Source: Leptospiraceae bacterium
GTDB lineage: Bacteria; Spirochaetota; Leptospiria; Leptospirales; Leptospiraceae
Assembly (NCBI GenBank): GCA_015075105.1
Contig: JABTUZ010000001.1
Span: forward strand, 372,001-436,000
Length of the DNA: 64,000 bases
Direction of reading: 5' to 3'
A model generated the notes under the pieces. It ran no database searches. It saw only the letters and a list, made by a program, of their open reading frames with translations, and was not told the DNA's origin. This document shows, one piece after another, positions 1-64,000 of the stretch. A program made the translations under genes and the position numbers. The first letter of the stretch is position 1, and each line of letters begins with the position of its first letter.

Positions 1-468
1 GGTAGTTGTAACCCCACCGGAGGTACGAATCCTTTCCAGCGAAATTCTTTTTTCTTCTAAAGTTTTTGCAGACACACAGTCTTCTACTACGACTGGTATA
101 AAACCATTTTCTAATAAATCTATCGAGGACTGAAGAACGCAAACATCGGATTGAATACCAATCAAAATAACGTTTTTTGCTTTACTATCATTTAGCCTTT
201 CTTTAAAAACTTTAGAGTCCATTACGCTAAATACTTTTTTTTCAATAGGTTTATAAAACTCCCCCAAATTTTCAACTATTGGGGCTACAGTCGGTCCAAG
301 CCCCTTTGGATACTGCTCAGTTACAAGTATCGGAATCTCTAAAGCCTTGATCCCTTCAATCACTATTCTGGAATTGTAAACTATACGCTCAAAATCGAAA
401 ATCACAGGCTCTAATTTTTCCTGAATATCTACTACTATAAGGATAGATTCCTCTTTTAAAATTCTCAT
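1..468 (-). CDS. Isochorismatase-family cysteine hydrolase (3' end outside window)
   Basis: The reverse strand reads from an ATG at 466-468 to the window edge, about 156 codons of a family usually near 180, so the C-terminus is missing. The start region has the typical core strand ending in the catalytic Asp (residue 14, VVDIQ), a Lys near residue 78 (KKVFS), and the nucleophile Cys110 in GIQSDVCVLQ, which together are the Asp-Lys-Cys triad of cysteine hydrolases. Known members hydrolyse amides such as nicotinamide or ureido groups, or isochorismate; the substrate cannot be read here. It lies 23 bases downstream of the glycosyltransferase gene on the same strand, so the two are probably co-transcribed, though no functional link is evident. 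Confidence 0.85.
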   Translation of the reverse strand, partial: MRILKEESILIVVDIQEKLEPVIFDFERIVYNSRIVIEGIKALEIPILVTEQYPKGLGPTVAPIVENLGEFYKPIEKKVFSVMDSKVFKERLNDSKAKNVILIGIQSDVCVLQSSIDLLENGFIPVVVEDCVSAKTLEEKRISLERIRTSGGVTTT

Positions 469-491
469 ATTCACCTACTTAAATACAACTA

Positions 492-1760
492 TTAAGTAAA
501 TAACCCCATAATAGTTTTTCTTTTTTTCTTGTCTTGTATGGACGCAACACTTTTATAAATCTCTTCCAATTTAACAACAGATTTTCCCAATTCGTGATCG
601 GAGGCAACCTCTATAGATGCCTTAGAGAAGTCTCTAAACTTTTCTTTGTCGCTTAATAAAAAAATAGTTTTCTCTGCAATTTCTTTTACATTGAATGGCT
701 CTGCAATATAACCATTTTGATTGTCTATAATTAGCTCAGGTATTGCAAACGATTTCACCCCAATCGCAGGAAGTCCGCAAGCTATTGCCTCAAGAATAAC
801 TAATCCTTGAGTCTCCATAGTTGAAGCAGTTAAAAATACGTCGTATTTCGGATAGTATTCGTGCAGTATATTGTGGTCGATAAACCCAAGAAAAGAAATT
901 TTATCTTTTAAACCTAATTTCTCGGCTTGAATTTTTAAAGAATTTAGAGCAGGTCCATCTCCTATAATAGTAAGCGTAGAGTTTGGAATTTGGTTTTGAA
1001 TCAAGTGAAAGGCATTTATAATTACATCACAATTTTTTTCATAAGAAATTCTGCCTACATGAAGTAGTTTTGGATTTTGAGGGAGCTCACGAATACTACC
1101 CTTGAACTTAGACAAATCCATCCCATTAGAAATAACTGTAATCGGTCTTTTTATTCCGTACTCAAGAAGTTGGTCTTTTAATAAATGAGAAGGAGAAATA
1201 ACTTGATCGCACCTATTGTATAGATCGTTGCATAGTTTTAATATTACTTTTTTACGAATGTTTAGTTTATTAAATCTTTCTACTTTAATTAAATCTTTTA
1301 TTTTTAACCTTTTCTTAAATCGACTGATCTTCATAAAGAGTTTGTCTATTTTCAATAGTCTATAAAAAGAAACATACATATCTTGCTCTGCCATTAAAGT
1401 ATGGTATGTGCCAATTGAGGGAACTCCATATTTTTCGGCAGCGTTTACGGCGTATAACCCCATAAGTCCTGGGGTATGAATGTGCACTAAGTCCGGTTGA
1501 AATTCTTTAAACACTTTTCTGATTTTGTTCGGAGAGGGAAGGACTACTTTTATATCAGGGTAGCTCGGTAAATATCCGCATCGAAATCTTTCTATATGTA
1601 TATTATCATTGATTCTGGAAAAATCGCCTTCTCCATACCTTGGGCAAAAAATTTTGAACTCGTACCCTCTTTGAGAAAGTATCTCTGAAAAATTTTTAAT
1701 CGAAATAGATATTCCATCAATCTTAGGAAGAAATGTATCTGTGAAGTAAAGTATTTTCAA
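492..1760 (-). CDS. GT4-family glycosyltransferase
   Basis: This 422-residue protein has the two-domain GT-B layout. The N-terminal domain begins [18 protein letters not shown], with the glycine-containing loop after the first strand, and continues through [11 protein letters not shown]. The C-terminal nucleotide-sugar domain has [18 protein letters not shown] (about 235-252), IIGDGP, and the donor-binding [11 protein letters not shown] segment around residue 330. The overall pattern resembles diacylglycerol glucosyltransferases and PimB-like mannosyltransferases, so a lipid acceptor at the inner face of the membrane is a reasonable guess, but donor and acceptor are not readable. A basic stretch at about 145-175 could contact membrane phospholipid. 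It is divergent from the O-antigen-ligase-like gene across a 143-base gap. Confidence 0.88.
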
Positions 1761-1903
1761 AATTATTTTTTCCCCTGCATTTTTGTCGCTCCCTTAACCT
1801 TGCATAAGTTTTTTCTTCATTAGAAATAGAAAATTCCTCTATTTTTTATATATATTTGTTTGACCACAAGCCCGACTTAAATGACATATAAAATGATAAA
1901 ACC

Positions 1904-3229
1904 ATGACCCTACACAAAGTATTCTTAATCCTACTCCAGTTGTCTATCATTTCCTGTGGACTTTCTGTTTCTTTTAGCCAGTTTTTTTTGGCTTTATCGT
2001 TCATTTTTTATCTGTTTGATAAAGAAAAAGAAAATTCGATTATTACGCCGATTTATATTTCGAGCCTTGCACTTTTCGGATTCTATATTCTTTCATTTAT
2101 GTACAGATACTACCAATTGAATTTTGAATATTCCTATCTAAAAAAAGTATCTTCATCGGAACTAAAAGATATTTTTCTGTTTCTTGGTTTTTTGGTAATT
2201 CAAAATATCAAAGAAGAAGAAATCCCAAAAATCAAAAGGGCGTTTTGGATTCTTTTTGGCATACTCGTAGTAACAGGATTTTTTTCCGTATTCACTCCTG
2301 TTCGATTTTCAAGGCTTATCAACGACCTGATTAAACCTTCCACTACTTGGAAATTCACTCATCACTATGGAAATATTTTTGGAATTGGAATTTACCTGCC
2401 TATAGGACTTATGAATACACACTTAACCTTTGGAGGGTTACTTTTACTTTTTACTCCTTTGTCTGTATTTTCCTTTTTTTTAGCTGCAAAAGAAAAACTC
2501 TTCTCTAAAAAAACTTTTCTTTATTTAATCATTCTTTGTATTTTTGGTTTTATTTTTTTATTAAATAATGCAAGATCGGCTATGATTGGTGCAATTGTTT
2601 CCATTGTCTTTGGATTTATTGATTTGACTTTTATTAAAAAAGATTTTCCTGTGAAGTTTTTTCTAAAGATTTTCCTCATTCCTCTTTTTATCGCAGCAGC
2701 CTTTATTAGTGCATTTGCTTTTAGTGAGCCGATTCAAAAAACTCTTCTTCCGATTCTCGGTGAAGAAAAGCACACAGACTCAGGCAGAACTTTTATATGG
2801 TATTCTACACTCCCCTTAATAAAGAAAAACTTTCTACTGGGTGTAGGCCCGGGCAGATACAACGAAGAAATTGAAATTTCAAGAAAGGAATTGTCTTCCA
2901 AGTTCAAAGAGCTTTTATTTTTCTTTGAAGTTACCCAAAGAGGACATGCGCACAACGACTTTTTACACATCACAGCCGTTTTTGGGGTGTTTGCCTTGAT
3001 CGCATTTCTTACCTTGTCTTCTACAATATTTTTACAAATCAGTAAATCCGAGTTGGACACTAGGAGTAGAATATTTTTTTATGGATTATTGGGGTTTTTC
3101 TTTGCAGGAATATTCCAATGCTATTTTCAAGACGACGAGGTAGTCATCGTATTTTGGTTTTTAGTCGGATTCTTAAACCGATTTTTTCATAAAATCACTT
3201 TACCTAAAAAAACACTTCCTGTAATTTGA
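1904..3229 (+). CDS. O-antigen ligase (WaaL/Wzy_C-like) membrane protein
   Basis: A 441-residue polytopic membrane protein with about ten to twelve hydrophobic segments. Towards the C-terminus there is a large periplasmic loop containing SGRTFIWYSTLPLI, GVGPGRYNEEI and RGHAHNDFLHITAVFG, the Arg/His-rich Wzy_C signature found in O-antigen ligases and polymerases. The family transfers or polymerises undecaprenyl-linked glycans at the periplasmic face. Which glycan this protein uses is unknown. The stop codon overlaps the TTG start of the following small membrane gene (TTGA), so translation is probably coupled. The ATG at 1904 has no strong ribosome binding site. Confidence 0.8.
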   Translation: MTLHKVFLILLQLSIISCGLSVSFSQFFLALSFIFYLFDKEKENSIITPIYISSLALFGFYILSFMYRYYQLNFEYSYLKKVSSSELKDIFLFLGFLVIQNIKEEEIPKIKRAFWILFGILVVTGFFSVFTPVRFSRLINDLIKPSTTWKFTHHYGNIFGIGIYLPIGLMNTHLTFGGLLLLFTPLSVFSFFLAAKEKLFSKKTFLYLIILCIFGFIFLLNNARSAMIGAIVSIVFGFIDLTFIKKDFPVKFFLKIFLIPLFIAAAFISAFAFSEPIQKTLLPILGEEKHTDSGRTFIWYSTLPLIKKNFLLGVGPGRYNEEIEISRKELSSKFKELLFFFEVTQRGHAHNDFLHITAVFGVFALIAFLTLSSTIFLQISKSELDTRSRIFFYGLLGFFFAGIFQCYFQDDEVVIVFWFLVGFLNRFFHKITLPKKTLPVI

Positions 3230-3462
3230 AAAAAATGCCAGTGGATGGATTAGGAAAAAACTTGATTGTTCTCGGAGTACTGATTTTTTTAATCGGGGTA
3301 TTCTTCAGTTATGGGAATAAAATTCCCTACCTTGGAAAATTACCTGGAGATATAAATATCAAAAAAGAAGGCTTTAGTTTTTATTTCCCTCTCACTACCT
3401 CAATTGTTTTATCAATTGCAATATCGGTCATACTCTGGTTATTTTCAAAACGGAGCCCATAG
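3226..3462 (+). CDS. DUF2905-type small membrane protein
   Basis: A 78-residue protein with two predicted membrane helices (about 11-29 and 55-74) around the conserved hairpin IPYLGKLPGDINIKKEGFSF, which matches the DUF2905 pattern LGxLPGDI...FxFYFP. Function of the family is unknown. The TTG at 3226 overlaps the stop of the upstream ligase gene; an ATG three codons later (3235) is an alternative start. The stop codon directly abuts the ATG of the next gene, so three genes appear to be read as one unit. Confidence 0.8.
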   Translation: MKKMPVDGLGKNLIVLGVLIFLIGVFFSYGNKIPYLGKLPGDINIKKEGFSFYFPLTTSIVLSIAISVILWLFSKRSP

Positions 3463-3798
3463 ATGAATATAATTTACAGTAAGCATGTTTTTGTTTGTGA
3501 TAATGTTAGAGAAGATAATTCCAGACCCTCCTGCGGTAAACAAGGCGGACAAGAAGTTTTAAAATACTTAAAAGAAAATTTAGAAAAATCAAATACAGAC
3601 AACAAAGTTAGAATTCAAAGAGCTGGCTGTCTCGATTTGTGTGAGCAAGGTCCGGTACAAGTTTGCTATCCTGCGGGTGATTGGTTTTCTATCAAAACTG
3701 AAGAAGACGCGAAACTGTTTGTTCAAGAATATGTACTAAACAACGATATTTCGAAAGTTGACCATCTTAGAATTGTAAAAATAATTCATTTAGATTAA
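3463..3798 (+). CDS. Thioredoxin-like [2Fe-2S] ferredoxin
   Basis: A 111-residue soluble protein with cysteines at 12, 24, 56, 60 and 68. The spacing C-x11-C and C-x3-C (GCLDLCEQGP) fits the thioredoxin-fold [2Fe-2S] ferredoxin family (Shethna or NuoE-like), in which these four cysteines bind the cluster. The fifth, in VCYP, is also common in this family. Such proteins carry electrons or act as stand-alone electron donors; the partner is not identifiable here. The ATG follows immediately after the stop of the DUF2905 gene, so the start is constrained by context. Confidence 0.8.
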   Translation: MNIIYSKHVFVCDNVREDNSRPSCGKQGGQEVLKYLKENLEKSNTDNKVRIQRAGCLDLCEQGPVQVCYPAGDWFSIKTEEDAKLFVQEYVLNNDISKVDHLRIVKIIHLD

Positions 3799-3835
3799 AA
3801 TACGTTAGGCGGTATAGAGAAAGTATTCATACTCA

Positions 3836-5326
3836 ATGCTACAATATCGCAAATTGTCTCATCATATACCTTTCTTTTTTGTTTTAGTAATTGTTTCATT
3901 TGTTTCTAAGGGAAATTATATAATCTCTTCAGAAGAAAATTTGGATTCGGATGGAGCTATTCCCCTACTAATGGCTACTCGAATTTTAGAATTTCGAGAG
4001 TTTCCGTTTTTTTATTGGGGACAAAACTACATGGGGTTATTGGAGGTCTGGGCATCCTTGCCTTTTCTATTTTTTTTTGGTGCAACGATTCAAACCTTTG
4101 TAGTTGTAGAAATTCTATTTTCTGTTATGATTTCTATATTTTTGTATATTTTTTTCTCAAGCATAAAAGAAAAAGAATTGGGTTTTACTCTTTCAATGTT
4201 TTTTGCAATGGGACACCCTATCTTCAATTTCCATTTTACAAATTCCAGCGAGAATTACTCATCCAGTATATTTTTGAGCTTATCGGGATTCTATTTAATC
4301 AAATTCTTTTCGGAAAAGTTCATTTCTAAAAAAATATATTTTCTTTCGGGAATTATTTTTGGGCTTGGGTTCTACAATAGAGAAATTCTTATCCTAATCT
4401 TGCCTTGGGTTTTTGTTCTGACTTTTTTTTCTCATATTGCCAATTATAAAAAAATTGTATATTTTTTTCCTGGATTTCTACTCGGCTACACTCCTGCAAT
4501 CTTACACTACCTGACAAACCCACACTATAAAAAACTCATAAAGCCTTCCCTGAAGTTTGCGAGTAATTTGAACTCTGGAATTGAATTTTTAAAAGAAGAA
4601 ATTTTTCAATCTATAGTAATTTCAGGAAATATCTATTTCATAATCTTACTACTCGCACTCTGTATATCAGGAATAGTATTTTTATTTTCAGAGAAAAATA
4701 TAGTATTAAAAAAATGCCTTTTGTATTATTCTCTTGGAGCATTGTCTGTTCTGTTGCTATTTGGCTTATCTGAATCCTATATGCTTGTCAGGTACTATTT
4801 TTATTTACAAATCGGTGTACTTATATTTTCAGGGTATGCTCTGTCTATTATTTTTAAAAAGAAAAAAAGTTCAGCATTGTTTATCGCAACTATCGTATTC
4901 GTAATTTTCTTTATTCAGTCGTTTCAAGATTGGAAAAAAAATCTTAATTTATTTAGAAAAGATCCTGAGGCAAAATTGGTTTCAGACTACCTCTTGAAAC
5001 ACAAATTGCAATATGGATTTTGTGAATACTGGGCGGGGTATGTCGTGTCTTATTTCTCAAAAGACCAAATTCATTGTTTGATTTATTTAGATAAGCAAAG
5101 CGATTTTACCTCTGCATACAAAGTAATCGAAAATCGAGCCAGTTTTTTCTTATTCAAAAAAGGCTCTAATTTTGAAAAACACTTCATTAAGAATATTTTT
5201 AGAATTAAAGCCTTTGAAATAAAAGAGTTTGAAAATCAAGTGCTCTATATTTCCCATACTCCTACACTCGATTTTCTTGAACCCAATAGAGAAAACTTGC
5301 TACAAGAGTTAAACTTCCATCCATAA
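3836..5326 (+). CDS. GT-C-type membrane glycosyltransferase (PMT/ArnT-like)
   Basis: A 496-residue protein with roughly ten hydrophobic helices and a short soluble C-terminus. After the first helix a periplasmic loop carries LDSDGAIPLL, the acidic DxD-like motif expected in the first loop of GT-C enzymes that use polyprenyl-phosphate sugars, followed by WGQNYMGLLE. Enzymes of this class glycosylate lipids, proteins or lipopolysaccharide at the outer face of the inner membrane. Donor and acceptor are unknown. It probably belongs with the ligase-like gene upstream. A second protein of this class is at 31444-33078. Confidence 0.7.
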   Translation: MLQYRKLSHHIPFFFVLVIVSFVSKGNYIISSEENLDSDGAIPLLMATRILEFREFPFFYWGQNYMGLLEVWASLPFLFFFGATIQTFVVVEILFSVMISIFLYIFFSSIKEKELGFTLSMFFAMGHPIFNFHFTNSSENYSSSIFLSLSGFYLIKFFSEKFISKKIYFLSGIIFGLGFYNREILILILPWVFVLTFFSHIANYKKIVYFFPGFLLGYTPAILHYLTNPHYKKLIKPSLKFASNLNSGIEFLKEEIFQSIVISGNIYFIILLLALCISGIVFLFSEKNIVLKKCLLYYSLGALSVLLLFGLSESYMLVRYYFYLQIGVLIFSGYALSIIFKKKKSSALFIATIVFVIFFIQSFQDWKKNLNLFRKDPEAKLVSDYLLKHKLQYGFCEYWAGYVVSYFSKDQIHCLIYLDKQSDFTSAYKVIENRASFFLFKKGSNFEKHFIKNIFRIKAFEIKEFENQVLYISHTPTLDFLEPNRENLLQELNFHP

Positions 5327-5395
5327 AAAAAAATAAAATTGACATAAAAAAGAAATGTATCTCGATTATAATATAGAAGCTAAAACTGAGGATTA

Positions 5396-6412
5396 ATGTA
5401 TATGCAGTGGAAAGATTATTTAAAGATTCAAATTCTAAAGCCGACCTTAGATGAATCTGAAAATGAAAAAGAATTTCGAAAAATTAAATTTAATGAATCC
5501 TTTGAAGAGAATAATTCTAAGTTAGAGTCTATAGAAATGTTATACAATAATTCTAAGTTTCAGGATTCAAAAATATTAATTCAAGTCTTAAACGAAGATA
5601 TAAAAAATCCGATTCTTCAACTCCATGAAAAAGAGAAATCACAAATAAAACCAAACGAAGCATTTCAGTTGATTCAAGATAAGTCGATATCAGAAATCTG
5701 CATCAAAGAGTATAGCACTATCCAAGAAATCTTGAAAATAGTAAAATTTGATTCTAAAGAAGTAGAAGATTCCATTTCTTCTTTTCAAAAAATTTTTGAC
5801 TCTATGCAGAAGTATTTCAAAAAAGAAAAAATAGGCAGCTTACACACTTCGCTTGACGATTACAAAAAAAGAATATTCGTGCAGTCTTCCGTATTGATTT
5901 TTCTTTTATTACTTTTTGGTATTACTCCAATCAAAAATAAAATCAAATACCCAAATGTTCAAAACGGTAAAGTAGAGTTTTTTTACACAACACAACCTGA
6001 TGAAAATTTTCATACAGGGAATTTACTCACCCTGGATTTAGTTCCTCAAGGGTGGCATACATATAGCTTTAAATTTACTCCTTCAAAAAATTTATACAAA
6101 CTAAGAATCGACCCTCTGACACAAAGTAAAATAAAAATACAAATTAAAGAAATTCGTATTTTAGACAACAAAGGAAAAATTCTCAAAGAAAGAGATTTAC
6201 TAATCGGAAATGATCTTAGGATAAAAAATTATCAGGAAATAGAAAGCATTCATCAATTCAAAACTGGAAAAATGATTCCCGGTAAATATGTAGAAGTAAT
6301 CTCTGATGGGAATGACCCACACATCTCTTTTAACTTTGGAGTTTTACACTCAGTTGGAGAAGTTCAAATAACGTATCGTGTTGCCAAAGGGAATTTTAAG
6401 TTTACTGATTAG
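5396..6412 (+). CDS. Hypothetical protein with one central membrane helix
   Basis: I do not recognise this 338-residue protein. Residues 1-155 are charged and helical-looking, a single hydrophobic segment (SSVLIFLLLLFGITPI, about 162-178) follows, and residues 185-338 look like a beta-rich domain. That suggests a cytoplasmic N-terminal region, a membrane anchor and a periplasmic beta-sandwich. The sequence GWHTYSFKF...LRIDPL resembles sugar-binding or 'carbohydrate-like' modules used next to glycosyltransferases, but this is only an impression. The start at 5396 is supported by GAGG four bases upstream. It follows the GT-C gene by 69 bases. Confidence 0.6.
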   Translation: MYMQWKDYLKIQILKPTLDESENEKEFRKIKFNESFEENNSKLESIEMLYNNSKFQDSKILIQVLNEDIKNPILQLHEKEKSQIKPNEAFQLIQDKSISEICIKEYSTIQEILKIVKFDSKEVEDSISSFQKIFDSMQKYFKKEKIGSLHTSLDDYKKRIFVQSSVLIFLLLLFGITPIKNKIKYPNVQNGKVEFFYTTQPDENFHTGNLLTLDLVPQGWHTYSFKFTPSKNLYKLRIDPLTQSKIKIQIKEIRILDNKGKILKERDLLIGNDLRIKNYQEIESIHQFKTGKMIPGKYVEVISDGNDPHISFNFGVLHSVGEVQITYRVAKGNFKFTD

Positions 6413-6485
6413 AAAGAGATGTAGAATAGTATAGCCCCATTTTTTTTCTTGACATAAATTTTTAACAGAACCTGATGATACTATT

Positions 6486-7115
6486 ATGAAAAACTGGAAA
6501 ACTATACTAAAAAAAATACTATTACTTAGTCTAGTGTCAATGCTAATAGATTGTACGAATTCTAAAGAAGAACAAGAAAAAGAAGATAGAAAAAAGGGAC
6601 AGCCTATTGGGATATTTTTATTGACCCATGTTTTAAGTTATAAAAGTCCATATATAGAGTGGGATACATCCTATGGAATAGTAGAACTACTTCGCCTAAC
6701 ATATAATGATAAAGTTGCTGGAACGATAGGTCAAAATGTAAATGTATCAATAAATTGTACCGGGGGAGGAACGCTTATGCTTACAGGAACCGCGACTAAC
6801 GCATCGGGAGGCACTGAAGTTGATTTATTGTATAGCATGAATCAATGTAATTTTGAAAATACCTATTTTGGGAGTTTCTCTACAGTTACGGTCAAATTGA
6901 CAATTACAGGAACAATATCAAAAAAAGGTAAAATTACCTCGTCAAGCTCTACTACTATTTTAAACTATATTGGGACAGGACTGCAATTAGAAGGAAGTAC
7001 TCATAGTTCATATTATATTTTTAATAATCCGTATTATTATAAAGGAGCTTGTGATTTTCAAAGTAATCACTCTGGTATCAGGCTTTCAGGAGTCTTGTGT
7101 GGTAAAACCTTTTAG
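6486..7115 (+). CDS. Putative lipoprotein, function unknown
   Basis: A 209-residue protein beginning with a lysine-rich stretch, a hydrophobic core (ILLLSLVSMLI) and Cys23 in LIDCTNSKEEQEK, which looks like a relaxed spirochaetal lipobox followed by a charged tether. The mature part is rich in Gly, Thr and Ser with alternating hydrophobic residues, suggesting a beta-sheet domain, and contains Cys pairs that could form disulphides. No family was recognised. Surface or periplasmic location is inferred from the signal only. Confidence 0.6.
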   Translation: MKNWKTILKKILLLSLVSMLIDCTNSKEEQEKEDRKKGQPIGIFLLTHVLSYKSPYIEWDTSYGIVELLRLTYNDKVAGTIGQNVNVSINCTGGGTLMLTGTATNASGGTEVDLLYSMNQCNFENTYFGSFSTVTVKLTITGTISKKGKITSSSSTTILNYIGTGLQLEGSTHSSYYIFNNPYYYKGACDFQSNHSGIRLSGVLCGKTF

Positions 7116-7158
7116 GTACGAAAATTATTCAAAAGTTGCAACTATATATTGAATTTTT

Positions 7159-7188
7159 TTGATTAAACTAAACTTATAGCACTAAAAT
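7159..7188 (+). promoter_or_regulatory. Candidate sigma-70-type promoter for the DAHPS-like gene
   Basis: TTGATT at 7159-7164 and TAAAAT at 7183-7188 are separated by 18 bases, and lie about 50 bases before the GTG start at 7239. The match is good but AT-rich DNA gives many chance hits. Confidence 0.35.
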
Positions 7189-7238
7189 ATTTGACCAAAC
7201 TTATTTCATCAGTTTTTTAGTCCTAAAAGGACAAGATT

Positions 7239-8378
7239 GTGGATATTGTAGAATTAGAAAAAGGTTTTGCCGAAACAGAAAAAGCAATTAAAAAATTAGC
7301 AGAAGAATGCGGGAACGCAATTGAAATTATTCGCGGTGGTGGAGTTTGTGACACACTCCATTTTATTGGTGATACTCGTAAAATTTCCACTAAGTCCGGG
7401 TATGTTAAAGAACTTCCCGGTGTTAGCAGGATTTGGAATGTGTCTGCCCCATATAAAAATATTGCAAGAGTTGCTGCAGGAAAAGCCGGAGAAGTCGTAC
7501 ACAGAAAAGACAGGATTGTTGAGGTAAAAGGCTTAGATGGGTTGACCAGAAGGTTTGGTGCAGGAAAACATATTTTCATTATGGGACCAGACTCTCCACA
7601 AACCTTTGAACAAACCATAACTATTGGTAAACAAGCAAAAGTAATCGGTGAGAAATTCGGAATCCTAGACAGAATTATTTTTCGAGGTGGTGCATTTAAA
7701 CCGAGGACGAGACCAACCGATTGGAGAGGACTTGGTTGGGAAGGAATTAAAATGCTCGATCAAGTTAGAGAAGAAACAGGAATTCCTTATGTTACAGAAG
7801 TAATGGATCACACAATGGCAGCCGAAGTGGCAAAGCACGCAGACATGATTCAGATTGGAACTCGAAACGCTCAAGATTTTGAATTATTGGAATCTGTGGG
7901 TCAAACCATGAAACCGGTAATTCTAAAAAGAGGATTTGGTAACGAGGCAGAAGAATGGTTTTCAGCAGCAGAATATATCGCAAACCAAGGCAACTTGGAT
8001 ATTATACTTTGTGAGCGTGGAGTAAAAACTCTTTTTATAAAAGAAGGGTATTGCAGAAATACTCCTGATTTTAATGTGCTTAGCCACGCAAAAAGAAAAA
8101 CGATTCTACCTGTGATCTTTGACCCTTCACACGTTGCAGGTGATGACAAAATTGTAGTACAAAATTTAATGGGATGTCTTGCGTTTAACCCAGATGGCTC
8201 TATCACAGAGACACTACACGATGAGAGTTTTAGAAAAGAGCAAATGTGCGACGCTGCCCAAGCTCTTCTGATGAGTGTTTATGAAAAAGCAATAGAAGCA
8301 ATCTTAACCTACGAAGAAAAAGTTCAACCGATTACAAAAGATGTAGAAAGTTTTTTTCTTAATCGCTCAAAAGCATGA
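7239..8378 (+). CDS. DAHP synthase-like aldolase, type I-beta architecture (divergent)
   Basis: A 379-residue protein. Residues 1-100 resemble the small N-terminal domain seen in AroF/AroG-type I-beta enzymes, and 105-360 form the aldolase barrel with FRGGAFKPRTRP, YVTEVMDHTMA, MIQIGTRNAQDFELL, KPVILKRG, NLDIILCERG and FDPSHVAGD. These make the DAHP-synthase family clear. By eye the usual metal-binding Cys of AGPC is Asp (MGPDS), and the usual metal Glu of VEVHP reads CLAFNP, so activity may be altered. The start is GTG at 7239, supported by AAAAGGACAA upstream; the same RBS context precedes the gene at 12361. Its stop overlaps the ATG of the decarboxylase-like gene (ATGA), so the pair is translationally coupled. 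Confidence 0.82.
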   Translation: MDIVELEKGFAETEKAIKKLAEECGNAIEIIRGGGVCDTLHFIGDTRKISTKSGYVKELPGVSRIWNVSAPYKNIARVAAGKAGEVVHRKDRIVEVKGLDGLTRRFGAGKHIFIMGPDSPQTFEQTITIGKQAKVIGEKFGILDRIIFRGGAFKPRTRPTDWRGLGWEGIKMLDQVREETGIPYVTEVMDHTMAAEVAKHADMIQIGTRNAQDFELLESVGQTMKPVILKRGFGNEAEEWFSAAEYIANQGNLDIILCERGVKTLFIKEGYCRNTPDFNVLSHAKRKTILPVIFDPSHVAGDDKIVVQNLMGCLAFNPDGSITETLHDESFRKEQMCDAAQALLMSVYEKAIEAILTYEEKVQPITKDVESFFLNRSKA

Positions 8379-9643
8379 ATGAAATTGAAAGCCTTAAATT
8401 TCTGACTCCAAAGCAAGTTAGAGAAATTGCAGAAGAGTATGGGACTCCTGTCTTTGTTTACTCTCAAATAGAGATCGAAAAAAATGCAGACGAAGCACTT
8501 AGATTTCCGAATGAGTTTGGACTTTTGGTGCGTTATGCGATGAAGGCAAACTCAAATTCTACAATATTACAAATCCTTCGTAATAAAGGAATTCATATTG
8601 ACGCAAGCTCCGAATACGAAGTTGAAAGAGCAATTCTTGCAGGTTATAAACCAGAAGAAATTATGCTGACTTCTCAACAATTCCCAATCAATCTAAAAAA
8701 AATTGTAGAAAGAGGAAGTTTTTACAATGCGTGCTCTCTAAGACAATTAGAAGAATTCGGAAAAATTTTTCCAAACAAAGAATTATCTATTCGGATTAAT
8801 CCCGGAATGGGATCAGGAGGAACAAAAAAAACCAATGTAGGAGGGCATACTTCTTCTTTTGGGATTTGGTTTGAATATATAGATGAAGTGAAAGCAATTC
8901 AAAAAAAATACAATCTAAATATTTCTAAAATTCATTCTCACATAGGCTCAGGCAGCGATCCTGAAGTTTGGAAATCGGTTGCAAGTCACACACTGAAATT
9001 TGCAGAAGTTTTTGAAAAGTGTAGTATTGTAAATCTGGGCGGTGGATTTAAAGTTGCAAGAATGTCTGATGAGATCACAACAGATTTTCAAAAAATTGGT
9101 CATCCGGTAAAAGAATTATTCATAGATTTTTATAAAAAGACTGGCAGAAAATTAAAATTAGAAATCGAGCCTGGAACTCATCTAATCGCAAACTCAGGAT
9201 GTATCATTACAATAATTGACGATATTGTCAATACAGGTAAAGATGGATTCCAATTTATTAAATTAAACACAGGCATGGACACAAATACAAGACCTTCTTT
9301 GTATTCTGCGAGACACCCATTAATTTCTATATCTAAGTCAGAGATCGGTAAACGAGAAATTAAAAATTATGTTGTGGTAGGTCATTGCTGCGAAAGTGGG
9401 GATTTATTTACTCAAGAAAATGGAGGAGATCCGGTTTCCAGAAAAATAGAAGAGGCAGAAATCGGAGACTATATGGTCATGGAAGGCTGTGGAGCTTACT
9501 GCTCTTCAATGAGCACAAAAAATTATAATTCTTATCCAGAAGCTGAAGAATTACTTGTGAGCATGTCTGGTAAAATCATTCGAATCAGAAAAAAACAAAC
9601 ATTAGAGCAGATGATCCAAAATGAATTAGATATCTTTTTCTAA
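8375..9643 (+). CDS. Diaminopimelate decarboxylase-like PLP enzyme (fold type III)
   Basis: A 422-residue alanine-racemase-fold decarboxylase. Visible motifs are YAMKANSN (PLP lysine, about residue 55), IDASSEYEVERAI, IHSHIGSGS, VNLGGGF, the EPG loop, GHCCESGD and GAYCSSMSTKNYNSYP, all typical of DapDC/LysA. One oddity is EPGTHL where most family members have EPGR, the Arg that normally contacts the substrate carboxylate. It may be LysA with local variation or a decarboxylase for another amino acid. It is coupled to the DAHPS-like gene by a four-base overlap, an unusual partnership for a lysine enzyme. Confidence 0.8.
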   Translation: MNEIESLKFLTPKQVREIAEEYGTPVFVYSQIEIEKNADEALRFPNEFGLLVRYAMKANSNSTILQILRNKGIHIDASSEYEVERAILAGYKPEEIMLTSQQFPINLKKIVERGSFYNACSLRQLEEFGKIFPNKELSIRINPGMGSGGTKKTNVGGHTSSFGIWFEYIDEVKAIQKKYNLNISKIHSHIGSGSDPEVWKSVASHTLKFAEVFEKCSIVNLGGGFKVARMSDEITTDFQKIGHPVKELFIDFYKKTGRKLKLEIEPGTHLIANSGCIITIIDDIVNTGKDGFQFIKLNTGMDTNTRPSLYSARHPLISISKSEIGKREIKNYVVVGHCCESGDLFTQENGGDPVSRKIEEAEIGDYMVMEGCGAYCSSMSTKNYNSYPEAEELLVSMSGKIIRIRKKQTLEQMIQNELDIFF

Positions 9644-9651
9644 TAGATTTT

Positions 9652-9895
9652 ATTTTTAGTATAGTTAATAGGTTTCACATTTAGTGCAGATTTTACACTT
9701 TTTGTGCGAAAATGTGGGATCTCCACTCTTTTCAGCAAAGTGCATGCTTTATACCAATTGTGAACCTTTCATGCACAAATGTGGGAACTCCAATTCGGAG
9801 GACTGATGCTTGAAGTCTGAGGTCGGAAATAGTGGAGGTAGAATCTTTGCAAATAGGTTTATCTTTTAGGATGAGGTTTTGAGCTTTAGTAGAGT
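9652..9895. repeat. Dispersed repeat, copy 1
   Basis: The first of three related non-coding units. It opens with TTTTTAGTATAGTT, then TTTAGTGCAG, AAAATGTGGGATCTCCACT, GCATGCTTTATACCAATTG and TGTGGGAACTCC. Its tail (TAGGTTTATCTT...GAGGTTTTGA) is shared with copy 2. The 'gtgggatctccac' segments are imperfect palindromes. No ORF is visible in it. Confidence 0.8.
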
Positions 9896-9904
9896 TTTTG
9901 AAAT

Positions 9905-10126
9905 TTCGCGTTTAGTGCAGTTTTTGCACTTTTCGTGAGAAAATGTGGGAACTCCACTCTTTTTAGCAAAGTGCATGCTTTATACCAATTGTGAACCTTT
10001 CATGTACAAATGTGGGAACTCCAATTCGGAGGACAGAAGACGAAAAACCCGAGGACTGAAATAGAGGAGCTAGGATTTTTTTTAATTAGGTTTATCTTGT
10101 AGATAGAGGTTTTGATTTTTGATACA
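9905..10126. repeat. Dispersed repeat, copy 2
   Basis: Close copy of the unit at 9652, with long identical stretches such as GCATGCTTTATACCAATTG and the following GTGAACCTTTCATG, both 'tgtgggaactcc' motifs, and the same tail. It ends at the left inverted repeat of the IS remnant, so the element inserted at or next to the end of this copy. Confidence 0.8.
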
Positions 10127-10176
10127 CCTGCAAAAAGTCTTTCTTGGAAATAGTTGACCCGCCTTAAAAAGATTTC

Positions 10177-10540
10177 TCATAAGGCGGGCAGAGTCTCAAA
10201 ATCGCACAATTGAAACTCATTCTCACATGGGAATAACAAATTTTTGAAAAAATAAGCGATGTGTGTCGCATATCGTCTAAAATTGATTCCGATTGCCCTC
10301 AAAATCATGCGATGTCCAACTTTACGGAGCCTTGTATTCGCCCCTTCAGATATTTTGGTTTTAGTTTCCATCAAACCTTCAACCGGTGGACGCAATTTAC
10401 ATAAAGTCTGATATTCTCCGGATTTGAACTTTGCATTTCTTTCATCCAACCATCTCCGCTTCGTATCAATTTTATTCGGATTGCTTTTCTTTTTGTATGC
10501 AACGCACTTTTCTTTTAACGGACATGACGCACATTTTTTG
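10177..10540 (-). pseudogene. IS1182 transposase, C-terminal fragment
   Basis: Reading the minus strand from about 10540 gives a Cys-rich segment KCASCPLKEKCVAYKKK followed by KIDTKRRWLDERN, then the C-terminal part with RPPVEGLMETKTKISEG and an arginine-rich helix ending at 10177. The CxxC...C arrangement and the RPxxE motif with the glutamate of the DDE triad are typical of IS1182 transposases. It is separated from the N-terminal fragment by decayed sequence. Confidence 0.78.
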
Positions 10541-11117
10541 ATTCAAAGTTTGCAATTAAAGTTCCATCAGCTTTTAATTTTTGGGATTTAGGGATTTCAT
10601 CATTTGGACATTGTTCAATCAATCCATTGTCGCATAACGTAAAGAAAAGAGAGTCGAGTTCTTTCTCATTTCCTTCCCGCAATTGCAGTCGCTACAAAAT
10701 TTACGTCTTCTTTTCGTCATTCTCGAAACGTTTCACATAGATAAACTGAAAATTTCAAGTTGTTCTGTCCGATCTTACACTTTGAGACTTGGGCAAACGA
10801 TAGTAGAAACCGTCCTCTTCCTGAGACAAAATTGAATCAATTCACCTGAAGGCTTAATTTCTAATTCTTGCAAAACTTTCATCAGATTACTCAGAACTTT
10901 ATAGAATAACGTTAGGCGATTCATCCGCTTGATATTCGCACCACATCACAGAATCAATTCTCTGCGTTGAATTCTTCAAGCCAAGTTCCTCAATAATTGC
11001 ATCACGGCTATCTTGAAAAACTCGATCGAAAAGATTTATACCCGTTCGTTCTTCATATTCGCAATAATTTTCCTGAAATGATACATTGTTCGAATCGCAA
11101 AACTATATCGATTAATA

Positions 11118-11423
11118 TCATCGACTCCTAACACCTTCTTGATACAAATAATTGAATTGATAATTTTCATACAACTGCTCATCTGTCAGAGAATACATCT
11201 CTTTTATGATCTCAATGGCTACCAAAATATTTACAGGAAAATTACTTCGACCAAAAACAGGATGATACAAGCATCTAAAATCCTTCTCGTTGATATTCTT
11301 AAATATCTTCTCGTAAAAAGTTTGGGACCAATTGTTTTTTAATACGCCTCGTAACATATTGTTCAAATTTTGTTCAGGATCCAATAGACTGCCTTGAAGG
11401 TGATGGGTATTTTGCAGAAACAT
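11118..11423 (-). pseudogene. IS1182 transposase, N-terminal fragment
   Basis: About 101 residues starting MFLQNTHHLQGSLLDPEQ. It contains SQTFYEKIFKNINEKDFRCLY, GRSNFPVNILVAIEIIKEMYSLTDEQLYENYQFNY, which is the DUF772-type N-terminal domain of IS1182/IS5-group transposases. The frame is lost after EGVRSR, close to where the family continues with a Leu-Gly step into the catalytic domain. The catalytic core is not readable in one frame. Confidence 0.85.
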
Positions 11424-11487
11424 AGAGTATATGAATGAAAAACAAGTTTTTCATTCAACTATTTATTGAATTTTTGCAGGCAGGTCA

Positions 11488-11640
11488 TTTTTAGTATAGT
11501 TTATAGTATTTCGCATTTAGTGCAGTTTTTATACTTTTCGTGTGAAAATGTGGGATCTCCACTCTTTTCAGTAAAATGCATGCTTTATATCAATTGTTCA
11601 CCTTTCACGCAAAAATGTGGGATCTCCACTTTTTTGGGGG
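11488..11640. repeat. Dispersed repeat, copy 3
   Basis: Begins only a few bases after the right end of the IS remnant with TTTTTAGTATAGTT, as copy 1 does, then TTTAGTGCAG, GTGAAAATGTGGGATCTCCAC and a diverged GCATGCTTTATATCAATTG. It ends at a second GTGGGATCTCCAC and lacks the tail of copies 1 and 2. A weaker partial echo (TTTTGTGCAGATTTAGGACT) follows at about 11660-11680. The next gene is the DUF1564-like protein. Confidence 0.75.
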
Positions 11641-11789
11641 ATTTCAAGAGATTTCTTATTTTGTGCAGATTTAGGACTTTTTCCGTAAAACTTAAGAAAA
11701 AACTCTAAAAAACGATAAATTTTTTTTCTAAAGCAAACTTTTTTTACCTTATATCAAAGAGCAGAAAAACTTACTTTAAGGAGAAATTT

Positions 11790-12251
11790 ATGAACCCACA
11801 AAAATATGCAGAAACCCAATCGAGCTTGCTTGTTCCAGCAAAATATATGGACGAGTTCAATAGAAGAACAACGGGTTTTTCGAGACGAAAATATTTGCAC
11901 GCATTGCTGAACAGATACAGAAACGTGATTCTTTGGGGGACTTTTGAGAAGATGGAGAGGGTGAAAAAGGCTTACCAAGAAGTCGGACAAAATTTGCAGA
12001 AGAAGAATTTTACCCCAAATAACGAGGATTGGATTGAGCTTGGGATTCTTGCGGATTGGCTTGGTACCACGAAGACCGCTCTTTTTACTCTTTTGTTGGT
12101 GCTTGACCTTGCCGAATGGGACATAATTCTCCCCAGCAGATTCTTCGAGAATGGAGTTCCCACCCCGGTAACCACGATTGCGGGGGGAGCTTACCTTTCC
12201 AAGAGAAAAACGACCCGCTACAATAGGCTGATAAGGAAAAAGCCCGACTAA
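11790..12251 (+). CDS. DUF1564-like Leptospira-type protein
   Basis: A 153-residue soluble, basic protein. The N-terminal half (SSLLVPAKYMDEFNRRTTGFSRRKYLHALLNRYRN) matches what I know of DUF1564, a paralogous family found mainly in Leptospira: a ribbon-helix-like opening strand, then an Arg-rich helix with LLxRY. The second half has DWIELGILADWLGTTKTALFTLLLVLDLAEW. Function is unknown; the fold suggestion of a small DNA-binding protein is my inference. AAGGAG lies eight bases before the ATG. Its G+C content looks higher than that of its neighbours, and it sits beside the repeats and the IS remnant, which hints at acquisition. Confidence 0.75.
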   Translation: MNPQKYAETQSSLLVPAKYMDEFNRRTTGFSRRKYLHALLNRYRNVILWGTFEKMERVKKAYQEVGQNLQKKNFTPNNEDWIELGILADWLGTTKTALFTLLLVLDLAEWDIILPSRFFENGVPTPVTTIAGGAYLSKRKTTRYNRLIRKKPD

Positions 12252-12360
12252 AAAGAAGAACACAAAACTACAATAGCGAAACTAAATCAAAATTTCCGTT
12301 GAAGAAAAGGGTAGTGGTAAAAACAAAGAAATTATACTATTTCTTTTAAAAGGACAAATC

Positions 12361-13542
12361 ATGGCTAAGATTGAATATCCACCATTTGCAGAAATTGCAT
12401 CAAAAACAAAATTTGAACGAGGAGATGTAATTCAAAAAACCTACGGTAGATTTTTGGATGAGTTTAAAGAAGGGGATATATTTTCCCATCCTCGGTCTTT
12501 GACTATCGATCGTTCTTTTGCGCAGGAATTCGCAACTGTGTTCATGGAGGCAAATCCACTTTATCTTTCAGCTCCTTATGCAATAGCTCATGGTTTTAAA
12601 GATATACTCGTTTCTCCTTTACTGATTTTTAATATTGCTCTTTCTCTTGGAGTTCAAAACGACTCTGAAAAAGCAGTTGCCAACCTTGGTTATTACGATG
12701 TTCAATTTTTACTTCCGGTATACCCGGGAGATACACTTTTTTCTAAAACTAAAATTTTGAAAGTTGAAGATAAAGGAGAAGATAAGCCGGGTATTATTCA
12801 TGTTCGTACAGTTTGCTTGAACCAGAACAATCAACTTGTTTTAAATTATGAGCGTAAGATTATGATTAATCATTCTAAGGGTAAGCCAAAAGGAAATTCT
12901 ACACCGGGTAATCCAAATTCATATTTTCCGAAAGAAGAAAAATCTGTTATCGAACTTCCGCTTTTACAATATCCGAAAGATTATAAAGACTCTACCGGTG
13001 AAGGAACCTATTTTGAATCTTTTCAAATTGGTCAGATTTTTATTCATTCAAACGGTAGAACGATTACAGACGAGCATGTTCCTTGGACTTACAGAGTTGG
13101 GAACACTCACCCGTTACACTACGACAGATTGTATTCAAAATCTTTATCCGGTGCGATGAGTGGAGAGCCTATTGTTTATGGAGGACTTGTTTTTGCATGG
13201 CTTGGTGGGCTTGCTTCTAGAGATGTTTCTGAAAATGCTATCTGGGACTTAGGTTATACAGAAGGGTATCATACTCAGCCTGCAATTTCTGGAGATACTG
13301 TAACTGCAATTTCCAGAGTTTTGCATGTTGAAGACACAGGTAATAAATTTGGGATCGGTGCTGGGGAAGTTCAGTTTCAGTTTATTGGATTAAAAAATAT
13401 TCGAGCTAAAGATGCTTTTGAGAAATTTGGTGCGGATTTATTTTTAAAAGAAAACGACAAGAAAAAATTAGGGAAGGAAAAAATTTCTGAAAAAATTTTT
13501 GAAATTGAGAGAAGACTTCTTATCAAGAAAAAACCTATCTGA
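12361..13542 (+). CDS. Tandem MaoC-like (hotdog) dehydratase
   Basis: A 393-residue protein with two MaoC-type hotdog domains. The first (about 20-165) has [23 protein letters not shown] and [11 protein letters not shown]; the second (about 205-370) has [36 protein letters not shown] and [14 protein letters not shown]. The Asp/His of the NTHPLHYD segment fits the hydratase catalytic dyad in the second domain; the first domain has a less obvious dyad. The two-domain layout is like mesaconyl-CoA or other acyl-CoA hydratases, acting on a short or branched acyl-CoA. AAAAGGACAA precedes the ATG. It runs convergent with the phosphatase gene, with only four bases between them. Confidence 0.78.
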
Positions 13543-13546
13543 TATT

Positions 13547-14935
13547 TTAGGTCAATTCTAAGATTAAATACATAGTGTCGTCTGAAAAGCTGGCTCCTTG
13601 AAAAAAGGAGTCAATTTTTTTTGTAACCAAATCTTTGAATTTTGAAATTTCTTTAACTTCCCTGTATTCATTTAAAAACTGGATCAGTGTATTTATTTCA
13701 AGGGTTTCTCCTTCTGTATTTGCCGTTTCTAAAAGACCGTCTGTAAAAAGGAAAAACCTACTTCCCTGTATCAAGGGAAAACTAATTGAAACTGCGATTG
13801 GTGATTTAATTTTATAGCCAAGGATTGCTCCTTCTGTTTTAATCTCTTTAAATTCTTCACCATTTTCTGAATAGAAAGGATGAGGGTGACCTGCATTTCC
13901 ATAGTGTATTTGTTTTCTTATAAAATCAAAAAATATATAGATTGCAGAGGCGTGGTGAGTTCCAAAGTCACTATAGAGTTTCGCATCTAAATAATCTAAA
14001 AAACCGCTCGGATTGAGTTTTAGTCTATACGGCATATTGGAAACGAGTACTTTTAATATAGCTGCGATCATTGCAGAAGATACACCGTGCCCTGCCACGT
14101 CTGTCAAAAAGACCCCCAGATTTCCTTCACGTAATTGTACAAAGTCAAAAAAATCTCCTCCGATAGCTTGTTGATTTTCTCTGAATACTCTAAACTCAAT
14201 TCCATTAATTTTATTTGTTTCAGGGAATAGAGAATCTTGTACTTTTTTTGCAAGGCTTAGATCGTGGTCGATAGTATCTTTGTGGAAGCTAAGTAGGTTT
14301 GACTTCTGTACAACTTTTATGGAAGAGAGTATAATGAAGCTAGCAATCAAAGTGGATGGTACGAAAAAAAATATCGGAATTAGTAGAGCCTCAGTGTTGA
14401 TACTCAAGTTATCAATTTTGGAAAATACGGTAATTGTAGTAAGATAAAAAATTAAAGATACAGCACCTACAAAAATTGCAGAAAATTTTCTCAGGCGAAA
14501 AGACTGCAACATAATAAGTATAGACCCTGTAGAAAAGCTGACTACAACTAAATCAATATTACTCGATCCTTGGAAATACGATAGGTAAATTACTCTATAA
14601 AAAATAACAAGTATAAAAAAGTTAAATAAATAGATTATTGTATTCAAATGTTTAGCGAGTTTTTTTAGATAAAGAAAGTAGGTCGAAAAACTTAAAGCAG
14701 TAACGCTAAATATATACAAAGGAAAATAAGGAATGTTTCTGAAAGATTCTAAAAAGAACCATGCGTAGATTAAGAAGTGAGTAAAAAAACTTATGTTGAT
14801 ATAGAGATATTCCCACGATTCGGTTTCTTTTTGTAGATAACTTTTTGAATAATTCGGTGGAAAGAAATTGAAGCTTTCTTCTTCAGCGGAAAAAAAATCC
14901 GGAAGAAATTTAAAGAAACGTTTAATTCGGGTCAT
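13547..14935 (-). CDS. Membrane-bound PP2C/SpoIIE-type serine phosphatase
   Basis: A 462-residue protein. Residues 30-205 contain about six hydrophobic helices; residues 225-460 are a SpoIIE domain with VQDSLFPE, the metal-binding GGDFFDF, LTDVAGHGVSSAMIAAILK, YGNAGHPHPF and FFLFTDGLLETAN, FSDDTMYLIL. These carry the aspartates that bind Mn/Mg in the PPM family. Such proteins typically act on anti-sigma-factor antagonists in partner-switching systems. No anti-sigma gene is nearby. The first 14 bases overlap the end of the upstream gene, so the two are coupled. Confidence 0.88.
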   Translation of the reverse strand: MTRIKRFFKFLPDFFSAEEESFNFFPPNYSKSYLQKETESWEYLYINISFFTHFLIYAWFFLESFRNIPYFPLYIFSVTALSFSTYFLYLKKLAKHLNTIIYLFNFFILVIFYRVIYLSYFQGSSNIDLVVVSFSTGSILIMLQSFRLRKFSAIFVGAVSLIFYLTTITVFSKIDNLSINTEALLIPIFFFVPSTLIASFIILSSIKVVQKSNLLSFHKDTIDHDLSLAKKVQDSLFPETNKINGIEFRVFRENQQAIGGDFFDFVQLREGNLGVFLTDVAGHGVSSAMIAAILKVLVSNMPYRLKLNPSGFLDYLDAKLYSDFGTHHASAIYIFFDFIRKQIHYGNAGHPHPFYSENGEEFKEIKTEGAILGYKIKSPIAVSISFPLIQGSRFFLFTDGLLETANTEGETLEINTLIQFLNEYREVKEISKFKDLVTKKIDSFFQGASFSDDTMYLILELT

Positions 14936-15263
14936 GGTACGTAAAAGATATAATCTCAGATCCTTTTAAGTGTAAGCTCAATTCAAATCCTCTATCTAAG
15001 TACTGATCTAATTCCTTAGCGGTTGTGATTGCAATTTTCTCATTTTCGATTTTTAAATACAGTGGGTAGGATTTGGATTTATAATTATATGGAAATCTAT
15101 CGCTTACAAGAAGTGTGATTCTGTAATGGTCAGGTCTCGTTTCTAAAATAATATGAGAGATATGTTTTCTGTTTACAATTCTTTCAGTAATTTTCAAGTC
15201 CCAAGGATTGTGAGAAAATAGTGCAAAACTAAAGAACGAAGATATTAGAAAAAATCGAAGCAT
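14922..15263 (-). CDS. Small exported protein of unknown function
   Basis: A 113-residue protein beginning with a cleavable-looking signal (MLRFFLISSFFSFALFS, then HNPWDLKI). The mature part is predicted to be mostly beta strand (HIILETRPDHYRITLLVSD, YPLYLKIENEKIAIT). No family was recognised. Its 3' end overlaps the start of the SpoIIE phosphatase by 14 bases, so it may be a periplasmic partner of that protein, but that is inference from position. Confidence 0.6.
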   Translation of the reverse strand: MLRFFLISSFFSFALFSHNPWDLKITERIVNRKHISHIILETRPDHYRITLLVSDRFPYNYKSKSYPLYLKIENEKIAITTAKELDQYLDRGFELSLHLKGSEIISFTYHDPN

Positions 15264-15344
15264 CTTATTTTGATTATCGGATTTTTGGAGTTCTGACTGA
15301 ATAAGGCTTTAAGAATATTCAATCAAAGAAATAAAAATATCCTT

Positions 15345-16134
15345 CTATGATAAGGTAGTTTTTGCCTTTTCCCAAAGCGAGTTCATTTCTTCTATTGAAA
15401 GTTCAGAAAAATTTTTACTATTTTCTTGAGATATTTTTTCCATTTCTTGAAATCTTTTTATAAATTTCAGGTTAGACTTATTCAGGGCTTTTTCTATTGA
15501 AACACTTAGATGTCGGGATAGGTTTACTAAGCTAAAAAGTATGTCTCCAAATTCTTCTTCTAACTTTTCACTATTTTTATTCTTGTCTAAGTGGTGAACT
15601 TCCATTAAAAATTCATTTAGTTCTTCTGTGATTTTTTTTTTCTACGTCGGAAATCTGATCCCAATCAAACCCTGAACCAGCTGCACGCTCTTGGATTTTT
15701 TCTGCTCTAAGGAGAGACCCAAAAGAATTCGGAATTCCATCTAAGATAGATTTTACAGCGGGCTTTTCTGTTTTCTTGATTTTCTCCCAATTTTGAATCA
15801 CCTCATCAGAGGAGAGTTCTTGCTTCGACTGAAAAATATGAGGATGCCTTCGTATAAGTTTATTTGAGATATTTTTTATTATATCTTGAAAGCTAAAAAA
15901 ATTTTTTTCTTCTGCGAGCTTTGCTTGAAAAACAATATGAAAGAGTAAGTCTCCCAATTCTTCTTTTAAGTTTTCATAATCATTTTCTTCAATTGCGTTC
16001 ACGACTTCATAGGCTTCTTCTAATAAATGGGGAGTCATCGACTGAAAGTTTTGTTTTTTATCCCATTCGCAACCCTTGTCGCTACGAAGAAGGGCAACTA
16101 TTTGTAATAGATTTTTTATTTCTGCGGATTCCAT
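15345..16134 (-). pseudogene. mazG: mazG, nucleoside triphosphate pyrophosphohydrolase, frameshifted
   Basis: Two adjacent minus-strand frames make one MazG of about 262 residues, the normal length. The first (16134 to 15613) has GCEWDKKQNF, LLEEAYEVVNAI and EELGDLLFHIVFQAKLAEE with the metal-binding glutamates, RRHPHIF and SGFDWDQISDVE. The second frame (read from just before 15605, to 15345) has LEEEFGDILFSLVNLSRHL, the second MazG repeat. The frame changes at a run of ten A residues on the coding strand (plus-strand T run 15632-15641). Removing one base restores the fusion. This could be a sequencing error, a true mutation, or slippage that still yields some full-length protein. Confidence 0.85.
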
Positions 16135-16281
16135 AATTCATAATAGAAAAAAACAGTCTATTGCCAAGTGAATTATTTTTGATTTTTATGGCTTCTAATT
16201 GTCTAAGAGTTATAATAAGTTAATGCTTGAATACCTATTGAATGAAAAAATTCTTGTATTGAATAATTTTGGAAGTAATTT

Positions 16282-16752
16282 ATGACACTGCTTTTGATTG
16301 TACAAGTTCTGCATATATTAAGTGGAACTATTTGGATTTGTAGTTTTATATTTATCTATTTTTTTCTTTGGCCTTCTTTTGTAAAAAATAATTCAGAGGA
16401 GGCTCTGAATATTAAAAATAGCCTAAGAGTCTCACTTAGAAATATTGTTGGTTTAGCCGGAACTTTATCTATAGCGCTTGGGATATTTAGAGGGGTGTAT
16501 TATAGTGGGATCAACAGTTGGGAGTCACTGTTTACTCCTTACGGTAGAACTTTTTTGGCAGCGAATCTTATCACGCTTGTACTTCTTATTGTTGGAAGAG
16601 TTTATGGGCACAACTTGGTTGCACTTCCTTGGAAGGACGAAAAAACAAAAAATAAAAGTTTGAAAAAAATTTATCTTGCCGGTGTGTTTATTTTATTTTT
16701 TTATATTTTATTACTTTTCACAATGGTTGCCATGAGGTTTGGGGGAATATAA
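16282..16752 (+). CDS. Four-helix membrane protein (CopD/DUF2269-like)
   Basis: A 156-residue protein with four hydrophobic segments (about 4-28, 55-75, 90-108, 130-150). The first contains LHILSGTIWICSFIF, similar to the VxHxxxGxxWxG helix of CopD-like and DUF2269 proteins, where the His can bind haem or metal. The relationship is weak and function is not established. GGAAG eight bases upstream supports the ATG at 16282. Confidence 0.55.
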   Translation: MTLLLIVQVLHILSGTIWICSFIFIYFFLWPSFVKNNSEEALNIKNSLRVSLRNIVGLAGTLSIALGIFRGVYYSGINSWESLFTPYGRTFLAANLITLVLLIVGRVYGHNLVALPWKDEKTKNKSLKKIYLAGVFILFFYILLLFTMVAMRFGGI

Positions 16753-16882
16753 GATTTGACAGCGATGGACTATAAAGGGTGCTTGCAGTTTTGGTGTAGA
16801 TTATAAATTTGGTGATAGTGAAAATTCTATTTATTTTAAATATGCGCTTGAACTTTCATTTTATGGAATAATCTTATTCTAT

Positions 16883-18427
16883 ATGCCTTTTCGTTTTCTT
16901 TTAAATTTTTTTCAAAATAACTTTTATAGATATTATAAAAAGCACAATCCTCGGTTTTTATCTCACAGTTATCTTACGAAGCAAAAATTTTTGTCTTTTT
17001 ACAGGTGTGAGGTATCGGCTTGGATCGGAGTTCAGAACAATAACTTTAAGACGTACAATAATAGAAAATTCCATACAAGTTCTTCTGAATACCGCCAAAT
17101 TCGTAGAGTCTTGCAACAGCTTTATCCAGGCGGTAAAGAAGTGCGTTATGCGAAATCTATTGAGGAGTCCATTTTTGTTACGTCAAAATATCTCAAGAAA
17201 AGAATCCCTGTTTATTCTGCCAGTTTAGGGAAGGATGAACTTTTTTCTAACTTTGATTTGCTTATTCCTTCAAAAAATTCCGACTCTTGGAGTATTGTAT
17301 CGGTAAAATCTCAGGTTTCGTTTAAAAAAGAGAACTTAACAGAGCTTGCATACCAAAAACTCGTAGCAGAAAAGTTTGGACTCAATATAGAAGATGTTCT
17401 TCTATACACTATAAACTCAGATTATTTCTACAGAAAAAAAATTGAAGTCCATAAGATTTTTATAAAAAATTCTCTTATAAAAAAAATAGACGGAGAATTT
17501 CAAAATGCGATTGAAATATGCAATAAGTATTTTCAAACAATTCATTCAAAAACTTTACCACAAAATTTAGAGACATGCAAGACCCCGATAGGTTGCTCGA
17601 ATAAAGATATTTGCTTTCCTGATTTGAAAGATGGAAATGTATTTGATCTTAGAGAAGGAAAATCTCTCTCCAAAGAGCTTTATAAATCTGGGATCATATA
17701 CTTAAAAGATATACCTTCGGAGACAGAGCTGACGCACAAGCAATTGGTTCAAGTTCAATGTGAGAGAACAGGGAAAGAGCATATTAAAATAGAAAATATT
17801 GAGCGTTTTTGTAGAGATATAACTTATCCTTTGTATTTTTTAGATTTTGAAACAATAAATCCTGCAATTCCATTGTTTAAAAAAAGCAAACCTTTTCAAC
17901 ACATCCCCACCCAGTTTTCTTTGCACGTTAAACTTTCAAAAGAATCTCCACTTTTACACCATTCTTTTCTCTTGAGAAATAAAAAAGATCCGAGAAAGAA
18001 AATTTTAAAACATTTAGAAAAATTAATTTCTTCTACAGGGAAAATTATTGTGTACGATGCAGTGTTTGAGAGAAGATGCCTGAATGAAAGTGTGGAATTG
18101 TACCCTGAGTTTAAAGATTGGTGGGAGAAAGTTTCAAAAAATATAATAGATATTTCGCTTCCATTTAAGTCATTTCATTATTATAATCCGATTCAAAAAG
18201 GTCATGCTTCTTTGAAGGCAGTCCTGCCGGCTCTCACCGGTTTAGATTACAATAGTTTAGTTATCCACAATGGTGGAGAGGCAAATCAGGAATTTTATAA
18301 ATACCTTACGACTAAGATGAGTTGGTTAGAAAAAAAGAAACTTCGACAAAATATGGAAGAGTATTGTAAAATGGATACCTATGCGTTAGTTGAAATACTA
18401 AACTCTTTGGAGAAACTTTTGATTTGA
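16883..18427 (+). CDS. DUF2779 protein: Cas4-like nuclease plus DEDD exonuclease fold
   Basis: A 514-residue protein. Residues about 100-230 have a PD-(D/E)XK-like core: NFDLLIPSKNSDSWSIVSVKSQ, where Asp and the later Lys fit D...VK. A cysteine set follows (ETCKTPIGCSNKDICF), suggesting an iron-sulphur or zinc site as in Cas4. Residues 320-514 match DUF2779, with YFLDFETINPAIP (DxE), IIVYDAVFERRCL and EEYCKMDTYALVEIL forming the DEDD-type active site. It is likely a nucleic-acid exonuclease. No CRISPR or defence genes are nearby. The ATG at 16883 lacks a clear Shine-Dalgarno sequence. Confidence 0.72.
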   Translation: MPFRFLLNFFQNNFYRYYKKHNPRFLSHSYLTKQKFLSFYRCEVSAWIGVQNNNFKTYNNRKFHTSSSEYRQIRRVLQQLYPGGKEVRYAKSIEESIFVTSKYLKKRIPVYSASLGKDELFSNFDLLIPSKNSDSWSIVSVKSQVSFKKENLTELAYQKLVAEKFGLNIEDVLLYTINSDYFYRKKIEVHKIFIKNSLIKKIDGEFQNAIEICNKYFQTIHSKTLPQNLETCKTPIGCSNKDICFPDLKDGNVFDLREGKSLSKELYKSGIIYLKDIPSETELTHKQLVQVQCERTGKEHIKIENIERFCRDITYPLYFLDFETINPAIPLFKKSKPFQHIPTQFSLHVKLSKESPLLHHSFLLRNKKDPRKKILKHLEKLISSTGKIIVYDAVFERRCLNESVELYPEFKDWWEKVSKNIIDISLPFKSFHYYNPIQKGHASLKAVLPALTGLDYNSLVIHNGGEANQEFYKYLTTKMSWLEKKKLRQNMEEYCKMDTYALVEILNSLEKLLI

Positions 18428-18469
18428 TATCTTTCTTTAGGTTTTAAAAAGAGTATCGTTGAATAGATT

Positions 18470-18814
18470 CTACCCCGGCGGCCATTCAAAATTTCTTCCG
18501 GCAAGAAGGTGGTAGTGCAGATGAAATACTGTTTGCCCTGCTTCTGCACCGATATTGGTTACTATTCTATATCCTTTTTTGTCGAAACCTTTCTCTTTTG
18601 CAAATTTTGCAATTCTTACAGAAAACTTTCCTATGAGTGTTTCTTCTTTTTCTGTAAAATGCCCGAAAGACTCAATGTGCTTTTTGGGAATGAACAAGAT
18701 GTGATCGGGTGCAACCGGGTTTATATCTCGGAAGGCGATCATAAGCTCGTCTTCGTACAAAATAGTAGCCGTAATTTTTTTTTCTACGATTTTACAAAAT
18801 ATACATTCACTCAT
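18470..18814 (-). CDS. HIT-family (HinT-like) nucleotide hydrolase
   Basis: A 114-residue protein of the usual HinT length. CIFCKIV near the N-terminus, ALDI-like AFRDINPVAPDHILFIPKKH, and the histidine triad His98-x-His100-x-His102 in VFHLHYHLLAG are all present. Members hydrolyse AMP-lysine or aminoacyl-adenylate-type substrates. Its ATG overlaps the end of the ROK kinase gene by four bases, so both are read from one transcript. Confidence 0.92.
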   Translation of the reverse strand: MSECIFCKIVEKKITATILYEDELMIAFRDINPVAPDHILFIPKKHIESFGHFTEKEETLIGKFSVRIAKFAKEKGFDKKGYRIVTNIGAEAGQTVFHLHYHLLAGRNFEWPPG

Positions 18815-19713
18815 ATTTGTTCTCCTTTAAAGCAAAGTGATGCAGCGCCATAGGTACTGGATAGTCCGGATCCTGTTTCTATAGTAGTGTAGTCCAAAAA
18901 TACCGGAAAAACAATTTCTTTCACTCTTTCGATTAAATTTTCTCCAAACAAATCCCAAGATTTGGTAAGCCCACCGACTAAGATAATTTTTTTTGGATTC
19001 ACTGAATGGATTGTATTTCGCAAAAGCTCTGCAAGTACCATTGTCCCAAAGCTTAGAATTTCTACAGCAACCGGATCTTTTTTTCTCACTAATTCAAAAA
19101 AAGCTCTAGCAGATTCTATTTCACTTCCAGTTTTTTCCTTGTATCTACTTAGAAATCCCCTTGCACTAAAATAGCTTTCTGCGCATCCTCTTTGACCGCA
19201 TCCGCATAACGCACCATTGATAACTATTGTGCAATGACCGGACTCCATACCATTCCCTTTGTATCCATTAAAAATTTCACCTTTGTAAACCCATCCACAC
19301 CCGATTCCTGTCCCCAGTGTAAAGATTACCAGATTGTCGCAATTTTGTCCTTTTCCAAAATAGTATTCTCCCAAGGAAAAACAATTCGCATCGTTATTCA
19401 TGAATACAGGCAGATTGAATTTGTTTTGGATTGTAAAAGACAACATTACATTTTCCAAGTTGATAAGATTTGCAGATCTTAGAATGATTCCCTTGTCCAT
19501 GTCAATTGGGCCCGGAGTCCCAATTCCGATTTTTTCAAAGGATTCTTTTTTTTGAATGGAAGTGATCAATTGCAATAAAGATTCTAAAAATTCTGAGTTA
19601 GACCAATTTCTATTCGTGTCAATTTTTTCTTCCGCGTAAATTTTTCCTGATGAGTCGATGATACTTCCTCGGATACTTCCACCACCTATATCAATACCTA
19701 AAACTTTTTTCAT
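18811..19713 (-). CDS. ROK-family sugar kinase (glucokinase-like)
   Basis: A 300-residue protein with the ATP-binding loop [15 protein letters not shown], catalytic Asp108 in [25 protein letters not shown] (His160) and the zinc motif CGCGQRGC (Cys170, Cys172, Cys177), followed by the glycine-rich VGGLT segment. This is a complete ROK kinase; glucose is the most likely substrate but N-acetyl sugars are possible. The gene starts overlapping the ABC ATPase stop (ATGA) and ends overlapping the HIT gene, giving a four-gene operon with ABC components. Confidence 0.9.
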
Positions 19714-20375
19714 TTAATTACTTTTGTAAACTGACCATCTCTCATCTCATAAATTGTTTTTGCGTCAAATGCTAATTTCATATCGTGCGTAACAAGTAGT
19801 ATCGTCAAGCCTTTCTGGTTATAATCTCGAAACAAGTTTCTGACAAGACCGCTATTTTCCGGATCCAAGTCTCCCGACGGCTCATCGGCAAAAAGAATTT
19901 CCGGATTATTAATGAGAGACCTTGCTATGGCTGCTTTTTGTATTTGCCCTCCTGAAAGTTTTCTTGGAAGTTTATCTGCAAATTTTGTCAGCTCAAGCAT
20001 ATACAGGAGATAGTCACATTTTTTTTCATATTCGGTTGAATCGTATTTTTTAGAAAAAAGCGTGGGTAAAAGTATATTTTCTCGAATAGTCAGGTTTGGG
20101 ATAAGCTCGCTAAATTGAAAGATTAGTCCAATCTCATTGGATCGGAATTTCAGGAGTTTTGAATTTGAGAATGTGGATAATTTTTCATTATTAAAAATTA
20201 CTTCTCCAGAGCTTGGTTTTAGCATTCCGGTCAATAGAGAAAGAAGTGTAGTTTTTCCTGAGCCGGAGGGACCTACAATCGCCACATAGTCCGATTCATT
20301 TACGTCAAAAGAAATAGAATTTACAACTGTATTTTTATCATAGCTTTTTGAAAGATTACTTACTCTGAAAATCAT
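19710..20375 (-). CDS. ABC transporter ATP-binding protein (LolD/MacB-like)
   Basis: A 221-residue ATPase with Walker [13 protein letters not shown]-loop [10 protein letters not shown], signature [15 protein letters not shown], Walker [14 protein letters not shown] and the H-loop VTHD. The SGDLDP extension and size place it with the LolD/MacB/FtsE class, which drives lipoprotein release or mechanotransmission rather than import. It overlaps the small permease gene upstream by four bases, so they are likely partners. Confidence 0.9.
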
Positions 20376-20896
20376 TTTTGTTTCCTGATAGATTCATAAG
20401 GGTCGATTGATGTAAAATAGAAAGACAACGGCAGTGAAACAGAAACACTTCCCAGAATTGAAAAAATCATAGTGCGTAAAAATGCGACCCCTAAGCTGAA
20501 AAAGTTAAAATCTGTATTCAGAAAAAATATTACAAGAAGAAAGAAACTGAAAAAATAGGAAAGAATAAAATAGAGTAATTCTTTGCAGAGTGTCAATAAA
20601 ATAATTCCAAGCCGATTTGTACCGATAGCGAGCATGATACCGGTATCTGATATAGAGTGGATGATTCTTGATCCGGATAGAAGCCCGGAAATTCCTATTG
20701 CAAAGAGTATGTTTGAATAGTACAAAGTTTTACTTATGTGCAAACTCGAATTTATATTGCCGACGAAATGCAAAGTTTCAAAATTTATGGTAATATAAAA
20801 AAATAGAGCCGTATTCAATAATATATTGAATACAAAAAAGAATTTTTCTCGGATAATTAGAGCGATTGAGAAGTATAGTACATTAAATTTACCCAT
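20372..20896 (-). CDS. Very small FtsX/MacB-like ABC permease
   Basis: A 174-residue protein with four hydrophobic helices (about 18-36, 58-76, 100-125, 130-155) and the C-terminal [12 protein letters not shown], which resembles the DPxExIR tail of FtsX-type permeases. The large periplasmic domain between helix 1 and 2 in MacB or LolC/E is almost absent, leaving about 20 residues. No second permease gene is adjacent. Partnership with the ATPase is inferred from the four-base overlap. Confidence 0.65.
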
Positions 20897-21085
20897 TCTA
20901 TTTTCATTATCGGTTTATGGAAAGTTAAGAGTTAGCGTGCTTAATAAAAACTGAAAACCCTTTTTTTTCTCTGAATAATCCCTATAAACCCCAAAGAAAA
21001 TTATAAGAATTGCTTTTTAATGGGGGGTTTTATTGCATATTAGAAAAAAAAATTTAAAAATAGCCGATAATATTTAAAAGGTGTT

Positions 21086-22639
21086 ATGATTTTTTTTGTA
21101 ATTATTGCGGTTGCTGTTATTTTACTTTTTGCTGCATTTTTTTTATTTTTTGAGTCTAAAAAAGATATTACAGAAAAGGCATTGGCTCTTGCTGCCATCG
21201 GGAATTTTCTTGATGCGAGAGCAATGGTAAGAGATCATTTAGAAAGTTCACCCGGAAGCGTAAAATCTTTGTATGTAATGGCGAAGATTTATTCTATGGA
21301 AGGGGATTATTTGAGTGAGGCAAGTTATTTAGAAAAAATTAAGAAAATCGGACGATACGAAAAAGAATTTCCTGAGATCACGATATGCAATAGAATTGCG
21401 GATATTTATTATAATCTCGATATGTTCGAAGAGGCTTTTTTTTATTATTTGGATAGCCTGCAAGCAGATCCGACAGATCCAGAAGCGTTGATTCGATTGG
21501 GATTTATGGCATTAGGTCAAAAAGATTTTCAGATAGCGGATGTATTTTTAAAAAAATTAAATTCTTCTTCAACTCAAATTCCTTCTTACTTTATTGCCAA
21601 AGGAATAATCAAAGCCAATCAAGGTAGGGAGGGAGTTTTTCAGGATTTTGAAAGAGCATACCAGTTGGATCGGACTTCTACTGTATCAGGTTTTTTGTTT
21701 GCAGTGAGTGCTGCAAAGGAAGGAAAAAATGACACAGCAATCGAGGTCGCAAACAAGGTTGTAGAAAATATTGAAGATGAGTTTATTCGCTATACCTTGT
21801 TTCAATTTATTATGACTCAATTTTTTCTGAAAGAAGATTATTCTTCGGCAGCAAAACATGCAAGACTTTGTGTAGAAATAGCAAAGCTCAATGGTTGGAA
21901 ACACGAGACTACTGATTCTAACTTTTATTTAGCTATGTCTTTAATTGCACAAAATAAAATGGATGAGGCTTCCGATCCTTTAATAGATGCAGAGTCTGAT
22001 AGAATGGACGATACGGAAATTATAGAGCTTGCAAATTATAAATACAAAGTAGAAAATGGAGATATTAATCTTTGGGAATTTGGGACAGACGGTTACGATT
22101 TAAAAAAGGAAATTCAAGGAGCTTTCGATAAAAATTTTTCAAACGAAAGATACTACGAACTTTCCGGCTTGAGGTCACAAGATACTTTTAATATTCGAGG
22201 TATCGTAAACGAAGAAGGAAAAAAAATCACAAATCAGATAGGTTTAATCGGTGTAGATAAACTAACCAGATTCAATTCGTTAAAAGGTACTGCGTTTAAA
22301 AATACTTGCGTAAGAATTATTATGGCTTTAAATTATAGGGTGAGCCGAGAGATTCCGTATTTAGAAAATGATGGTGCAAACTATATTGGGTCAAATATTT
22401 CTGATCGAGATTTGAAGGCTCTATTTAGAATCAGAAAATGGAGAAATGTAAAAATATCAGACGTTTTTTTAAGAGACCTTTTAAGTGCAGTAAATGATCT
22501 AAGCGTCGAGAAAGGATTTATCATTGGTTCTGCAGAATTAACTCCGGGTGCAAAAAAAGTATTTTCTTCAAACCCCGATCAAATAGTCATCGTGAATGGG
22601 AAGGAATTGGACGATATTCTTGAAAAAGCTCTACGTTAG
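21086..22639 (+). CDS. Membrane-anchored TPR protein with Mrr-like C-terminal domain
   Basis: A 517-residue protein. Residues 1-22 form one membrane helix, residues about 30-310 form TPR-like helical repeats (NRIADIYYNLDMFEEAFFYYLDSLQADP). Residues about 395-517 resemble the Mrr restriction-endonuclease fold: GTAFKNTCVRIIMALNYRV, then ENDGANYI, RIRKW, FIIGSAELTPGAKKVF and IVIVNGKELDDIL. The Mrr catalytic QxK reads RIRK and the preceding Asp is in DGANYI, so catalysis may be lost. The role is unknown. It is divergent from the ABC genes and its end overlaps the next gene. Confidence 0.6.
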   Translation: MIFFVIIAVAVILLFAAFFLFFESKKDITEKALALAAIGNFLDARAMVRDHLESSPGSVKSLYVMAKIYSMEGDYLSEASYLEKIKKIGRYEKEFPEITICNRIADIYYNLDMFEEAFFYYLDSLQADPTDPEALIRLGFMALGQKDFQIADVFLKKLNSSSTQIPSYFIAKGIIKANQGREGVFQDFERAYQLDRTSTVSGFLFAVSAAKEGKNDTAIEVANKVVENIEDEFIRYTLFQFIMTQFFLKEDYSSAAKHARLCVEIAKLNGWKHETTDSNFYLAMSLIAQNKMDEASDPLIDAESDRMDDTEIIELANYKYKVENGDINLWEFGTDGYDLKKEIQGAFDKNFSNERYYELSGLRSQDTFNIRGIVNEEGKKITNQIGLIGVDKLTRFNSLKGTAFKNTCVRIIMALNYRVSREIPYLENDGANYIGSNISDRDLKALFRIRKWRNVKISDVFLRDLLSAVNDLSVEKGFIIGSAELTPGAKKVFSSNPDQIVIVNGKELDDILEKALR

Positions 22640-23183
22640 TATTTTTTCTGTAACAATTCTTTTTTGTTCTTCGATAAAAAATATTCGTGTAACTCAAACC
22701 GATAAAAATTTTTTTAAAATCCCGGTGAAAGTTTCCAGAGTGTATATCATTGAAAAAAATCCACCAAAAAATTCTAGTGAAGAAATCCGGAGGATAATAG
22801 ATGAATTAGTGAATTCAACAATCAAGAAAGACATATCGATATTGCCGAGCTTTGTTTATAAAGAGAAAGGGATTTACTTGGATTTAAAAGGTTTGTGGAC
22901 TTACGATGAATTGGTAAAAGAAGTAGAAAGAGAGGATTCTTATTTTTCGATATTTTTTTTTGATACTGAAAAATTAAAAAAGCACAAAAAGTCAGATGAG
23001 GTGCAAACCGTAAGAGACTTACTTCTTATTTCCAAAGGATTAGAATTGGATCTATTTTTTGAATCTTCAAACTCTTGTGAAGTAAAAGTTCGATTTTCTT
23101 CTCCGAACAAATTAGAAAGAGAACTAAATAATCCTTATTTTATTTTTGAAAATGGAAAGTGGTATGTATTTCGATTGTTTTGA
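22620..23183 (+). CDS. Putative lipoprotein, function unknown
   Basis: I favour the TTG at 22620, which gives MKKLYVSIFSVTILFC and then SSIKN, a proper lipoprotein signal with Cys16. An ATG at 22596 in the same frame would add eight residues before the lysines and weaken the signal. The mature protein is about 170 residues, Lys/Glu rich, with alternating strands, and no family was recognised. Its start lies inside the end of the TPR/Mrr-like gene, so they are translationally coupled and may work together at the membrane. Confidence 0.6.
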   Translation: MKKLYVSIFSVTILFCSSIKNIRVTQTDKNFFKIPVKVSRVYIIEKNPPKNSSEEIRRIIDELVNSTIKKDISILPSFVYKEKGIYLDLKGLWTYDELVKEVEREDSYFSIFFFDTEKLKKHKKSDEVQTVRDLLLISKGLELDLFFESSNSCEVKVRFSSPNKLERELNNPYFIFENGKWYVFRLF

Positions 23184-23206
23184 TATAAAAAGTTGTAATC
23201 CTATTT

Positions 23207-23878
23207 TCAATTTTTATTTTCTGGAGCAACCGGGTTTAGCATCTGAGTTTTCTTTTCGGACTCTATTTCCCAGCCGTAGTCTGTACCCATAGAAATTATT
23301 TTTCCGCAATTATACTCATCGAATTTATTTTTTTTGCAAATAGAATAGAATTTCTCTTCTGAGCATTTTTCTACTCTTCTATCGTAAGCATCTTTAGATT
23401 CTTTTCCAGATTGAAGGAGTTTCATGCATTGAAACATTTCTGACATTCCTTCACTATAAATTTTTTTAACTTCACTTAAGTTTGAATTTTGATTTTTTTG
23501 AAAATATTTCCACTCCCATTGAAGAAAGATATGGGCTTGGATTATATCATCTAAGTACTTTACCGACAGATTATTTTTTTTGAATAATTCTTCTCTTTCT
23601 TTAACCCTGCAATCTATGATTTTTTTATCTCGGATTTCTTTTTTTTCGGAAGATTCGGAAAATTTTAGAGAACAGTTTCTTTGGAGTTCGTCCAAGTCTA
23701 TTCCAATTTTTTCCAAAGAGCTGATTGATAGTTTAAACTCGGTGCTGATTTTTTGAATTTTTTCCTCCATCTCTAAAATTTTTGGGTCTTTTTCTTTCTT
23801 ATTACAATTCAAGATTGTCAAACTAAGAAGGAGGATGGGTATTGCTAAAAAAGAGTAGGAGGAGAAAACTTTCTTCAT
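23207..23878 (-). CDS. Putative lipoprotein, helical, function unknown
   Basis: A 223-residue protein with a signal segment and lipobox (LLLSLTILNC, then NKKEKD; Cys25). The mature part is highly charged, predicted helical, with several cysteines (for example NCSLKF, FQCMKLL, VEKCSEEKFYSICKK, EYNCGK) that could pair in the periplasm. No family was recognised. The ATG overlaps the stop of the DinB-like gene by four bases. Confidence 0.62.
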   Translation of the reverse strand: MKKVFSSYSFLAIPILLLSLTILNCNKKEKDPKILEMEEKIQKISTEFKLSISSLEKIGIDLDELQRNCSLKFSESSEKKEIRDKKIIDCRVKEREELFKKNNLSVKYLDDIIQAHIFLQWEWKYFQKNQNSNLSEVKKIYSEGMSEMFQCMKLLQSGKESKDAYDRRVEKCSEEKFYSICKKNKFDEYNCGKIISMGTDYGWEIESEKKTQMLNPVAPENKN

Positions 23879-24369
23879 CTATTTGTCCTGCTGTAAATTT
23901 CTTTGATTGGCTTTCCCATTCTTTCTCTTTTACCGTAGATAAATTTTAAATGATCATCTAAGTGGGAAGAGCAAAAATCAACAATTTTTTTTAGAGGTTG
24001 GGGCCCTTTTACAGAATGGATTCCTGTCTTCTCAAAATCAGATTCGCTTAGTCTATCTAGTATATAAACTGTAGATTTTCTGTTTAGGTCAAATAAAATA
24101 GCAGATTCTCCTGCAGACTGCTCGCTGTAGTATAATTTTTTTGCCCACTCAGATTCGTCTGCTTTGATTAGCGCAGGCTCTTTTTCTGTTATGATTCTTT
24201 TTATTCTTTCGGAAAATAGTAAATCTGTATCTGTAATATGAATGACTACTTGATTCGTATTCCAGTCACCCGGCCCCGGTGTTTTTAAAAAATCTTCGCT
24301 CGATAGTCCCGATATGGAATAACTAAGAAGCCCAATTCCTTTTCTATAATTTTCTATAAGTTCTTTCAT
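23875..24369 (-). CDS. DinB-like four-helix protein
   Basis: The preferred start is the ATG at 24367-24369 (MKELIENYRKG), preceded by AAGGA at a good distance; the frame stays open for 29 further codons upstream. The 164-residue protein has the DinB/YfiT pattern: GDWNTNQVVIHITDTDLLFSERI near residue 40, and a C-terminal HLDDHLKFIYG. The His residues (HITD and HLDDH) fit the metal-binding triad of this superfamily, which includes thiol S-transferases. The substrate is unknown. It is coupled to the lipoprotein gene downstream. Confidence 0.72.
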   Translation of the reverse strand: MKELIENYRKGIGLLSYSISGLSSEDFLKTPGPGDWNTNQVVIHITDTDLLFSERIKRIITEKEPALIKADESEWAKKLYYSEQSAGESAILFDLNRKSTVYILDRLSESDFEKTGIHSVKGPQPLKKIVDFCSSHLDDHLKFIYGKRERMGKPIKEIYSRTNR

Positions 24370-24558
24370 TTTGTATTTCCTTAAAATAAATAGAATTCGT
24401 AAACAGTCGATTGAAGTAATAGCAAGTAGAAAATTCTTTTTTCTTTTTACAATCACTTTTTTATAATTTTATTTACCATAGTTAGACTAATAGAAAATAA
24501 GAAAAAATAAAGAAAAAATTGAAAAATTGAATTTCCAAATTGAGTAAGATTTAACTTA

Positions 24559-25977
24559 TTGAAAGATATGAACGTTCAATTTAAAGCACTCGATTATACT
24601 AAAGATGATGACTTTGAAGAAGCCGAGTATGAGTTTCATGGCGACAAAGATACCGGTTGGGAAATTAAAAGAAATGGTAAACTCTATTTGCAACTCGGCA
24701 AAGGCTATGAAGTTTTAAAAACAAAATATTGTGGTGTATGCTCTACAGATTTAGATAGAAGATTTTTACCTTTCCCGCTTCCTCAAGTAACGGGACACGA
24801 GGTAGTAACTGAAAGTTTAGACGGTAAAGAAAAATTTGTAGTAGAGATAAACGATACAGGTATAGCAAGAGGAGACTTAGACTTAGATAGTTTTTGTATT
24901 GCAGGAATTCCGACTCATAGTCCTACAAGAATGGTTTTAGGAATAGACAGACTCCCCGGTGGGTTTGGAAAATATATACTCGCTCCAAAAAATGCGATCG
25001 TCCCCTTTTCTAAAATTTCTTCTGAAGAGGCAGTTTTAATCGAGCCGTTTGCAGCGGCTCTTCAAGCAGTTACTTCTTCTCCTCCAAGGAGTGGGGATAG
25101 TGTAGCTGTGCTTGGTCCAAGAAGGCTTGGTGGGCTTTTGCTATTAGCACTACAGGCTTATAGAAAAAGCTCTAAAATTGATTTTTCTATTTCTGCAATA
25201 GTCAGGCACGATCACTTAGTTGACTTAGCCAAAAATCTTGGTGCAGACGAAATTGTAGATTTAAGAAAAATTCATCCGGAAGTTATTAGAGAAAAATTTG
25301 ATATAGTCTATGACACTACAAGCACTCCTTCCGGCTTTGAGTTTGCAATTCAATTAGCAAAAAGAGAAGTCCATCTGAAATCAACAAACGGTCAGGAAGT
25401 TCTGGGCTTAAAAAAACTAACAGAGATGGTGGTAGATGAAATATCTATATTGCCATACTCAATAGAAAATTTAAAGTTCAAGTGGGAGAATGAGAAAAAG
25501 GAAAACTCTAAAATCTATATTTCTCCAAACGTAAAAATAGACTCGTTACCTCAAGGCTATACAGAATATAGACTTTCTTTTGAAGAGGCGGTTAAAGTTT
25601 TGCATTCTCCCGAATTTTCTGGAAGGCTTCCCAGATTTGACTTGGCGATTGCATCGAATACCGATGAAATTGATAAAATTTTAAGACCGAGTAAAGAAGA
25701 CGAAAATTCTATTTTAAGACCGAGGGGAGCGATTCTTTTTCAAGGAGAGCCAAAAGACAATTCATTGCTAAAATTTCTCTCTTATGGAAAAAGTTTACGA
25801 TCTTCCAGATGCGGTGACTTTCACCTTTCCGTGAAACTATTGGAAGAAAACCCGGATATAGCAAAAAAACTTTCAAAAACCATGATCACCCATAAATTTT
25901 CTCCACGTGAATTAAAAAAGGCTTTTCTTGTGGCAAGAGACCCTTCCTCCGTAAAAGTTGTAATTCGACATGATTAA
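24559..25977 (+). CDS. Medium-chain zinc-type dehydrogenase, unusual
   Basis: A 472-residue protein of the MDR alcohol-dehydrogenase superfamily. Visible are KTKYCGVCSTDLD with the catalytic zinc Cys, TGHEVV, EPFAAALQAV and a Rossmann segment VAVLGPRRLGGLLLLALQAY, then ADEIVDLRKI. The four-cysteine structural-zinc lobe is missing. About 100 residues beyond the usual length are added in the C-terminal half (from about 300 on). A TTG at 24559 or ATG at 24568 is the start. The last eight bases overlap the SAHH-like gene, so the two proteins are made together. Confidence 0.75.
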   Translation: MKDMNVQFKALDYTKDDDFEEAEYEFHGDKDTGWEIKRNGKLYLQLGKGYEVLKTKYCGVCSTDLDRRFLPFPLPQVTGHEVVTESLDGKEKFVVEINDTGIARGDLDLDSFCIAGIPTHSPTRMVLGIDRLPGGFGKYILAPKNAIVPFSKISSEEAVLIEPFAAALQAVTSSPPRSGDSVAVLGPRRLGGLLLLALQAYRKSSKIDFSISAIVRHDHLVDLAKNLGADEIVDLRKIHPEVIREKFDIVYDTTSTPSGFEFAIQLAKREVHLKSTNGQEVLGLKKLTEMVVDEISILPYSIENLKFKWENEKKENSKIYISPNVKIDSLPQGYTEYRLSFEEAVKVLHSPEFSGRLPRFDLAIASNTDEIDKILRPSKEDENSILRPRGAILFQGEPKDNSLLKFLSYGKSLRSSRCGDFHLSVKLLEENPDIAKKLSKTMITHKFSPRELKKAFLVARDPSSVKVVIRHD

Positions 25978-28426
25978 TAAAGAAAACGAAGAAATCGAAA
26001 CTTCTCTTGGTCCGAGTTTAATTAGAAACGGGGAAGTTTTTGAGTTGAACCTTTCTAACTTAAGAGTTTTTACAGGGCTATCGGTTCTATCTAAGATTTT
26101 GGGTGATGAGGTTTTGAACCAAGTAGAAAATACTCCGGGAGATGTTTCTATAATTTATAAAATCAATCCAAATATAAATCCTGAACTTGTAGAGATGAAT
26201 TTTTCTTTTATTTCAATTTATGCCAGATCGGGTGTGTTAAAAGATATTTTGTCCTTTAAGGAAGAATTTCAAGACCACCTTAGAACTGTGTTTGGTACTT
26301 TTCAAAGACCGTCTTGGGGGAAAAGAATTCACCCTGAATTTTTTGGTGAAGACCCTAAGGTATCTAAATCTTTGTCTCTTATTTTTCCATTTCATCATGT
26401 AAGCGAAAATGAAAGCATAGACTATAGATTTATCTTAGAAAGAGTAGAGAACCCTCAAGTGATAGGTGACTTCTTTTTTCGACTGACCGTAGAAAATTAC
26501 GCCAAGGCAAATTTAGACATTCAAACTATTCCTCATATCATTGTAAACGATATAGGGAAAAGGGTGTTTCTTGCAGGGAGCACTAGAATTGCAGAGACGA
26601 TTAATAACGGTATTCAAGTCGCTTCTTCTAAGGGTCAGAAAAATTTTTCAGAAGAGAGAAGGGACTATAGCCACTTATTTGAGCAAATTTCCAGAACGCA
26701 ACTTGGGGATATAGAAAGAATTGATTTTTCTTGGGACAAAACTTTTTCCGATTTTTTTCAAAAGTCAAGCCCGGAGACCGGACTCCCTATATTAAAGAAA
26801 ATATTTTTAATGCTTGAGGATAATGCGTTAGGCGAAACTCTTAAAAAAGGACATACTCTAAAAGTAAATATAGGAAAGATTTTTGTAACAATGTATCTTT
26901 CGAGACTCGGCAGGGTATTGAATTGCAATTTTAATCTTTCAAAAAAAACCAAAAGTATGCTGAACTATCTGAAAAGAATGCCTGAGCTGCACTCTTTAGC
27001 AGATAAAAAAGGCCATAACCTTGATTTTGGCGGAATCAATATTTTTTTAGTTCATCATATTACATCAGAAATTTTGGCACTACTTGAAGCATTTCATAGA
27101 CTCAATTCTGGTAAAATACACGTTGCCTTTGTAAAATATGGAGGGATTGTGCCTTCGGCGTATTTAGACGTGTTATTGGATATTCCTACAGAGAATTTTT
27201 TTATGGCAGGGCTAAGTCGTCGCACCTCAGAAAAAAATAAAGACTATTATGTTTTATCTAAAGACTATAGCGATACAAGTGAGATGAAAGAGTTAAAAGA
27301 ATACTTGGAACAAGAGGAGTTGAATTTTTTCGATGCGATGAAACTTCTTTCTGGGCATTTGCTATTGAAGTTTTGTATAGAGTCCGAAAAGGAAGAAAAA
27401 AAGGTAATGCTCATAGAAGACGGAGGCTACCTCGCTCCATTTTTTAATGACTATATCAGTAGGGACTTATTCACAAAAGAAGTATTTGAAATTTATAAAG
27501 TAACACATAGTAACACTCAAGAAAAATTTTCCATTTGGATAAAAGAAATCTTAATAGGTAGTGTAGAGCACACTCGAAACGGATACGACCGGCTAAAAGA
27601 AGTCGAAACAAAACACTCAAGTTTGAATTTTCCCACTTACTCAATCGCTATCTCAGATAAAAAGGTCAAGGAAGAATCCAAAGAAGTAGCGCACTCTGTG
27701 TTGAGTGCAATTGAAGCAATATTACACGGGCAGGGAATGGTATTGTCTCAAAGGAAGATGATTGTACTTGGCTCAAGGGGAAACATTGGCCGTTTTTTAT
27801 GCAAGTATTTAAAGGGTGGAAGGATGCACGAGTCCAATCAAGATTTGGCTGAGGTGGATATTAAAAAAGAAAGTGGAGAATTTTTTTATAATACGTTAGA
27901 CGAAATACCAAGAGAAATATTTTTATCTCGAGATTTATTTATAGGTGTAATAGGGAAGTCAGTTTTAAAAGAAGAGCTTATTTCTGACTTAATATTGCAT
28001 GGCACCAAATCAAGGATTGTATTTGCATCCGGCTCGACTAAGACAGTAGAATTTTCTGAGCTTTCTGATTTTTTAAACAAACTTTCTTCTATGAAAAATC
28101 CTTCTATTCGAGAGACTCCGATAGAGATTGACTTTGATAGAATCATAGAGCCACAGTCAGGAATAGACCATGGTGGGAAGGTGCAGATTTCTTTTGAGAA
28201 AAATGGAGAAAAGATAGAAAAGGTTTTCTATCTACTGGGTGATTTGAGTCCGGTGAATTTTATATTTTACGGAGTTCCGACTGAAACAATGGATTCAATA
28301 ATTTCAGAATTACTAACTATTTCTTTAGGTTTAAGCGACCAATATAGAAATGGGAAGCGACCACATCCAAAACTATATGCGGTTGATTTTGAAATTGATC
28401 GCTGGGGGAATTTGATAGAGGGTTAA
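25970..28426 (+). CDS. 818-residue protein with S-adenosylhomocysteine-hydrolase-like C-terminal half
   Basis: Residues 1-330 match nothing I recognise. From about 360 the order of motifs follows AdoHcy hydrolase: HHITSEILALLEAF, VMLIEDGGYLAP (like the DDGG segment), GSVEHTRNGYDRL (like EETTTGVHRL), FPTYSIAISDKKVKEESKEVAHS (like the vNDSxTKxxxDNxYGxxxS segment), then a Rossmann start VLGSRGNIGRFLC (GxGxxG-like). A C-terminal beta-rich part ends PKLYAVDFEIDRWGNL, where SAHH would have its Lys-Tyr tail. It is likely an NAD-binding enzyme that departs from true SAHH in length and at the active-site Asn/Asp/Lys set. It is translationally coupled to the dehydrogenase upstream. Confidence 0.7.
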   Translation: MINKENEEIETSLGPSLIRNGEVFELNLSNLRVFTGLSVLSKILGDEVLNQVENTPGDVSIIYKINPNINPELVEMNFSFISIYARSGVLKDILSFKEEFQDHLRTVFGTFQRPSWGKRIHPEFFGEDPKVSKSLSLIFPFHHVSENESIDYRFILERVENPQVIGDFFFRLTVENYAKANLDIQTIPHIIVNDIGKRVFLAGSTRIAETINNGIQVASSKGQKNFSEERRDYSHLFEQISRTQLGDIERIDFSWDKTFSDFFQKSSPETGLPILKKIFLMLEDNALGETLKKGHTLKVNIGKIFVTMYLSRLGRVLNCNFNLSKKTKSMLNYLKRMPELHSLADKKGHNLDFGGINIFLVHHITSEILALLEAFHRLNSGKIHVAFVKYGGIVPSAYLDVLLDIPTENFFMAGLSRRTSEKNKDYYVLSKDYSDTSEMKELKEYLEQEELNFFDAMKLLSGHLLLKFCIESEKEEKKVMLIEDGGYLAPFFNDYISRDLFTKEVFEIYKVTHSNTQEKFSIWIKEILIGSVEHTRNGYDRLKEVETKHSSLNFPTYSIAISDKKVKEESKEVAHSVLSAIEAILHGQGMVLSQRKMIVLGSRGNIGRFLCKYLKGGRMHESNQDLAEVDIKKESGEFFYNTLDEIPREIFLSRDLFIGVIGKSVLKEELISDLILHGTKSRIVFASGSTKTVEFSELSDFLNKLSSMKNPSIRETPIEIDFDRIIEPQSGIDHGGKVQISFEKNGEKIEKVFYLLGDLSPVNFIFYGVPTETMDSIISELLTISLGLSDQYRNGKRPHPKLYAVDFEIDRWGNLIEG

Positions 28427-28439
28427 ATATAATCACAAA

Positions 28440-29558
28440 TCATGGGCTAATCCTAATATTTCTTTTTTTAAGGATTAACCCCACTATGAAAACAACAATC
28501 AAAAATAACACAGAATATAAAAGTGAATTGAGAGGGGTTGGAATTTCTCCAAAAATTTTTTTGTATAGAAATAGTTTTAGAGAAATTTCCTTTTTATCCA
28601 ACTGAATTGAAATGAGGTTGAGTATCCTTGCAAAAATCCCTGAAATAAAATACAAAAAAAGTGCATTCAAACTAAAAATTGAAAAAAAGGATTTAATAAA
28701 ACTTATACTTTGAATTTTTTTAATATCAAAAAAATATATAAACGTCATCAAGTATATACAGGCTATCCCTGAAGTGAAAAGAGTGTATGAGCTTGTCCAA
28801 AGGTTTTTATTTATAGGAAAAATGAAATTTAAAAGTAATCCTAGTATGATACATACAATTCCTATTGCAAAGAGTGTATAAATTTTTTTTAGAGATTTTT
28901 CACTTCTATTATTTTCAAATAGTATATATCCAGTCAAAATCCCTGAAATAGAAGTGGCAATAGAGGGAAGAGTGCTGAGTATTCCTTCCGGATCCCAAGT
29001 CTTTGTGTATTTCCAGACGTGTCCTTTTAAGAAAAGTCTGTCTATATAGGCAGCAATATTTTTTTCTGTGTCCATAGTCGGAAGACTTTCCCCCGGCGGA
29101 GGGATGCATAAAAATAGAAATGTATAAAATACGAGTATCCCAAAAAATAAAATGCCTAACCAGTTTTTGGAAAAATTTAAAAATAATATAGAAGAAAAAA
29201 AATAAACTACAGCAATCCTTTGTAAAACGCCTGGGATTCTGATTTCAGAAAAATTGTAATCTGGAAATCCGTTTAGAATTATACCTAATAAAAATAGTAT
29301 AATAGTTCTAAATAGAATTTTTTTGTAGATTTGTATGGTTGTAAGTGAAAGCTGGTATTTAGTAATTGCAAGATAAATGGAAACTCCAACTATATATAAA
29401 AAAAAAGGAAAAATCAAATCTGCAAAAGTGCAACCGTCCCATTTCGCATGACGTACTATTGGATACATTATACTCCAAGAGCCCGGGTTATTTACGATAA
29501 TCATTCCGGCGACAGTCATTCCCCGAAAAATATCCAAAGACTCTAGTCTGTTATTCAT
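28440..29558 (-). CDS. HGSNAT/DUF5009-like membrane acyltransferase
   Basis: A 372-residue protein with about ten hydrophobic helices. The N-terminal RLESLDIFRGMTVAGMIIVNNPGSW and HAKWDGCTFADLIFPFFLYIVGVSI are the hallmark of the heparan-alpha-glucosaminide N-acetyltransferase (HGSNAT)/DUF5009 family, which moves acetyl groups from acetyl-CoA across the membrane to amino sugars. The conserved His of RHAKWDG would be the acetyl carrier. In bacteria these proteins probably acetylate envelope sugars. It lies three bases downstream of the UXS gene in the same direction, consistent with envelope glycan synthesis. Confidence 0.85.
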   Translation of the reverse strand: MNNRLESLDIFRGMTVAGMIIVNNPGSWSIMYPIVRHAKWDGCTFADLIFPFFLYIVGVSIYLAITKYQLSLTTIQIYKKILFRTIILFLLGIILNGFPDYNFSEIRIPGVLQRIAVVYFFSSILFLNFSKNWLGILFFGILVFYTFLFLCIPPPGESLPTMDTEKNIAAYIDRLFLKGHVWKYTKTWDPEGILSTLPSIATSISGILTGYILFENNRSEKSLKKIYTLFAIGIVCIILGLLLNFIFPINKNLWTSSYTLFTSGIACIYLMTFIYFFDIKKIQSISFIKSFFSIFSLNALFLYFISGIFARILNLISIQLDKKEISLKLFLYKKIFGEIPTPLNSLLYSVLFLIVVFIVGLILKKRNIRISP

Positions 29559-29561
29559 GGA

Positions 29562-30497
29562 TTAGTCTAAATTTTTAGAAAAATACTCAATAGTTTTACG
29601 AACACCTTCGATTAAAGAAACTGTAGTTTTGTAATTTAGTTTTTCTTTCGCTAGGCTCAAATCGGGCTTTCTTCTAATTGGGTCGTCCTTTGGGAGTGGT
29701 TGAGAAATAATTTTTGATTTAGAGCCTGTTTCTTTTAATACAATTTCTGCTAATTCTTTTACAGTAAACTCGCCATTATTGCCAAGGTTGACAGGACCCG
29801 TAAAATTTTCCGTGTTCATCATGGTTACCATTCCATTGATTAAATCATCTACATAGCAAAATGACCTTGTCTGAGAGCCGTCTCCATAGATTGTAATGTC
29901 ACTCCCTTTTAAAGCTTGAACTATAAAATTACTCACTACTCTGCCATCGTTCGGGTGCATCCTTGGGCCGTAAGTATTGAAGATTCGGATGACTCGTATG
30001 TCAACTTTATGGGATCTATGGTAATCAAAGAAAAGTGTTTCGGATACTCTTTTCCCTTCGTCGTAGCAACTTCTAATTCCAATAGTATTTACATTTCCCC
30101 AATAGGATTCTTTTTGAGGGTGCTCTTTCGGATCTCCGTAAATTTCGCTTGTGGATGCTTGTAAAATTCTTGCTCCGACTCTTTTTGCAAGACCGAGCAT
30201 GTTTAGTGAGCCGAGTACATTTGTTTTTATGGTTTTAATTGGGTTGGATTGGTAGTGGATAGGAGATGCAGGGCAAGCTAAATTATAAATCTCGTCTATT
30301 TCGAGGCGAATTTCTTCAGTAATATCGTGTCGTATGAATTCAAAATTTTTATAATCGTTTAGATGATAGATATTTTTTTTTCTACCTGTGTGCAAGTTAT
30401 CCAAGCACAATATTTCGTTATTTTCTTTTAAAAGTTTTTCACAAAGATGAGAGCCTAAAAACCCGGCTCCACCTGTTACTAAAATTCTCTTACCCAT
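29562..30497 (-). CDS. UDP-glucuronate decarboxylase (UDP-xylose synthase)
   Basis: A 311-residue short-chain dehydrogenase-type enzyme with [14 protein letters not shown] at the N-terminus, the [21 protein letters not shown] stretch and the active-site Tyr-x3-Lys in SCYDEGKR, and [29 protein letters not shown]. The YWGNVNxIGxRxCYDEGKR sequence is diagnostic for UXS, which makes UDP-xylose from UDP-glucuronate with bound NAD. UDP-xylose or a derivative would supply envelope polysaccharide synthesis. It is followed by the HGSNAT-like gene and preceded by the M50-type peptidase gene on the same strand. Confidence 0.9.
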
Positions 30498-30503
30498 GAA
30501 TAA

Positions 30504-31355
30504 TTATCCTTCGTTTTTAAATTCTGAAATCAATTCTTGGGGTAGAGGTTTCCCGTTCAAGTCTAATCCTCTGGAAATAAACCATTCAGCAATTTCTGGA
30601 GTGACCTCTCCCGGAAACCTATCTACAGGTAGCTCCGGTAAAATCTCGCTTGTGTCTTCTCGGAAAGTCTTTTTTAAAGTCAGATACAATATGCAAATAC
30701 TAATCACTGACCAAATAGTTGCAATAAAATAACTGAGTAAAATTACAGAGCTTGGCGGTTTTCCTTTTGACGTTGGGATTTTTAGTAGCCAATAAGCAAA
30801 AATCCCTGCATCTGTAGAATGGATGTTTCCGGTAAAGTCTAATAAATCATAAACGCTGTACATGGAAATTAGCGTACCGAGAGAAACAAGTATCATCGCA
30901 GATGCAGACCTATTGATTACACCGATTACTAAAAATATTGCTCCCCATACAATCCCAGTGCTATAGGCGAGATTCCCTGACTTAGAAAATTGAAATGTTG
31001 CAAATAGAAGTAATATTCCGAGAATGCTTAGAGTTTGTTTTTCGTATTTTCCGGAAAACCCCCTGTAGAGTATCAATCCTCCCAAGACAGATGAGCCAAT
31101 ATAACCGGCAGAAACTACAAATACAAATGCAGCTTTTAGTTTCCCCGGATTTGCGATGGTTTCTCCAGACTCGTTATTGTGAATAGACACTCTCTCAACA
31201 ACTCCACCTGTTAAAACTGTGGCAATTGCATGACAGATTTCGTGAAATAAAACTACTAAATCTTTTAAGTATCCCATAAAACTATGCTCCCACAGAGTAA
31301 CAAAAAAAAGTAAAAATGAAATAAAAAACATAGTCTTTAAAGTTTTATGGCTCAT
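30504..31355 (-). CDS. M50B-type membrane metallopeptidase
   Basis: A 283-residue protein with six or seven hydrophobic helices. The zinc motif HExxH is at residues 38-42 (FHEICHAIATVLTGG), followed by VERVSIH, as in the M50B peptidases that sit in the membrane. The third zinc ligand is not obvious by eye. Family members cleave within membrane segments, but substrates of this branch are unknown. The soluble C-terminal tail is acidic. It lies six bases upstream of the UXS gene, so it may be in the same operon. Confidence 0.78.
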   Translation of the reverse strand: MSHKTLKTMFFISFLLFFVTLWEHSFMGYLKDLVVLFHEICHAIATVLTGGVVERVSIHNNESGETIANPGKLKAAFVFVVSAGYIGSSVLGGLILYRGFSGKYEKQTLSILGILLLFATFQFSKSGNLAYSTGIVWGAIFLVIGVINRSASAMILVSLGTLISMYSVYDLLDFTGNIHSTDAGIFAYWLLKIPTSKGKPPSSVILLSYFIATIWSVISICILYLTLKKTFREDTSEILPELPVDRFPGEVTPEIAEWFISRGLDLNGKPLPQELISEFKNEG

Positions 31356-31443
31356 GCGCTTATTATCGGAAAAAATGGAATTTTACGATATTCTGTATTC
31401 GGAAATTTATTGTTTGTAAATATCAAAAATTTAGTTTGGAAAT

Positions 31444-33078
31444 ATGAAGTTTTTTTACACTTTTGCTTTAATTATTTCTATACTAATTTCTTTCGTTTCC
31501 ATTTTTGCCTTTGTTGATTTGGGGTATGATATTCTTAGGCTAAAAGTGAATTTTGGTCATTTTGAAGATACTTCGATTCACGAAATCTTTAGAATTTTAG
31601 AAGGCGGACAGCTATATTCTACTCCCTCTATCGAATATATCCCGCTTCTTTATGGGCCGGTGTATTTTTATTTATCCATTCCATTTGCCATTCTATTCGG
31701 GAAAAGTTTTCTTGCGGGCAGGGCGATTTCTATCCTATCTACACTTGTAATTTTTCTATTAACGTATTTTTTAATAAGAAAAATGGCTCGAATAAAAACA
31801 GGGCAAACCATACTTTTCACAATTATTTCCATCGGTCTGTTTGTGTCTGCCAATGAAATTTTTGATTTTTGGCTCTACACTGCAAAAGTGGACGCACTCT
31901 TTTTACTTTTTTTAGTTTTGGCGTATTTATTTTTTCTATATTCCGAAAAAAATGAAAAGTATTTATATGTTTCTTCGGTTTTTTCTTCCTTTTTATTTTT
32001 TACAAAACAAAACGGGATACTTTTGCCATTTTTTATTTTATTGTATTTAGCTTTACTAAAAGAAAAAAAAAGATTTATTCTATTTGGTTCCATGTTTTCT
32101 CTAATTTCTGTAATTTTATTTTTATTTTTCTATCTACATTCTGGAGAAAAATTTATTACATTTTTTCTGTCTATTCCAAGCTCCCACCCTTTACTTTGGA
32201 AAAAATATTCACCCGAATTGTTTCAATTTTTTACTCCATTCCTTGGAGCAATCTTAGTATTTTTAGTCGCAATTATCGGAAATAGTTTCAAAAAGGAAAA
32301 AATTCAAAATTTCGGAAACACTCTATTTTGGAAGTTCTGTAAACAGAAAAAGAATGCTTATCCGATTCTTTTTTTAGTTTCTTTATTTTCAATTTCCTTT
32401 TTAGGCAGGATGAAAGTAGGAGCGGTCGGGAATTCTTGGATTTACTTTGTATTTTCTCTATCCGTATTTTTTTCGATTTTTATTCACAGGTTTTCTAAGG
32501 CGTATTTTAGAAGAAAAAAGAATGTACGATATTTTGTGTATTCAGCCGTATTGTTTCTATTTTTATTTTTACAGTTTACTGTTTTTTCATATAACTATTT
32601 TTCTCAAAAGAAATTTATTGCAAACTTAAAAGAAAATGAAAACGAAACCATCCAAACTCTATGTGGATATAAGACACCTCTGCTTTTTCCTTTTGCCGGA
32701 TATTTACCAGAAATGTTGTGCAGAAATGAAAGCATTGCATTTCAGCAGCAATCAGTTCTCGAAATCATTAGAAATAAAAAAGAATACAACCAGTTTATTT
32801 CTCGCTATAAGGCAGCTTTAGAAAGCGGTTACTATAAAACAATAATTCACACTTCCAGCGTTCCTATGGAAAAAACAGAAGAAGGGTTGAAGCTAATAGA
32901 CATGCAGTTGCAAAATGCAAAAACCGAAAAACAAAAACAAGACCTTTTGTCTTTTCGATCTATTTTGGAAATCAATACTATAATTCTAAAAAACTACAAA
33001 AACATTCAATTGATTTCAAAAAGCCCAATGATTAGGCTTAGGTTTTTTGGAGGGTATTACCTATGCACTTTGGAGTAA
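31444..33078 (+). CDS. GT-C-type membrane glycosyltransferase (ArnT/PMT-like)
   Basis: A 544-residue polytopic protein with about ten helices and a C-terminal soluble domain. The first periplasmic loop has NFGHFEDTSIHEIFRILEGGQLYS with acidic residues (FED) where the GT-C DxD/ExD motif is expected, then YGPVYFYLSIPF and GRAISILST, as in dolichyl-phosphate-mannose-type transferases. It most likely transfers a sugar from a polyprenyl phosphate carrier to an envelope acceptor. Its last 18 bases overlap the 3' end of the convergent tmk gene. Confidence 0.68.
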   Translation: MKFFYTFALIISILISFVSIFAFVDLGYDILRLKVNFGHFEDTSIHEIFRILEGGQLYSTPSIEYIPLLYGPVYFYLSIPFAILFGKSFLAGRAISILSTLVIFLLTYFLIRKMARIKTGQTILFTIISIGLFVSANEIFDFWLYTAKVDALFLLFLVLAYLFFLYSEKNEKYLYVSSVFSSFLFFTKQNGILLPFFILLYLALLKEKKRFILFGSMFSLISVILFLFFYLHSGEKFITFFLSIPSSHPLLWKKYSPELFQFFTPFLGAILVFLVAIIGNSFKKEKIQNFGNTLFWKFCKQKKNAYPILFLVSLFSISFLGRMKVGAVGNSWIYFVFSLSVFFSIFIHRFSKAYFRRKKNVRYFVYSAVLFLFLFLQFTVFSYNYFSQKKFIANLKENENETIQTLCGYKTPLLFPFAGYLPEMLCRNESIAFQQQSVLEIIRNKKEYNQFISRYKAALESGYYKTIIHTSSVPMEKTEEGLKLIDMQLQNAKTEKQKQDLLSFRSILEINTIILKNYKNIQLISKSPMIRLRFFGGYYLCTLE

Positions 33079-33678
33079 GGATAGAATTTTTTCTAAACAC
33101 AGATTTTCTACCTCTTCCAAAGATTTTGTTGCATCAATAATTACTACACTTGGAGGAAGCACTTCTTTATAAGATTGTCTTATTATTGTTAACTGTTGTA
33201 TCGTCTCAAACCTTTCTTTCTTCTCACCCAGATTCAATCTTTTTTCAATTCTTTTAAGGGACTCTTCAGGAGAAATATCTAAAAAAAGTACGAGATCCGG
33301 AATAGGGAATTTTTTTTCAAGGTTACGCTCTAAGACTTTCTTTGCAGGATAGTCTTTTGAGCTTTGATAGGCTGCGGTAGAGTAATAGTATCTATCAAGG
33401 ATTACGTTTATATTTTTTTCTAAATTGGGAGAAATAATTTTGGATACAGAAACTTCTCTATCGTCTAAAAAAGATTGAATTTCTTGTTCTGGACTTAGAT
33501 CAATCTCACCTTTTAGAAAGTTTCTAATTTTCTTCCCTGTAGGAAAATCTGTAGGCTCTTTTGACCAAATAGAAGGAATATTTTTATTCTGAAGGTATTC
33601 ACAGATTTTTTTAGATACAGTAGTTTTTCCGCAACCGTCCAAACCTTCAAAAACTATAAATTTACCAGTGCTTTCCAC
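33061..33678 (-). CDS. tmk: Thymidylate kinase
   Basis: A 205-residue dTMP kinase of the normal length. It has the P-loop FEGLDGCGKTTVSKKI (residues about 8-23), KEPTDFPTGKKIRN for thymidine-monophosphate binding, VILDRYYYSTAAYQ (the DRxxxS motif) and the lid segment around RIEKRLNLGEKKERFE. It makes dTDP from dTMP and ATP for DNA synthesis. The gene is convergent with the GT-C gene and its 3' end overlaps it by 18 bases. Confidence 0.93.
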   Translation of the reverse strand: MESTGKFIVFEGLDGCGKTTVSKKICEYLQNKNIPSIWSKEPTDFPTGKKIRNFLKGEIDLSPEQEIQSFLDDREVSVSKIISPNLEKNINVILDRYYYSTAAYQSSKDYPAKKVLERNLEKKFPIPDLVLFLDISPEESLKRIEKRLNLGEKKERFETIQQLTIIRQSYKEVLPPSVVIIDATKSLEEVENLCLEKILSLLQSA

Positions 33679-33781
33679 TTTTTATATCCACTTTAAAACG
33701 AACTTGACGTAAGGTTATTCTGTCAAAAAGAATAAAATCGAATGAAATATTCGGTCAATTAGAAATTAATAAGGAAAATAT

Positions 33782-34930
33782 ATGAATAAAATAAAAAAAA
33801 TTCGCATTTTAATGATTGTAGCTATATCTATTCTGGTTGGGACATTTTTGTCTCCTATAATTTTTCATTCCAGCTCTACAGCTTCACTATTTTTGAGTGC
33901 CAAGAGCTCAGATGTTTCACCCGCAGTGGCGCAGGCAATTACTTTAGAAAATGCTTTTCAAGAAGTGTTTGATAAGGTCTCACCGAGTGTGGTTACTATC
34001 ACGACTGAAAGAACGGTAAACGTAAAGTCTAACCCGTTTATGAATGACCCGTTTTTTGAACATTTCTTTGGAAGGCAACAAAACGACAGAAGTTTTAAGC
34101 AAAAACAAACAGGACTTGGCTCAGGGATTATTTTAAATGACGAAGGCTATATCCTTACAAACGAGCACGTGGTCAGAGAAATGGAAAAGTTGAATGTAAA
34201 ATTAAAAAATAAAAAAGTATTTGAAGCCAAAGTTGTAGGTTCTGATAAGACGTTGGATTTGGCTTTATTGAAGATCAAACCAAGCTCTGATTTGAAGCCT
34301 GTAGTTTTGGGAGACTCTTCTAAAGTTCGAGTAGGGAATTGGGCGATTGCAATCGGTGCACCTCTCGGTTTGGAGCAATCCTTTACAGTAGGTGTAGTCA
34401 GTGCAATTGCGAGATCTGGACTTGATTCGAGTGGTATGAATTATATTCAAACAGACGCTGCGATCAATCAAGGAAATAGCGGGGGGCCTTTACTTGACAT
34501 TCGTGGAGAAGTGATAGGAATCAATAGAATGATATTTTCTCAAAGTGGTGGAAATATAGGGATCGGTTTAACTATACCAATCAACGAAGCAAAAAGGATT
34601 ATAGACGATTTGAAAACTAAAGGGAAGGTGAAACGTTCTTGGATTGGTGTAGGATTGGACTTGATCCACGAAGAAGAAAAATCAGAATTAGGTCTATCGG
34701 ATACCAAAGGCGCACTTGTGAAGCAAATCATACAGGGTTCCCCTGCAGATAAAGCAGGAATTCAAATATTGGATGTGATTACAAAAATCGGAGACAAGGA
34801 AGTTAGCTCTCCTGAAGATGTTATTGAATTTATCCGATCGGCAACCATCGGAAAAAGGCTTGAGTTGAAGGTAGTTAGACAAAAAAGTGTGATTACAACC
34901 ACAATTACTCCCGGGGAAAAGCCCAATTGA
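33782..34930 (+). CDS. HtrA/DegS-like serine protease with one PDZ domain
   Basis: A 382-residue protein with an N-terminal membrane anchor (about 8-28) and a trypsin-like domain with His129 (TNEHVV), Asp159 (TLDLALLKI) and Ser233 (GNSGGPLL), followed by a single PDZ domain at about 285-375. One PDZ is the DegS-like layout, against two in DegP. Members cleave misfolded periplasmic proteins or regulatory substrates. AAGGAAAATAT precedes the ATG. RuvB follows by only four bases. Confidence 0.92.
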
Positions 34931-34934
34931 ATTC

Positions 34935-35945
34935 TTGAAAGAAAATAGAATCGTAAATCCACAAGACGATAGCGCAGACGAAAATAGTCTGCGCCCGGAG
35001 TCATTGTTTGAATTTATTGGACAGAGAGAAACTCTAACGAATTTAAAGATTTTTATCGAAGCTGCCAAAAAAAGAAAGTCAGCCTTAGACCACGTATTGA
35101 TTTCAGGACCACCGGGTCTCGGAAAAACTACATTAGCCAGAATTATTTCCAATGAGCTAAACTCGGCGATACAGGTAACCTCGGCTCAAGTAGTCACAAA
35201 AGGAGGAGACCTTGCAAAATTTCTAACTCTTTTGAATGAGAAAGATATTTTATTTATAGACGAGATCCATAGCTTAAATAGGGGATTGGAGGAAATTCTA
35301 TACCCGGCAATGGAAGACTATAAAATAGATCTTGTAGTCGGTGAAGGTATATCGGCTCAATCTGTAGAAATACCTCTAAAGCCATTTACACTGGTAGGTG
35401 CTACTACGAGGAGCGGTATGATCAGCGATCCTTTAAAGAATAGGTTTGGAATCCAGCTTAGATTAGATTATTATTCAGATGAAGAAATGAAACAAATCGT
35501 AAATCGCTCTGCAAATATACTGAATATTCAGATAGAGGATAGTGCGTCATTTGAAATTGGAAAAAGAAGCCGAAAAACTCCAAGAATTGCCAACCATTTA
35601 TTAAAAAGAATTCGTGATTTTAGCGAAGTGGCCGGAGAAAAAAGAATAAGTTTAGACGTATGCAGAGATTCTTTGGGTAGGTTAGGGATAGACGAGCTTG
35701 GGTTGGATGCTGTAGATCGGCTGATTTTAAACACCATGATCGACAGGTACAATGGCGGGCCTGTAGGGGTGAAGCCGATTGCGGTGATTATTGGAGAGGA
35801 AGAGAGGACAGTAGAGGATTCTTACGAGCCATATCTTGTTCGGGAGGGTCTAATAAATAGAACTCCTTCGGGGAGGGTCGCTACCAGAAAAGCGTATATT
35901 CACTTAAAGAAGAATATGGATGAGAAAAACGAATATCTATTTTAA
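34935..35945 (+). CDS. ruvB: Holliday junction branch-migration ATPase RuvB
   Basis: A 336-residue AAA+ ATPase, the normal RuvB size. It has [13 protein letters not shown], the Walker [15 protein letters not shown] (about 56-69), Walker [26 protein letters not shown], sensor 1 [20 protein letters not shown], and the C-terminal winged helix with [25 protein letters not shown]. It drives branch migration together with RuvA. TTG at 34935 is the only plausible start. The end overlaps the next gene by 26 bases. Confidence 0.96.
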
Positions 35946-36852
35946 TTTAGATACATTTTCAGAAGACGAAAAAAGACTTACACTTTCAGCGGGTGTTGTG
36001 TTTGTATTTATGTCCTTTTTTTTTGCTCATCTATTTACAAAAAATATGCTTTGGAAGTTACTCGGTTCTGACTCTGTGGTAGAAATTAAATCAAAAGAAG
36101 AAATAGAACAAGAAAAAGTTTATGAAGTTTTATTAGAGCAAGAATTTGCAGACCAGACTAAAAAAGAGGAAATAAAAGCCTTATCCGATAAGGATGCGGC
36201 AGGGACAGGAGGGCTTACTGAAAAAGAGGGATTCCACACGAATAGCCCTTTTAGAGAATTTATATTTGGTTCTAATCCTTCTATTGCTTTGAAAGAAAAC
36301 CAAAAAGAAAAATCGGATAATAAAAAAGAAGAAGAATTGTTTGAAGTAGGGATTTATAAAAATGATCCACTAAGTGCCAAAAATCAATCTGAGAATATGC
36401 CGAATTCCAATTACAATCCGGCACAAGCGACTAAGATTCCGTTTAATTATAGATTTGAGCAGGATTTTTTATTTAGATGGGATGGAGCCAGAGCACTATC
36501 TTTGCCCAGAAAAAAATTAGCAGGGTATCAATACTTTAAAAAAATGTTAAAGCAAATTGAAGGAAGTTTCGCTCCACCCGGTGGAGGGAATTTTGCATAC
36601 AGGGATATGGCGGGCACTGTGGTTCGAGAAGGAATTATTCCAGGTGAGACAAAAGTTTTATTCATGCTGAATGAAAGCGGGCAGGTTATAGATTTGAAGA
36701 GGGTTTCGAGTCAAGGACAAGAAATTGTTGACAGGGCCTGTCTCGATTCTCTACGGGGGCAAAATTTTGGACCAGTCCCTGAAGAGGTAAAGGTAAATGG
36801 AATGATTTTCGGAATTAATTTTATTTTTCCGGGAAGAGTTTATTATAGGTAG
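35920..36852 (+). CDS. TonB-like energy-transduction protein
   Basis: A 310-residue protein with a membrane helix (about 20-41), a long charged linker rich in Glu/Lys (about 60-170), and a C-terminal domain (about 215-310) with [57 protein letters not shown]. This matches the TonB/TolA C-terminal fold (xxVxFxIxxxGxVxxxxVxxSSGxxxLDxAAxxAVR). Partner ExbB/ExbD proteins are not visible nearby. The start codon lies 26 bases inside ruvB, in another frame. Confidence 0.7.
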
Positions 36853-36881
36853 TTTAGAAAATGAAAAGTAGGAGAAAGTAA

Positions 36882-37607
36882 ATGATAGCTGAAGAGCTTG
36901 CTAATAAAAAAGTAAAGGATATTGTTCAAGATTATCCTTCGTTATCCGGGGTGTTGAATAAATACGGATTTGATTTTTGCTGTGGAGGAAATAAAGTCCT
37001 AAAAGATGTGTGTGTAAATAACGGTGTGAATCTTGCGGATGTAATTTCAGACATGCAAAGTGTGATAGAGTCCAGAAGCGTGAAAAAAGAAGCGGATAAC
37101 TTAGAGACTTCCGAGCTTATTTCTCATATCTTGGAAACCCACCACGAATATTTGAAAGATGCCCTTCCTGAAATTGAATTTTTCAGTAACAAAGTAGCCA
37201 TGAGACACGGTGAAAGACATCCAGAGTTAATAGAAATCAATCGTTTGTACACTGCATTGAAAGATGAGTTAGACAACCATTTAGTAAAGGAAGAAAATAT
37301 TTTATTTCCATTGATTGGAGAAGTTGACAGTCGCAAAAAAAATCAAGAAAAAATGGAAGCAGCGCATTGCGGATCAGTAAATAACCCTATTCGAGTAATG
37401 AACTCTGAGCACGAGTCTACAAAAGAATTACTTTCCGGGATTAGAAAATTAACTAATGGGTACTACCCACCAGAGGATGCTTGCAATTCATACAGATTGT
37501 TGTACCAAAAATTGGAAGAAATGGAAACAGATTTATTAGAGCACATGAGATTGGAAACTGATATTCTATTTCCTCGTGCCTCAATATTAGAAAGTCAATT
37601 GGCTTAA
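36882..37607 (+). CDS. Di-iron iron-sulphur-cluster repair protein (Ric/ScdA/YtfE)
   Basis: A 241-residue protein of the RIC family. The N-terminal ScdA_N domain has the conserved FDFCCGGNKVL (residues about 27-37) and the C-terminal hemerythrin-like domain carries repeated His/Glu clusters (ILETHHEYLKDALPEIE, AMRHGERHPELIE, NHLVKEENILFPLI, NSEHEST, LLEHMRLETDILFPRA) for the di-iron centre. These proteins repair iron-sulphur clusters after nitrosative or oxidative damage. The gene is followed by a clear hairpin terminator. Confidence 0.93.
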   Translation: MIAEELANKKVKDIVQDYPSLSGVLNKYGFDFCCGGNKVLKDVCVNNGVNLADVISDMQSVIESRSVKKEADNLETSELISHILETHHEYLKDALPEIEFFSNKVAMRHGERHPELIEINRLYTALKDELDNHLVKEENILFPLIGEVDSRKKNQEKMEAAHCGSVNNPIRVMNSEHESTKELLSGIRKLTNGYYPPEDACNSYRLLYQKLEEMETDLLEHMRLETDILFPRASILESQLA

Positions 37608-37624
37608 ATATTGCCTACTTCATA

Positions 37625-37686
37625 AAACTTGTTTTAGTTGATTTCTTTTCACGTTGCAAGAAATGATTAGAACAAGTTTATTTTTT
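37625..37686 (+). terminator. Rho-independent-type terminator after the Ric gene
   Basis: The outer stem AAACTTGTT at 37625-37633 pairs with AACAAGTTT at 37671-37679, and an inner stem ATTTCTT (37641-37647) pairs with AAGAAAT (37658-37664). A run of T follows at 37679-37686. It sits in the gap between convergent genes and should end the Ric transcript. Confidence 0.7.
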
Positions 37687-37695
37687 CCCAGAATA

Positions 37696-39684
37696 TTAAA
37701 TTTCTAAATCAACTGTGGGATTGACAACCCCATATCTATCTACTATAACTTTAATTTGGATTTGAACTTTTTTTAATAGCTCTTGAAGCGGTTGGTTGAG
37801 TTTGTTATAGTACAAAACTGAATGAATTTGTATTTCTGAATTTTCGGAAATAGTTTGGATCGGAAATGAAACAGGGAATTTAGGTCTTTGCAAATATTCT
37901 TCTTTTGGAGATAAAAATTTTACTGCATTTTCGTTTAGAGAAGTTTTTTTAAAATAAAATGGTGAATTGTATTTCCATGAAAATCCTTTTGACAAACGGA
38001 TATTCAAGTTTAGAAAATTGGACTTTGGAGAAATTTTTATTTCTTTGAGTTTATAAGTTTGGAACTTATCGTAGAAAGAATTTTTATTTTTGAAAATATT
38101 TAAATGGGTTTTGATTTTGAGTTCAGACAATTCTTTTGTTTTTAGATCCAATATTCTAATTGAGTGATTTTTTATGTCTGCAAAATATATTTTGTTTTGA
38201 AACAGAGAAATTCCTGAAGGTTCAAAAGAATTATCTTTATTGGCGTGAACTGTTTCGTCAAAATTTTTTGAATGAATGAGGGTTTTTATTTCTTTTGTAA
38301 TCGGATTTAGAGTTTTAATCTTATGGTTTTGGCTGTCTGAAAAATAGATAAGCCCATCGTGATAAAATAGATCCGATGGATTTTGCAGTCTTGTTTTTGG
38401 AAAAATTCCGTCAACATCTCCTGACTCAAAAATTCCCTTTCCTGCGAGTGTATCTACTTTTTCTTGAATTAGCTTTGCCGAGCGAATAGCATTTGTTTCT
38501 CTATCTGTAAAATACAAAGTATTGTCGTGGTAGGTCATTCTGTAAGGATGAGATAAAGAGGCATCTTTGAAATTTCCGTCGAGTAGGTTGTTGTTGCCCG
38601 ACCCTATAAAAAGATCGATTTCAGAAGTTTTTAAATCCATCTTCCAAATCTGGTGGTGTCCGGACATAGCGATATAGAGAGTGCCTTGTAATTCTAAAAT
38701 ATCTTTTGGAGAGCTTAAATTTACGTTCTTTCCGAAACCCGGAAGATGAATCGTTCTGGCTCGAGAAAAATTACCTGCAATAGTTTCTACAACCTTTTTT
38801 TCTAAATGAATTTTTCTTATTGAATGGTTTTTTGTATCAGCTACAAATAGAGACTTGTCTTTTAAAAAAATCCCCTGAGGGTGGTTAAATTCTGAGCTAT
38901 CATAGTCTCCGTCTTTATTTCCAGAATAGCCACTTCCTATGGATTCTAAAATTTCACCCGATTCGATATGTATTTTAAGAATTCTGTTGTTTTTTGAATC
39001 AGACACATAAAGCAATTTTTCTTTTGCATCAATGGCTAACTTTTCTGGGAAATACAGTAGCCTCTCCGGCTCTATTGTTTTTTTTAACGGTAGAGTTTTA
39101 TTTCTGTTTAGTGTATCTGAACTTTCAGAATCTTTTACGACCTCTGAAACAATCGAATCTAAACTCTGAAAAATATCTTCACCTGAAAATTGTCCGAGAA
39201 TTTCTCCATTTGGGTGGATGATGATGAGTGTTGGCCATGAATTCAAATTGTAAGTTTGCCAAAGCGAAAAGTCTTTATCTATCACTACCGGATGATCAAT
39301 ATCGTTTAAGAGTATCGCCTGACGTACTATTTCATTTTTCTCTTTTGAATAATTTCTATCGGAGTAGATTGTGATTACGGCTAATTCATTCGACCATTTT
39401 CTTTCTATTGACTTCAAGTCTTGTAAAATATGCTCACAGTTTATGCAAGTGTAGGATAGAAAATTCAGAAAAACAACCTTGCCGAGTAGCTTGTCTTTAG
39501 TCAAAGGCTCTTTTGTATTGAACCAATCTGAATCCACCGGGAATTCTAAAGTATGGCTCGGCTCAATGTTTTTTTGAAAGGGAAAATCTCTTAACTTGAT
39601 AGTTGGGATTTTATGACAAGTTAGAAAAGAAAGGAGGCATATTGATGAAATAATAAAAAATTCAGATTTTCGTTTAATGTTCAT
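37696..39684 (-). CDS. Thioredoxin-NHL lipoprotein (NHLRC2-like)
   Basis: A 662-residue protein with a signal and a lipobox Cys (ISSICLLSFLTC, Cys23, then HKIP). Residues about 65-170 are a TlpA/thioredoxin-like domain with KVVFLNFLSYTCINC containing a CxxC (CINC). Residues about 215-520 carry at least five NHL propeller repeats, recognisable by NHPQG or PxDL and repeated 'KNHSIRKI' elements, and the tail is beta-rich. The order Trx-NHL-C-terminal sandwich is that of NHLRC2-like proteins, known in animals and bacteria but poorly understood. Here the lipid anchor would place it in the periplasm or on the outer membrane. Confidence 0.82.
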   Translation of the reverse strand: MNIKRKSEFFIISSICLLSFLTCHKIPTIKLRDFPFQKNIEPSHTLEFPVDSDWFNTKEPLTKDKLLGKVVFLNFLSYTCINCEHILQDLKSIERKWSNELAVITIYSDRNYSKEKNEIVRQAILLNDIDHPVVIDKDFSLWQTYNLNSWPTLIIIHPNGEILGQFSGEDIFQSLDSIVSEVVKDSESSDTLNRNKTLPLKKTIEPERLLYFPEKLAIDAKEKLLYVSDSKNNRILKIHIESGEILESIGSGYSGNKDGDYDSSEFNHPQGIFLKDKSLFVADTKNHSIRKIHLEKKVVETIAGNFSRARTIHLPGFGKNVNLSSPKDILELQGTLYIAMSGHHQIWKMDLKTSEIDLFIGSGNNNLLDGNFKDASLSHPYRMTYHDNTLYFTDRETNAIRSAKLIQEKVDTLAGKGIFESGDVDGIFPKTRLQNPSDLFYHDGLIYFSDSQNHKIKTLNPITKEIKTLIHSKNFDETVHANKDNSFEPSGISLFQNKIYFADIKNHSIRILDLKTKELSELKIKTHLNIFKNKNSFYDKFQTYKLKEIKISPKSNFLNLNIRLSKGFSWKYNSPFYFKKTSLNENAVKFLSPKEEYLQRPKFPVSFPIQTISENSEIQIHSVLYYNKLNQPLQELLKKVQIQIKVIVDRYGVVNPTVDLEI

Positions 39685-39935
39685 CGGTCTTCTTAGCTTT
39701 TTAAGAGTTTGATTTGGTGTGGCGATATTTCTTACTCACAAAATTTTGAATTAAAAAAAAATTAAAGACTAATAATATTAGAAATGAATATAGGCGTTCA
39801 AGGTCAAATTCTTTTATAACCTGTGTATGTTCTTTTAATAGAGTTTAAAAATATTCTTGTCTATTTTTATGAAATAGAGGCAAGTGTATTCAAGAAATTC
39901 GTTTGCATTAGGGTTTAAAAAAAATCACATGGAAA

Positions 39936-41225
39936 ATGATGCCAATTCCAATTAGAGAAATACAAAATGGAGATTACAAATCTTGTGTTGATTTGATTCA
40001 TAGGGCAAAGGATGATTTGTCTAATGCGATTCAATCTGTTATACCTATCATAGAGGATGTTCGTAAAAATGGAGATGAGGCTTTAGTTCGTTTATCAAAA
40101 AAATTTGATGGGGTTAGAATTAAAAATTTTGTAGTATTCCCTGAAGAGGAAAATCTGAGTGTTCCCCTTGAATGGGAAAAAGCATTTCATGAAGCAAAAG
40201 AAAATATCACAAAGTTTCACGAAGCACAACTCAGAAATACTTTGGAAGTTCAAATCAAAGGAAATAGACTCGGAGTCAAATATTCGCCTGTTGACAGTGT
40301 GGCAGTTTATGCGCCCGGCGGTAAGGCACTTTACCCTTCTTCTGTGCTGATGGGAGTCATCCCCGCGAAGTTAGCCGGTGTCAAAAATATACACTTGTTC
40401 ACCCCTCCCGGTAAAGAAGAAACGATTCCTTTAGTTTATAAATACGCCGCAAAAATTTGTGGAGTTGATAAAATTTATACGTTAGGCGGAGCACAGGCTA
40501 TCGCAGGTGCAGCTTATGGAACAGAGACAGTCTCACCAAGTGAATTTGTAGTTGGGCCGGGGAATCGATTCGTAGCCGCAGCTAAATCGTATCTTTCGGG
40601 CATAGGTAAAATCGGAATAGACAGTCCTGCCGGACCAAGCGAAGTATTGATTATCGCAGACAAAACTGCAAATCCTGTGTGGGTTGCGGCTGATCTTTTG
40701 TCTCAGGCAGAGCATGGAGAGGACTCTATTGCAATTCTTGCAACCGATGATTTGAATTTGGCAAAAAAAGTCCAAGATGAAATAGAAAAGGCTTACTTGG
40801 ATAGGCCCAAGCGAGTTGAAATGAAAAGAGCCTCTATCGAAAACAATAGTTCTATCTTGGTTTTTTCTTCTATCGCAGAGTGTATCCATTTTTCTAATTT
40901 ATTTGCACCTGAGCATTTAGAAATCATGACAAAAAATTACAATGAAGATTTTTTAGCAATACGTCATGCGGGATCGGTCTTTTTGGGAGAGTATTCACCA
41001 GTTGCCATGGGGGATTATATAAGCGGTACAAATCACATACTACCGACTGCGGGGCTTTCTAGAATTTACTCTTCTCTTGGAGTGGATACTTTTCTAAAGC
41101 GCATAACGTATCAGGAAATTCAAAAAGATTCTCTTGCAAATATGTACCCTTTTGTAAAAACTTTGAGCGAGATAGAAGGACTTGACGAAGAGCACGGTAC
41201 GTCTGTCCAACTAAGAGCATTATAA
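39936..41225 (+). CDS. hisD: Histidinol dehydrogenase
   Basis: A 429-residue protein with VRKNGDEAL, SVAVYAPGGKALYPSSVLMGVIPAK, the TLGGAQAIAGAAYGTETV segment, VVGPGNRFVAAAKS, DSPAGPSEVLIIAD, LLSQAEHGEDS, APEHLEI, AGSVFLGEYSPVAMGDYISGTNHILPT and the C-terminal EIEGLDEEH. These include the zinc and catalytic His positions (QAEHG, APEHL, GTNH) of HisD, which oxidises L-histidinol to histidine. ATG at 39936 or, one codon later, 39939. It is followed by panC after four bases. Confidence 0.96.
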   Translation: MMPIPIREIQNGDYKSCVDLIHRAKDDLSNAIQSVIPIIEDVRKNGDEALVRLSKKFDGVRIKNFVVFPEEENLSVPLEWEKAFHEAKENITKFHEAQLRNTLEVQIKGNRLGVKYSPVDSVAVYAPGGKALYPSSVLMGVIPAKLAGVKNIHLFTPPGKEETIPLVYKYAAKICGVDKIYTLGGAQAIAGAAYGTETVSPSEFVVGPGNRFVAAAKSYLSGIGKIGIDSPAGPSEVLIIADKTANPVWVAADLLSQAEHGEDSIAILATDDLNLAKKVQDEIEKAYLDRPKRVEMKRASIENNSSILVFSSIAECIHFSNLFAPEHLEIMTKNYNEDFLAIRHAGSVFLGEYSPVAMGDYISGTNHILPTAGLSRIYSSLGVDTFLKRITYQEIQKDSLANMYPFVKTLSEIEGLDEEHGTSVQLRAL

Positions 41226-41229
41226 ATCT

Positions 41230-42078
41230 ATGGAAATAGCAAGAACTGAGCGTGAATTAAAACAATCTATTCTAAAGGAAAAGTCTCTTGGAAAAAAGAT
41301 AGGCTATGTTCCTACAATGGGGTTTTTGCATGAAGGACATCTTTCTATAGTAAGAAATTCTAAAAAGAAAACAGATTGTACTGTAGTGAGTATCTTTGTA
41401 AACCCTGCACAATTCAACGACCCGAATGATTTTACAAATTATCCAAAAAATGAAATCGAAGATTTGAAGAAATGTGAAATAGAAAAAGTGGATTTAGTTT
41501 ACCTTCCTTCTACGGAAGAACTTTATCCGGATGGAATTCCAGAGATAGAAATAAGAATTCCAAATTTGATGAAAAATTTGTGTGCAAAGTCAAGACCCGG
41601 GCATTTTGAAGGAGTCATGCTTGTACTATCTCGTCTGTTTCACTCTATCGAACCGAATATTGCATTTTTTGGAAAGAAGGATTACCAGCAGTACATCCTC
41701 GTAAAAGAGTTTGTAAGAATGTTGAATTTCCCTATTGATATAATCGGGGTCGATACCCTTCGTGAAAGTGACGGGCTTGCTATGAGTTCCAGAAATGCAA
41801 GACTCAACTCAACCGAAAGAGAAGCAGCGTCAGTAATTTATCGTGCGTTAAAAATAGCAGAGAGCGAAATCGGTAAGGGTGAAAAAGATTCTTCCGTATT
41901 GGTGGAGATTATTCGGGACGTTATTAGCTCTTCTCCTCTATTGAAAGAAGACTATATTGAAATTGTAGATCCGACAAATCTTTCCATAATAAAAAAAATC
42001 GAAAAGAGTGCACTAATTGCTATTGCTGTATTTTTTGGAAAAGTCAGACTCATAGATAATTGGCTTATTCAATTGTAA
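41230..42078 (+). CDS. panC: Pantothenate synthetase
   Basis: A 282-residue enzyme of normal length. It has GYVPTMGFLHEGHLSIV with the HxGH ATP-binding signature, VSIFVNPAQFNDPNDFTNYPK, FEGVMLVLSRLFHSIEPNIAFFGKKDYQQYILVKEF and RESDGLAMSSRNARL with the KMSKS-like KSSR region. It joins pantoate and beta-alanine using ATP to make vitamin B5. The start follows hisD by four bases and ends nine bases before mfd, so it is in an operon with hisD and mfd. Confidence 0.97.
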   Translation: MEIARTERELKQSILKEKSLGKKIGYVPTMGFLHEGHLSIVRNSKKKTDCTVVSIFVNPAQFNDPNDFTNYPKNEIEDLKKCEIEKVDLVYLPSTEELYPDGIPEIEIRIPNLMKNLCAKSRPGHFEGVMLVLSRLFHSIEPNIAFFGKKDYQQYILVKEFVRMLNFPIDIIGVDTLRESDGLAMSSRNARLNSTEREAASVIYRALKIAESEIGKGEKDSSVLVEIIRDVISSSPLLKEDYIEIVDPTNLSIIKKIEKSALIAIAVFFGKVRLIDNWLIQL

Positions 42079-42087
42079 GGAATTTAT

Positions 42088-45000
42088 TTGCGAGATTTAG
42101 TAGAAGTTTACGGTGATAAGTTAAAGAAATCCAAAATAGTAGAAACCTTTCAACAAGATTTAAGAAAGGCTCAAATCTTTGGAGTGCCGAGGTCTTCACA
42201 CTCATTTGTAGCGTCTTCTTTGTTTCAGTCAGATAAAAAAATACATAGTGTAGTTGTTGTGTCGCCACTCAATTCGGAGGCTGAATTTTTATATAGAGAA
42301 TCTTTGAGCTATTTAGAATTTAAAGAAACAGCATTTTTTCCCGGCCCTGAAATTATACCTTATGAGTATTCTAAATACCCTATAGAATTAAAAAAAGACA
42401 GAATTCGATCTCTATCAAAAATCATCCAAGGGGAAAGAGTCCTTCTTTTTACATCTGTTTCCGGTTTTTTGCGATCTATTCCTGATATAGAGTCACTAAA
42501 AAAGAAATCTATTTCTTTGAAGATGGGAAAGACATACTCACAAAAAGAAATAATATCCAAGCTAAACTCCTTGGGTTATACAAGAGAAGAGAAGTGTGAG
42601 AAATTCGGTGAATTTTCGGTAAAGGGAAGCATCGTAGATATATTTACTTTTATGTATGATGAGCCATTGAGATTGGATTTTTTCGGAGATACGTTAGACG
42701 AAATCAAAACTTTTGATCCTTCTACTCAGAAGTCTATCGCTGAAAAAACAGAAGTAACTATTTTGCCTTGTGATGAGATCAGTTTAGACGAAGAAGAAAA
42801 AGGAGTTTATAACAAAAAAATAGAAAGTTTTTCGGGAAATTTGAAGAAGACTTATGAGATATTGGAAGAATTGGTATTTTTGACAAAATCTCCTTCTTCA
42901 CTTTTGAATTTTTTTACTAAGCCTCCTCTAATCGTAATTCCAGACAGAAATGAGGTGAGAGAGAGGGCTTTACATACCTTTAGAGAATTTGAATCTATAT
43001 ACAATAAAAATAAAGAATTAAATATATGTGTTCCGCCTAACGTATTGCTATGTTCAGGGGTAGAAAAAGAAGTCCTGACAGAAAGCAGGGGAATTTGTTT
43101 TACTTCTCTTCCAAAACCAGATTCTGAAGATGGAGCACCTTTTCTTAAAATTATTAAAGTAAATTCATTCAAAGGGAAGATTCGAGAAGTCCGTTCTAAA
43201 ATAGAAGAGCTTAGGAAAGAGGGCAACCCTAAATTTATTTTGACTTCTTCATTTCCGGCACAAACCGAAAGACTGAATTCGCTTTTTTCGGATGTTGGGG
43301 TAAAGATTCTAAATTCAGATTCAGAGATTCCCCGTTCGTTTGAAACTCAAAAAGAAAATTCAGATGTATTTTTGGTACTTAGTGAGCTTAGGAACGGTTT
43401 TATTCTTACAGAAGAAAATACTACAATTTGGTCTGAGAATGATATTTTTGGAAGAGCTTATAAGAGGAAAACTCGATTTAAAAAACATGCATCTCGTGCA
43501 ATTGAAAGTTTTATAGATCTTCGTGAGGGAGACTATGTAGTTCATATTCATCATGGGGTTGGAAAATTTCAAAAAATAGAAAAAGTAACCTCAGACAATA
43601 AGACAAGAGATTTTTTGAAGTTAAGCTATGCAGGGGGAGATACTTTATTTGTTCCTTTAGATCAGATTTCTCTTGTTCAGAGGTATATCGGAGGAATGGA
43701 AAAACCACACTTAGATTCTCTCGGCAAAGGGACATGGAAAAAGAAAAGAGAAAGAGTGTCCGAGTCTATAAACCAACTTGCACAAGAATTAGTTGAGTTG
43801 TATGCCAGTCGAATGAAATTGAAGGGTTTCGCTTATCCTCCAGATACAGTGTGGCAGGAAGAATTTGAAGCCGAGTTTGAATTTGAAGAAACTCCAGATC
43901 AGATTTCTGCAATCGAAGCAGTAAAATCGGATTTAGAGTCAACCAAGCCGATGGATCGATTGGTTTGTGGAGACGTAGGTTACGGAAAAACAGAGGTGGC
44001 TATAAGGGCAGCGTTTAAGGTGATGATTGCCGGAAGACAGGTTATGATGATTGCACCTACTACAATTCTTTGCCTTCAACATTTTAATACTTTAGAAAAT
44101 CGGTTTAAGAATTTTCCTTTGAAAGTAGAAATGGTTTCTCGATTTCGTTCTAAAACAGAGATTAAGGAAACTCTAAAAAAATTTTCACTTGGAGAGATTG
44201 ATATGCTTGTTGGTACTCACGCATTACTTTCTCCTTCAGTGAAACCAAAAAATATAGGACTTCTTATTATTGACGAAGAGCAAAGGTTTGGAGTTACTCA
44301 TAAAGAAAAAATCAAGAAGATGAAAAATCTCGTAGATGTATTGACCTTGACCGCAACCCCGATCCCAAGAACTCTTCATTTATCTCTTACCGGCATTCGA
44401 GATCTTTCCATAATTGAAACTCCTCCAAGAGACAGGCAGAGTGTTGAAACTTATGTAATGGAGGAAAATGAAGATATAATAAAATCTGCAATTGAAAAAG
44501 AATTAGAAAGAGAAGGACAAGTGTATTATATTCACAATCGAGTAGAGACAATAGAATTTGAAGCAGTAAAACTTTCTAAGCTACTTCCAAAAATTTCTAT
44601 TGGCGTGCTCCACGGTCAACTTTCTGAAGATGAAGTAGAAGAAACTCTAATGGATTTTTATAATAAGAAATACGACGTACTTGTTACTACTACTATTATT
44701 GAATCAGGAATAGATTTGCCGAATGTAAACACAATGATTATCAATAGGGCTGAGACTTTCGGTCTGTCCCAATTGTATCAAATTCGGGGAAGGGTGGGGA
44801 GAAGTGGAAGAAAGGCTTATGCGTATTTGTTTTACAGAAAAGACAGGGCGATGACAGAGAATGCAGAAAAAAGGCTAAACACAATCCATGAATATCAAGA
44901 TTTAGGTTCCGGCTTTAAAGTTGCAATGAAGGACTTGGAAATTCGAGGAGCCGGAAATCTTTTGGGTAAGGAGCAATCCGGGGATATTATGGAAATCGGA

Positions 45001-45531
45001 TTTGACCTCTATTTAAAAATGCTGGAAGATGCAGTAGCGAAAATCAAAGGTGAAGAAGTCTTTGTTGAAACGAGGACTGCGATCAATCTTTCTACAAATT
45101 TTTATATTCCAGAATACTATATTTCTGATACCAAGCAAAAAATAGAGTTTTATAAACGTTTTGAAGGGGCGATGTCAATTGAAGAAATTGGCGAAATCGT
45201 GATAGAAATGACAGATCGTTTTGGCAGTCCTGACGAAATTGTGAATAGTTTTATACTTCAAGAAAAAATCAGAACTTTGGCATCCAACCTTGGGTTTGAA
45301 ACAGTAAGCGAGGACAAAGGCTTTATTCGTTTCAAATCAGGAGAATTTTTTAAGGGAGACCCAAAGAAAATAGTAAAACTAATTTCTGCAAATACAGGGC
45401 TTTCTATTCAACCAAGCGAGCCTGGAGTATTAAAATTTTTACCAAAACACAAAAGCGAAAAAGACAGGCTTGGAGAAATTCTGCAAATATTAGAAAAAAT
45501 CTATCCTGAAAAAGAATTTATCAAAAAGTAA
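42088..45531 (+). CDS. mfd: Transcription-repair coupling factor Mfd
   Basis: A 1147-residue helicase, the usual Mfd size. The N-terminal UvrB-homology module (IPYEYSKYPIELKKDRIRSL, KCEKFGEFSVKGSIVDIFTF) is followed by the CarD-like RNA-polymerase-interaction domain (GDYVVHIHHGVGKFQ), then RecG-like translocase motifs: GDVGYGKTEVAIRAAF (Walker A), IIDEEQRFGV (DEExQ), TLTATPIPRTL, YIHNRVETIE, TTTIIESGIDLPNVNTMI, QIRGRVGRSGRKAYAY. A C-terminal TRCF domain completes it. The TTG at 42088 follows an AAGGAA RBS. Confidence 0.97.
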   Translation: MRDLVEVYGDKLKKSKIVETFQQDLRKAQIFGVPRSSHSFVASSLFQSDKKIHSVVVVSPLNSEAEFLYRESLSYLEFKETAFFPGPEIIPYEYSKYPIELKKDRIRSLSKIIQGERVLLFTSVSGFLRSIPDIESLKKKSISLKMGKTYSQKEIISKLNSLGYTREEKCEKFGEFSVKGSIVDIFTFMYDEPLRLDFFGDTLDEIKTFDPSTQKSIAEKTEVTILPCDEISLDEEEKGVYNKKIESFSGNLKKTYEILEELVFLTKSPSSLLNFFTKPPLIVIPDRNEVRERALHTFREFESIYNKNKELNICVPPNVLLCSGVEKEVLTESRGICFTSLPKPDSEDGAPFLKIIKVNSFKGKIREVRSKIEELRKEGNPKFILTSSFPAQTERLNSLFSDVGVKILNSDSEIPRSFETQKENSDVFLVLSELRNGFILTEENTTIWSENDIFGRAYKRKTRFKKHASRAIESFIDLREGDYVVHIHHGVGKFQKIEKVTSDNKTRDFLKLSYAGGDTLFVPLDQISLVQRYIGGMEKPHLDSLGKGTWKKKRERVSESINQLAQELVELYASRMKLKGFAYPPDTVWQEEFEAEFEFEETPDQISAIEAVKSDLESTKPMDRLVCGDVGYGKTEVAIRAAFKVMIAGRQVMMIAPTTILCLQHFNTLENRFKNFPLKVEMVSRFRSKTEIKETLKKFSLGEIDMLVGTHALLSPSVKPKNIGLLIIDEEQRFGVTHKEKIKKMKNLVDVLTLTATPIPRTLHLSLTGIRDLSIIETPPRDRQSVETYVMEENEDIIKSAIEKELEREGQVYYIHNRVETIEFEAVKLSKLLPKISIGVLHGQLSEDEVEETLMDFYNKKYDVLVTTTIIESGIDLPNVNTMIINRAETFGLSQLYQIRGRVGRSGRKAYAYLFYRKDRAMTENAEKRLNTIHEYQDLGSGFKVAMKDLEIRGAGNLLGKEQSGDIMEIGFDLYLKMLEDAVAKIKGEEVFVETRTAINLSTNFYIPEYYISDTKQKIEFYKRFEGAMSIEEIGEIVIEMTDRFGSPDEIVNSFILQEKIRTLASNLGFETVSEDKGFIRFKSGEFFKGDPKKIVKLISANTGLSIQPSEPGVLKFLPKHKSEKDRLGEILQILEKIYPEKEFIKK

Positions 45532-45581
45532 TAGACTAATTTTTCTATTTTCTTTACCTTGCAATCATTGGAAGGATTTCT

Positions 45582-46334
45582 ATGAAACAATTTATTTACT
45601 TAGCTTTATTAACTTTTACTTTATTTGTTGCAAATTGTGGAGACGGGTCACCTGTTATAGAAACTATCGACGGGGCAAAAATCACTGTAAAGGGCTTTGA
45701 GAATTCTTATGACACTGCAATTGAAGCCATGAGTCGTATGCAAAATGTAGAGAAGAAAACTCTTGTTGAATTTATAGCTCAAAATATCGACCAAGTTCCG
45801 GAGCAGTTTAAGTCGCTAAATTTTCAATTTCAGAAAAAGAACTTTTTTGAAAATTATCGTCAGATGCTTATGGTAAAAATTGTAGCCGAAAAAACGGGTT
45901 TTTCTTCCAGAGCCGATATAAAAGAGATTTTACAACAAGTGGAAATGCAGACTCTTTCTACTCTGTATATTCAAGAACAAGTTGAGAAAAGGATTAAGAT
46001 TACAGACGAGCAAGCAATGGAAGAGTGCAACAGACTCAGAGCAAAAAATAAAGAGCTTGCTGCAATGCCGATTGATAGATGCGTTATGGCGGGAAGGGGA
46101 AATCTAAAGCAAAGAGAATCTCAAAATGTACTACCAAAAGTGATTGAGCGTATTAAAGAGGGCGTAGTAATTAAGCACAATGACAAGTTTGATGTGGACG
46201 CTTATATGAAAAGCGAAATGAAGTTTGACGAGAATGGGAAAAAAATTGAAGATAAATCCGGTGTGAACGAAAAGAAAGCAGAAACTCCCGCAATTACTCC
46301 TACTGAGCCGGTTACTCCACCCGCAAAACCATAG
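45582..46334 (+). CDS. SurA-N-like lipoprotein (chaperone-type) downstream of mfd
   Basis: A 250-residue protein. Signal peptide MKQFIYLALLTFTLFVANC (Cys19) is followed by GDGSPVIETIDGAKITVKGFENSYDTAIE, the usual opening of SurA/PrsA/PpiC-like chaperones, and long helices (KKNFFENYRQMLMVKIVAEKTGF, EILQQVEMQTLSTLYIQEQVEKRI). No parvulin PPIase domain follows; a proline-rich C-terminal tail ends it. A SurA/PpiC-like gene after mfd is a common arrangement. It probably helps fold exported proteins; this is an inference from similarity to the N-terminal SurA module. AAGGA lies eight bases before the ATG. Confidence 0.65.
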   Translation: MKQFIYLALLTFTLFVANCGDGSPVIETIDGAKITVKGFENSYDTAIEAMSRMQNVEKKTLVEFIAQNIDQVPEQFKSLNFQFQKKNFFENYRQMLMVKIVAEKTGFSSRADIKEILQQVEMQTLSTLYIQEQVEKRIKITDEQAMEECNRLRAKNKELAAMPIDRCVMAGRGNLKQRESQNVLPKVIERIKEGVVIKHNDKFDVDAYMKSEMKFDENGKKIEDKSGVNEKKAETPAITPTEPVTPPAKP

Positions 46335-46341
46335 TTTAGTT

Positions 46342-47193
46342 TTGAATAACTACCTGAATGCGTTTATTCGCAGTGTAATAGAATCTATCACAGAATTTTT
46401 GCCCGTTTCTTCTACCGGGCATCTATTTCTATTTTCTGCTTACTTCCCTTTTCAAGGACTTGGAGAATACTCCAACTCGTTTGAAGACCTATTCGATATT
46501 TATATTCAAAGTGGAGCCATATTTTCAGTTTTAGTTCTATACTTTCGCCATTTATTCCAAGAGTCTAAAACCGCAGGAATGTTTATTCTCGGAAAAACAG
46601 AGGACAAGCAAGGTATTCTTTTTGTTGTTTCTATAATGGTTGGTTGCCTTCCTATAATGGCCATAGGATTTCTATTTAAAGATATTCTGGATTCAATTAA
46701 GTCCAACTCTAACCTACTACTTATCTTAAGCCTTTCTTGGATTGTAGGTGGAATATTGATTCTCCTAGTCGAAAGAAAGCTGACTGCAAAAGAAGAGGTT
46801 CATTCAAATCACAACGTATCAGTAAAGCAGGCTTTTTTTATAGGAATATTTCAGTGTATAGCACTCATACCCGGAATCTCCAGATCCGCAGCTACAATAA
46901 TCGCAGGTAGAAGTTTGGGTCTTTCTAAAAAGCTATCCGCAGAGTTTTCATTTTTTCTCGCAATACCGGTCCTACTTGCAGCAGGGTTTTACAAATTATA
47001 CAAACACAGATCACTTCTTCAAGGTGAGTTTTTGCCAATACTTATTTTTGGGAGTTTATTATCTTTCCTGTTTTGTTTCGCTGTGATTCGGTGGTTTTTA
47101 ATTTATATCAAGAAACACAATTTTCAAGTTTTCGGGTATTATAGGATTGCACTCGGTATGACTGTTATGGCTGCCTATTTTTTTAAATCTTAG
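46342..47193 (+). CDS. uppP: Undecaprenyl-diphosphatase (UppP/BacA)
   Basis: A 283-residue protein with about seven hydrophobic helices. It carries the family hallmark SVIESITEFLPVSSTGHLFLFS near residue 12, with the Glu/Ser/His set in EFLPVSSTGH, and PGISRSAATIIAGRSLGLSKKLSAEFSFFLAIPVL for the second conserved segment. It removes a phosphate from undecaprenyl diphosphate to recycle the lipid carrier for peptidoglycan and glycan synthesis. TTG at 46342 is the likely start; no ATG is near. Confidence 0.95.
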   Translation: MNNYLNAFIRSVIESITEFLPVSSTGHLFLFSAYFPFQGLGEYSNSFEDLFDIYIQSGAIFSVLVLYFRHLFQESKTAGMFILGKTEDKQGILFVVSIMVGCLPIMAIGFLFKDILDSIKSNSNLLLILSLSWIVGGILILLVERKLTAKEEVHSNHNVSVKQAFFIGIFQCIALIPGISRSAATIIAGRSLGLSKKLSAEFSFFLAIPVLLAAGFYKLYKHRSLLQGEFLPILIFGSLLSFLFCFAVIRWFLIYIKKHNFQVFGYYRIALGMTVMAAYFFKS

Positions 47194-47257
47194 TAAAAAC
47201 CCTCTTCGTATGAAAACTTATACTTTTATTTTGTAAAAAATTTGATTAACGAAAAAC

Positions 47258-47303
47258 TCTACAGGTAGATTAATAGAATTCTCTACCGGTAGTGATTTTT
47301 TTG
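47258..47303. terminator. Candidate terminator between convergent uppP and PilZ genes
   Basis: CTCTACAGGTAG (47258-47269) and CTCTACCGGTAG (47281-47292) are near-identical, each nearly self-complementary (CTACCGGTAG is a perfect palindrome), and can pair with one mismatch around an AATAGAATT loop. A T-rich run (GATTTTTTTG) follows. This could be a terminator for uppP, or a pair of operator-like palindromes, which I think less likely because no gene starts here. Confidence 0.45.
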
Positions 47304-47325
47304 TTTGTATATTCTTTTTTGCTAT

Positions 47326-47643
47326 TTAGAATGAATTGATTAACCCTGTAATGCTTTTTTGAGTATCGTCGTCAACGTCCACAAAATTGATCGCTACATT
47401 GTAAGTGCCTTTTGGCTCTGCCGGGTCGCATCGAATTACCTTCCCTTTAATATTGATAGAGCCTGTGAACCAGGGAACTCTTAATGTTAAATCTAAGACC
47501 TCTCCTTTCGGGATTTCTCCATTGTGGGTGAATAATATTCCTTCTTTACTCACATTTTCACTTGTTCCGCCGCCTGCGGGAGATGGTTTGACTTCTAAAG
47601 AGAAAGTCGAACTGATTCGAGGGTATTTTCTTCTTTCTTGCAT
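47326..47643 (-). CDS. PilZ-domain protein
   Basis: The preferred start is the ATG at 47641-47643 (MQERRKYPRI), with AAGGA about twelve bases upstream; an ATG at 47677-47679 would add a 12-residue MQFRKLEGKC extension. RRKYPRI supplies the RxxxR motif of PilZ, followed by the beta strands, SENVSKEGILF (the D/NxSxxG motif) and KVIRCD. PilZ domains bind cyclic di-GMP or act as effectors. The target is not identifiable; it is convergent with uppP and downstream of the 7TMR-DISM SpoIIE protein on the same strand. Confidence 0.85.
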   Translation of the reverse strand: MQERRKYPRISSTFSLEVKPSPAGGGTSENVSKEGILFTHNGEIPKGEVLDLTLRVPWFTGSINIKGKVIRCDPAEPKGTYNVAINFVDVDDDTQKSITGLINSF

Positions 47644-47725
47644 ATTTACACATTTTCCTTCCAATTTTCTGAACTGCAATTATACCATATTGATTTCTAT
47701 TTGCAAGTCTTTTAAATCAATTTTT

Positions 47726-50413
47726 TTAGAATTCTTGTGAAAATTGAGAAAGTGATCTTTGAACTTGCAATCCTTTGGTGTTTTCGGGATCCAAGGCCAG
47801 TGCTTTTTCAATCAGCTCTTTTGCACGAGAAATAACATTTAGATTTTTATAAACATCAGCCAAATTGATTAGATTTTTAACTAGGTTTGGGTTTCGTAAC
47901 ATCAATTGCTCCCCGTAATCCGCAGCTCGATTAAAATTCCTGCTCATTTTGTGAGAATACGAGGCATAGAGAAATGTGTCCACATTTTCAGGTTTTATCT
48001 TGAGATATTCGTCAAAGAATTTTGAAGCTTTTTCGTAATTTTTTGACTTATAGTACATTGTGCTCAACAGTTTTAGGATTTCTTCATTGTCGGAATGAAT
48101 TGAGTAGGCTTTTTCCAATTCGGAAAGACCGGTTTGTATGTCCCCTGACTTGATTTTTTCTTTTCCATTTTCTATGAGACTGACAAATTCAGAAGAAAAA
48201 TGTGTTTCTTGTTCAGTGAAATTTTCTTTAAAAGAAAGTCGAAGTAGTGTGAAGTCGTCTGTTAATATTCCTGAATGAAATATTTTTTCTACAGTTTCTT
48301 TTAATTTGCCCTGTCCTTCTTCTACTCGCCTTAGAAATAGGCTTTCGTCTTCATTTATAATCCTGTGCCCTTCGTTGTCTGTGCCAAGTTGTATATCGTC
48401 TCGCCCATCCGAGCCTACAAATATTACATCTCCCGGAAATAGTTGAAAAGTTTTAATGTAGAGTGATTCAGTATTGTCAGGAGTTCCGATTTTTCTTAGA
48501 ACCAATTCATTTTCTAAAAAACTTGCTTTCCCGTCTCTATAGAGTGCAGTCCATGGGTGTTCAGCGTTTATGAAATACATGAACCCTGTTTCGTTGTCAA
48601 CAAGCCCCATGACTACGGATATATACATTGAGCCGTTGAAAGACTCAAAAACATTTTGCAAATCTAAAAATGCTTCTTTTAACCACAGCTCAGGAGATTT
48701 ATTTTTTTGAGCTTTGATTTTAGAACGAGTTAAAACTGCGTTAAATACCACTCCCATTACAAGTGCACCACCAGCTCCTTGTATAGATTTACCCATTGCA
48801 TCACCGTTAGCAAATACAGTGTAATTTTTCCCGAGTAGTTCTACATTGGAAGTAATACAAATATCCCCACCGATTTCATGAGACTTATTCTTGAATTCAA
48901 AAGATTTTTTTTGCTTCACATAAAATTGGGTTTCGACAGACTCACTCGTATTTTTATTTGTAGTGAGAGGATTTAGTAAAAGAGATGTAAGAAAATAATC
49001 CCCGTCTTGCTGAACTTTTAAGGCTTGAACCTCACCTAGAGTCTGATTCAGCTCTCTTGTTCTTTCTTCAACTTTTTTTTCAAGAGAAGTGTTTAGCTCT
49101 TCTACTTCCTCGTTTAATCGTACAAATTTATTTGCAAGAATCGTAGCAAGACTCAAAATAAATAAAATAAAAGCATACCCTGTAACTCTGGGCAATACTA
49201 TAATTTGCCTAGTACTCAGCACGTCTAAAATAATAGATGCGAGCATGATAAGCATACCGAAAAAAATATAAATTGCATCTATGTCTTTTTTTATAATTTT
49301 CTTAATTAGATGGGCTATCGCAAAAGATAAACTGATTAGCCAAAGTGGCTGAACTAAATTGGAGTTCACCGTATTGTAAGTATTTGTATTTGAAATGAAA
49401 AGAAAAAACAGAAAAATACTAACTTGAACTGTATCGGTTAGCTTTACAACTATATTGTATGGATATTTAAAAAGAGTTCTTATGAAATGGTAAAAAATCG
49501 GAACGAGTAAGGGGAGAATCAAATATTCAATTTTTTTTAGGTGGAAAAATTCAAATCCAAGATCGTATTTGATTTGATTTCTTAAAAATTGATAGATCAC
49601 TAAAAGAAGTGTAAACAAACCAAAAAATAAATTTTCGTATTCCTTTCTTCTTCTCATAAATAGAAAAAGAAAATATCCACCGGCAGTCAGATAGATCATC
49701 AAAAGAATCAATTTAAAATATTCGGTATGGTAGAAATCTTTTTCTATAAGAAAGGAAGGACCAATCGAGGTAAAATCTTGAGTAATCCCGACCTCTCCCG
49801 GAAAATACGAACCTACTTTAATTAGCAAAATATTTTCTTTGTCTTTTTTTAATAATCCTTCCGGGATTTTATAAATTCGGATTTTATCGTAGGCTTGAGG
49901 TTTGTCCGATTGGAAATCTCCGTTTTTTCCTATAAGGACTCCATTCAAGTAGGTCTCGTCTCTATCGGAAATAATTCCTGCACGAATTGCAATTTGTTCT
50001 GTCCATGCTTTTTGAATTTTAAATTTTTTTACAACCCACAAAATTGGAACGTTTTTGTCAGGCTCTTTTTTAGATTTATAAACACTTGGAACAGTATAGA
50101 CTTCCCAGCTTTCATCAATTAAACCGGAATACTTTTTAGGGTCAATTTCTTTCGTTGAGGCAAACCAAAAAGAGTTTTTGGAAGAGTTTAAAAATTGGAT
50201 CGAATTGACAGATTCCAATTCTTGAGTTTCGATTGGTTTTTCATGATTGTTTTCTTCTGAATGGGTGATTCCATGTGGAATAAAAATTAGAAAGAATATA
50301 AAATATAATACCCTTGCAATTTTGTAGTCTCTATTTTTTTGAAATAAAAAATGATGCTTGAGCTCAAATTTTTTAAAAAAAAGTGAAATGAAGTTTCTAA
50401 GTAGTTTACCCAT
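47726..50413 (-). CDS. 7TMR-DISM sensor with SpoIIE phosphatase and TPR repeats
   Basis: An 895-residue protein. After a signal anchor, an N-terminal jelly-roll-like extracellular domain (WVVKKFKIQKAW, RDETYLNGVLIGKNGDF) is followed by seven membrane helices (about 225-430), a coiled coil (LNEEVEELNTSLEKKVEERTREL), a PPM/SpoIIE domain (HEIGGDICITSN, MGKSIQGAGGALVMGVVF, GSDGRDDIQ, DDFTLLRLSF), and several TPR repeats at about 770-895. It probably senses an extracellular cue and dephosphorylates a partner protein, with the TPRs recruiting it. The 7TMR-DISM type is common in Leptospira. It shares its sensor plan with the genes at 53401 and 55448. Confidence 0.88.
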   Translation of the reverse strand: MGKLLRNFISLFFKKFELKHHFLFQKNRDYKIARVLYFIFFLIFIPHGITHSEENNHEKPIETQELESVNSIQFLNSSKNSFWFASTKEIDPKKYSGLIDESWEVYTVPSVYKSKKEPDKNVPILWVVKKFKIQKAWTEQIAIRAGIISDRDETYLNGVLIGKNGDFQSDKPQAYDKIRIYKIPEGLLKKDKENILLIKVGSYFPGEVGITQDFTSIGPSFLIEKDFYHTEYFKLILLMIYLTAGGYFLFLFMRRRKEYENLFFGLFTLLLVIYQFLRNQIKYDLGFEFFHLKKIEYLILPLLVPIFYHFIRTLFKYPYNIVVKLTDTVQVSIFLFFLFISNTNTYNTVNSNLVQPLWLISLSFAIAHLIKKIIKKDIDAIYIFFGMLIMLASIILDVLSTRQIIVLPRVTGYAFILFILSLATILANKFVRLNEEVEELNTSLEKKVEERTRELNQTLGEVQALKVQQDGDYFLTSLLLNPLTTNKNTSESVETQFYVKQKKSFEFKNKSHEIGGDICITSNVELLGKNYTVFANGDAMGKSIQGAGGALVMGVVFNAVLTRSKIKAQKNKSPELWLKEAFLDLQNVFESFNGSMYISVVMGLVDNETGFMYFINAEHPWTALYRDGKASFLENELVLRKIGTPDNTESLYIKTFQLFPGDVIFVGSDGRDDIQLGTDNEGHRIINEDESLFLRRVEEGQGKLKETVEKIFHSGILTDDFTLLRLSFKENFTEQETHFSSEFVSLIENGKEKIKSGDIQTGLSELEKAYSIHSDNEEILKLLSTMYYKSKNYEKASKFFDEYLKIKPENVDTFLYASYSHKMSRNFNRAADYGEQLMLRNPNLVKNLINLADVYKNLNVISRAKELIEKALALDPENTKGLQVQRSLSQFSQEF

Positions 50414-50499
50414 TTTTCAAACTTAATTTTTCTGTAATTTTTTGAAAAGTATTCATTTTATTGAAATGAAAAATTTAGATAAATTTTTTTATAAGATAA

Positions 50500-50528
50500 T
50501 TGACAAGTATTTTAAACTATTGAAAAAT
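50500..50528 (+). promoter_or_regulatory. Weak candidate promoter for the phase-variable lipoprotein gene
   Basis: TTGACA at 50500-50505 is a perfect minus-35 hexamer, but the minus-10 at 17 bases reads only AAAAAT. It lies 58 bases before the ATG at 50563. Offered as a candidate only. Confidence 0.25.
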
Positions 50529-50562
50529 AGGTTTTATTTTTCTTAAATAGGGAGAAAATTTA

Positions 50563-51477
50563 ATGAAAAAGTCAGTCAGTCAGTAGAATCCACTTTTTAT
50601 TTTTAGTATTTTTAACTTTTCTAGTTTTTATCCATTGCTCACCAAAAAAGAAAAATAACTCTAGTTTTTTGGCTTTATTGGGTGGGGGAAGTCAGGTAAA
50701 CACTAATTCACCTACCGGAGCCGGGGAGGCTGGAGGGACAAATCCGGGAACTGTAGCTACTCCTACATTTAGCCCATCTGCCGGGAATCAAACAAGCCTT
50801 TCTAATATAAGCCTTTCTACGACAACCTCAGAGGCAACAATTTATTATACCACAGACGGAAGTAATCCCAGTGCAAGTTCGAGCCAATACACAGGCGCTC
50901 TTGTAAATACCTGGAGTCTTGCAGGCAAGACTATCAAGGCAATTGCAACTAAAACAGGGATGACTGGTAGTGGTGTCTTATCTGGAATATTTAGCTACCC
51001 ACCTTTAAAAACAGGTCAGACTGTAGTTTATTCAGTAGGCGATAACGGTACAAATCAGACCGGAATTTCTAGAAGTTATACAGACAATGGAGATGGAACC
51101 GTTACGGATAACGCAACCGGACTAATCTGGCAGAAGTGTAGTGTCGGTAAAACTGGATCAGACTGTAGTGGTGGTAGTGCAAGCACAATGAACTGGGATA
51201 CTGCAATAAGTACTTGTAGCGGGCTAAGTTTTGCAGGTAAGACCTGGAGATTACCATCAATGCAAGAGTTAGAAACACTGCCTGATTATGGTAAATCATC
51301 TAGCCCTGTTATAGATACAGCATATTTTCCAAATACAGCTGCTAAAACGGGTATTGGAGTTCTACTACGTTTGCGCTTGATACAAGCAATGCGTGGTACG
51401 TCTACTACAGTGCTGGCGCTGCGGGCTCCAACGTTAAGACTAATAGCTATTCTGTCCGTTGTGTTTCTGGACCCTGA
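50563..51477 (+). pseudogene. Phase-variable lipoprotein gene (chitobiase-like plus DUF1566), out of frame
   Basis: An ATG at 50563 with a strong GGGAG ribosome site opens MKKSVSQ and hits a stop, TAG, inside a four-base repeat (AGTC) of about 3.75 copies at 50570-50584. Removing one repeat gives MKKSVSRIHFLFLVFLTFLVFIHCSP, a lipoprotein signal that continues in the long frame to 51346. That frame encodes a Gly/Ser-rich linker, a chitobiase-like repeat (IYYTTDGSNPSASSSQYTG) and a DUF1566 domain (TDNGDGTVTDNATGLIWQK, TWRLPSMQELETLPDYG). A second shift near an A run at 51344-51347 splits the DUF1566 end; NGYWSSTTFAL...SVRCVSGP then continues in another frame to the stop at 51477. Confidence 0.8.
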
Positions 51478-51537
51478 CTTGGTGATTTATATGATTACTA
51501 TGATTAGGGTGTTTATCGAGATAGGGGTGTGGCCGTC

Positions 51538-51567
51538 CGTAGGGGTTGAAGATTTTTAACCCCTACG
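51538..51567 (+). terminator. Perfect 10-bp hairpin after the DUF1566 gene
   Basis: CGTAGGGGTT at 51538-51547 pairs exactly with AACCCCTACG at 51558-51567 around a ten-base AT-rich loop. No T run follows, so it may be a Rho-dependent end signal or a recombination relic. Terminator is the best guess. Confidence 0.35.
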
Positions 51568-51672
51568 ATAAGTAGAACGATTGGTCTATTGTACAATGGA
51601 TAAATACGGTAGATAACCCAATCGACCTTGGACTTGATTTATATGATTTATAGGATGTGCAGGATTGGGTTG

Positions 51673-51741
51673 TTCAATAATGGCAACGTGAACAACAACA
51701 AGACCAATAACAACTATGTTCGTTGTATGTCTGGAGCGTAG
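51673..51741 (+). pseudogene. C-terminal fragment of a second DUF1566 protein
   Basis: FNNGNVNNNKTNNNYVRC, then MSGA and a stop, is the usual end of a DUF1566 domain (compare SVRCVSGP in the upstream gene). The rest of the domain is absent, so this is a relic, possibly of a duplication or recombination between DUF1566 copies. The 180 bases between the two fragments hold only the 10-bp hairpin and no ORF. Confidence 0.6.
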
Positions 51742-51754
51742 CTATGGTTTCCAT

Positions 51755-52034
51755 ATACCCGAATGTTTTTTTAAAGAAATTCTTGGAGTAACGATTACCG
51801 ATGCTGAAATTTTGGAAGAGCTTCCGCAGGAGACAGTCTCTGTGAAGCGAACAGATTATCCAGTGCTTGTCAAAGACATCAAAGGCAAAGAAGAAATTTA
51901 TCTCGTAGAATTCCAAACCGAATAGTCGGACGAAAAGATAGAAGATGATTGCGAAAGATTCTGATCTTGGATTTGTGTTTGAGATTACTGGACTCACCCT
52001 TGAAGACTTGCGTAGAGAAGGTATTGTGAAATAA
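51755..52034 (+). pseudogene. Remnant of an Rpn/PD-(D/E)XK nuclease-transposase family gene
   Basis: ECFFKEILGVTITDAEILEELPQETVSVKRTDYPVLVKDIKGKEEIYLVEFQTE then meets a TAG where the family expects Trp (EFQTEW), and a shifted segment DSDLGFVFEITGLTLEDLRREGIVK follows, ending at 52034. This pattern (RTDxPVLVKD..., YLVEFQ) is typical of Rpn/YhgA-like recombination-promoting nucleases. The gene is broken by a nonsense codon and deletions and cannot make an intact protein. It directly follows the DUF1566 relic. Confidence 0.6.
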
Positions 52035-52101
52035 GACAGGAATATGTCCTTAAGAATTTACAAGTCAAAGATAATTAGGGCTTCTATGGGACTTTTTAAA
52101 A

Positions 52102-52452
52102 TTATATCATTTGTTCTAAGAATTTTTTTAGAACAATTGCATGGTTGGAAGTTTTATTTTTTGCACTATAGAGCAAGGTGACAGTTTGAGACTTTGCAAG
52201 ATTTCGAATATGCTCTATTTCTTTAGATTTACTTTTCAGCTCTTTGGTGTAAAGTTTAGAAAATTCTTTAAACAACTCGTCCTTATGATTAAACCATTTT
52301 CTTAAATTTGGAGAGGGAGCAATTTCCTTTAACCATTCGTCTATTTTTGTGTTGTTTTTTGATAACCCTCTCGGCCAAAGCCGGTCAATCAGTATCCTGA
52401 AACCATCATTTTTTTCGGCGGGGGCGTAGACTCTTTTTATATGAATATTCAT
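52102..52452 (-). CDS. DUF488-family protein
   Basis: Start at the ATG at 52450-52452 (MNIHIKRVYAPAE). The 116-residue protein has KNDGFRILIDRLWPRGLSKNNTKIDEWLKEIAPS, LRKWFNH, FSKLYTKELK and VTLLYSAKNKTSNHAIVL, which is the DUF488 signature (RVLVDRxWPRGxxK...W.k.lAPS). Function is unknown; the family is conserved and small. A 31-codon in-frame upstream extension is not needed. The ATG has no evident ribosome site. It is divergent from the response-regulator gene. Confidence 0.85.
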   Translation of the reverse strand: MNIHIKRVYAPAEKNDGFRILIDRLWPRGLSKNNTKIDEWLKEIAPSPNLRKWFNHKDELFKEFSKLYTKELKSKSKEIEHIRNLAKSQTVTLLYSAKNKTSNHAIVLKKFLEQMI

Positions 52453-52623
52453 AGAAAGAATATATATTTGTATTTTATACTGTTTTTTTGTTATTAAACA
52501 CAGAAAAAAATAGATTTTCAAGAAATTTTTTTGAAAATCTATCAAAAATACCTAATTTGTGGTATAGACAGATTTTGGGATTTATGAAACAATCTAAATT
52601 TGACGACTTAAATTGAGTAAGAA

Positions 52624-53253
52624 ATGTTAAAGAAAAGAAAGCCAAACATTGGAATTGTAGAAGACGACGAAAATTATAAAAAGGAAATAGAATCGATTCT
52701 TGTAAAGAAGAACAATGTATTCTCATTTCATTCTGCCGAAGAGCTTTTGCAGTATCCTCATATTTCAAAATTAGATTTGATTTATGCAGATATTGGACTT
52801 CCTAGGATGAACGGGATTGAGTTGACCGGAATTATTATCGCAAAGTTTCCAAAAATGAAGATTGTAATACTTTCTGGGATGAACTCAGACGAATTGATTT
52901 TCAAATCCATTCGATTTGGCTCCCTTGGGTTTATTCATAAATCGGACTTAAAAGACATAAACGAAATCACCGAGCAAATTCTAAAAGGTGGAGCGATTAT
53001 CTCTCCTTCGATTGCAGTTCGGGTTTTGCATAGCTTTAGAAAAGACAAAGAGACAGTCGAAATCGAGAACCTAACCGTGAGAGAGAAACAGGTCTTAGAC
53101 CAAATTTTAAGTGGACTGTCCACGAAAGAATGTGCTGAGTTAATGAGTCTTTCAGAATTTACTCTCAGAACCCATATTCGAAATATATACAGCAAGCTAC
53201 AGGTTAAAAACAGGGTCGAGTTGATGAGAAAAGCGTCTGAGTTGGGGATTTAG
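52624..53253 (+). CDS. NarL/LuxR-type response regulator
   Basis: A 209-residue protein. Receiver domain (1-125) has IVEDDEN, the phosphorylation Asp56 in LIYADIGLPRMNG, VILSGM and the Lys in FIHKSD; HTH domain (145-209) has NLTVREKQVLDQILSGLSTKECAELMSLSEFTLRTHIRNIYSKLQVKNRVEL, the LuxR/GerE motif. It should bind DNA as a dimer when phosphorylated. Its partner is very likely the 7TMR-DISM histidine kinase 147 bases downstream. The gap between them holds a short relic-like frame and the kinase's ribosome site. Confidence 0.94.
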   Translation: MLKKRKPNIGIVEDDENYKKEIESILVKKNNVFSFHSAEELLQYPHISKLDLIYADIGLPRMNGIELTGIIIAKFPKMKIVILSGMNSDELIFKSIRFGSLGFIHKSDLKDINEITEQILKGGAIISPSIAVRVLHSFRKDKETVEIENLTVREKQVLDQILSGLSTKECAELMSLSEFTLRTHIRNIYSKLQVKNRVELMRKASELGI

Positions 53254-53400
53254 TCAAAAAAACTCGGTTCAAAATTTGTGTTAAAATTTTGATTGCTACC
53301 AAAGCCAAACTACTAAAAGAAGACGAGCAAAAAAAAATATTTCTTGAAGAACAATTAAGGTATAGAAAAGTTTAACCTGTAATTTAAAAGGAGTGGAATT

Positions 53401-55266
53401 TTGCGAAAGGCTATACCGGTCATAATTGCATTTTTCACTTTCTTGCCCTTGGATGCAGATGAAGTCAGAAATTTTGATGAGGGCTGGGAATACAACTGGA
53501 AACGATCCATTGCTATGACTTCCAGAAAAACATCCGGTAAATTACAGGATGATGAATGGAAGCCCTATTCACTAAAAGACCAAACTCCTGAAAGACAAAA
53601 TCGCAATATTTTGTGGTTAAGGCATTACATTCCGAAAACAGATTGGGAAAAATCGGCGATCTACTTTCCTTTTATCGAATTTACCTATCAGGCGTTTATT
53701 CAGGAACGCCTCGTAGCTCAATTCGGCGATATTCATACAGACGATACTTGCAGTGTAGATACATGGATTCAACACCAAATACTTTCTATTCCAAAAAATT
53801 TAGAAGGAGAATATCTATATCTGAAAGTTTGTAGCCCGTATCCAAGCATCGGGCTTGTGCATATTCCGAAGATTGGAAAGTATGAGGATTTATATTACAA
53901 CCATATCGTTTCTGAAATTCCTCTACTTCTTGTTTCAGTTTTTTTTATTACCTGCTCACTTATCTCTTTCTATTTTTTTACTCGGAGGGTATCACAAAAA
54001 TTACTTCTCTATTTTTCTTTTATATGTCTTGCGTTATGTATTTTGTCTATCTACCATACAAGTTTTCGTTTAGAAATCGTAAACAATAGGCTGTTTTGGA
54101 CTGAATTTTTTATACTGACTGCACTGATTTTCCCTTTTATCATGATTTTATTTATTGAAAATTTGATTGGTTATGGTTGGATGAAATCTCTACAATTCAT
54201 GCGTTATGCGATATTGTTATTTTTTATAATTGCAGCTCCTCTTACTCTTCTTAGGTTTGATTTTAAGTACCAGCCTCAATTCGCATTTGCTTTTTTTGTT
54301 TTTCAATTATTGAACTTGTTTGTTGTTCTTCTGAATTGTGGCATCGAAATTAGAAAAGGAAATAAAGATATGTATGTTTTAGTCGGTGGCTTTATAGCTT
54401 TGCTTTTATCTTTAGTGCCTCAGGTTTTATATGAAATCGGAATTATGAAATATCAAAAGTTTTATTTTTCGGGTGGCTTTTTTGTTTTTACTCTTGGCTT
54501 AGGTTGGATTGCAGGCAATAAATATTCAAAAGTTTACGATGAATTGCAAGACTATTCTACAAACCTTGAAAAAAAGATACAAGAGCGAGCCTTGCAAATA
54601 GAGGAAGGAAATAAAATCGCTTTAGAAAGTACGATGAAAATAGCGAAATTAGAAAAAGAAAATGCAATTATTCAGGAGAGAGAAAAAATTTTTACAGATA
54701 TGCACGATCATATTGGAGCCGCTCTTTCCGATCTTACATTTCAAATTCGCAATGTAAAAGAATCTTCTAAGTTGGATCATGTCCAAAACGAGAATCTTCA
54801 GTCTGCTTTGGAAAAAGTTGTTCAAAAGTTCCGAAGTCATCTTCATGCTATAGAGGATATGAAAGTTTTGGAGTCTGACTTTATTAATGGACTCAGGTTA
54901 ATAGTACTGCGACGTTATGAGTTTTCAAAACGAAAATTTCATTTTTTTTCCGATGCAAGCACTGTAGAATTCTTTATAAAACATTCTTCCCCAAGCCAAA
55001 AAGAAGCTCTTTTGGCAATTGTGTCTGAAATATGCACCAACGATTTAAAATACGGAAAAAATAATTCTGAGATACGTTTTCTAAAAAATAAAAAAAATAT
55101 TGAAATCTACTTTTTTTCTGAAACAAACCACGACACAGAAATACATTTAACCGGAATGGGTGAGAAAACCATACAAAACCGAGTTTTAGAATTGAATGGC
55201 ACCATAAAAACTAAAACTGAAAACCACCATTTCTTTTTAGAAATCAGACTCCCGATGTATATATGA
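53401..55266 (+). CDS. 7TMR-DISM sensor histidine kinase (HisKA_3)
   Basis: A 621-residue protein starting at TTG 53401 with AGGAG upstream. A signal and jelly-roll-like extracellular domain (residues 20-165; RHYIPKTDWEKSAIYFP, FIEFTYQAFIQERLVAQFGD) precede seven helices (170-370), a coiled coil, the H-box FTDMHDHIGAALSDL with His435, and an ATPase domain with SEICTNDLKYGKNN (N-box) and TGMGEKTIQNRV (G-box). The H-box fits the NarX/HisKA_3 group, which pairs with NarL-type regulators such as the one upstream. The signal is unknown. Confidence 0.93.
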   Translation: MRKAIPVIIAFFTFLPLDADEVRNFDEGWEYNWKRSIAMTSRKTSGKLQDDEWKPYSLKDQTPERQNRNILWLRHYIPKTDWEKSAIYFPFIEFTYQAFIQERLVAQFGDIHTDDTCSVDTWIQHQILSIPKNLEGEYLYLKVCSPYPSIGLVHIPKIGKYEDLYYNHIVSEIPLLLVSVFFITCSLISFYFFTRRVSQKLLLYFSFICLALCILSIYHTSFRLEIVNNRLFWTEFFILTALIFPFIMILFIENLIGYGWMKSLQFMRYAILLFFIIAAPLTLLRFDFKYQPQFAFAFFVFQLLNLFVVLLNCGIEIRKGNKDMYVLVGGFIALLLSLVPQVLYEIGIMKYQKFYFSGGFFVFTLGLGWIAGNKYSKVYDELQDYSTNLEKKIQERALQIEEGNKIALESTMKIAKLEKENAIIQEREKIFTDMHDHIGAALSDLTFQIRNVKESSKLDHVQNENLQSALEKVVQKFRSHLHAIEDMKVLESDFINGLRLIVLRRYEFSKRKFHFFSDASTVEFFIKHSSPSQKEALLAIVSEICTNDLKYGKNNSEIRFLKNKKNIEIYFFSETNHDTEIHLTGMGEKTIQNRVLELNGTIKTKTENHHFFLEIRLPMYI

Positions 55267-55447
55267 CAAAACTGTTCAGTCCTTGCGTTGCAAGAGGTGG
55301 ACATCGATAGTCAATGGCAGTTTCCTTGGGTATCTGAAAGTATATATTTCCAAGAAAGACTTTTTGCAGGTGTATCATATATAAAGATAAGTTTTTTTGT
55401 TTAAGGAGTGAGTCTAACGTCTTATAATTGTCTGGACGAAACAAGGA

Positions 55448-57556
55448 TCATTTATTTGTTAATGCTTCTATTCCACTCCAATCCATAGGGACACCATGCT
55501 CTTGAAAATAAGCAATTCTATTCAAATATATTTTTGCTGTGTAATCGTCAGGATTTTCTTTTAGTACTTCTTTGAATTTTTCTTCAGACTGGTCAAGTTC
55601 TTTAGAAATATAAAAATGAATTCCTTTTTCAAATTGAGCCTTTGTATTTACTTTTTTAAGTGCTATACTTTCTTGGTTTCCGTCGATGATTTCTATAATA
55701 GACACGTCATCGCTTTTCCCTTTTACTTTTACTCGGTCGATGATTCTATAATTGTATAAAGAAGGATCATCCAATTTAAAAAGAGTTTGCTCAGAAATTA
55801 AAATCGGGCAGTCATACAGTTTGGTCAATCCTTCTATTCTTGAAGCCAAATTCACTGCATCCGATATTACTGTATTCTCCATCCTGTTCTCAGTGCCGAT
55901 TGTCCCCAGCATTAATTTCCCGGTATTGATACCAATCCCAATTTTTATTGGATCCAAGCCTTGATCGATTCTATTCTGGTTGTATAAAGAAAGTTTTTTT
56001 ATAGATTCTATTGCTGCATTAATTGCATCCCCAGGATGTCTATGGAACAAAGCCATGACTCCATCTCCCAAGTACTTATCAACATAGCCGTGGTGTTCAG
56101 AAAAAATAGGTTCAATATTTTTTAAAAAATCGTTTAAGAAATGAAAATTTTCATAGGGAGTCATCTTTTCTGATATAGAAGTGAAAGATCTTATATCTGC
56201 AAAAAGTATTGTCATCTCTATTTCAATACTGTCACCGAGTTTTACTTTTGTAATATCGTCCAATCCTAAATATTCTAAGAATTTAAAGGGTACGAATTTT
56301 TTGAAAACATGGCTGAGGTTGGCTACTTTTTCTGATTCAATTAGTTTTTCTTGCAGGGCATTTTCTTTTTCTTTTTTCATTATATTGATGCGGTCTGCAA
56401 GTGCCAAAGAAAGTAAAACAACTTCCAAGACAGTTCCGATTTCAACGGAATGGTAGGTAAAAAAAGACGAAGAAATTAAATTCATGGAATCTAAAGAAAT
56501 TAATATCAGGCTAATCAGTAGTGGAATCCAAGCTAATAGAAAAAATCTTGCTTGTTTGAGTCCTTTGCGATAGGAATTGATTCCTGCGATAAAAAATAAA
56601 ATTGGGATACTAATTAATAGAAGCATGGATAGCCTGATAGATACTGCATACCCTGAAAAAATTGCTGTGCCCAAACTCAAGATGATTGTACTAATCGTAA
56701 GTAAAACTATTTTATGAGTATAAGGAGTATAAGTTTTTGTTTCTAAAAAATTTGCACAAAACATGACACCGAAAAAAAAGTCGATATTTAATAAAATTGG
56801 CAAACTAATGTTGACAAGCGATGGAGAGTCTTGGATAAAAAAAGATAAAAAACCGTGCAAGGTTAGTTGAGCTGAAATTGCTGAAATGATATAGAGTACA
56901 TAGAATAAATAATTTTTATCTCGAACCGAAATATATACGAAAAGGTTGTACAATACCATAATTACAAGAAGGCCAAAATAAAACCCCCAAGTAAGCATTT
57001 CATTAATCGAATTGTTAAAAAAGACAGTTTCAGACAAAATGGAAATCGGAAACTTCATGGGACCATCATTTTGAAACCGTATTAGAACATCATTGGATGA
57101 AAATTTACTTGTATCAAAAATAAATGTTCTATATTTGAGTTTTCTATCTTTAAAGCTTCTTAAATCTCCGGTACTTTCGTATAGAGAGGGGCTTTTGCCA
57201 TTCAAAGTAAATAAATCTATTTTATCGATTAATGGATATTCTATCTCTAAAAATCTTTTGTCCTTACTTATATTTTCCGGGAGTTGAATTCGAACCCAAT
57301 AAATCGATTTAGTATATCCGAAATTGGGTGACTTACTTTTGCTCTGTATCCATTTCTCGCTTGGTAATGCCAAAATTCGATCGATTTGCATCGACTCGGT
57401 TTTATCTTCAAAATATCTTAGATCTAATTCTAAAAAGGATTTATTTTCAGTGTTTGTTGAAATCGTATTTTTGATTTCTACCGAAAAAAGAAAATTAGGA
57501 ATGAAAAATATTAGGAAAATACCCACTAATTTCAGATAATTTTGAGGGAAATCCAT
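55448..57556 (-). CDS. 7TMR-DISM adenylate/guanylate cyclase
   Basis: A 702-residue protein: signal, 7TMR-DISM extracellular domain (about 35-180; WIQSKSKSPNFGYTKSIYWVRIQLPEN), seven helices (about 185-400), a coiled coil, and a class III cyclase domain at about 435-620. The cyclase has LFADIRSFTSISEKM and KYLGDGVMALFHRHPGD carrying the metal-binding aspartates, GIGINTGKLMLGTIG and VNLASRIEGL. The substrate is more likely ATP from the overall family but cannot be told by eye. A tail of about 80 residues follows. It is convergent with the kinase gene. Confidence 0.92.
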   Translation of the reverse strand: MDFPQNYLKLVGIFLIFFIPNFLFSVEIKNTISTNTENKSFLELDLRYFEDKTESMQIDRILALPSEKWIQSKSKSPNFGYTKSIYWVRIQLPENISKDKRFLEIEYPLIDKIDLFTLNGKSPSLYESTGDLRSFKDRKLKYRTFIFDTSKFSSNDVLIRFQNDGPMKFPISILSETVFFNNSINEMLTWGFYFGLLVIMVLYNLFVYISVRDKNYLFYVLYIISAISAQLTLHGFLSFFIQDSPSLVNISLPILLNIDFFFGVMFCANFLETKTYTPYTHKIVLLTISTIILSLGTAIFSGYAVSIRLSMLLLISIPILFFIAGINSYRKGLKQARFFLLAWIPLLISLILISLDSMNLISSSFFTYHSVEIGTVLEVVLLSLALADRINIMKKEKENALQEKLIESEKVANLSHVFKKFVPFKFLEYLGLDDITKVKLGDSIEIEMTILFADIRSFTSISEKMTPYENFHFLNDFLKNIEPIFSEHHGYVDKYLGDGVMALFHRHPGDAINAAIESIKKLSLYNQNRIDQGLDPIKIGIGINTGKLMLGTIGTENRMENTVISDAVNLASRIEGLTKLYDCPILISEQTLFKLDDPSLYNYRIIDRVKVKGKSDDVSIIEIIDGNQESIALKKVNTKAQFEKGIHFYISKELDQSEEKFKEVLKENPDDYTAKIYLNRIAYFQEHGVPMDWSGIEALTNK

Positions 57557-57664
57557 TTAAATGCACCTTAAAATTTAGGTAACCTATGTCAAAAGTTTAA
57601 TATTTCATTGCTAAAAAATTGTCAGTGTTGTATTTTGGGAATCTGTGAGTTAAATAGAGGTTCT

Positions 57665-58558
57665 ATGAATTATAATACAGACTATCAAATGGTGCTAGGG
57701 CTTGTTCTTGCGTGCATGATTTTTGGAGTAGCTTTGGAGCTTAGGGTGATTGCATTCAAATCGGTTTTGCAAAGACCGATTTCTGTACTTTCGGGTATGG
57801 TTGGTCAAGTTCTATTACTTCCTTGGATTACTTTAGCCGCTACTTTAGTTTTGGATCTTCCTGCCGGCGTAGAGCTTGGGATGCTACTTGTGGCCGCAAG
57901 TCCCGGGGGAAATTTATCGAATATCGTCACTCACTTGGCAAAGGGAAATACTGCGCTTTCAGTCAGTATGACTGCAGTGTCGAGCGTGATGAGCGTGTTT
58001 ACTCTTCCATTAAATTTTGCCTTGACTGCAAATTTGAATCCGGTTACGAAGGCGCTTATATCCACGGAGCTTCAAGTAAATGGGTTGGATATTATAAAAA
58101 GTCTTATTGTTTTACTCGTTGTGCCATTGACACTCGGAATGCTCATTGGTAATCTTGCAGTGGGATTTTCTCATAAGATAACGCCTCTATTTAAAAAATT
58201 TTCATCCTTAGCGTTTCTTGGATTTCTTATTGTTGCGGTTTGGAGCAATTGGAAAATGTTTTCAGACAATCTTGGATTTATTCTAATTGTAGTTATATTT
58301 CATAATTTTATAGCACTTGCAATAGGAAATGTAATTGCAAGGGTATTCAGGCAAAACGAAAGCAATAGGCGTGCGATTACAATTGAGGTAGGTATGCAAA
58401 ATTCTGGTTTAGCTCTTGGACTTATACTTACCCAATTCAAGGCAGAGCCGAATATGGCTTTAGTAGCTGCGTTTTGGGGGATTTGGCATATTGTGTCTGG
58501 GCTTATACTTGTTGCCTACTGGAGAAATCTACCGTCGAACGAGGAGAGTCTTACTTGA
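57665..58558 (+). CDS. Bile acid:sodium symporter family (BASS) transporter
   Basis: Preferred start is ATG 57665 (MNYNTDYQMVLGLVLACMIFG) after AGAGG. The 297-residue protein has about nine helices and the BASS signatures: ELRVIAFKSVLQRPISVLSGMVGQVLLLPW, AASPGGNLSNIVTHLAKGNTALSVSMTAVSS and VGMQNSGLALGLIL. Family members carry bile acids, keto acids or other organic anions with sodium; the substrate is unknown here. Its stop overlaps the TTG start of the epimerase gene (TTGA). Confidence 0.9.
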   Translation: MNYNTDYQMVLGLVLACMIFGVALELRVIAFKSVLQRPISVLSGMVGQVLLLPWITLAATLVLDLPAGVELGMLLVAASPGGNLSNIVTHLAKGNTALSVSMTAVSSVMSVFTLPLNFALTANLNPVTKALISTELQVNGLDIIKSLIVLLVVPLTLGMLIGNLAVGFSHKITPLFKKFSSLAFLGFLIVAVWSNWKMFSDNLGFILIVVIFHNFIALAIGNVIARVFRQNESNRRAITIEVGMQNSGLALGLILTQFKAEPNMALVAAFWGIWHIVSGLILVAYWRNLPSNEESLT

Positions 58559-59520
58559 AAGTTTTTATCACAGGAGGATCCGGATATATTGGGAGTAATT
58601 TAGTTCGCTCTTTAGCAAAAAAGTATCCTAATTGGGATATACTTTCTTCAGATATAAAACCTACGGATGAGTTTAAAAATTTAAAAAAAGTAAAACTAAG
58701 AATACTCGATATTAGCAATAGAATCGAAACAATTAACGAAATCAAAAAAATGAAACCGGATTCGATAGTTCATCTCGCATCCATTATCAATCCTCCCCCG
58801 GGTATGAGTGAAGAAACTCAAAGAAAAATTGATGTAGAAGGTACAAGAAATGTATTAGATGGTGCCTTACTTGCAAAGACTCGTCAAATTATTATTACGA
58901 GTTCTGGTGCGGCCTACGGGTATTATAAAGACAACCCTGAATGGATTAAAGAGACCGATTTGATTCGAGGGCACGACCATTTTGCATATTCAAAGCACAA
59001 AAAAGAGGTAGAGGAAATGCTCAGCCTCTATAGAAAATTGCACCCAAAACTAACCCAATTGGTTTTGAGGCCTGGTACAGTTCTTGGGCCTACTGTAAAT
59101 AATTTGATTACAGATTTATTTAATAAGAAAAGTATTCTTGGAATCAGTGGGAGTAAGAGCCCTTTTGTATTTATATGGGATAAGGATTTAGTAAATATAA
59201 TTTTATTGGGGATAGAGAAAAAGAAAACTGGGGTATTTAACCTTGCGGGAGACGGGGCTTTGTCGATGCCTGAAATTGCAAAGATTTTGGGTAAGCCGTA
59301 TAAACCAAAACCTGCGTGGTTGTTAAAATTAGTTCTTGGAATACTAAAACCTTTGAAGTTATCCCAATATGGGCCAGAGCAATTGGATTTTTTGAGATAC
59401 AGGCCGGTTTTGGACAACACCTCCCTAAAAAAAGATTTTGGCTACAAACCAAAATATACGTCTAAGCAAGCTTTTTATGAATTTTTAAAATCAAAAGGAG
59501 TCGATTACAATGAAATATAG
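58555..59520 (+). CDS. NAD-dependent epimerase/dehydratase (extended SDR)
   Basis: Preferred start is TTG 58555 (MKVFITGGSGYIGSNLVRSLAKK), with GAGGAG nine bases upstream. The 321-residue SDR has the Rossmann GGSGYIGSN, the SSGAAYGYYKD and Tyr-x3-Lys in YSKHKKEVE, a RPGTVLGP segment and a C-terminal substrate-binding lobe. It belongs with nucleotide-sugar or steroid-type epimerases, but the substrate is not evident. Its last bases overlap the next gene, and it sits inside a four-gene overlapping operon. Confidence 0.85.
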   Translation: MKVFITGGSGYIGSNLVRSLAKKYPNWDILSSDIKPTDEFKNLKKVKLRILDISNRIETINEIKKMKPDSIVHLASIINPPPGMSEETQRKIDVEGTRNVLDGALLAKTRQIIITSSGAAYGYYKDNPEWIKETDLIRGHDHFAYSKHKKEVEEMLSLYRKLHPKLTQLVLRPGTVLGPTVNNLITDLFNKKSILGISGSKSPFVFIWDKDLVNIILLGIEKKKTGVFNLAGDGALSMPEIAKILGKPYKPKPAWLLKLVLGILKPLKLSQYGPEQLDFLRYRPVLDNTSLKKDFGYKPKYTSKQAFYEFLKSKGVDYNEI

Positions 59521-61297
59521 AAATAGCATGGCAGTCCTTTTTATAATTTGTTTTTCGTTATTAGAATTAAGTGCATTCAGTATAAATGTGACAGATCGGT
59601 CTGGAAGACCTTTAGAGCTTGCTATGGTCACGGTAAAATTGGATAGACCCCACCTTGCTTCGAGAGACGACAAAGGTTACCCTTACCCTGAAAAGGAAGA
59701 ATTGATTTCACCAGAGGTAACTTCTTTTACGGATAAAAATGGAAACTTAAATATTTCCTATCCCTATCCGGACAAGATTTTGATTCGAGTGAGAAAAATC
59801 GGGTACTACGACGAAAATTTTCAAGGAATGTCGTCTAACGTATCTATCCAGACGAAAATGGAGAAAATCACTAAACCAAACGATTTAGTCGCACAGTTTC
59901 CTTCCAACAATTGGGTGGCAGCCCTTGACTGGGGAGAAGAAAAAGAATACAGAAAAGTGTATATGGAACAGTGCGGTTTTTGTCACCAACAGGGAAGTTA
60001 TTTTATGCGTCGTCCTTATACAGAAAAAGATTGGGAAACTATAATGCACAGGATGATTGGTTATGGTTCTAGACCTTCCAGTAAAGTGCAAAAAAGACTA
60101 CCTAAGATTCTTTCTAAAGCCTATAAGGATTTATTGGATCACCCAGAAAGAGTTACCGAGCCAAGGAAGTGGGGAAGTGAGTTGTATACCACTTCAATTA
60201 GAGAGTGGCCGATTGGAGATAGTTTTTCGCAGATGCACGATCTTTTATACCATTCTAACGGGAAGGTATATGTAGGGGACAATTTGCAAGACAGGATATG
60301 GGAAATAGACCCTCGCACAGGTAAGACTATGGTGTTTAAAGTTCCCCATATTGATGACGATGGACTTGGAGGGTTACTTTCTGGAAGGTTAAAAACTTTT
60401 CCGAAATACGAAACTTTTGTAGGGATTCATTCACTTGCAGAATCTTCTAAGGACGGTCATATTTTTCTCACCCCCTCTCTTCAAAAAAGATTGATCGAAT
60501 TTGATCCTGTTACAAGAAAATTTACAGACCACAATTTTGAAAATGGTTTATACCCCCACACGATTCGAATTGATAAAGAAGACAGGGTTTGGTTTACTCT
60601 TGCTCTATCAAATCAAATCGGCATGTTCGATAGAAAGACCAAAACGTATAGAATGTATGATTTGCCTTCCAGAAGCGCCAAAGAATCTTTTAGCCTTTTT
60701 GTAAGCGGGGTTATACTTCGCCTAATGAACTGGGGATTTCCAATGCACTATCTTCCTGTGGACGATAGGGTGTCTGGGATGCCTCTACCTTATGGGATAG
60801 ATGTTTCGCCTAACGGCATGATTTGGTTTGCAAGACTCCACGCAGATTCTATTGGTATGATAGACCCTAAAACAAATAAGGTGGAAATTATTGACACACC
60901 ATTTCAGAGTCCAAGAAGACTTAGGGCAGACTCTGAAAATAATTTATGGATAGCGGCTTTTTCTGAAGCAAAAGTAGTGAAATACACACCGAGTGATAAA
61001 AAGTTTAGAGATTTTCCGATGCCGACTGCAGTAGATGGGATTGAAACTCCTTATTCTTTAAACGTAGATAGGCCTAGAAATTTAGTTTGGGTTACTGGAA
61101 CCTCCTCTGATAATTTGCTTACTCTGGATATCAAAACTGAAAAATGGAAGGTGTACCCTCTTCCAAGAAGAGTTTCGTTTACAAGAGACGTTGAATTTTC
61201 TCCACAAGGAATAGCATATACATGCAATGGAGCTTTTCCGAGTTGGCATATAGAAGACACAAGACCCACTCTGATTGAAGTGAATACAAAGAAATGA
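59510..61297 (+). CDS. Exported cytochrome c / beta-propeller protein (Vgb/SMP-30-like)
   Basis: A 595-residue protein. A signal peptide (1-22) precedes a Cna-B or carboxypeptidase-regulatory-type beta domain (about 24-115), then a c-type haem motif CGFCH at 155-159, with MHRMIGYG as a possible Met ligand, and a propeller of at least six strands-repeats (IWEIDPRTGKT, IGMFDRKTKTY, IGMIDPKTNKVEI, LLTLDIKTEKW) like virginiamycin B lyase. This is a plausible periplasmic quinoprotein-like or lyase-like enzyme with one haem. An AAAGGAG site precedes the ATG. It overlaps the genes on both sides. Confidence 0.78.
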   Translation: MKYRNSMAVLFIICFSLLELSAFSINVTDRSGRPLELAMVTVKLDRPHLASRDDKGYPYPEKEELISPEVTSFTDKNGNLNISYPYPDKILIRVRKIGYYDENFQGMSSNVSIQTKMEKITKPNDLVAQFPSNNWVAALDWGEEKEYRKVYMEQCGFCHQQGSYFMRRPYTEKDWETIMHRMIGYGSRPSSKVQKRLPKILSKAYKDLLDHPERVTEPRKWGSELYTTSIREWPIGDSFSQMHDLLYHSNGKVYVGDNLQDRIWEIDPRTGKTMVFKVPHIDDDGLGGLLSGRLKTFPKYETFVGIHSLAESSKDGHIFLTPSLQKRLIEFDPVTRKFTDHNFENGLYPHTIRIDKEDRVWFTLALSNQIGMFDRKTKTYRMYDLPSRSAKESFSLFVSGVILRLMNWGFPMHYLPVDDRVSGMPLPYGIDVSPNGMIWFARLHADSIGMIDPKTNKVEIIDTPFQSPRRLRADSENNLWIAAFSEAKVVKYTPSDKKFRDFPMPTAVDGIETPYSLNVDRPRNLVWVTGTSSDNLLTLDIKTEKWKVYPLPRRVSFTRDVEFSPQGIAYTCNGAFPSWHIEDTRPTLIEVNTKK

Positions 61298-62499
61298 CAA
61301 AGCCTGAATCTGAGAATAGATTTGATTTATCTAGGTTTTTATTTGCGTCGTTTACGGGATTTTTAGGAGGACATCTCACAAATTACAGCGTAATTTTGTT
61401 TAGTCAAGATGTTTGGAATTCAGACGCTTTTGCAGGAATTGGCTTTGGGCTTTGCTTTGGAACTCCATTAATTTTGGGTTGGTTTGGTGGGGCTTGGTGT
61501 GACTCTCACAGCCCTCAAAAAATCGCGCAGATCGCTCATAGTTTTTTTTTAATTTCTATTCTGTTTTTAAATCTAACTATTATTATGCCCGAAGATTGGA
61601 ATAAAATTATTTTCTTGACGGGCGCATTATTTGCCGGGATCGGTTGGTCTATCTTAGCACCTGCAAGAATGGCTTTACTCGGTCGTCTTGCAGGAAACAA
61701 ACAGGCAAAATTTGCCGTAATATTTAATATTTTAGTAATGCTAGGGTTTGGTCTTGCCCCTCCACTTTTATCTTTGTGTAAAAAAATTGATGGGTGGAAT
61801 ACTGTGCACTATTTTGGTGCAGGACTTTTTGTTTTATCTATACTCTCTCTAATTGGATTGAAGACCCCGGGCTTTGGGCGTGAGTCTTCAGCAATAGATA
61901 GGATCCAAAAAGGAATAGGGTATGTAAAAGCTAGCCCAATTTTAAAAGAAGCTATTCTATTTGCAATTATAGTGTACTTGTCTATGGGCCCAGTGCAAGT
62001 TATGCTTCCAAGGTTTGCAACAAATATACTTTCTCTTTCTGAAATTTCCAGAGGTCTTTTTTTAGGAGCAATAGCATTGGCTCTACTTTTAGGAGGAGGT
62101 GTTTCACTTGGTCTTGCCAAGAAATTTGGATTCGGAAAAATGATTGCGCTTTCGGGGTTGACAAGTGGGGTTTCGATTTGTTTACTCGGGGTTAGTACAA
62201 GTATTGAAGTTTCTCTTGTACTTTTACTTTTTAGCGGGATGGGAGCCGGGATTTCAATTAGTTTAATAGTTGCATTACTGCAAACAGAAAGTAAGCCGGA
62301 GTTTAGAGGAAGGCTTTTGAGTTTATACACTATCACGAGCCAAGTCGTCCCTGCATTCTCCGGATTAATGTCTGGATTTATTTTAACAGTGTTTACTGTT
62401 GACAAGGCAGTGATTGGAGTCGGTGCATTTCTTGCATTTTTTCTTTTTGTAGGGATTCTTCGTTTGAAGACCTTGAGGACTTACAAGCCCGCAGCTTAG
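61294..62499 (+). CDS. Major facilitator superfamily transporter
   Basis: A 401-residue protein with twelve hydrophobic helices and a conserved loop around GWFGGAWCDSHSPQKIAQIAHSF, which corresponds to the GxxxDxxGxR(K) loop of MFS carriers, and PEFRGRLLSLYTITSQVVPAFSGL near the matching point in the second half. The substrate is unknown. It starts overlapping the propeller gene (ATGA) and ends the four-gene unit. Family members without clear identity often export products, which would suit an operon with an epimerase and a haem enzyme. Confidence 0.88.
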   Translation: MTKPESENRFDLSRFLFASFTGFLGGHLTNYSVILFSQDVWNSDAFAGIGFGLCFGTPLILGWFGGAWCDSHSPQKIAQIAHSFFLISILFLNLTIIMPEDWNKIIFLTGALFAGIGWSILAPARMALLGRLAGNKQAKFAVIFNILVMLGFGLAPPLLSLCKKIDGWNTVHYFGAGLFVLSILSLIGLKTPGFGRESSAIDRIQKGIGYVKASPILKEAILFAIIVYLSMGPVQVMLPRFATNILSLSEISRGLFLGAIALALLLGGGVSLGLAKKFGFGKMIALSGLTSGVSICLLGVSTSIEVSLVLLLFSGMGAGISISLIVALLQTESKPEFRGRLLSLYTITSQVVPAFSGLMSGFILTVFTVDKAVIGVGAFLAFFLFVGILRLKTLRTYKPAA

Positions 62500-62730
62500 A
62501 CTGTAATTTTGTATTTACAAAAATTAAAAAGAGAGAGTTGAAAATAAATTTATCTCATATAAAAATATTTTTCTTTTTTTGTGTTTTATTCATTTTTCGT
62601 AAAATAAGCAATTTTCTCTGTTTAAAATACAAGAAATACAATTGAAGATTGGCTTATTTCTAAAATAATGACAGTGAAAATAAAATTCGATAGTTTTATT
62701 ATAATAAAATAAAATATACAAGGTCTGTCT

Positions 62731-64000
62731 ATGTCGTGGTGGAAAGAAGCAGTAATTTATCAAATTTATCCAAGGAGTTTTTATGATTCTAATGGAGATG
62801 GGGTAGGGGATTTACAGGGTGTAATCCAAAAATTAGACTATTTGAACGGGAAAGAAGACTCTCTTGGAATTGATGCAATTTGGTTTTCGCCTATTTATCC
62901 TTCTCCAATGTTTGACTTTGGTTATGATATATCCGATTACGAAAATATAGACCCAGTTTTTGGAGATTTAAAAACTTTTAAACTTTTGCTAAAAGAAGCC
63001 CACAAAAGAAAAATAAAAATCATTATGGATTTAGTGATAAACCATACTTCTCATCTTCATCCTTGGTTTATAGAATCAAGGTCATCGAGAAATAATAAAA
63101 AAAGAGATTGGTATATCTGGAAAGATCCTGTCAAGGGAAAAGAGCCTAACAAATGGTTGGCTTCCTTTGGTGGAAAGGCTTGGGAGTTTGACGAGAAAAC
63201 AGGACAGTACTACTACCACCATTTTTTGAAAGAGCAGCCCGATCTAAATTGGAGAAATCCAGAGGTAAAAAAAGCCATTTTTAAAATGATTAGATATTGG
63301 CTCGATATGGGAGTGGACGGGTTTCGTTTAGATGTGGTGAATTATTATATTAAGGATTCTGAACTAAGAAACAATCCGGTAAATATTTTCAAAGGACCAA
63401 GACCCTACGATTGGCAGTACCATATTTACGATAGAAATAGACCCGAAAATTTTAAAATCGTCCAAGAATTTAGGACGCTACTCGATTCTTACAAAGATAA
63501 AATGAGCGTGGGTGAGGTTTTTTATGAGCCTCCGGGTAATCCTGAATTATCTGCCTCATACTGTGGGGAAAATAATGATGGATTACACTTAGCGTTTAAT
63601 TTTGCATTTATGTACTGCAAGTGGAATCCAAACGATTTTCTTCAGGCGATTCTCGAATGGGAGAAAGCTCTTAAAAATACTATTTGGCCGAATTACACTT
63701 TAAGTAACCACGATCAGCCGAGGCATTTTTACAGATACTTCAAGAAAGGAGAATCTACCCAGAGAGCTAAAATCATTGCTGCAATGCTCTTGACTCTTAG
63801 AGGGACTCCCTTTCTTTATTATGGTGAAGAAATCGGAATGACCTGTGAAAGAGTCCCAAGAAAAAAAATCCAAGACCCTATCGGGAAAAAATACTGGCCA
63901 TTTCATCCGGGTAGAGACGGTACAAGACTTCCAATGTGTTGGGATTCTTCAGACAAGGCAGGGTTTACATCAGGAGAGCCTTGGCTACCCTTAGTTTGGA
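62731..64000 (+). CDS. GH13 alpha-glucosidase / oligo-1,6-glucosidase (3' end outside window)
   Basis: The frame is open from ATG 62731 to the window edge, about 423 residues, so the C-terminus is missing. Motifs are MSWWKEAVIYQIYPRSFYDSNGDGVGDLQG, DLVINHTS (region I), GVDGFRLDVVNYYI with the nucleophile Asp (region II), VGEVFYEP with the acid/base Glu (region III) and LSNHDQPRHF with the third Asp (region IV). It resembles GH13 exo-acting glucosidases such as oligo-1,6-glucosidase or maltose/trehalose-type alpha-glucosidases. It acts in the cytoplasm on small alpha-glucans; no signal peptide is visible. Confidence 0.93.
   Translation, partial: MSWWKEAVIYQIYPRSFYDSNGDGVGDLQGVIQKLDYLNGKEDSLGIDAIWFSPIYPSPMFDFGYDISDYENIDPVFGDLKTFKLLLKEAHKRKIKIIMDLVINHTSHLHPWFIESRSSRNNKKRDWYIWKDPVKGKEPNKWLASFGGKAWEFDEKTGQYYYHHFLKEQPDLNWRNPEVKKAIFKMIRYWLDMGVDGFRLDVVNYYIKDSELRNNPVNIFKGPRPYDWQYHIYDRNRPENFKIVQEFRTLLDSYKDKMSVGEVFYEPPGNPELSASYCGENNDGLHLAFNFAFMYCKWNPNDFLQAILEWEKALKNTIWPNYTLSNHDQPRHFYRYFKKGESTQRAKIIAAMLLTLRGTPFLYYGEEIGMTCERVPRKKIQDPIGKKYWPFHPGRDGTRLPMCWDSSDKAGFTSGEPWLPLVW

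Follow-up and report, generated by a model that had tools for sequence, protein, structure and literature searches.

A divergent two-domain S-adenosylhomocysteine hydrolase-like protein linked to a zinc-type dehydrogenase in several bacterial phyla

The window analyzed here, a 64,000-nucleotide stretch of a Leptospiraceae genome, contains two overlapping genes on the forward strand that encode an 818-residue protein related to S-adenosylhomocysteine (SAH) hydrolase (SAHH), which recycles a by-product of methylation, and a zinc-type medium-chain dehydrogenase (MDR). We propose, at about even probability, that the larger protein works as an SAHH-type, NAD-dependent enzyme whose substrate is not SAH but some other adenosine derivative, and that the zinc MDR belongs to the same pathway. 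The fold of the protein, the conservation of its residues, its distribution, its linkage to the MDR and its distinctness from the true SAHH of the cell are supported by structure predictions and alignments. The features discussed below are (window coordinates, all on the + strand):

24568..25977, +, zinc-type MDR partner (open reading frame; ADH_N/ADH_zinc_N; NCBIfam; start by homologues)
25447..25791, +, insertion of about 115 residues in the MDR, residues ~297-411 (alignment)
25970..28426, +, 818-residue SAHH-like protein (open reading frame; homologues; AlphaFold model, pLDDT 90.7)
25970..26965, +, N-terminal domain, residues 1-332, candidate new fold (AlphaFold model; fold searches)
26966..28423, +, SAHH-fold domain, residues 333-818, substrate and NAD-binding lobes (fold search; hhalign)
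27056..27070, +, HxTxE motif, H363-I-T365-S-E367, equivalent to SAHH H55, T57 and E59 (alignment; roles from PMC4647836 and PMC10978960)
27416..27430, +, EDGGY, residues 483-487; D484 equivalent to SAHH D131, the C4' proton donor (invariant, 42/42)
27566..27583, +, EHTRNG, residues 533-538; T535 keeps T157, H534 replaces E156, the 2'-OH ligand (alignment)
27653..27676, +, S562..K565...E569, equivalent to SAHH S183, K186 and D190, with Asp changed to Glu (invariant, 42/42)
27770..27790, +, Rossmann loop GSRGNIG, residues 601-607, in the NAD-binding lobe (alignment, model)
28028..28045, +, SGSTKT, residues 687-692, where SAHH has its homocysteine gate GHF (H301) (alignment, model)

Both open reading frames (ORFs) are real coding sequences, since full-length homologues exist in other Leptospirales, with identities of 35-55% for the 818-residue protein and 40-60% for the MDR. 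The MDR ORF (24559-25977, +, 472 aa) opens at a TTG at 24559; its start is probably the ATG at 24568 (M4) instead, as the homologues begin at M4. The overlap of eight bases between this 472-residue frame and the 818-residue ORF (25970-25977), described in the preceding sequence-only reading, was found as stated.

In searches with the single 818-residue sequence, NCBIfam gave a weak SAHH signal (E 2.7e-4), and the scores of 18-20 bits lie below the curated SAHH family cut-offs of 275 and 497.6. A Pfam scan matched no family, a PDB sequence search returned chance matches only and a profile search returned generic Rossmann matches only. Profile-profile alignment to SAHH (hhalign) was collinear, with an E value of 3e-5 and a probability of 73%. 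None of the curated families in the libraries searched covers these SAHH-like proteins, defence and phage libraries contained no match to the pair, and a literature search on SAHH-like/dehydrogenase pairs retrieved no relevant paper. An apparent N-terminal fusion in L088 (1270 aa) was rejected as a spurious GC-rich reading frame.

The AlphaFold (AF2) model of the 818-residue protein has a mean pLDDT of 90.7, and the top 50 matches of a PDB fold search with this model are all SAHH structures (best E 4.6e-15, TM at most 0.68 on the target). In the predicted structure, the C-terminal half follows the SAHH course of substrate lobe, NAD lobe and return to the substrate lobe. This fold, whose absence had been named beforehand as a refutation, is thus predicted, and the NCBIfam, hhalign and fold matches confirm the SAHH motif order that had been recognized in this half. 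The first 330 residues had been described as matching nothing known, and this description stood: they gave no match in Pfam or among PDB sequences, and the domain modelled alone (pLDDT 92.3, pTM 0.87) matched nothing at E <= 0.001 among PDB folds or the viral structures of BFVD. As no solved or viral structure was matched at this threshold, this domain may represent a new fold. Its conserved motif, R-x(3)-FGTxQRPxW, lies at about residues 105-116.

In SAHH, H55 is the base acting on water, D131 provides the proton to C4', K186 and T157 act on O3', and T57 and E59 contact N1 and N6 of the adenine (PMC4647836). HxTxE is the motif of adenosine-type SAHHs and HxExK that of inosine-type enzymes (PMC10978960). 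The numbering follows the human SAHH sequence; the host's own SAHH, placed in the same alignment, gave the same columns. It had been claimed that the usual active-site residues are not preserved, which does not hold: the positions of H55, D131, T157 and K186 are invariant, and H363, D484, T535, K565 and N763 are identical in all 42 aligned sequences. D190 is conservatively replaced by Glu (E569, 42/42), and 39 of 42 retain HxTxE for adenine recognition. Judged by alignment, the residues for SAHH chemistry and adenine binding are therefore mostly kept. D630 closes the second strand of the NAD-binding lobe.

The position of E156 is His in 38 of the 42 sequences, and SGSTKT, by its position after the predicted strand 682-687, would be the equivalent of GHF (H301), which is described as gating the homocysteine channel and as completely conserved in SAHHs of various species (PMC4647836). 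SGSTKT is invariant both in an unbiased set (15/15) and in the wider alignment (42/42). The patterns HHIT[SG]EI and SGSTKT were used to gather the wider set, so that their conservation in it is biased; the 15 sequences gathered without patterns also show both motifs with little or no variation. Finally, the protein ends before the C-terminal K426/Y430 tail, which in SAHH reaches the NAD of the neighbouring subunit.

Compared with AHCY (TIGR00936, PF05221), the 818-residue protein shares the two-lobe fold, the motif order, the NAD-binding loop, equivalents of H55, T57, E59, D131, T157, K186 and N346, and the helix following the return to the substrate lobe. It differs in the additional 330-residue N-terminal domain, in the changes of E156 to His, D190 to Glu and the GHF gate to SGSTKT, in the missing K426/Y430 tail and in its score of about 20 bits against cut-offs of 275-498. 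With the archaeal S-inosylhomocysteine hydrolase (SIHH; PMC10978960) it has in common the short C-terminus without K426/Y430, but it carries HxTxE (adenine type), an extra domain and a changed gate. The HxExK of SIHH is resembled by the HxDxK of distant type-II relatives (Marinifilum, Ruminococcus, Lachnospiraceae).

We infer the following scheme for the catalysis and its direction, the class of substrate, the function of the N-terminal domain and the pathway. An adenine nucleoside would sit in the C-terminal half, and its 3'-OH would be oxidized by bound NAD+ with the help of K565 and T535. D484 would then take the C4' proton, a 5' substituent would be expelled or added via H363, and reduction of the 3'-keto group would close the SAHH cycle. 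With E156 replaced by H534 and GHF by SGSTKT, homocysteine is an improbable 5' substituent, and a group other than a simple hydroxyl may be present on the 2' side; the His in place of E156 and the lost H301 gate could also mean different chemistry. The N-terminal domain probably serves to bind the remainder of the substrate or the partner, and the adjoining zinc MDR would convert a precursor or a product of the same pathway.

The MDR is matched by Pfam ADH_N and ADH_zinc_N at E ~1e-4, below the gathering scores, by TDH-like NCBIfam MDR models at E ~1e-10, far below all equivalog cut-offs, and by alcohol dehydrogenases of the PDB at E 6e-10 (phmmer). According to the profile searches, both the GroES-like and the Rossmann lobe are present, and the catalytic-zinc ligands (Cys61, His80-Glu81, Glu162 region) are invariant in 25 aligned sequences. 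Absence of the structural-zinc lobe and about 100 extra residues had been reported for this protein, and both were recovered by alignment. The four-Cys lobe, an optional feature in the zinc MDR family, is missing here and present in the Desulfobacterota partners; the insertion, at about 115 residues, is missing from the short partners of Desulfobacterota and directly precedes an invariant SRCG-x-F motif. The partner has the catalytic-zinc Cys and His-Glu and the two lobes in common with threonine 3-dehydrogenase, scyllo-inosose 3-dehydrogenase (IolM) and RspB-type MDRs, but differs from them in the lacking structural-zinc lobe, the insertion and SRCG-x-F.

The wider locus search used an alignment as query. 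Of 40 related loci that could be tested, 25, from Leptospiraceae (Spirochaetota), Planctomycetota, Desulfobacterota, Bipolaricaulota and others, have the MDR in a same-strand cluster with the SAHH-like gene, and in 13 it does not adjoin that gene; the two genes are thus not unlinked everywhere, the outcome named in advance as counting against the pairing. Distances in the SAHH-like and MDR protein trees correlate at 0.68, a value reached by 0 of 2000 permutations, an agreement that in part reflects species history. Since the dehydrogenase travels with the SAHH-like gene across several phyla, the pair probably belongs to an undescribed metabolic pathway, and a two-enzyme pathway, as first suggested, is plausible.

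The surroundings of the pair vary. STAS, SpoIIE-phosphatase and histidine-kinase-like ATPase genes were read beside the SAHH-like gene in some loci. In three Syntrophales/Deltaproteobacteria loci, genes of the MTA/SAH/5'-deoxyadenosine deaminase family lie next to the cassette; these neighbours are few and lie on the opposite strand. In two Planctomycetota-type loci, inositol-phosphate-synthase-like and IMPase-family genes were found just upstream of the pair. A sister Leptospirales family has both genes unlinked, with its MDR at the end of a glycine-cleavage (gcv) operon. A tie of the MDR to glycine cleavage via the 93-aa gene beside it was not supported, because 43 of the 48 genomes in the class carry this gene, whether the MDR is there or not.

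Vertebrate AHCYL proteins keep the SAHH fold and nucleoside and NAD binding with no net chemistry. The 818-residue protein could likewise be a sensor or regulator that signals to a membrane receptor and a MinD-like ATPase, which is an unlikely reading. It would suit the Desulfobacterota cassette, which holds two further genes, for a MinD-like ATPase and for a membrane protein with an ECF-S domain fused to HAMP, as well as the adjoining signalling-type genes listed above. However, Leptospiraceae and Planctomycetota lack the receptor and ATPase genes but keep the dehydrogenase, and chemistry residues invariant across phyla would be unusual for a dead enzyme.

It is similarly improbable that SAHH-type chemistry is directed at a non-nucleoside, for example by oxidation of a sugar or cyclitol hydroxyl, with the MDR acting on the same molecule. 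The resemblance of the MDR to sugar, cyclitol and threonine dehydrogenases (scyllo-inosose, threonine and sorbitol dehydrogenase-like) and the inositol-related genes upstream point in this direction, but each of these genes occurs in one locus of the set searched, and 39 of 42 sequences retain the Thr and Glu that bind adenine.

A second, divergent SAHH that hydrolyzes SAH itself, or S-inosylhomocysteine, under special conditions appears somewhat less probable still. The fold, the chemistry residues and HxTxE, as in bacterial SAHH, agree with it, and active archaeal SAHHs likewise do without the K426/Y430 tail (PMC10978960). However, the host genome encodes a separate true SAHH (658 bits against the 497.6 cut-off), as do nearly all members of the class, 38 of its 48 genomes scoring above the same cut-off; the replaced GHF (H301), the His at E156 and the attached 330-residue domain also argue against this role. 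That the MDR is only a neighbour in the genome and serves a separate function, such as threonine or glycine metabolism, is very unlikely: the sister-family MDR in the glycine-cleavage operon, away from the SAHH-like gene, fits this idea, but the genes lie side by side in several phyla, with MDRs of different subtypes, the two trees are congruent, and unlinked Leptospirales mostly retain both genes.

The preferred reading, an SAHH-type enzyme for a non-SAH adenosine derivative, can be extended into a more specific and clearly more tentative model. Here, an SAHH-superfamily enzyme of two domains, the N-terminal one with a new fold, would cleave or build a non-SAH 5'-substituted adenosine in an undescribed nucleoside pathway, and a dedicated zinc dehydrogenase would process the product. 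In Desulfobacterota, the pathway would be tied to the ECF-S/HAMP protein and the MinD-like ATPase, and a sister type without the N-terminal domain would handle a 6-oxo base (HxDxK).

SAHH is considered to serve a single purpose. A paralogue that is widespread and combines the same chemistry with an altered substrate gate, an extra domain of no known fold and a dehydrogenase partner would demonstrate that this chemistry was co-opted for a different adenosine compound, and the conserved residues together with the partner make the question of the substrate directly testable.

The two genes lie on a common strand with an overlap of eight bases, as the sequence-only reading had described, and are followed by three genes on the opposite strand:

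24559-25977, + strand, zinc-type medium-chain dehydrogenase (MDR), 472-residue ORF call
25970-28426, + strand, S-adenosylhomocysteine hydrolase (SAHH)-like gene, 818 codons, ORF call
28440-29558, - strand, NagX-like acyltransferase
29562-30497, - strand, NAD-sugar epimerase/dehydratase resembling UDP-glucuronate decarboxylase
30504-31355, - strand, M50B peptidase

Full-length homologues of both proteins exist in all examined members of the host family and in part of the sister Leptospirales family, and on this sequence evidence both frames are therefore genuine genes. As the homologues begin there, ATG 24568 is a more likely MDR start than 24559. The 818-residue protein was found in 17 of 296 genomes sampled from the phylum; ten further matches were short, weak Rossmann matches and were not counted. 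The epimerase/dehydratase and M50B peptidase also adjoin the SAHH-like gene, in opposite orientation, in the sister family (loci L057, L058, L059, and L061), which is old shared synteny. Positions 21086-22639 hold a TPR-repeat protein, then an Mrr-type restriction endonuclease domain.

By sequence, SAHH was barely detected in a single-sequence NCBIfam search (E 2.7e-4), and a Pfam search gave no SAHH match. In a profile-profile comparison, 42 homologues aligned collinearly with 12 true SAHHs across both the substrate lobe and the NAD lobe (E 3e-5, probability 73%). The whole protein was modelled with AlphaFold (mean pLDDT 90.7, pTM 0.83), and the 50 highest-ranking PDB matches of this model are all SAHH crystal structures (lowest E 4.6e-15; target TM-score 0.68). 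Because of this profile alignment and the fold matches of the model, the predicted SAHH fold, previously proposed from motif order, is well supported.

Published SAHH structures give H55 the activation of water and D131 the C4' proton; O3' is assigned to K186 and T157, adenine N1 and N6 to T57 and E59, the 2'-OH to E156 and D190, and both the 5' side and the channel for homocysteine to H301 (human numbering; PMC4647836). The usual active-site residues had been thought lost; aligning the homologues together with the true SAHH of the host revealed instead that the chemistry and adenine sets are kept. H55, D131, T157, K186, and N346 are invariant in 42/42 homologues, the D190 position is Glu in all 42, and T57/E59 are retained in 39. 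In the window protein, E156 is replaced by His534, the homocysteine gate GHF is, judging by position, probably replaced by SGSTKT, and the C-terminal K426/Y430 tail is absent. The latter is no argument against activity, since active archaeal SAHHs also lack this tail (PMC10978960). The wider homologue set was collected with patterns including HHIT[SG]EI and SGSTKT, and both motifs are also conserved in 15 sequences gathered without patterns.

The 818-residue protein is not the cell's SAHH: a true SAHH is encoded on another contig of the host genome (658 bits against a cut-off of 497.6, which 38 of the 48 genomes of the class pass). As the SAHH half scores below the family cut-off and differs from SAHH at E156 and at the homocysteine gate, it is not classed as SAHH, although it probably works in the SAHH manner.

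SAHH-like relatives without the N-terminal domain occur in Marinifilum, Ruminococcus, a Lachnospiraceae bacterium, and one deltaproteobacterium. Several carry HxDxK in place of HxTxE and have, beside them or as a fused part, a small domain with weak similarity to ATC hydrolase (PF14196):

L112:5211-9656, second-type SAHH-like protein (without N-terminal domain, HxDxK)
L114:511-3000, same type
L115:1100-3706, same type
L116:4696-7362, same type

HxTxE is the adenosine-type and HxExK the inosine-type motif (PMC10978960); by analogy with the latter, the HxDxK relatives may recognise a 6-oxo base. Marinifilum carries two tandem SAHH-like paralogues, one HxDxK and one HxTxE.

Residues 1-332, earlier noted as unmatched, are predicted to form a compact domain (pLDDT 92.3, pTM 0.87). 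Sequence searches gave no match, nor did searches of the model against the PDB and a viral structure library at E <= 0.001, the best structural matches having TM-scores of about 0.1-0.2. The domain is thus a candidate new fold relative to these two libraries.

The proposed pairing recurs in several phyla. Among 43 related loci encoding the SAHH-like protein with its N-terminal domain, 3 have almost no upstream sequence; in 25 of the 40 testable loci the MDR lies in a same-strand cluster, and in two more on the other strand within about 2.5 kb. Linked loci occur in Leptospiraceae, another spirochaete, Planctomycetota, Desulfobacterota including Syntrophales, Bipolaricaulota, and others. The cassette of Desulfobacterota and some other phyla usually runs from a MinD-like ATPase through an ECF-S/HAMP fusion and the MDR to the SAHH-like gene, and this MDR is short with structural-zinc cysteines. 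The MDR of Leptospirales and Planctomycetota lacks these cysteines and carries an insertion of about 115 residues in the alignment, in keeping with the missing zinc lobe and roughly 100 extra residues first noted. At L087:1051-3922, L113:3480-6249, and similar loci, the MinD-like ATPase and a riboflavin-type ECF-S/HAMP fusion with a conserved C-terminal tail precede the pair; the fusion looks like a membrane sensor. At L096:5096-6406, an inositol-phosphate-synthase-like gene lies immediately 5' of the pair.

The MDR and SAHH-like trees group the same lineages (distance correlation 0.68, reached in 0 of 2000 permutations), to which species history contributes. The sister Leptospirales family has the MDR 3' of a glycine-cleavage operon and the SAHH-like gene elsewhere, yet the two usually co-occur; exceptions are two genomes that have the MDR without the SAHH-like gene (one of them incomplete) and a single incomplete genome in which the reverse holds. 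At L062:2244-8369 and L063:2139-8271, glycine-cleavage genes are followed by a conserved 93-residue protein of unknown function, present in 43/48 genomes of the class.

In the proposed mechanism, which follows the SAHH cycle, the SAHH-like enzyme would oxidise the 3' position of an adenosine derivative that is not SAH, deprotonate C4', remove or add the 5' group, and then reduce the 3'-keto group, and the MDR would act on a neighbouring metabolite. Three loci have genes of the MTA/SAH/5'-deoxyadenosine deaminase family at the side of the cassette, which agrees with adenosine metabolism but is thin evidence. The enzyme's fold, residue conservation, and MDR linkage are supported, and its substrate and pathway are what we infer; the window protein is a variant of the SAHH type, extended by an unknown domain and accompanied by a conserved partner.
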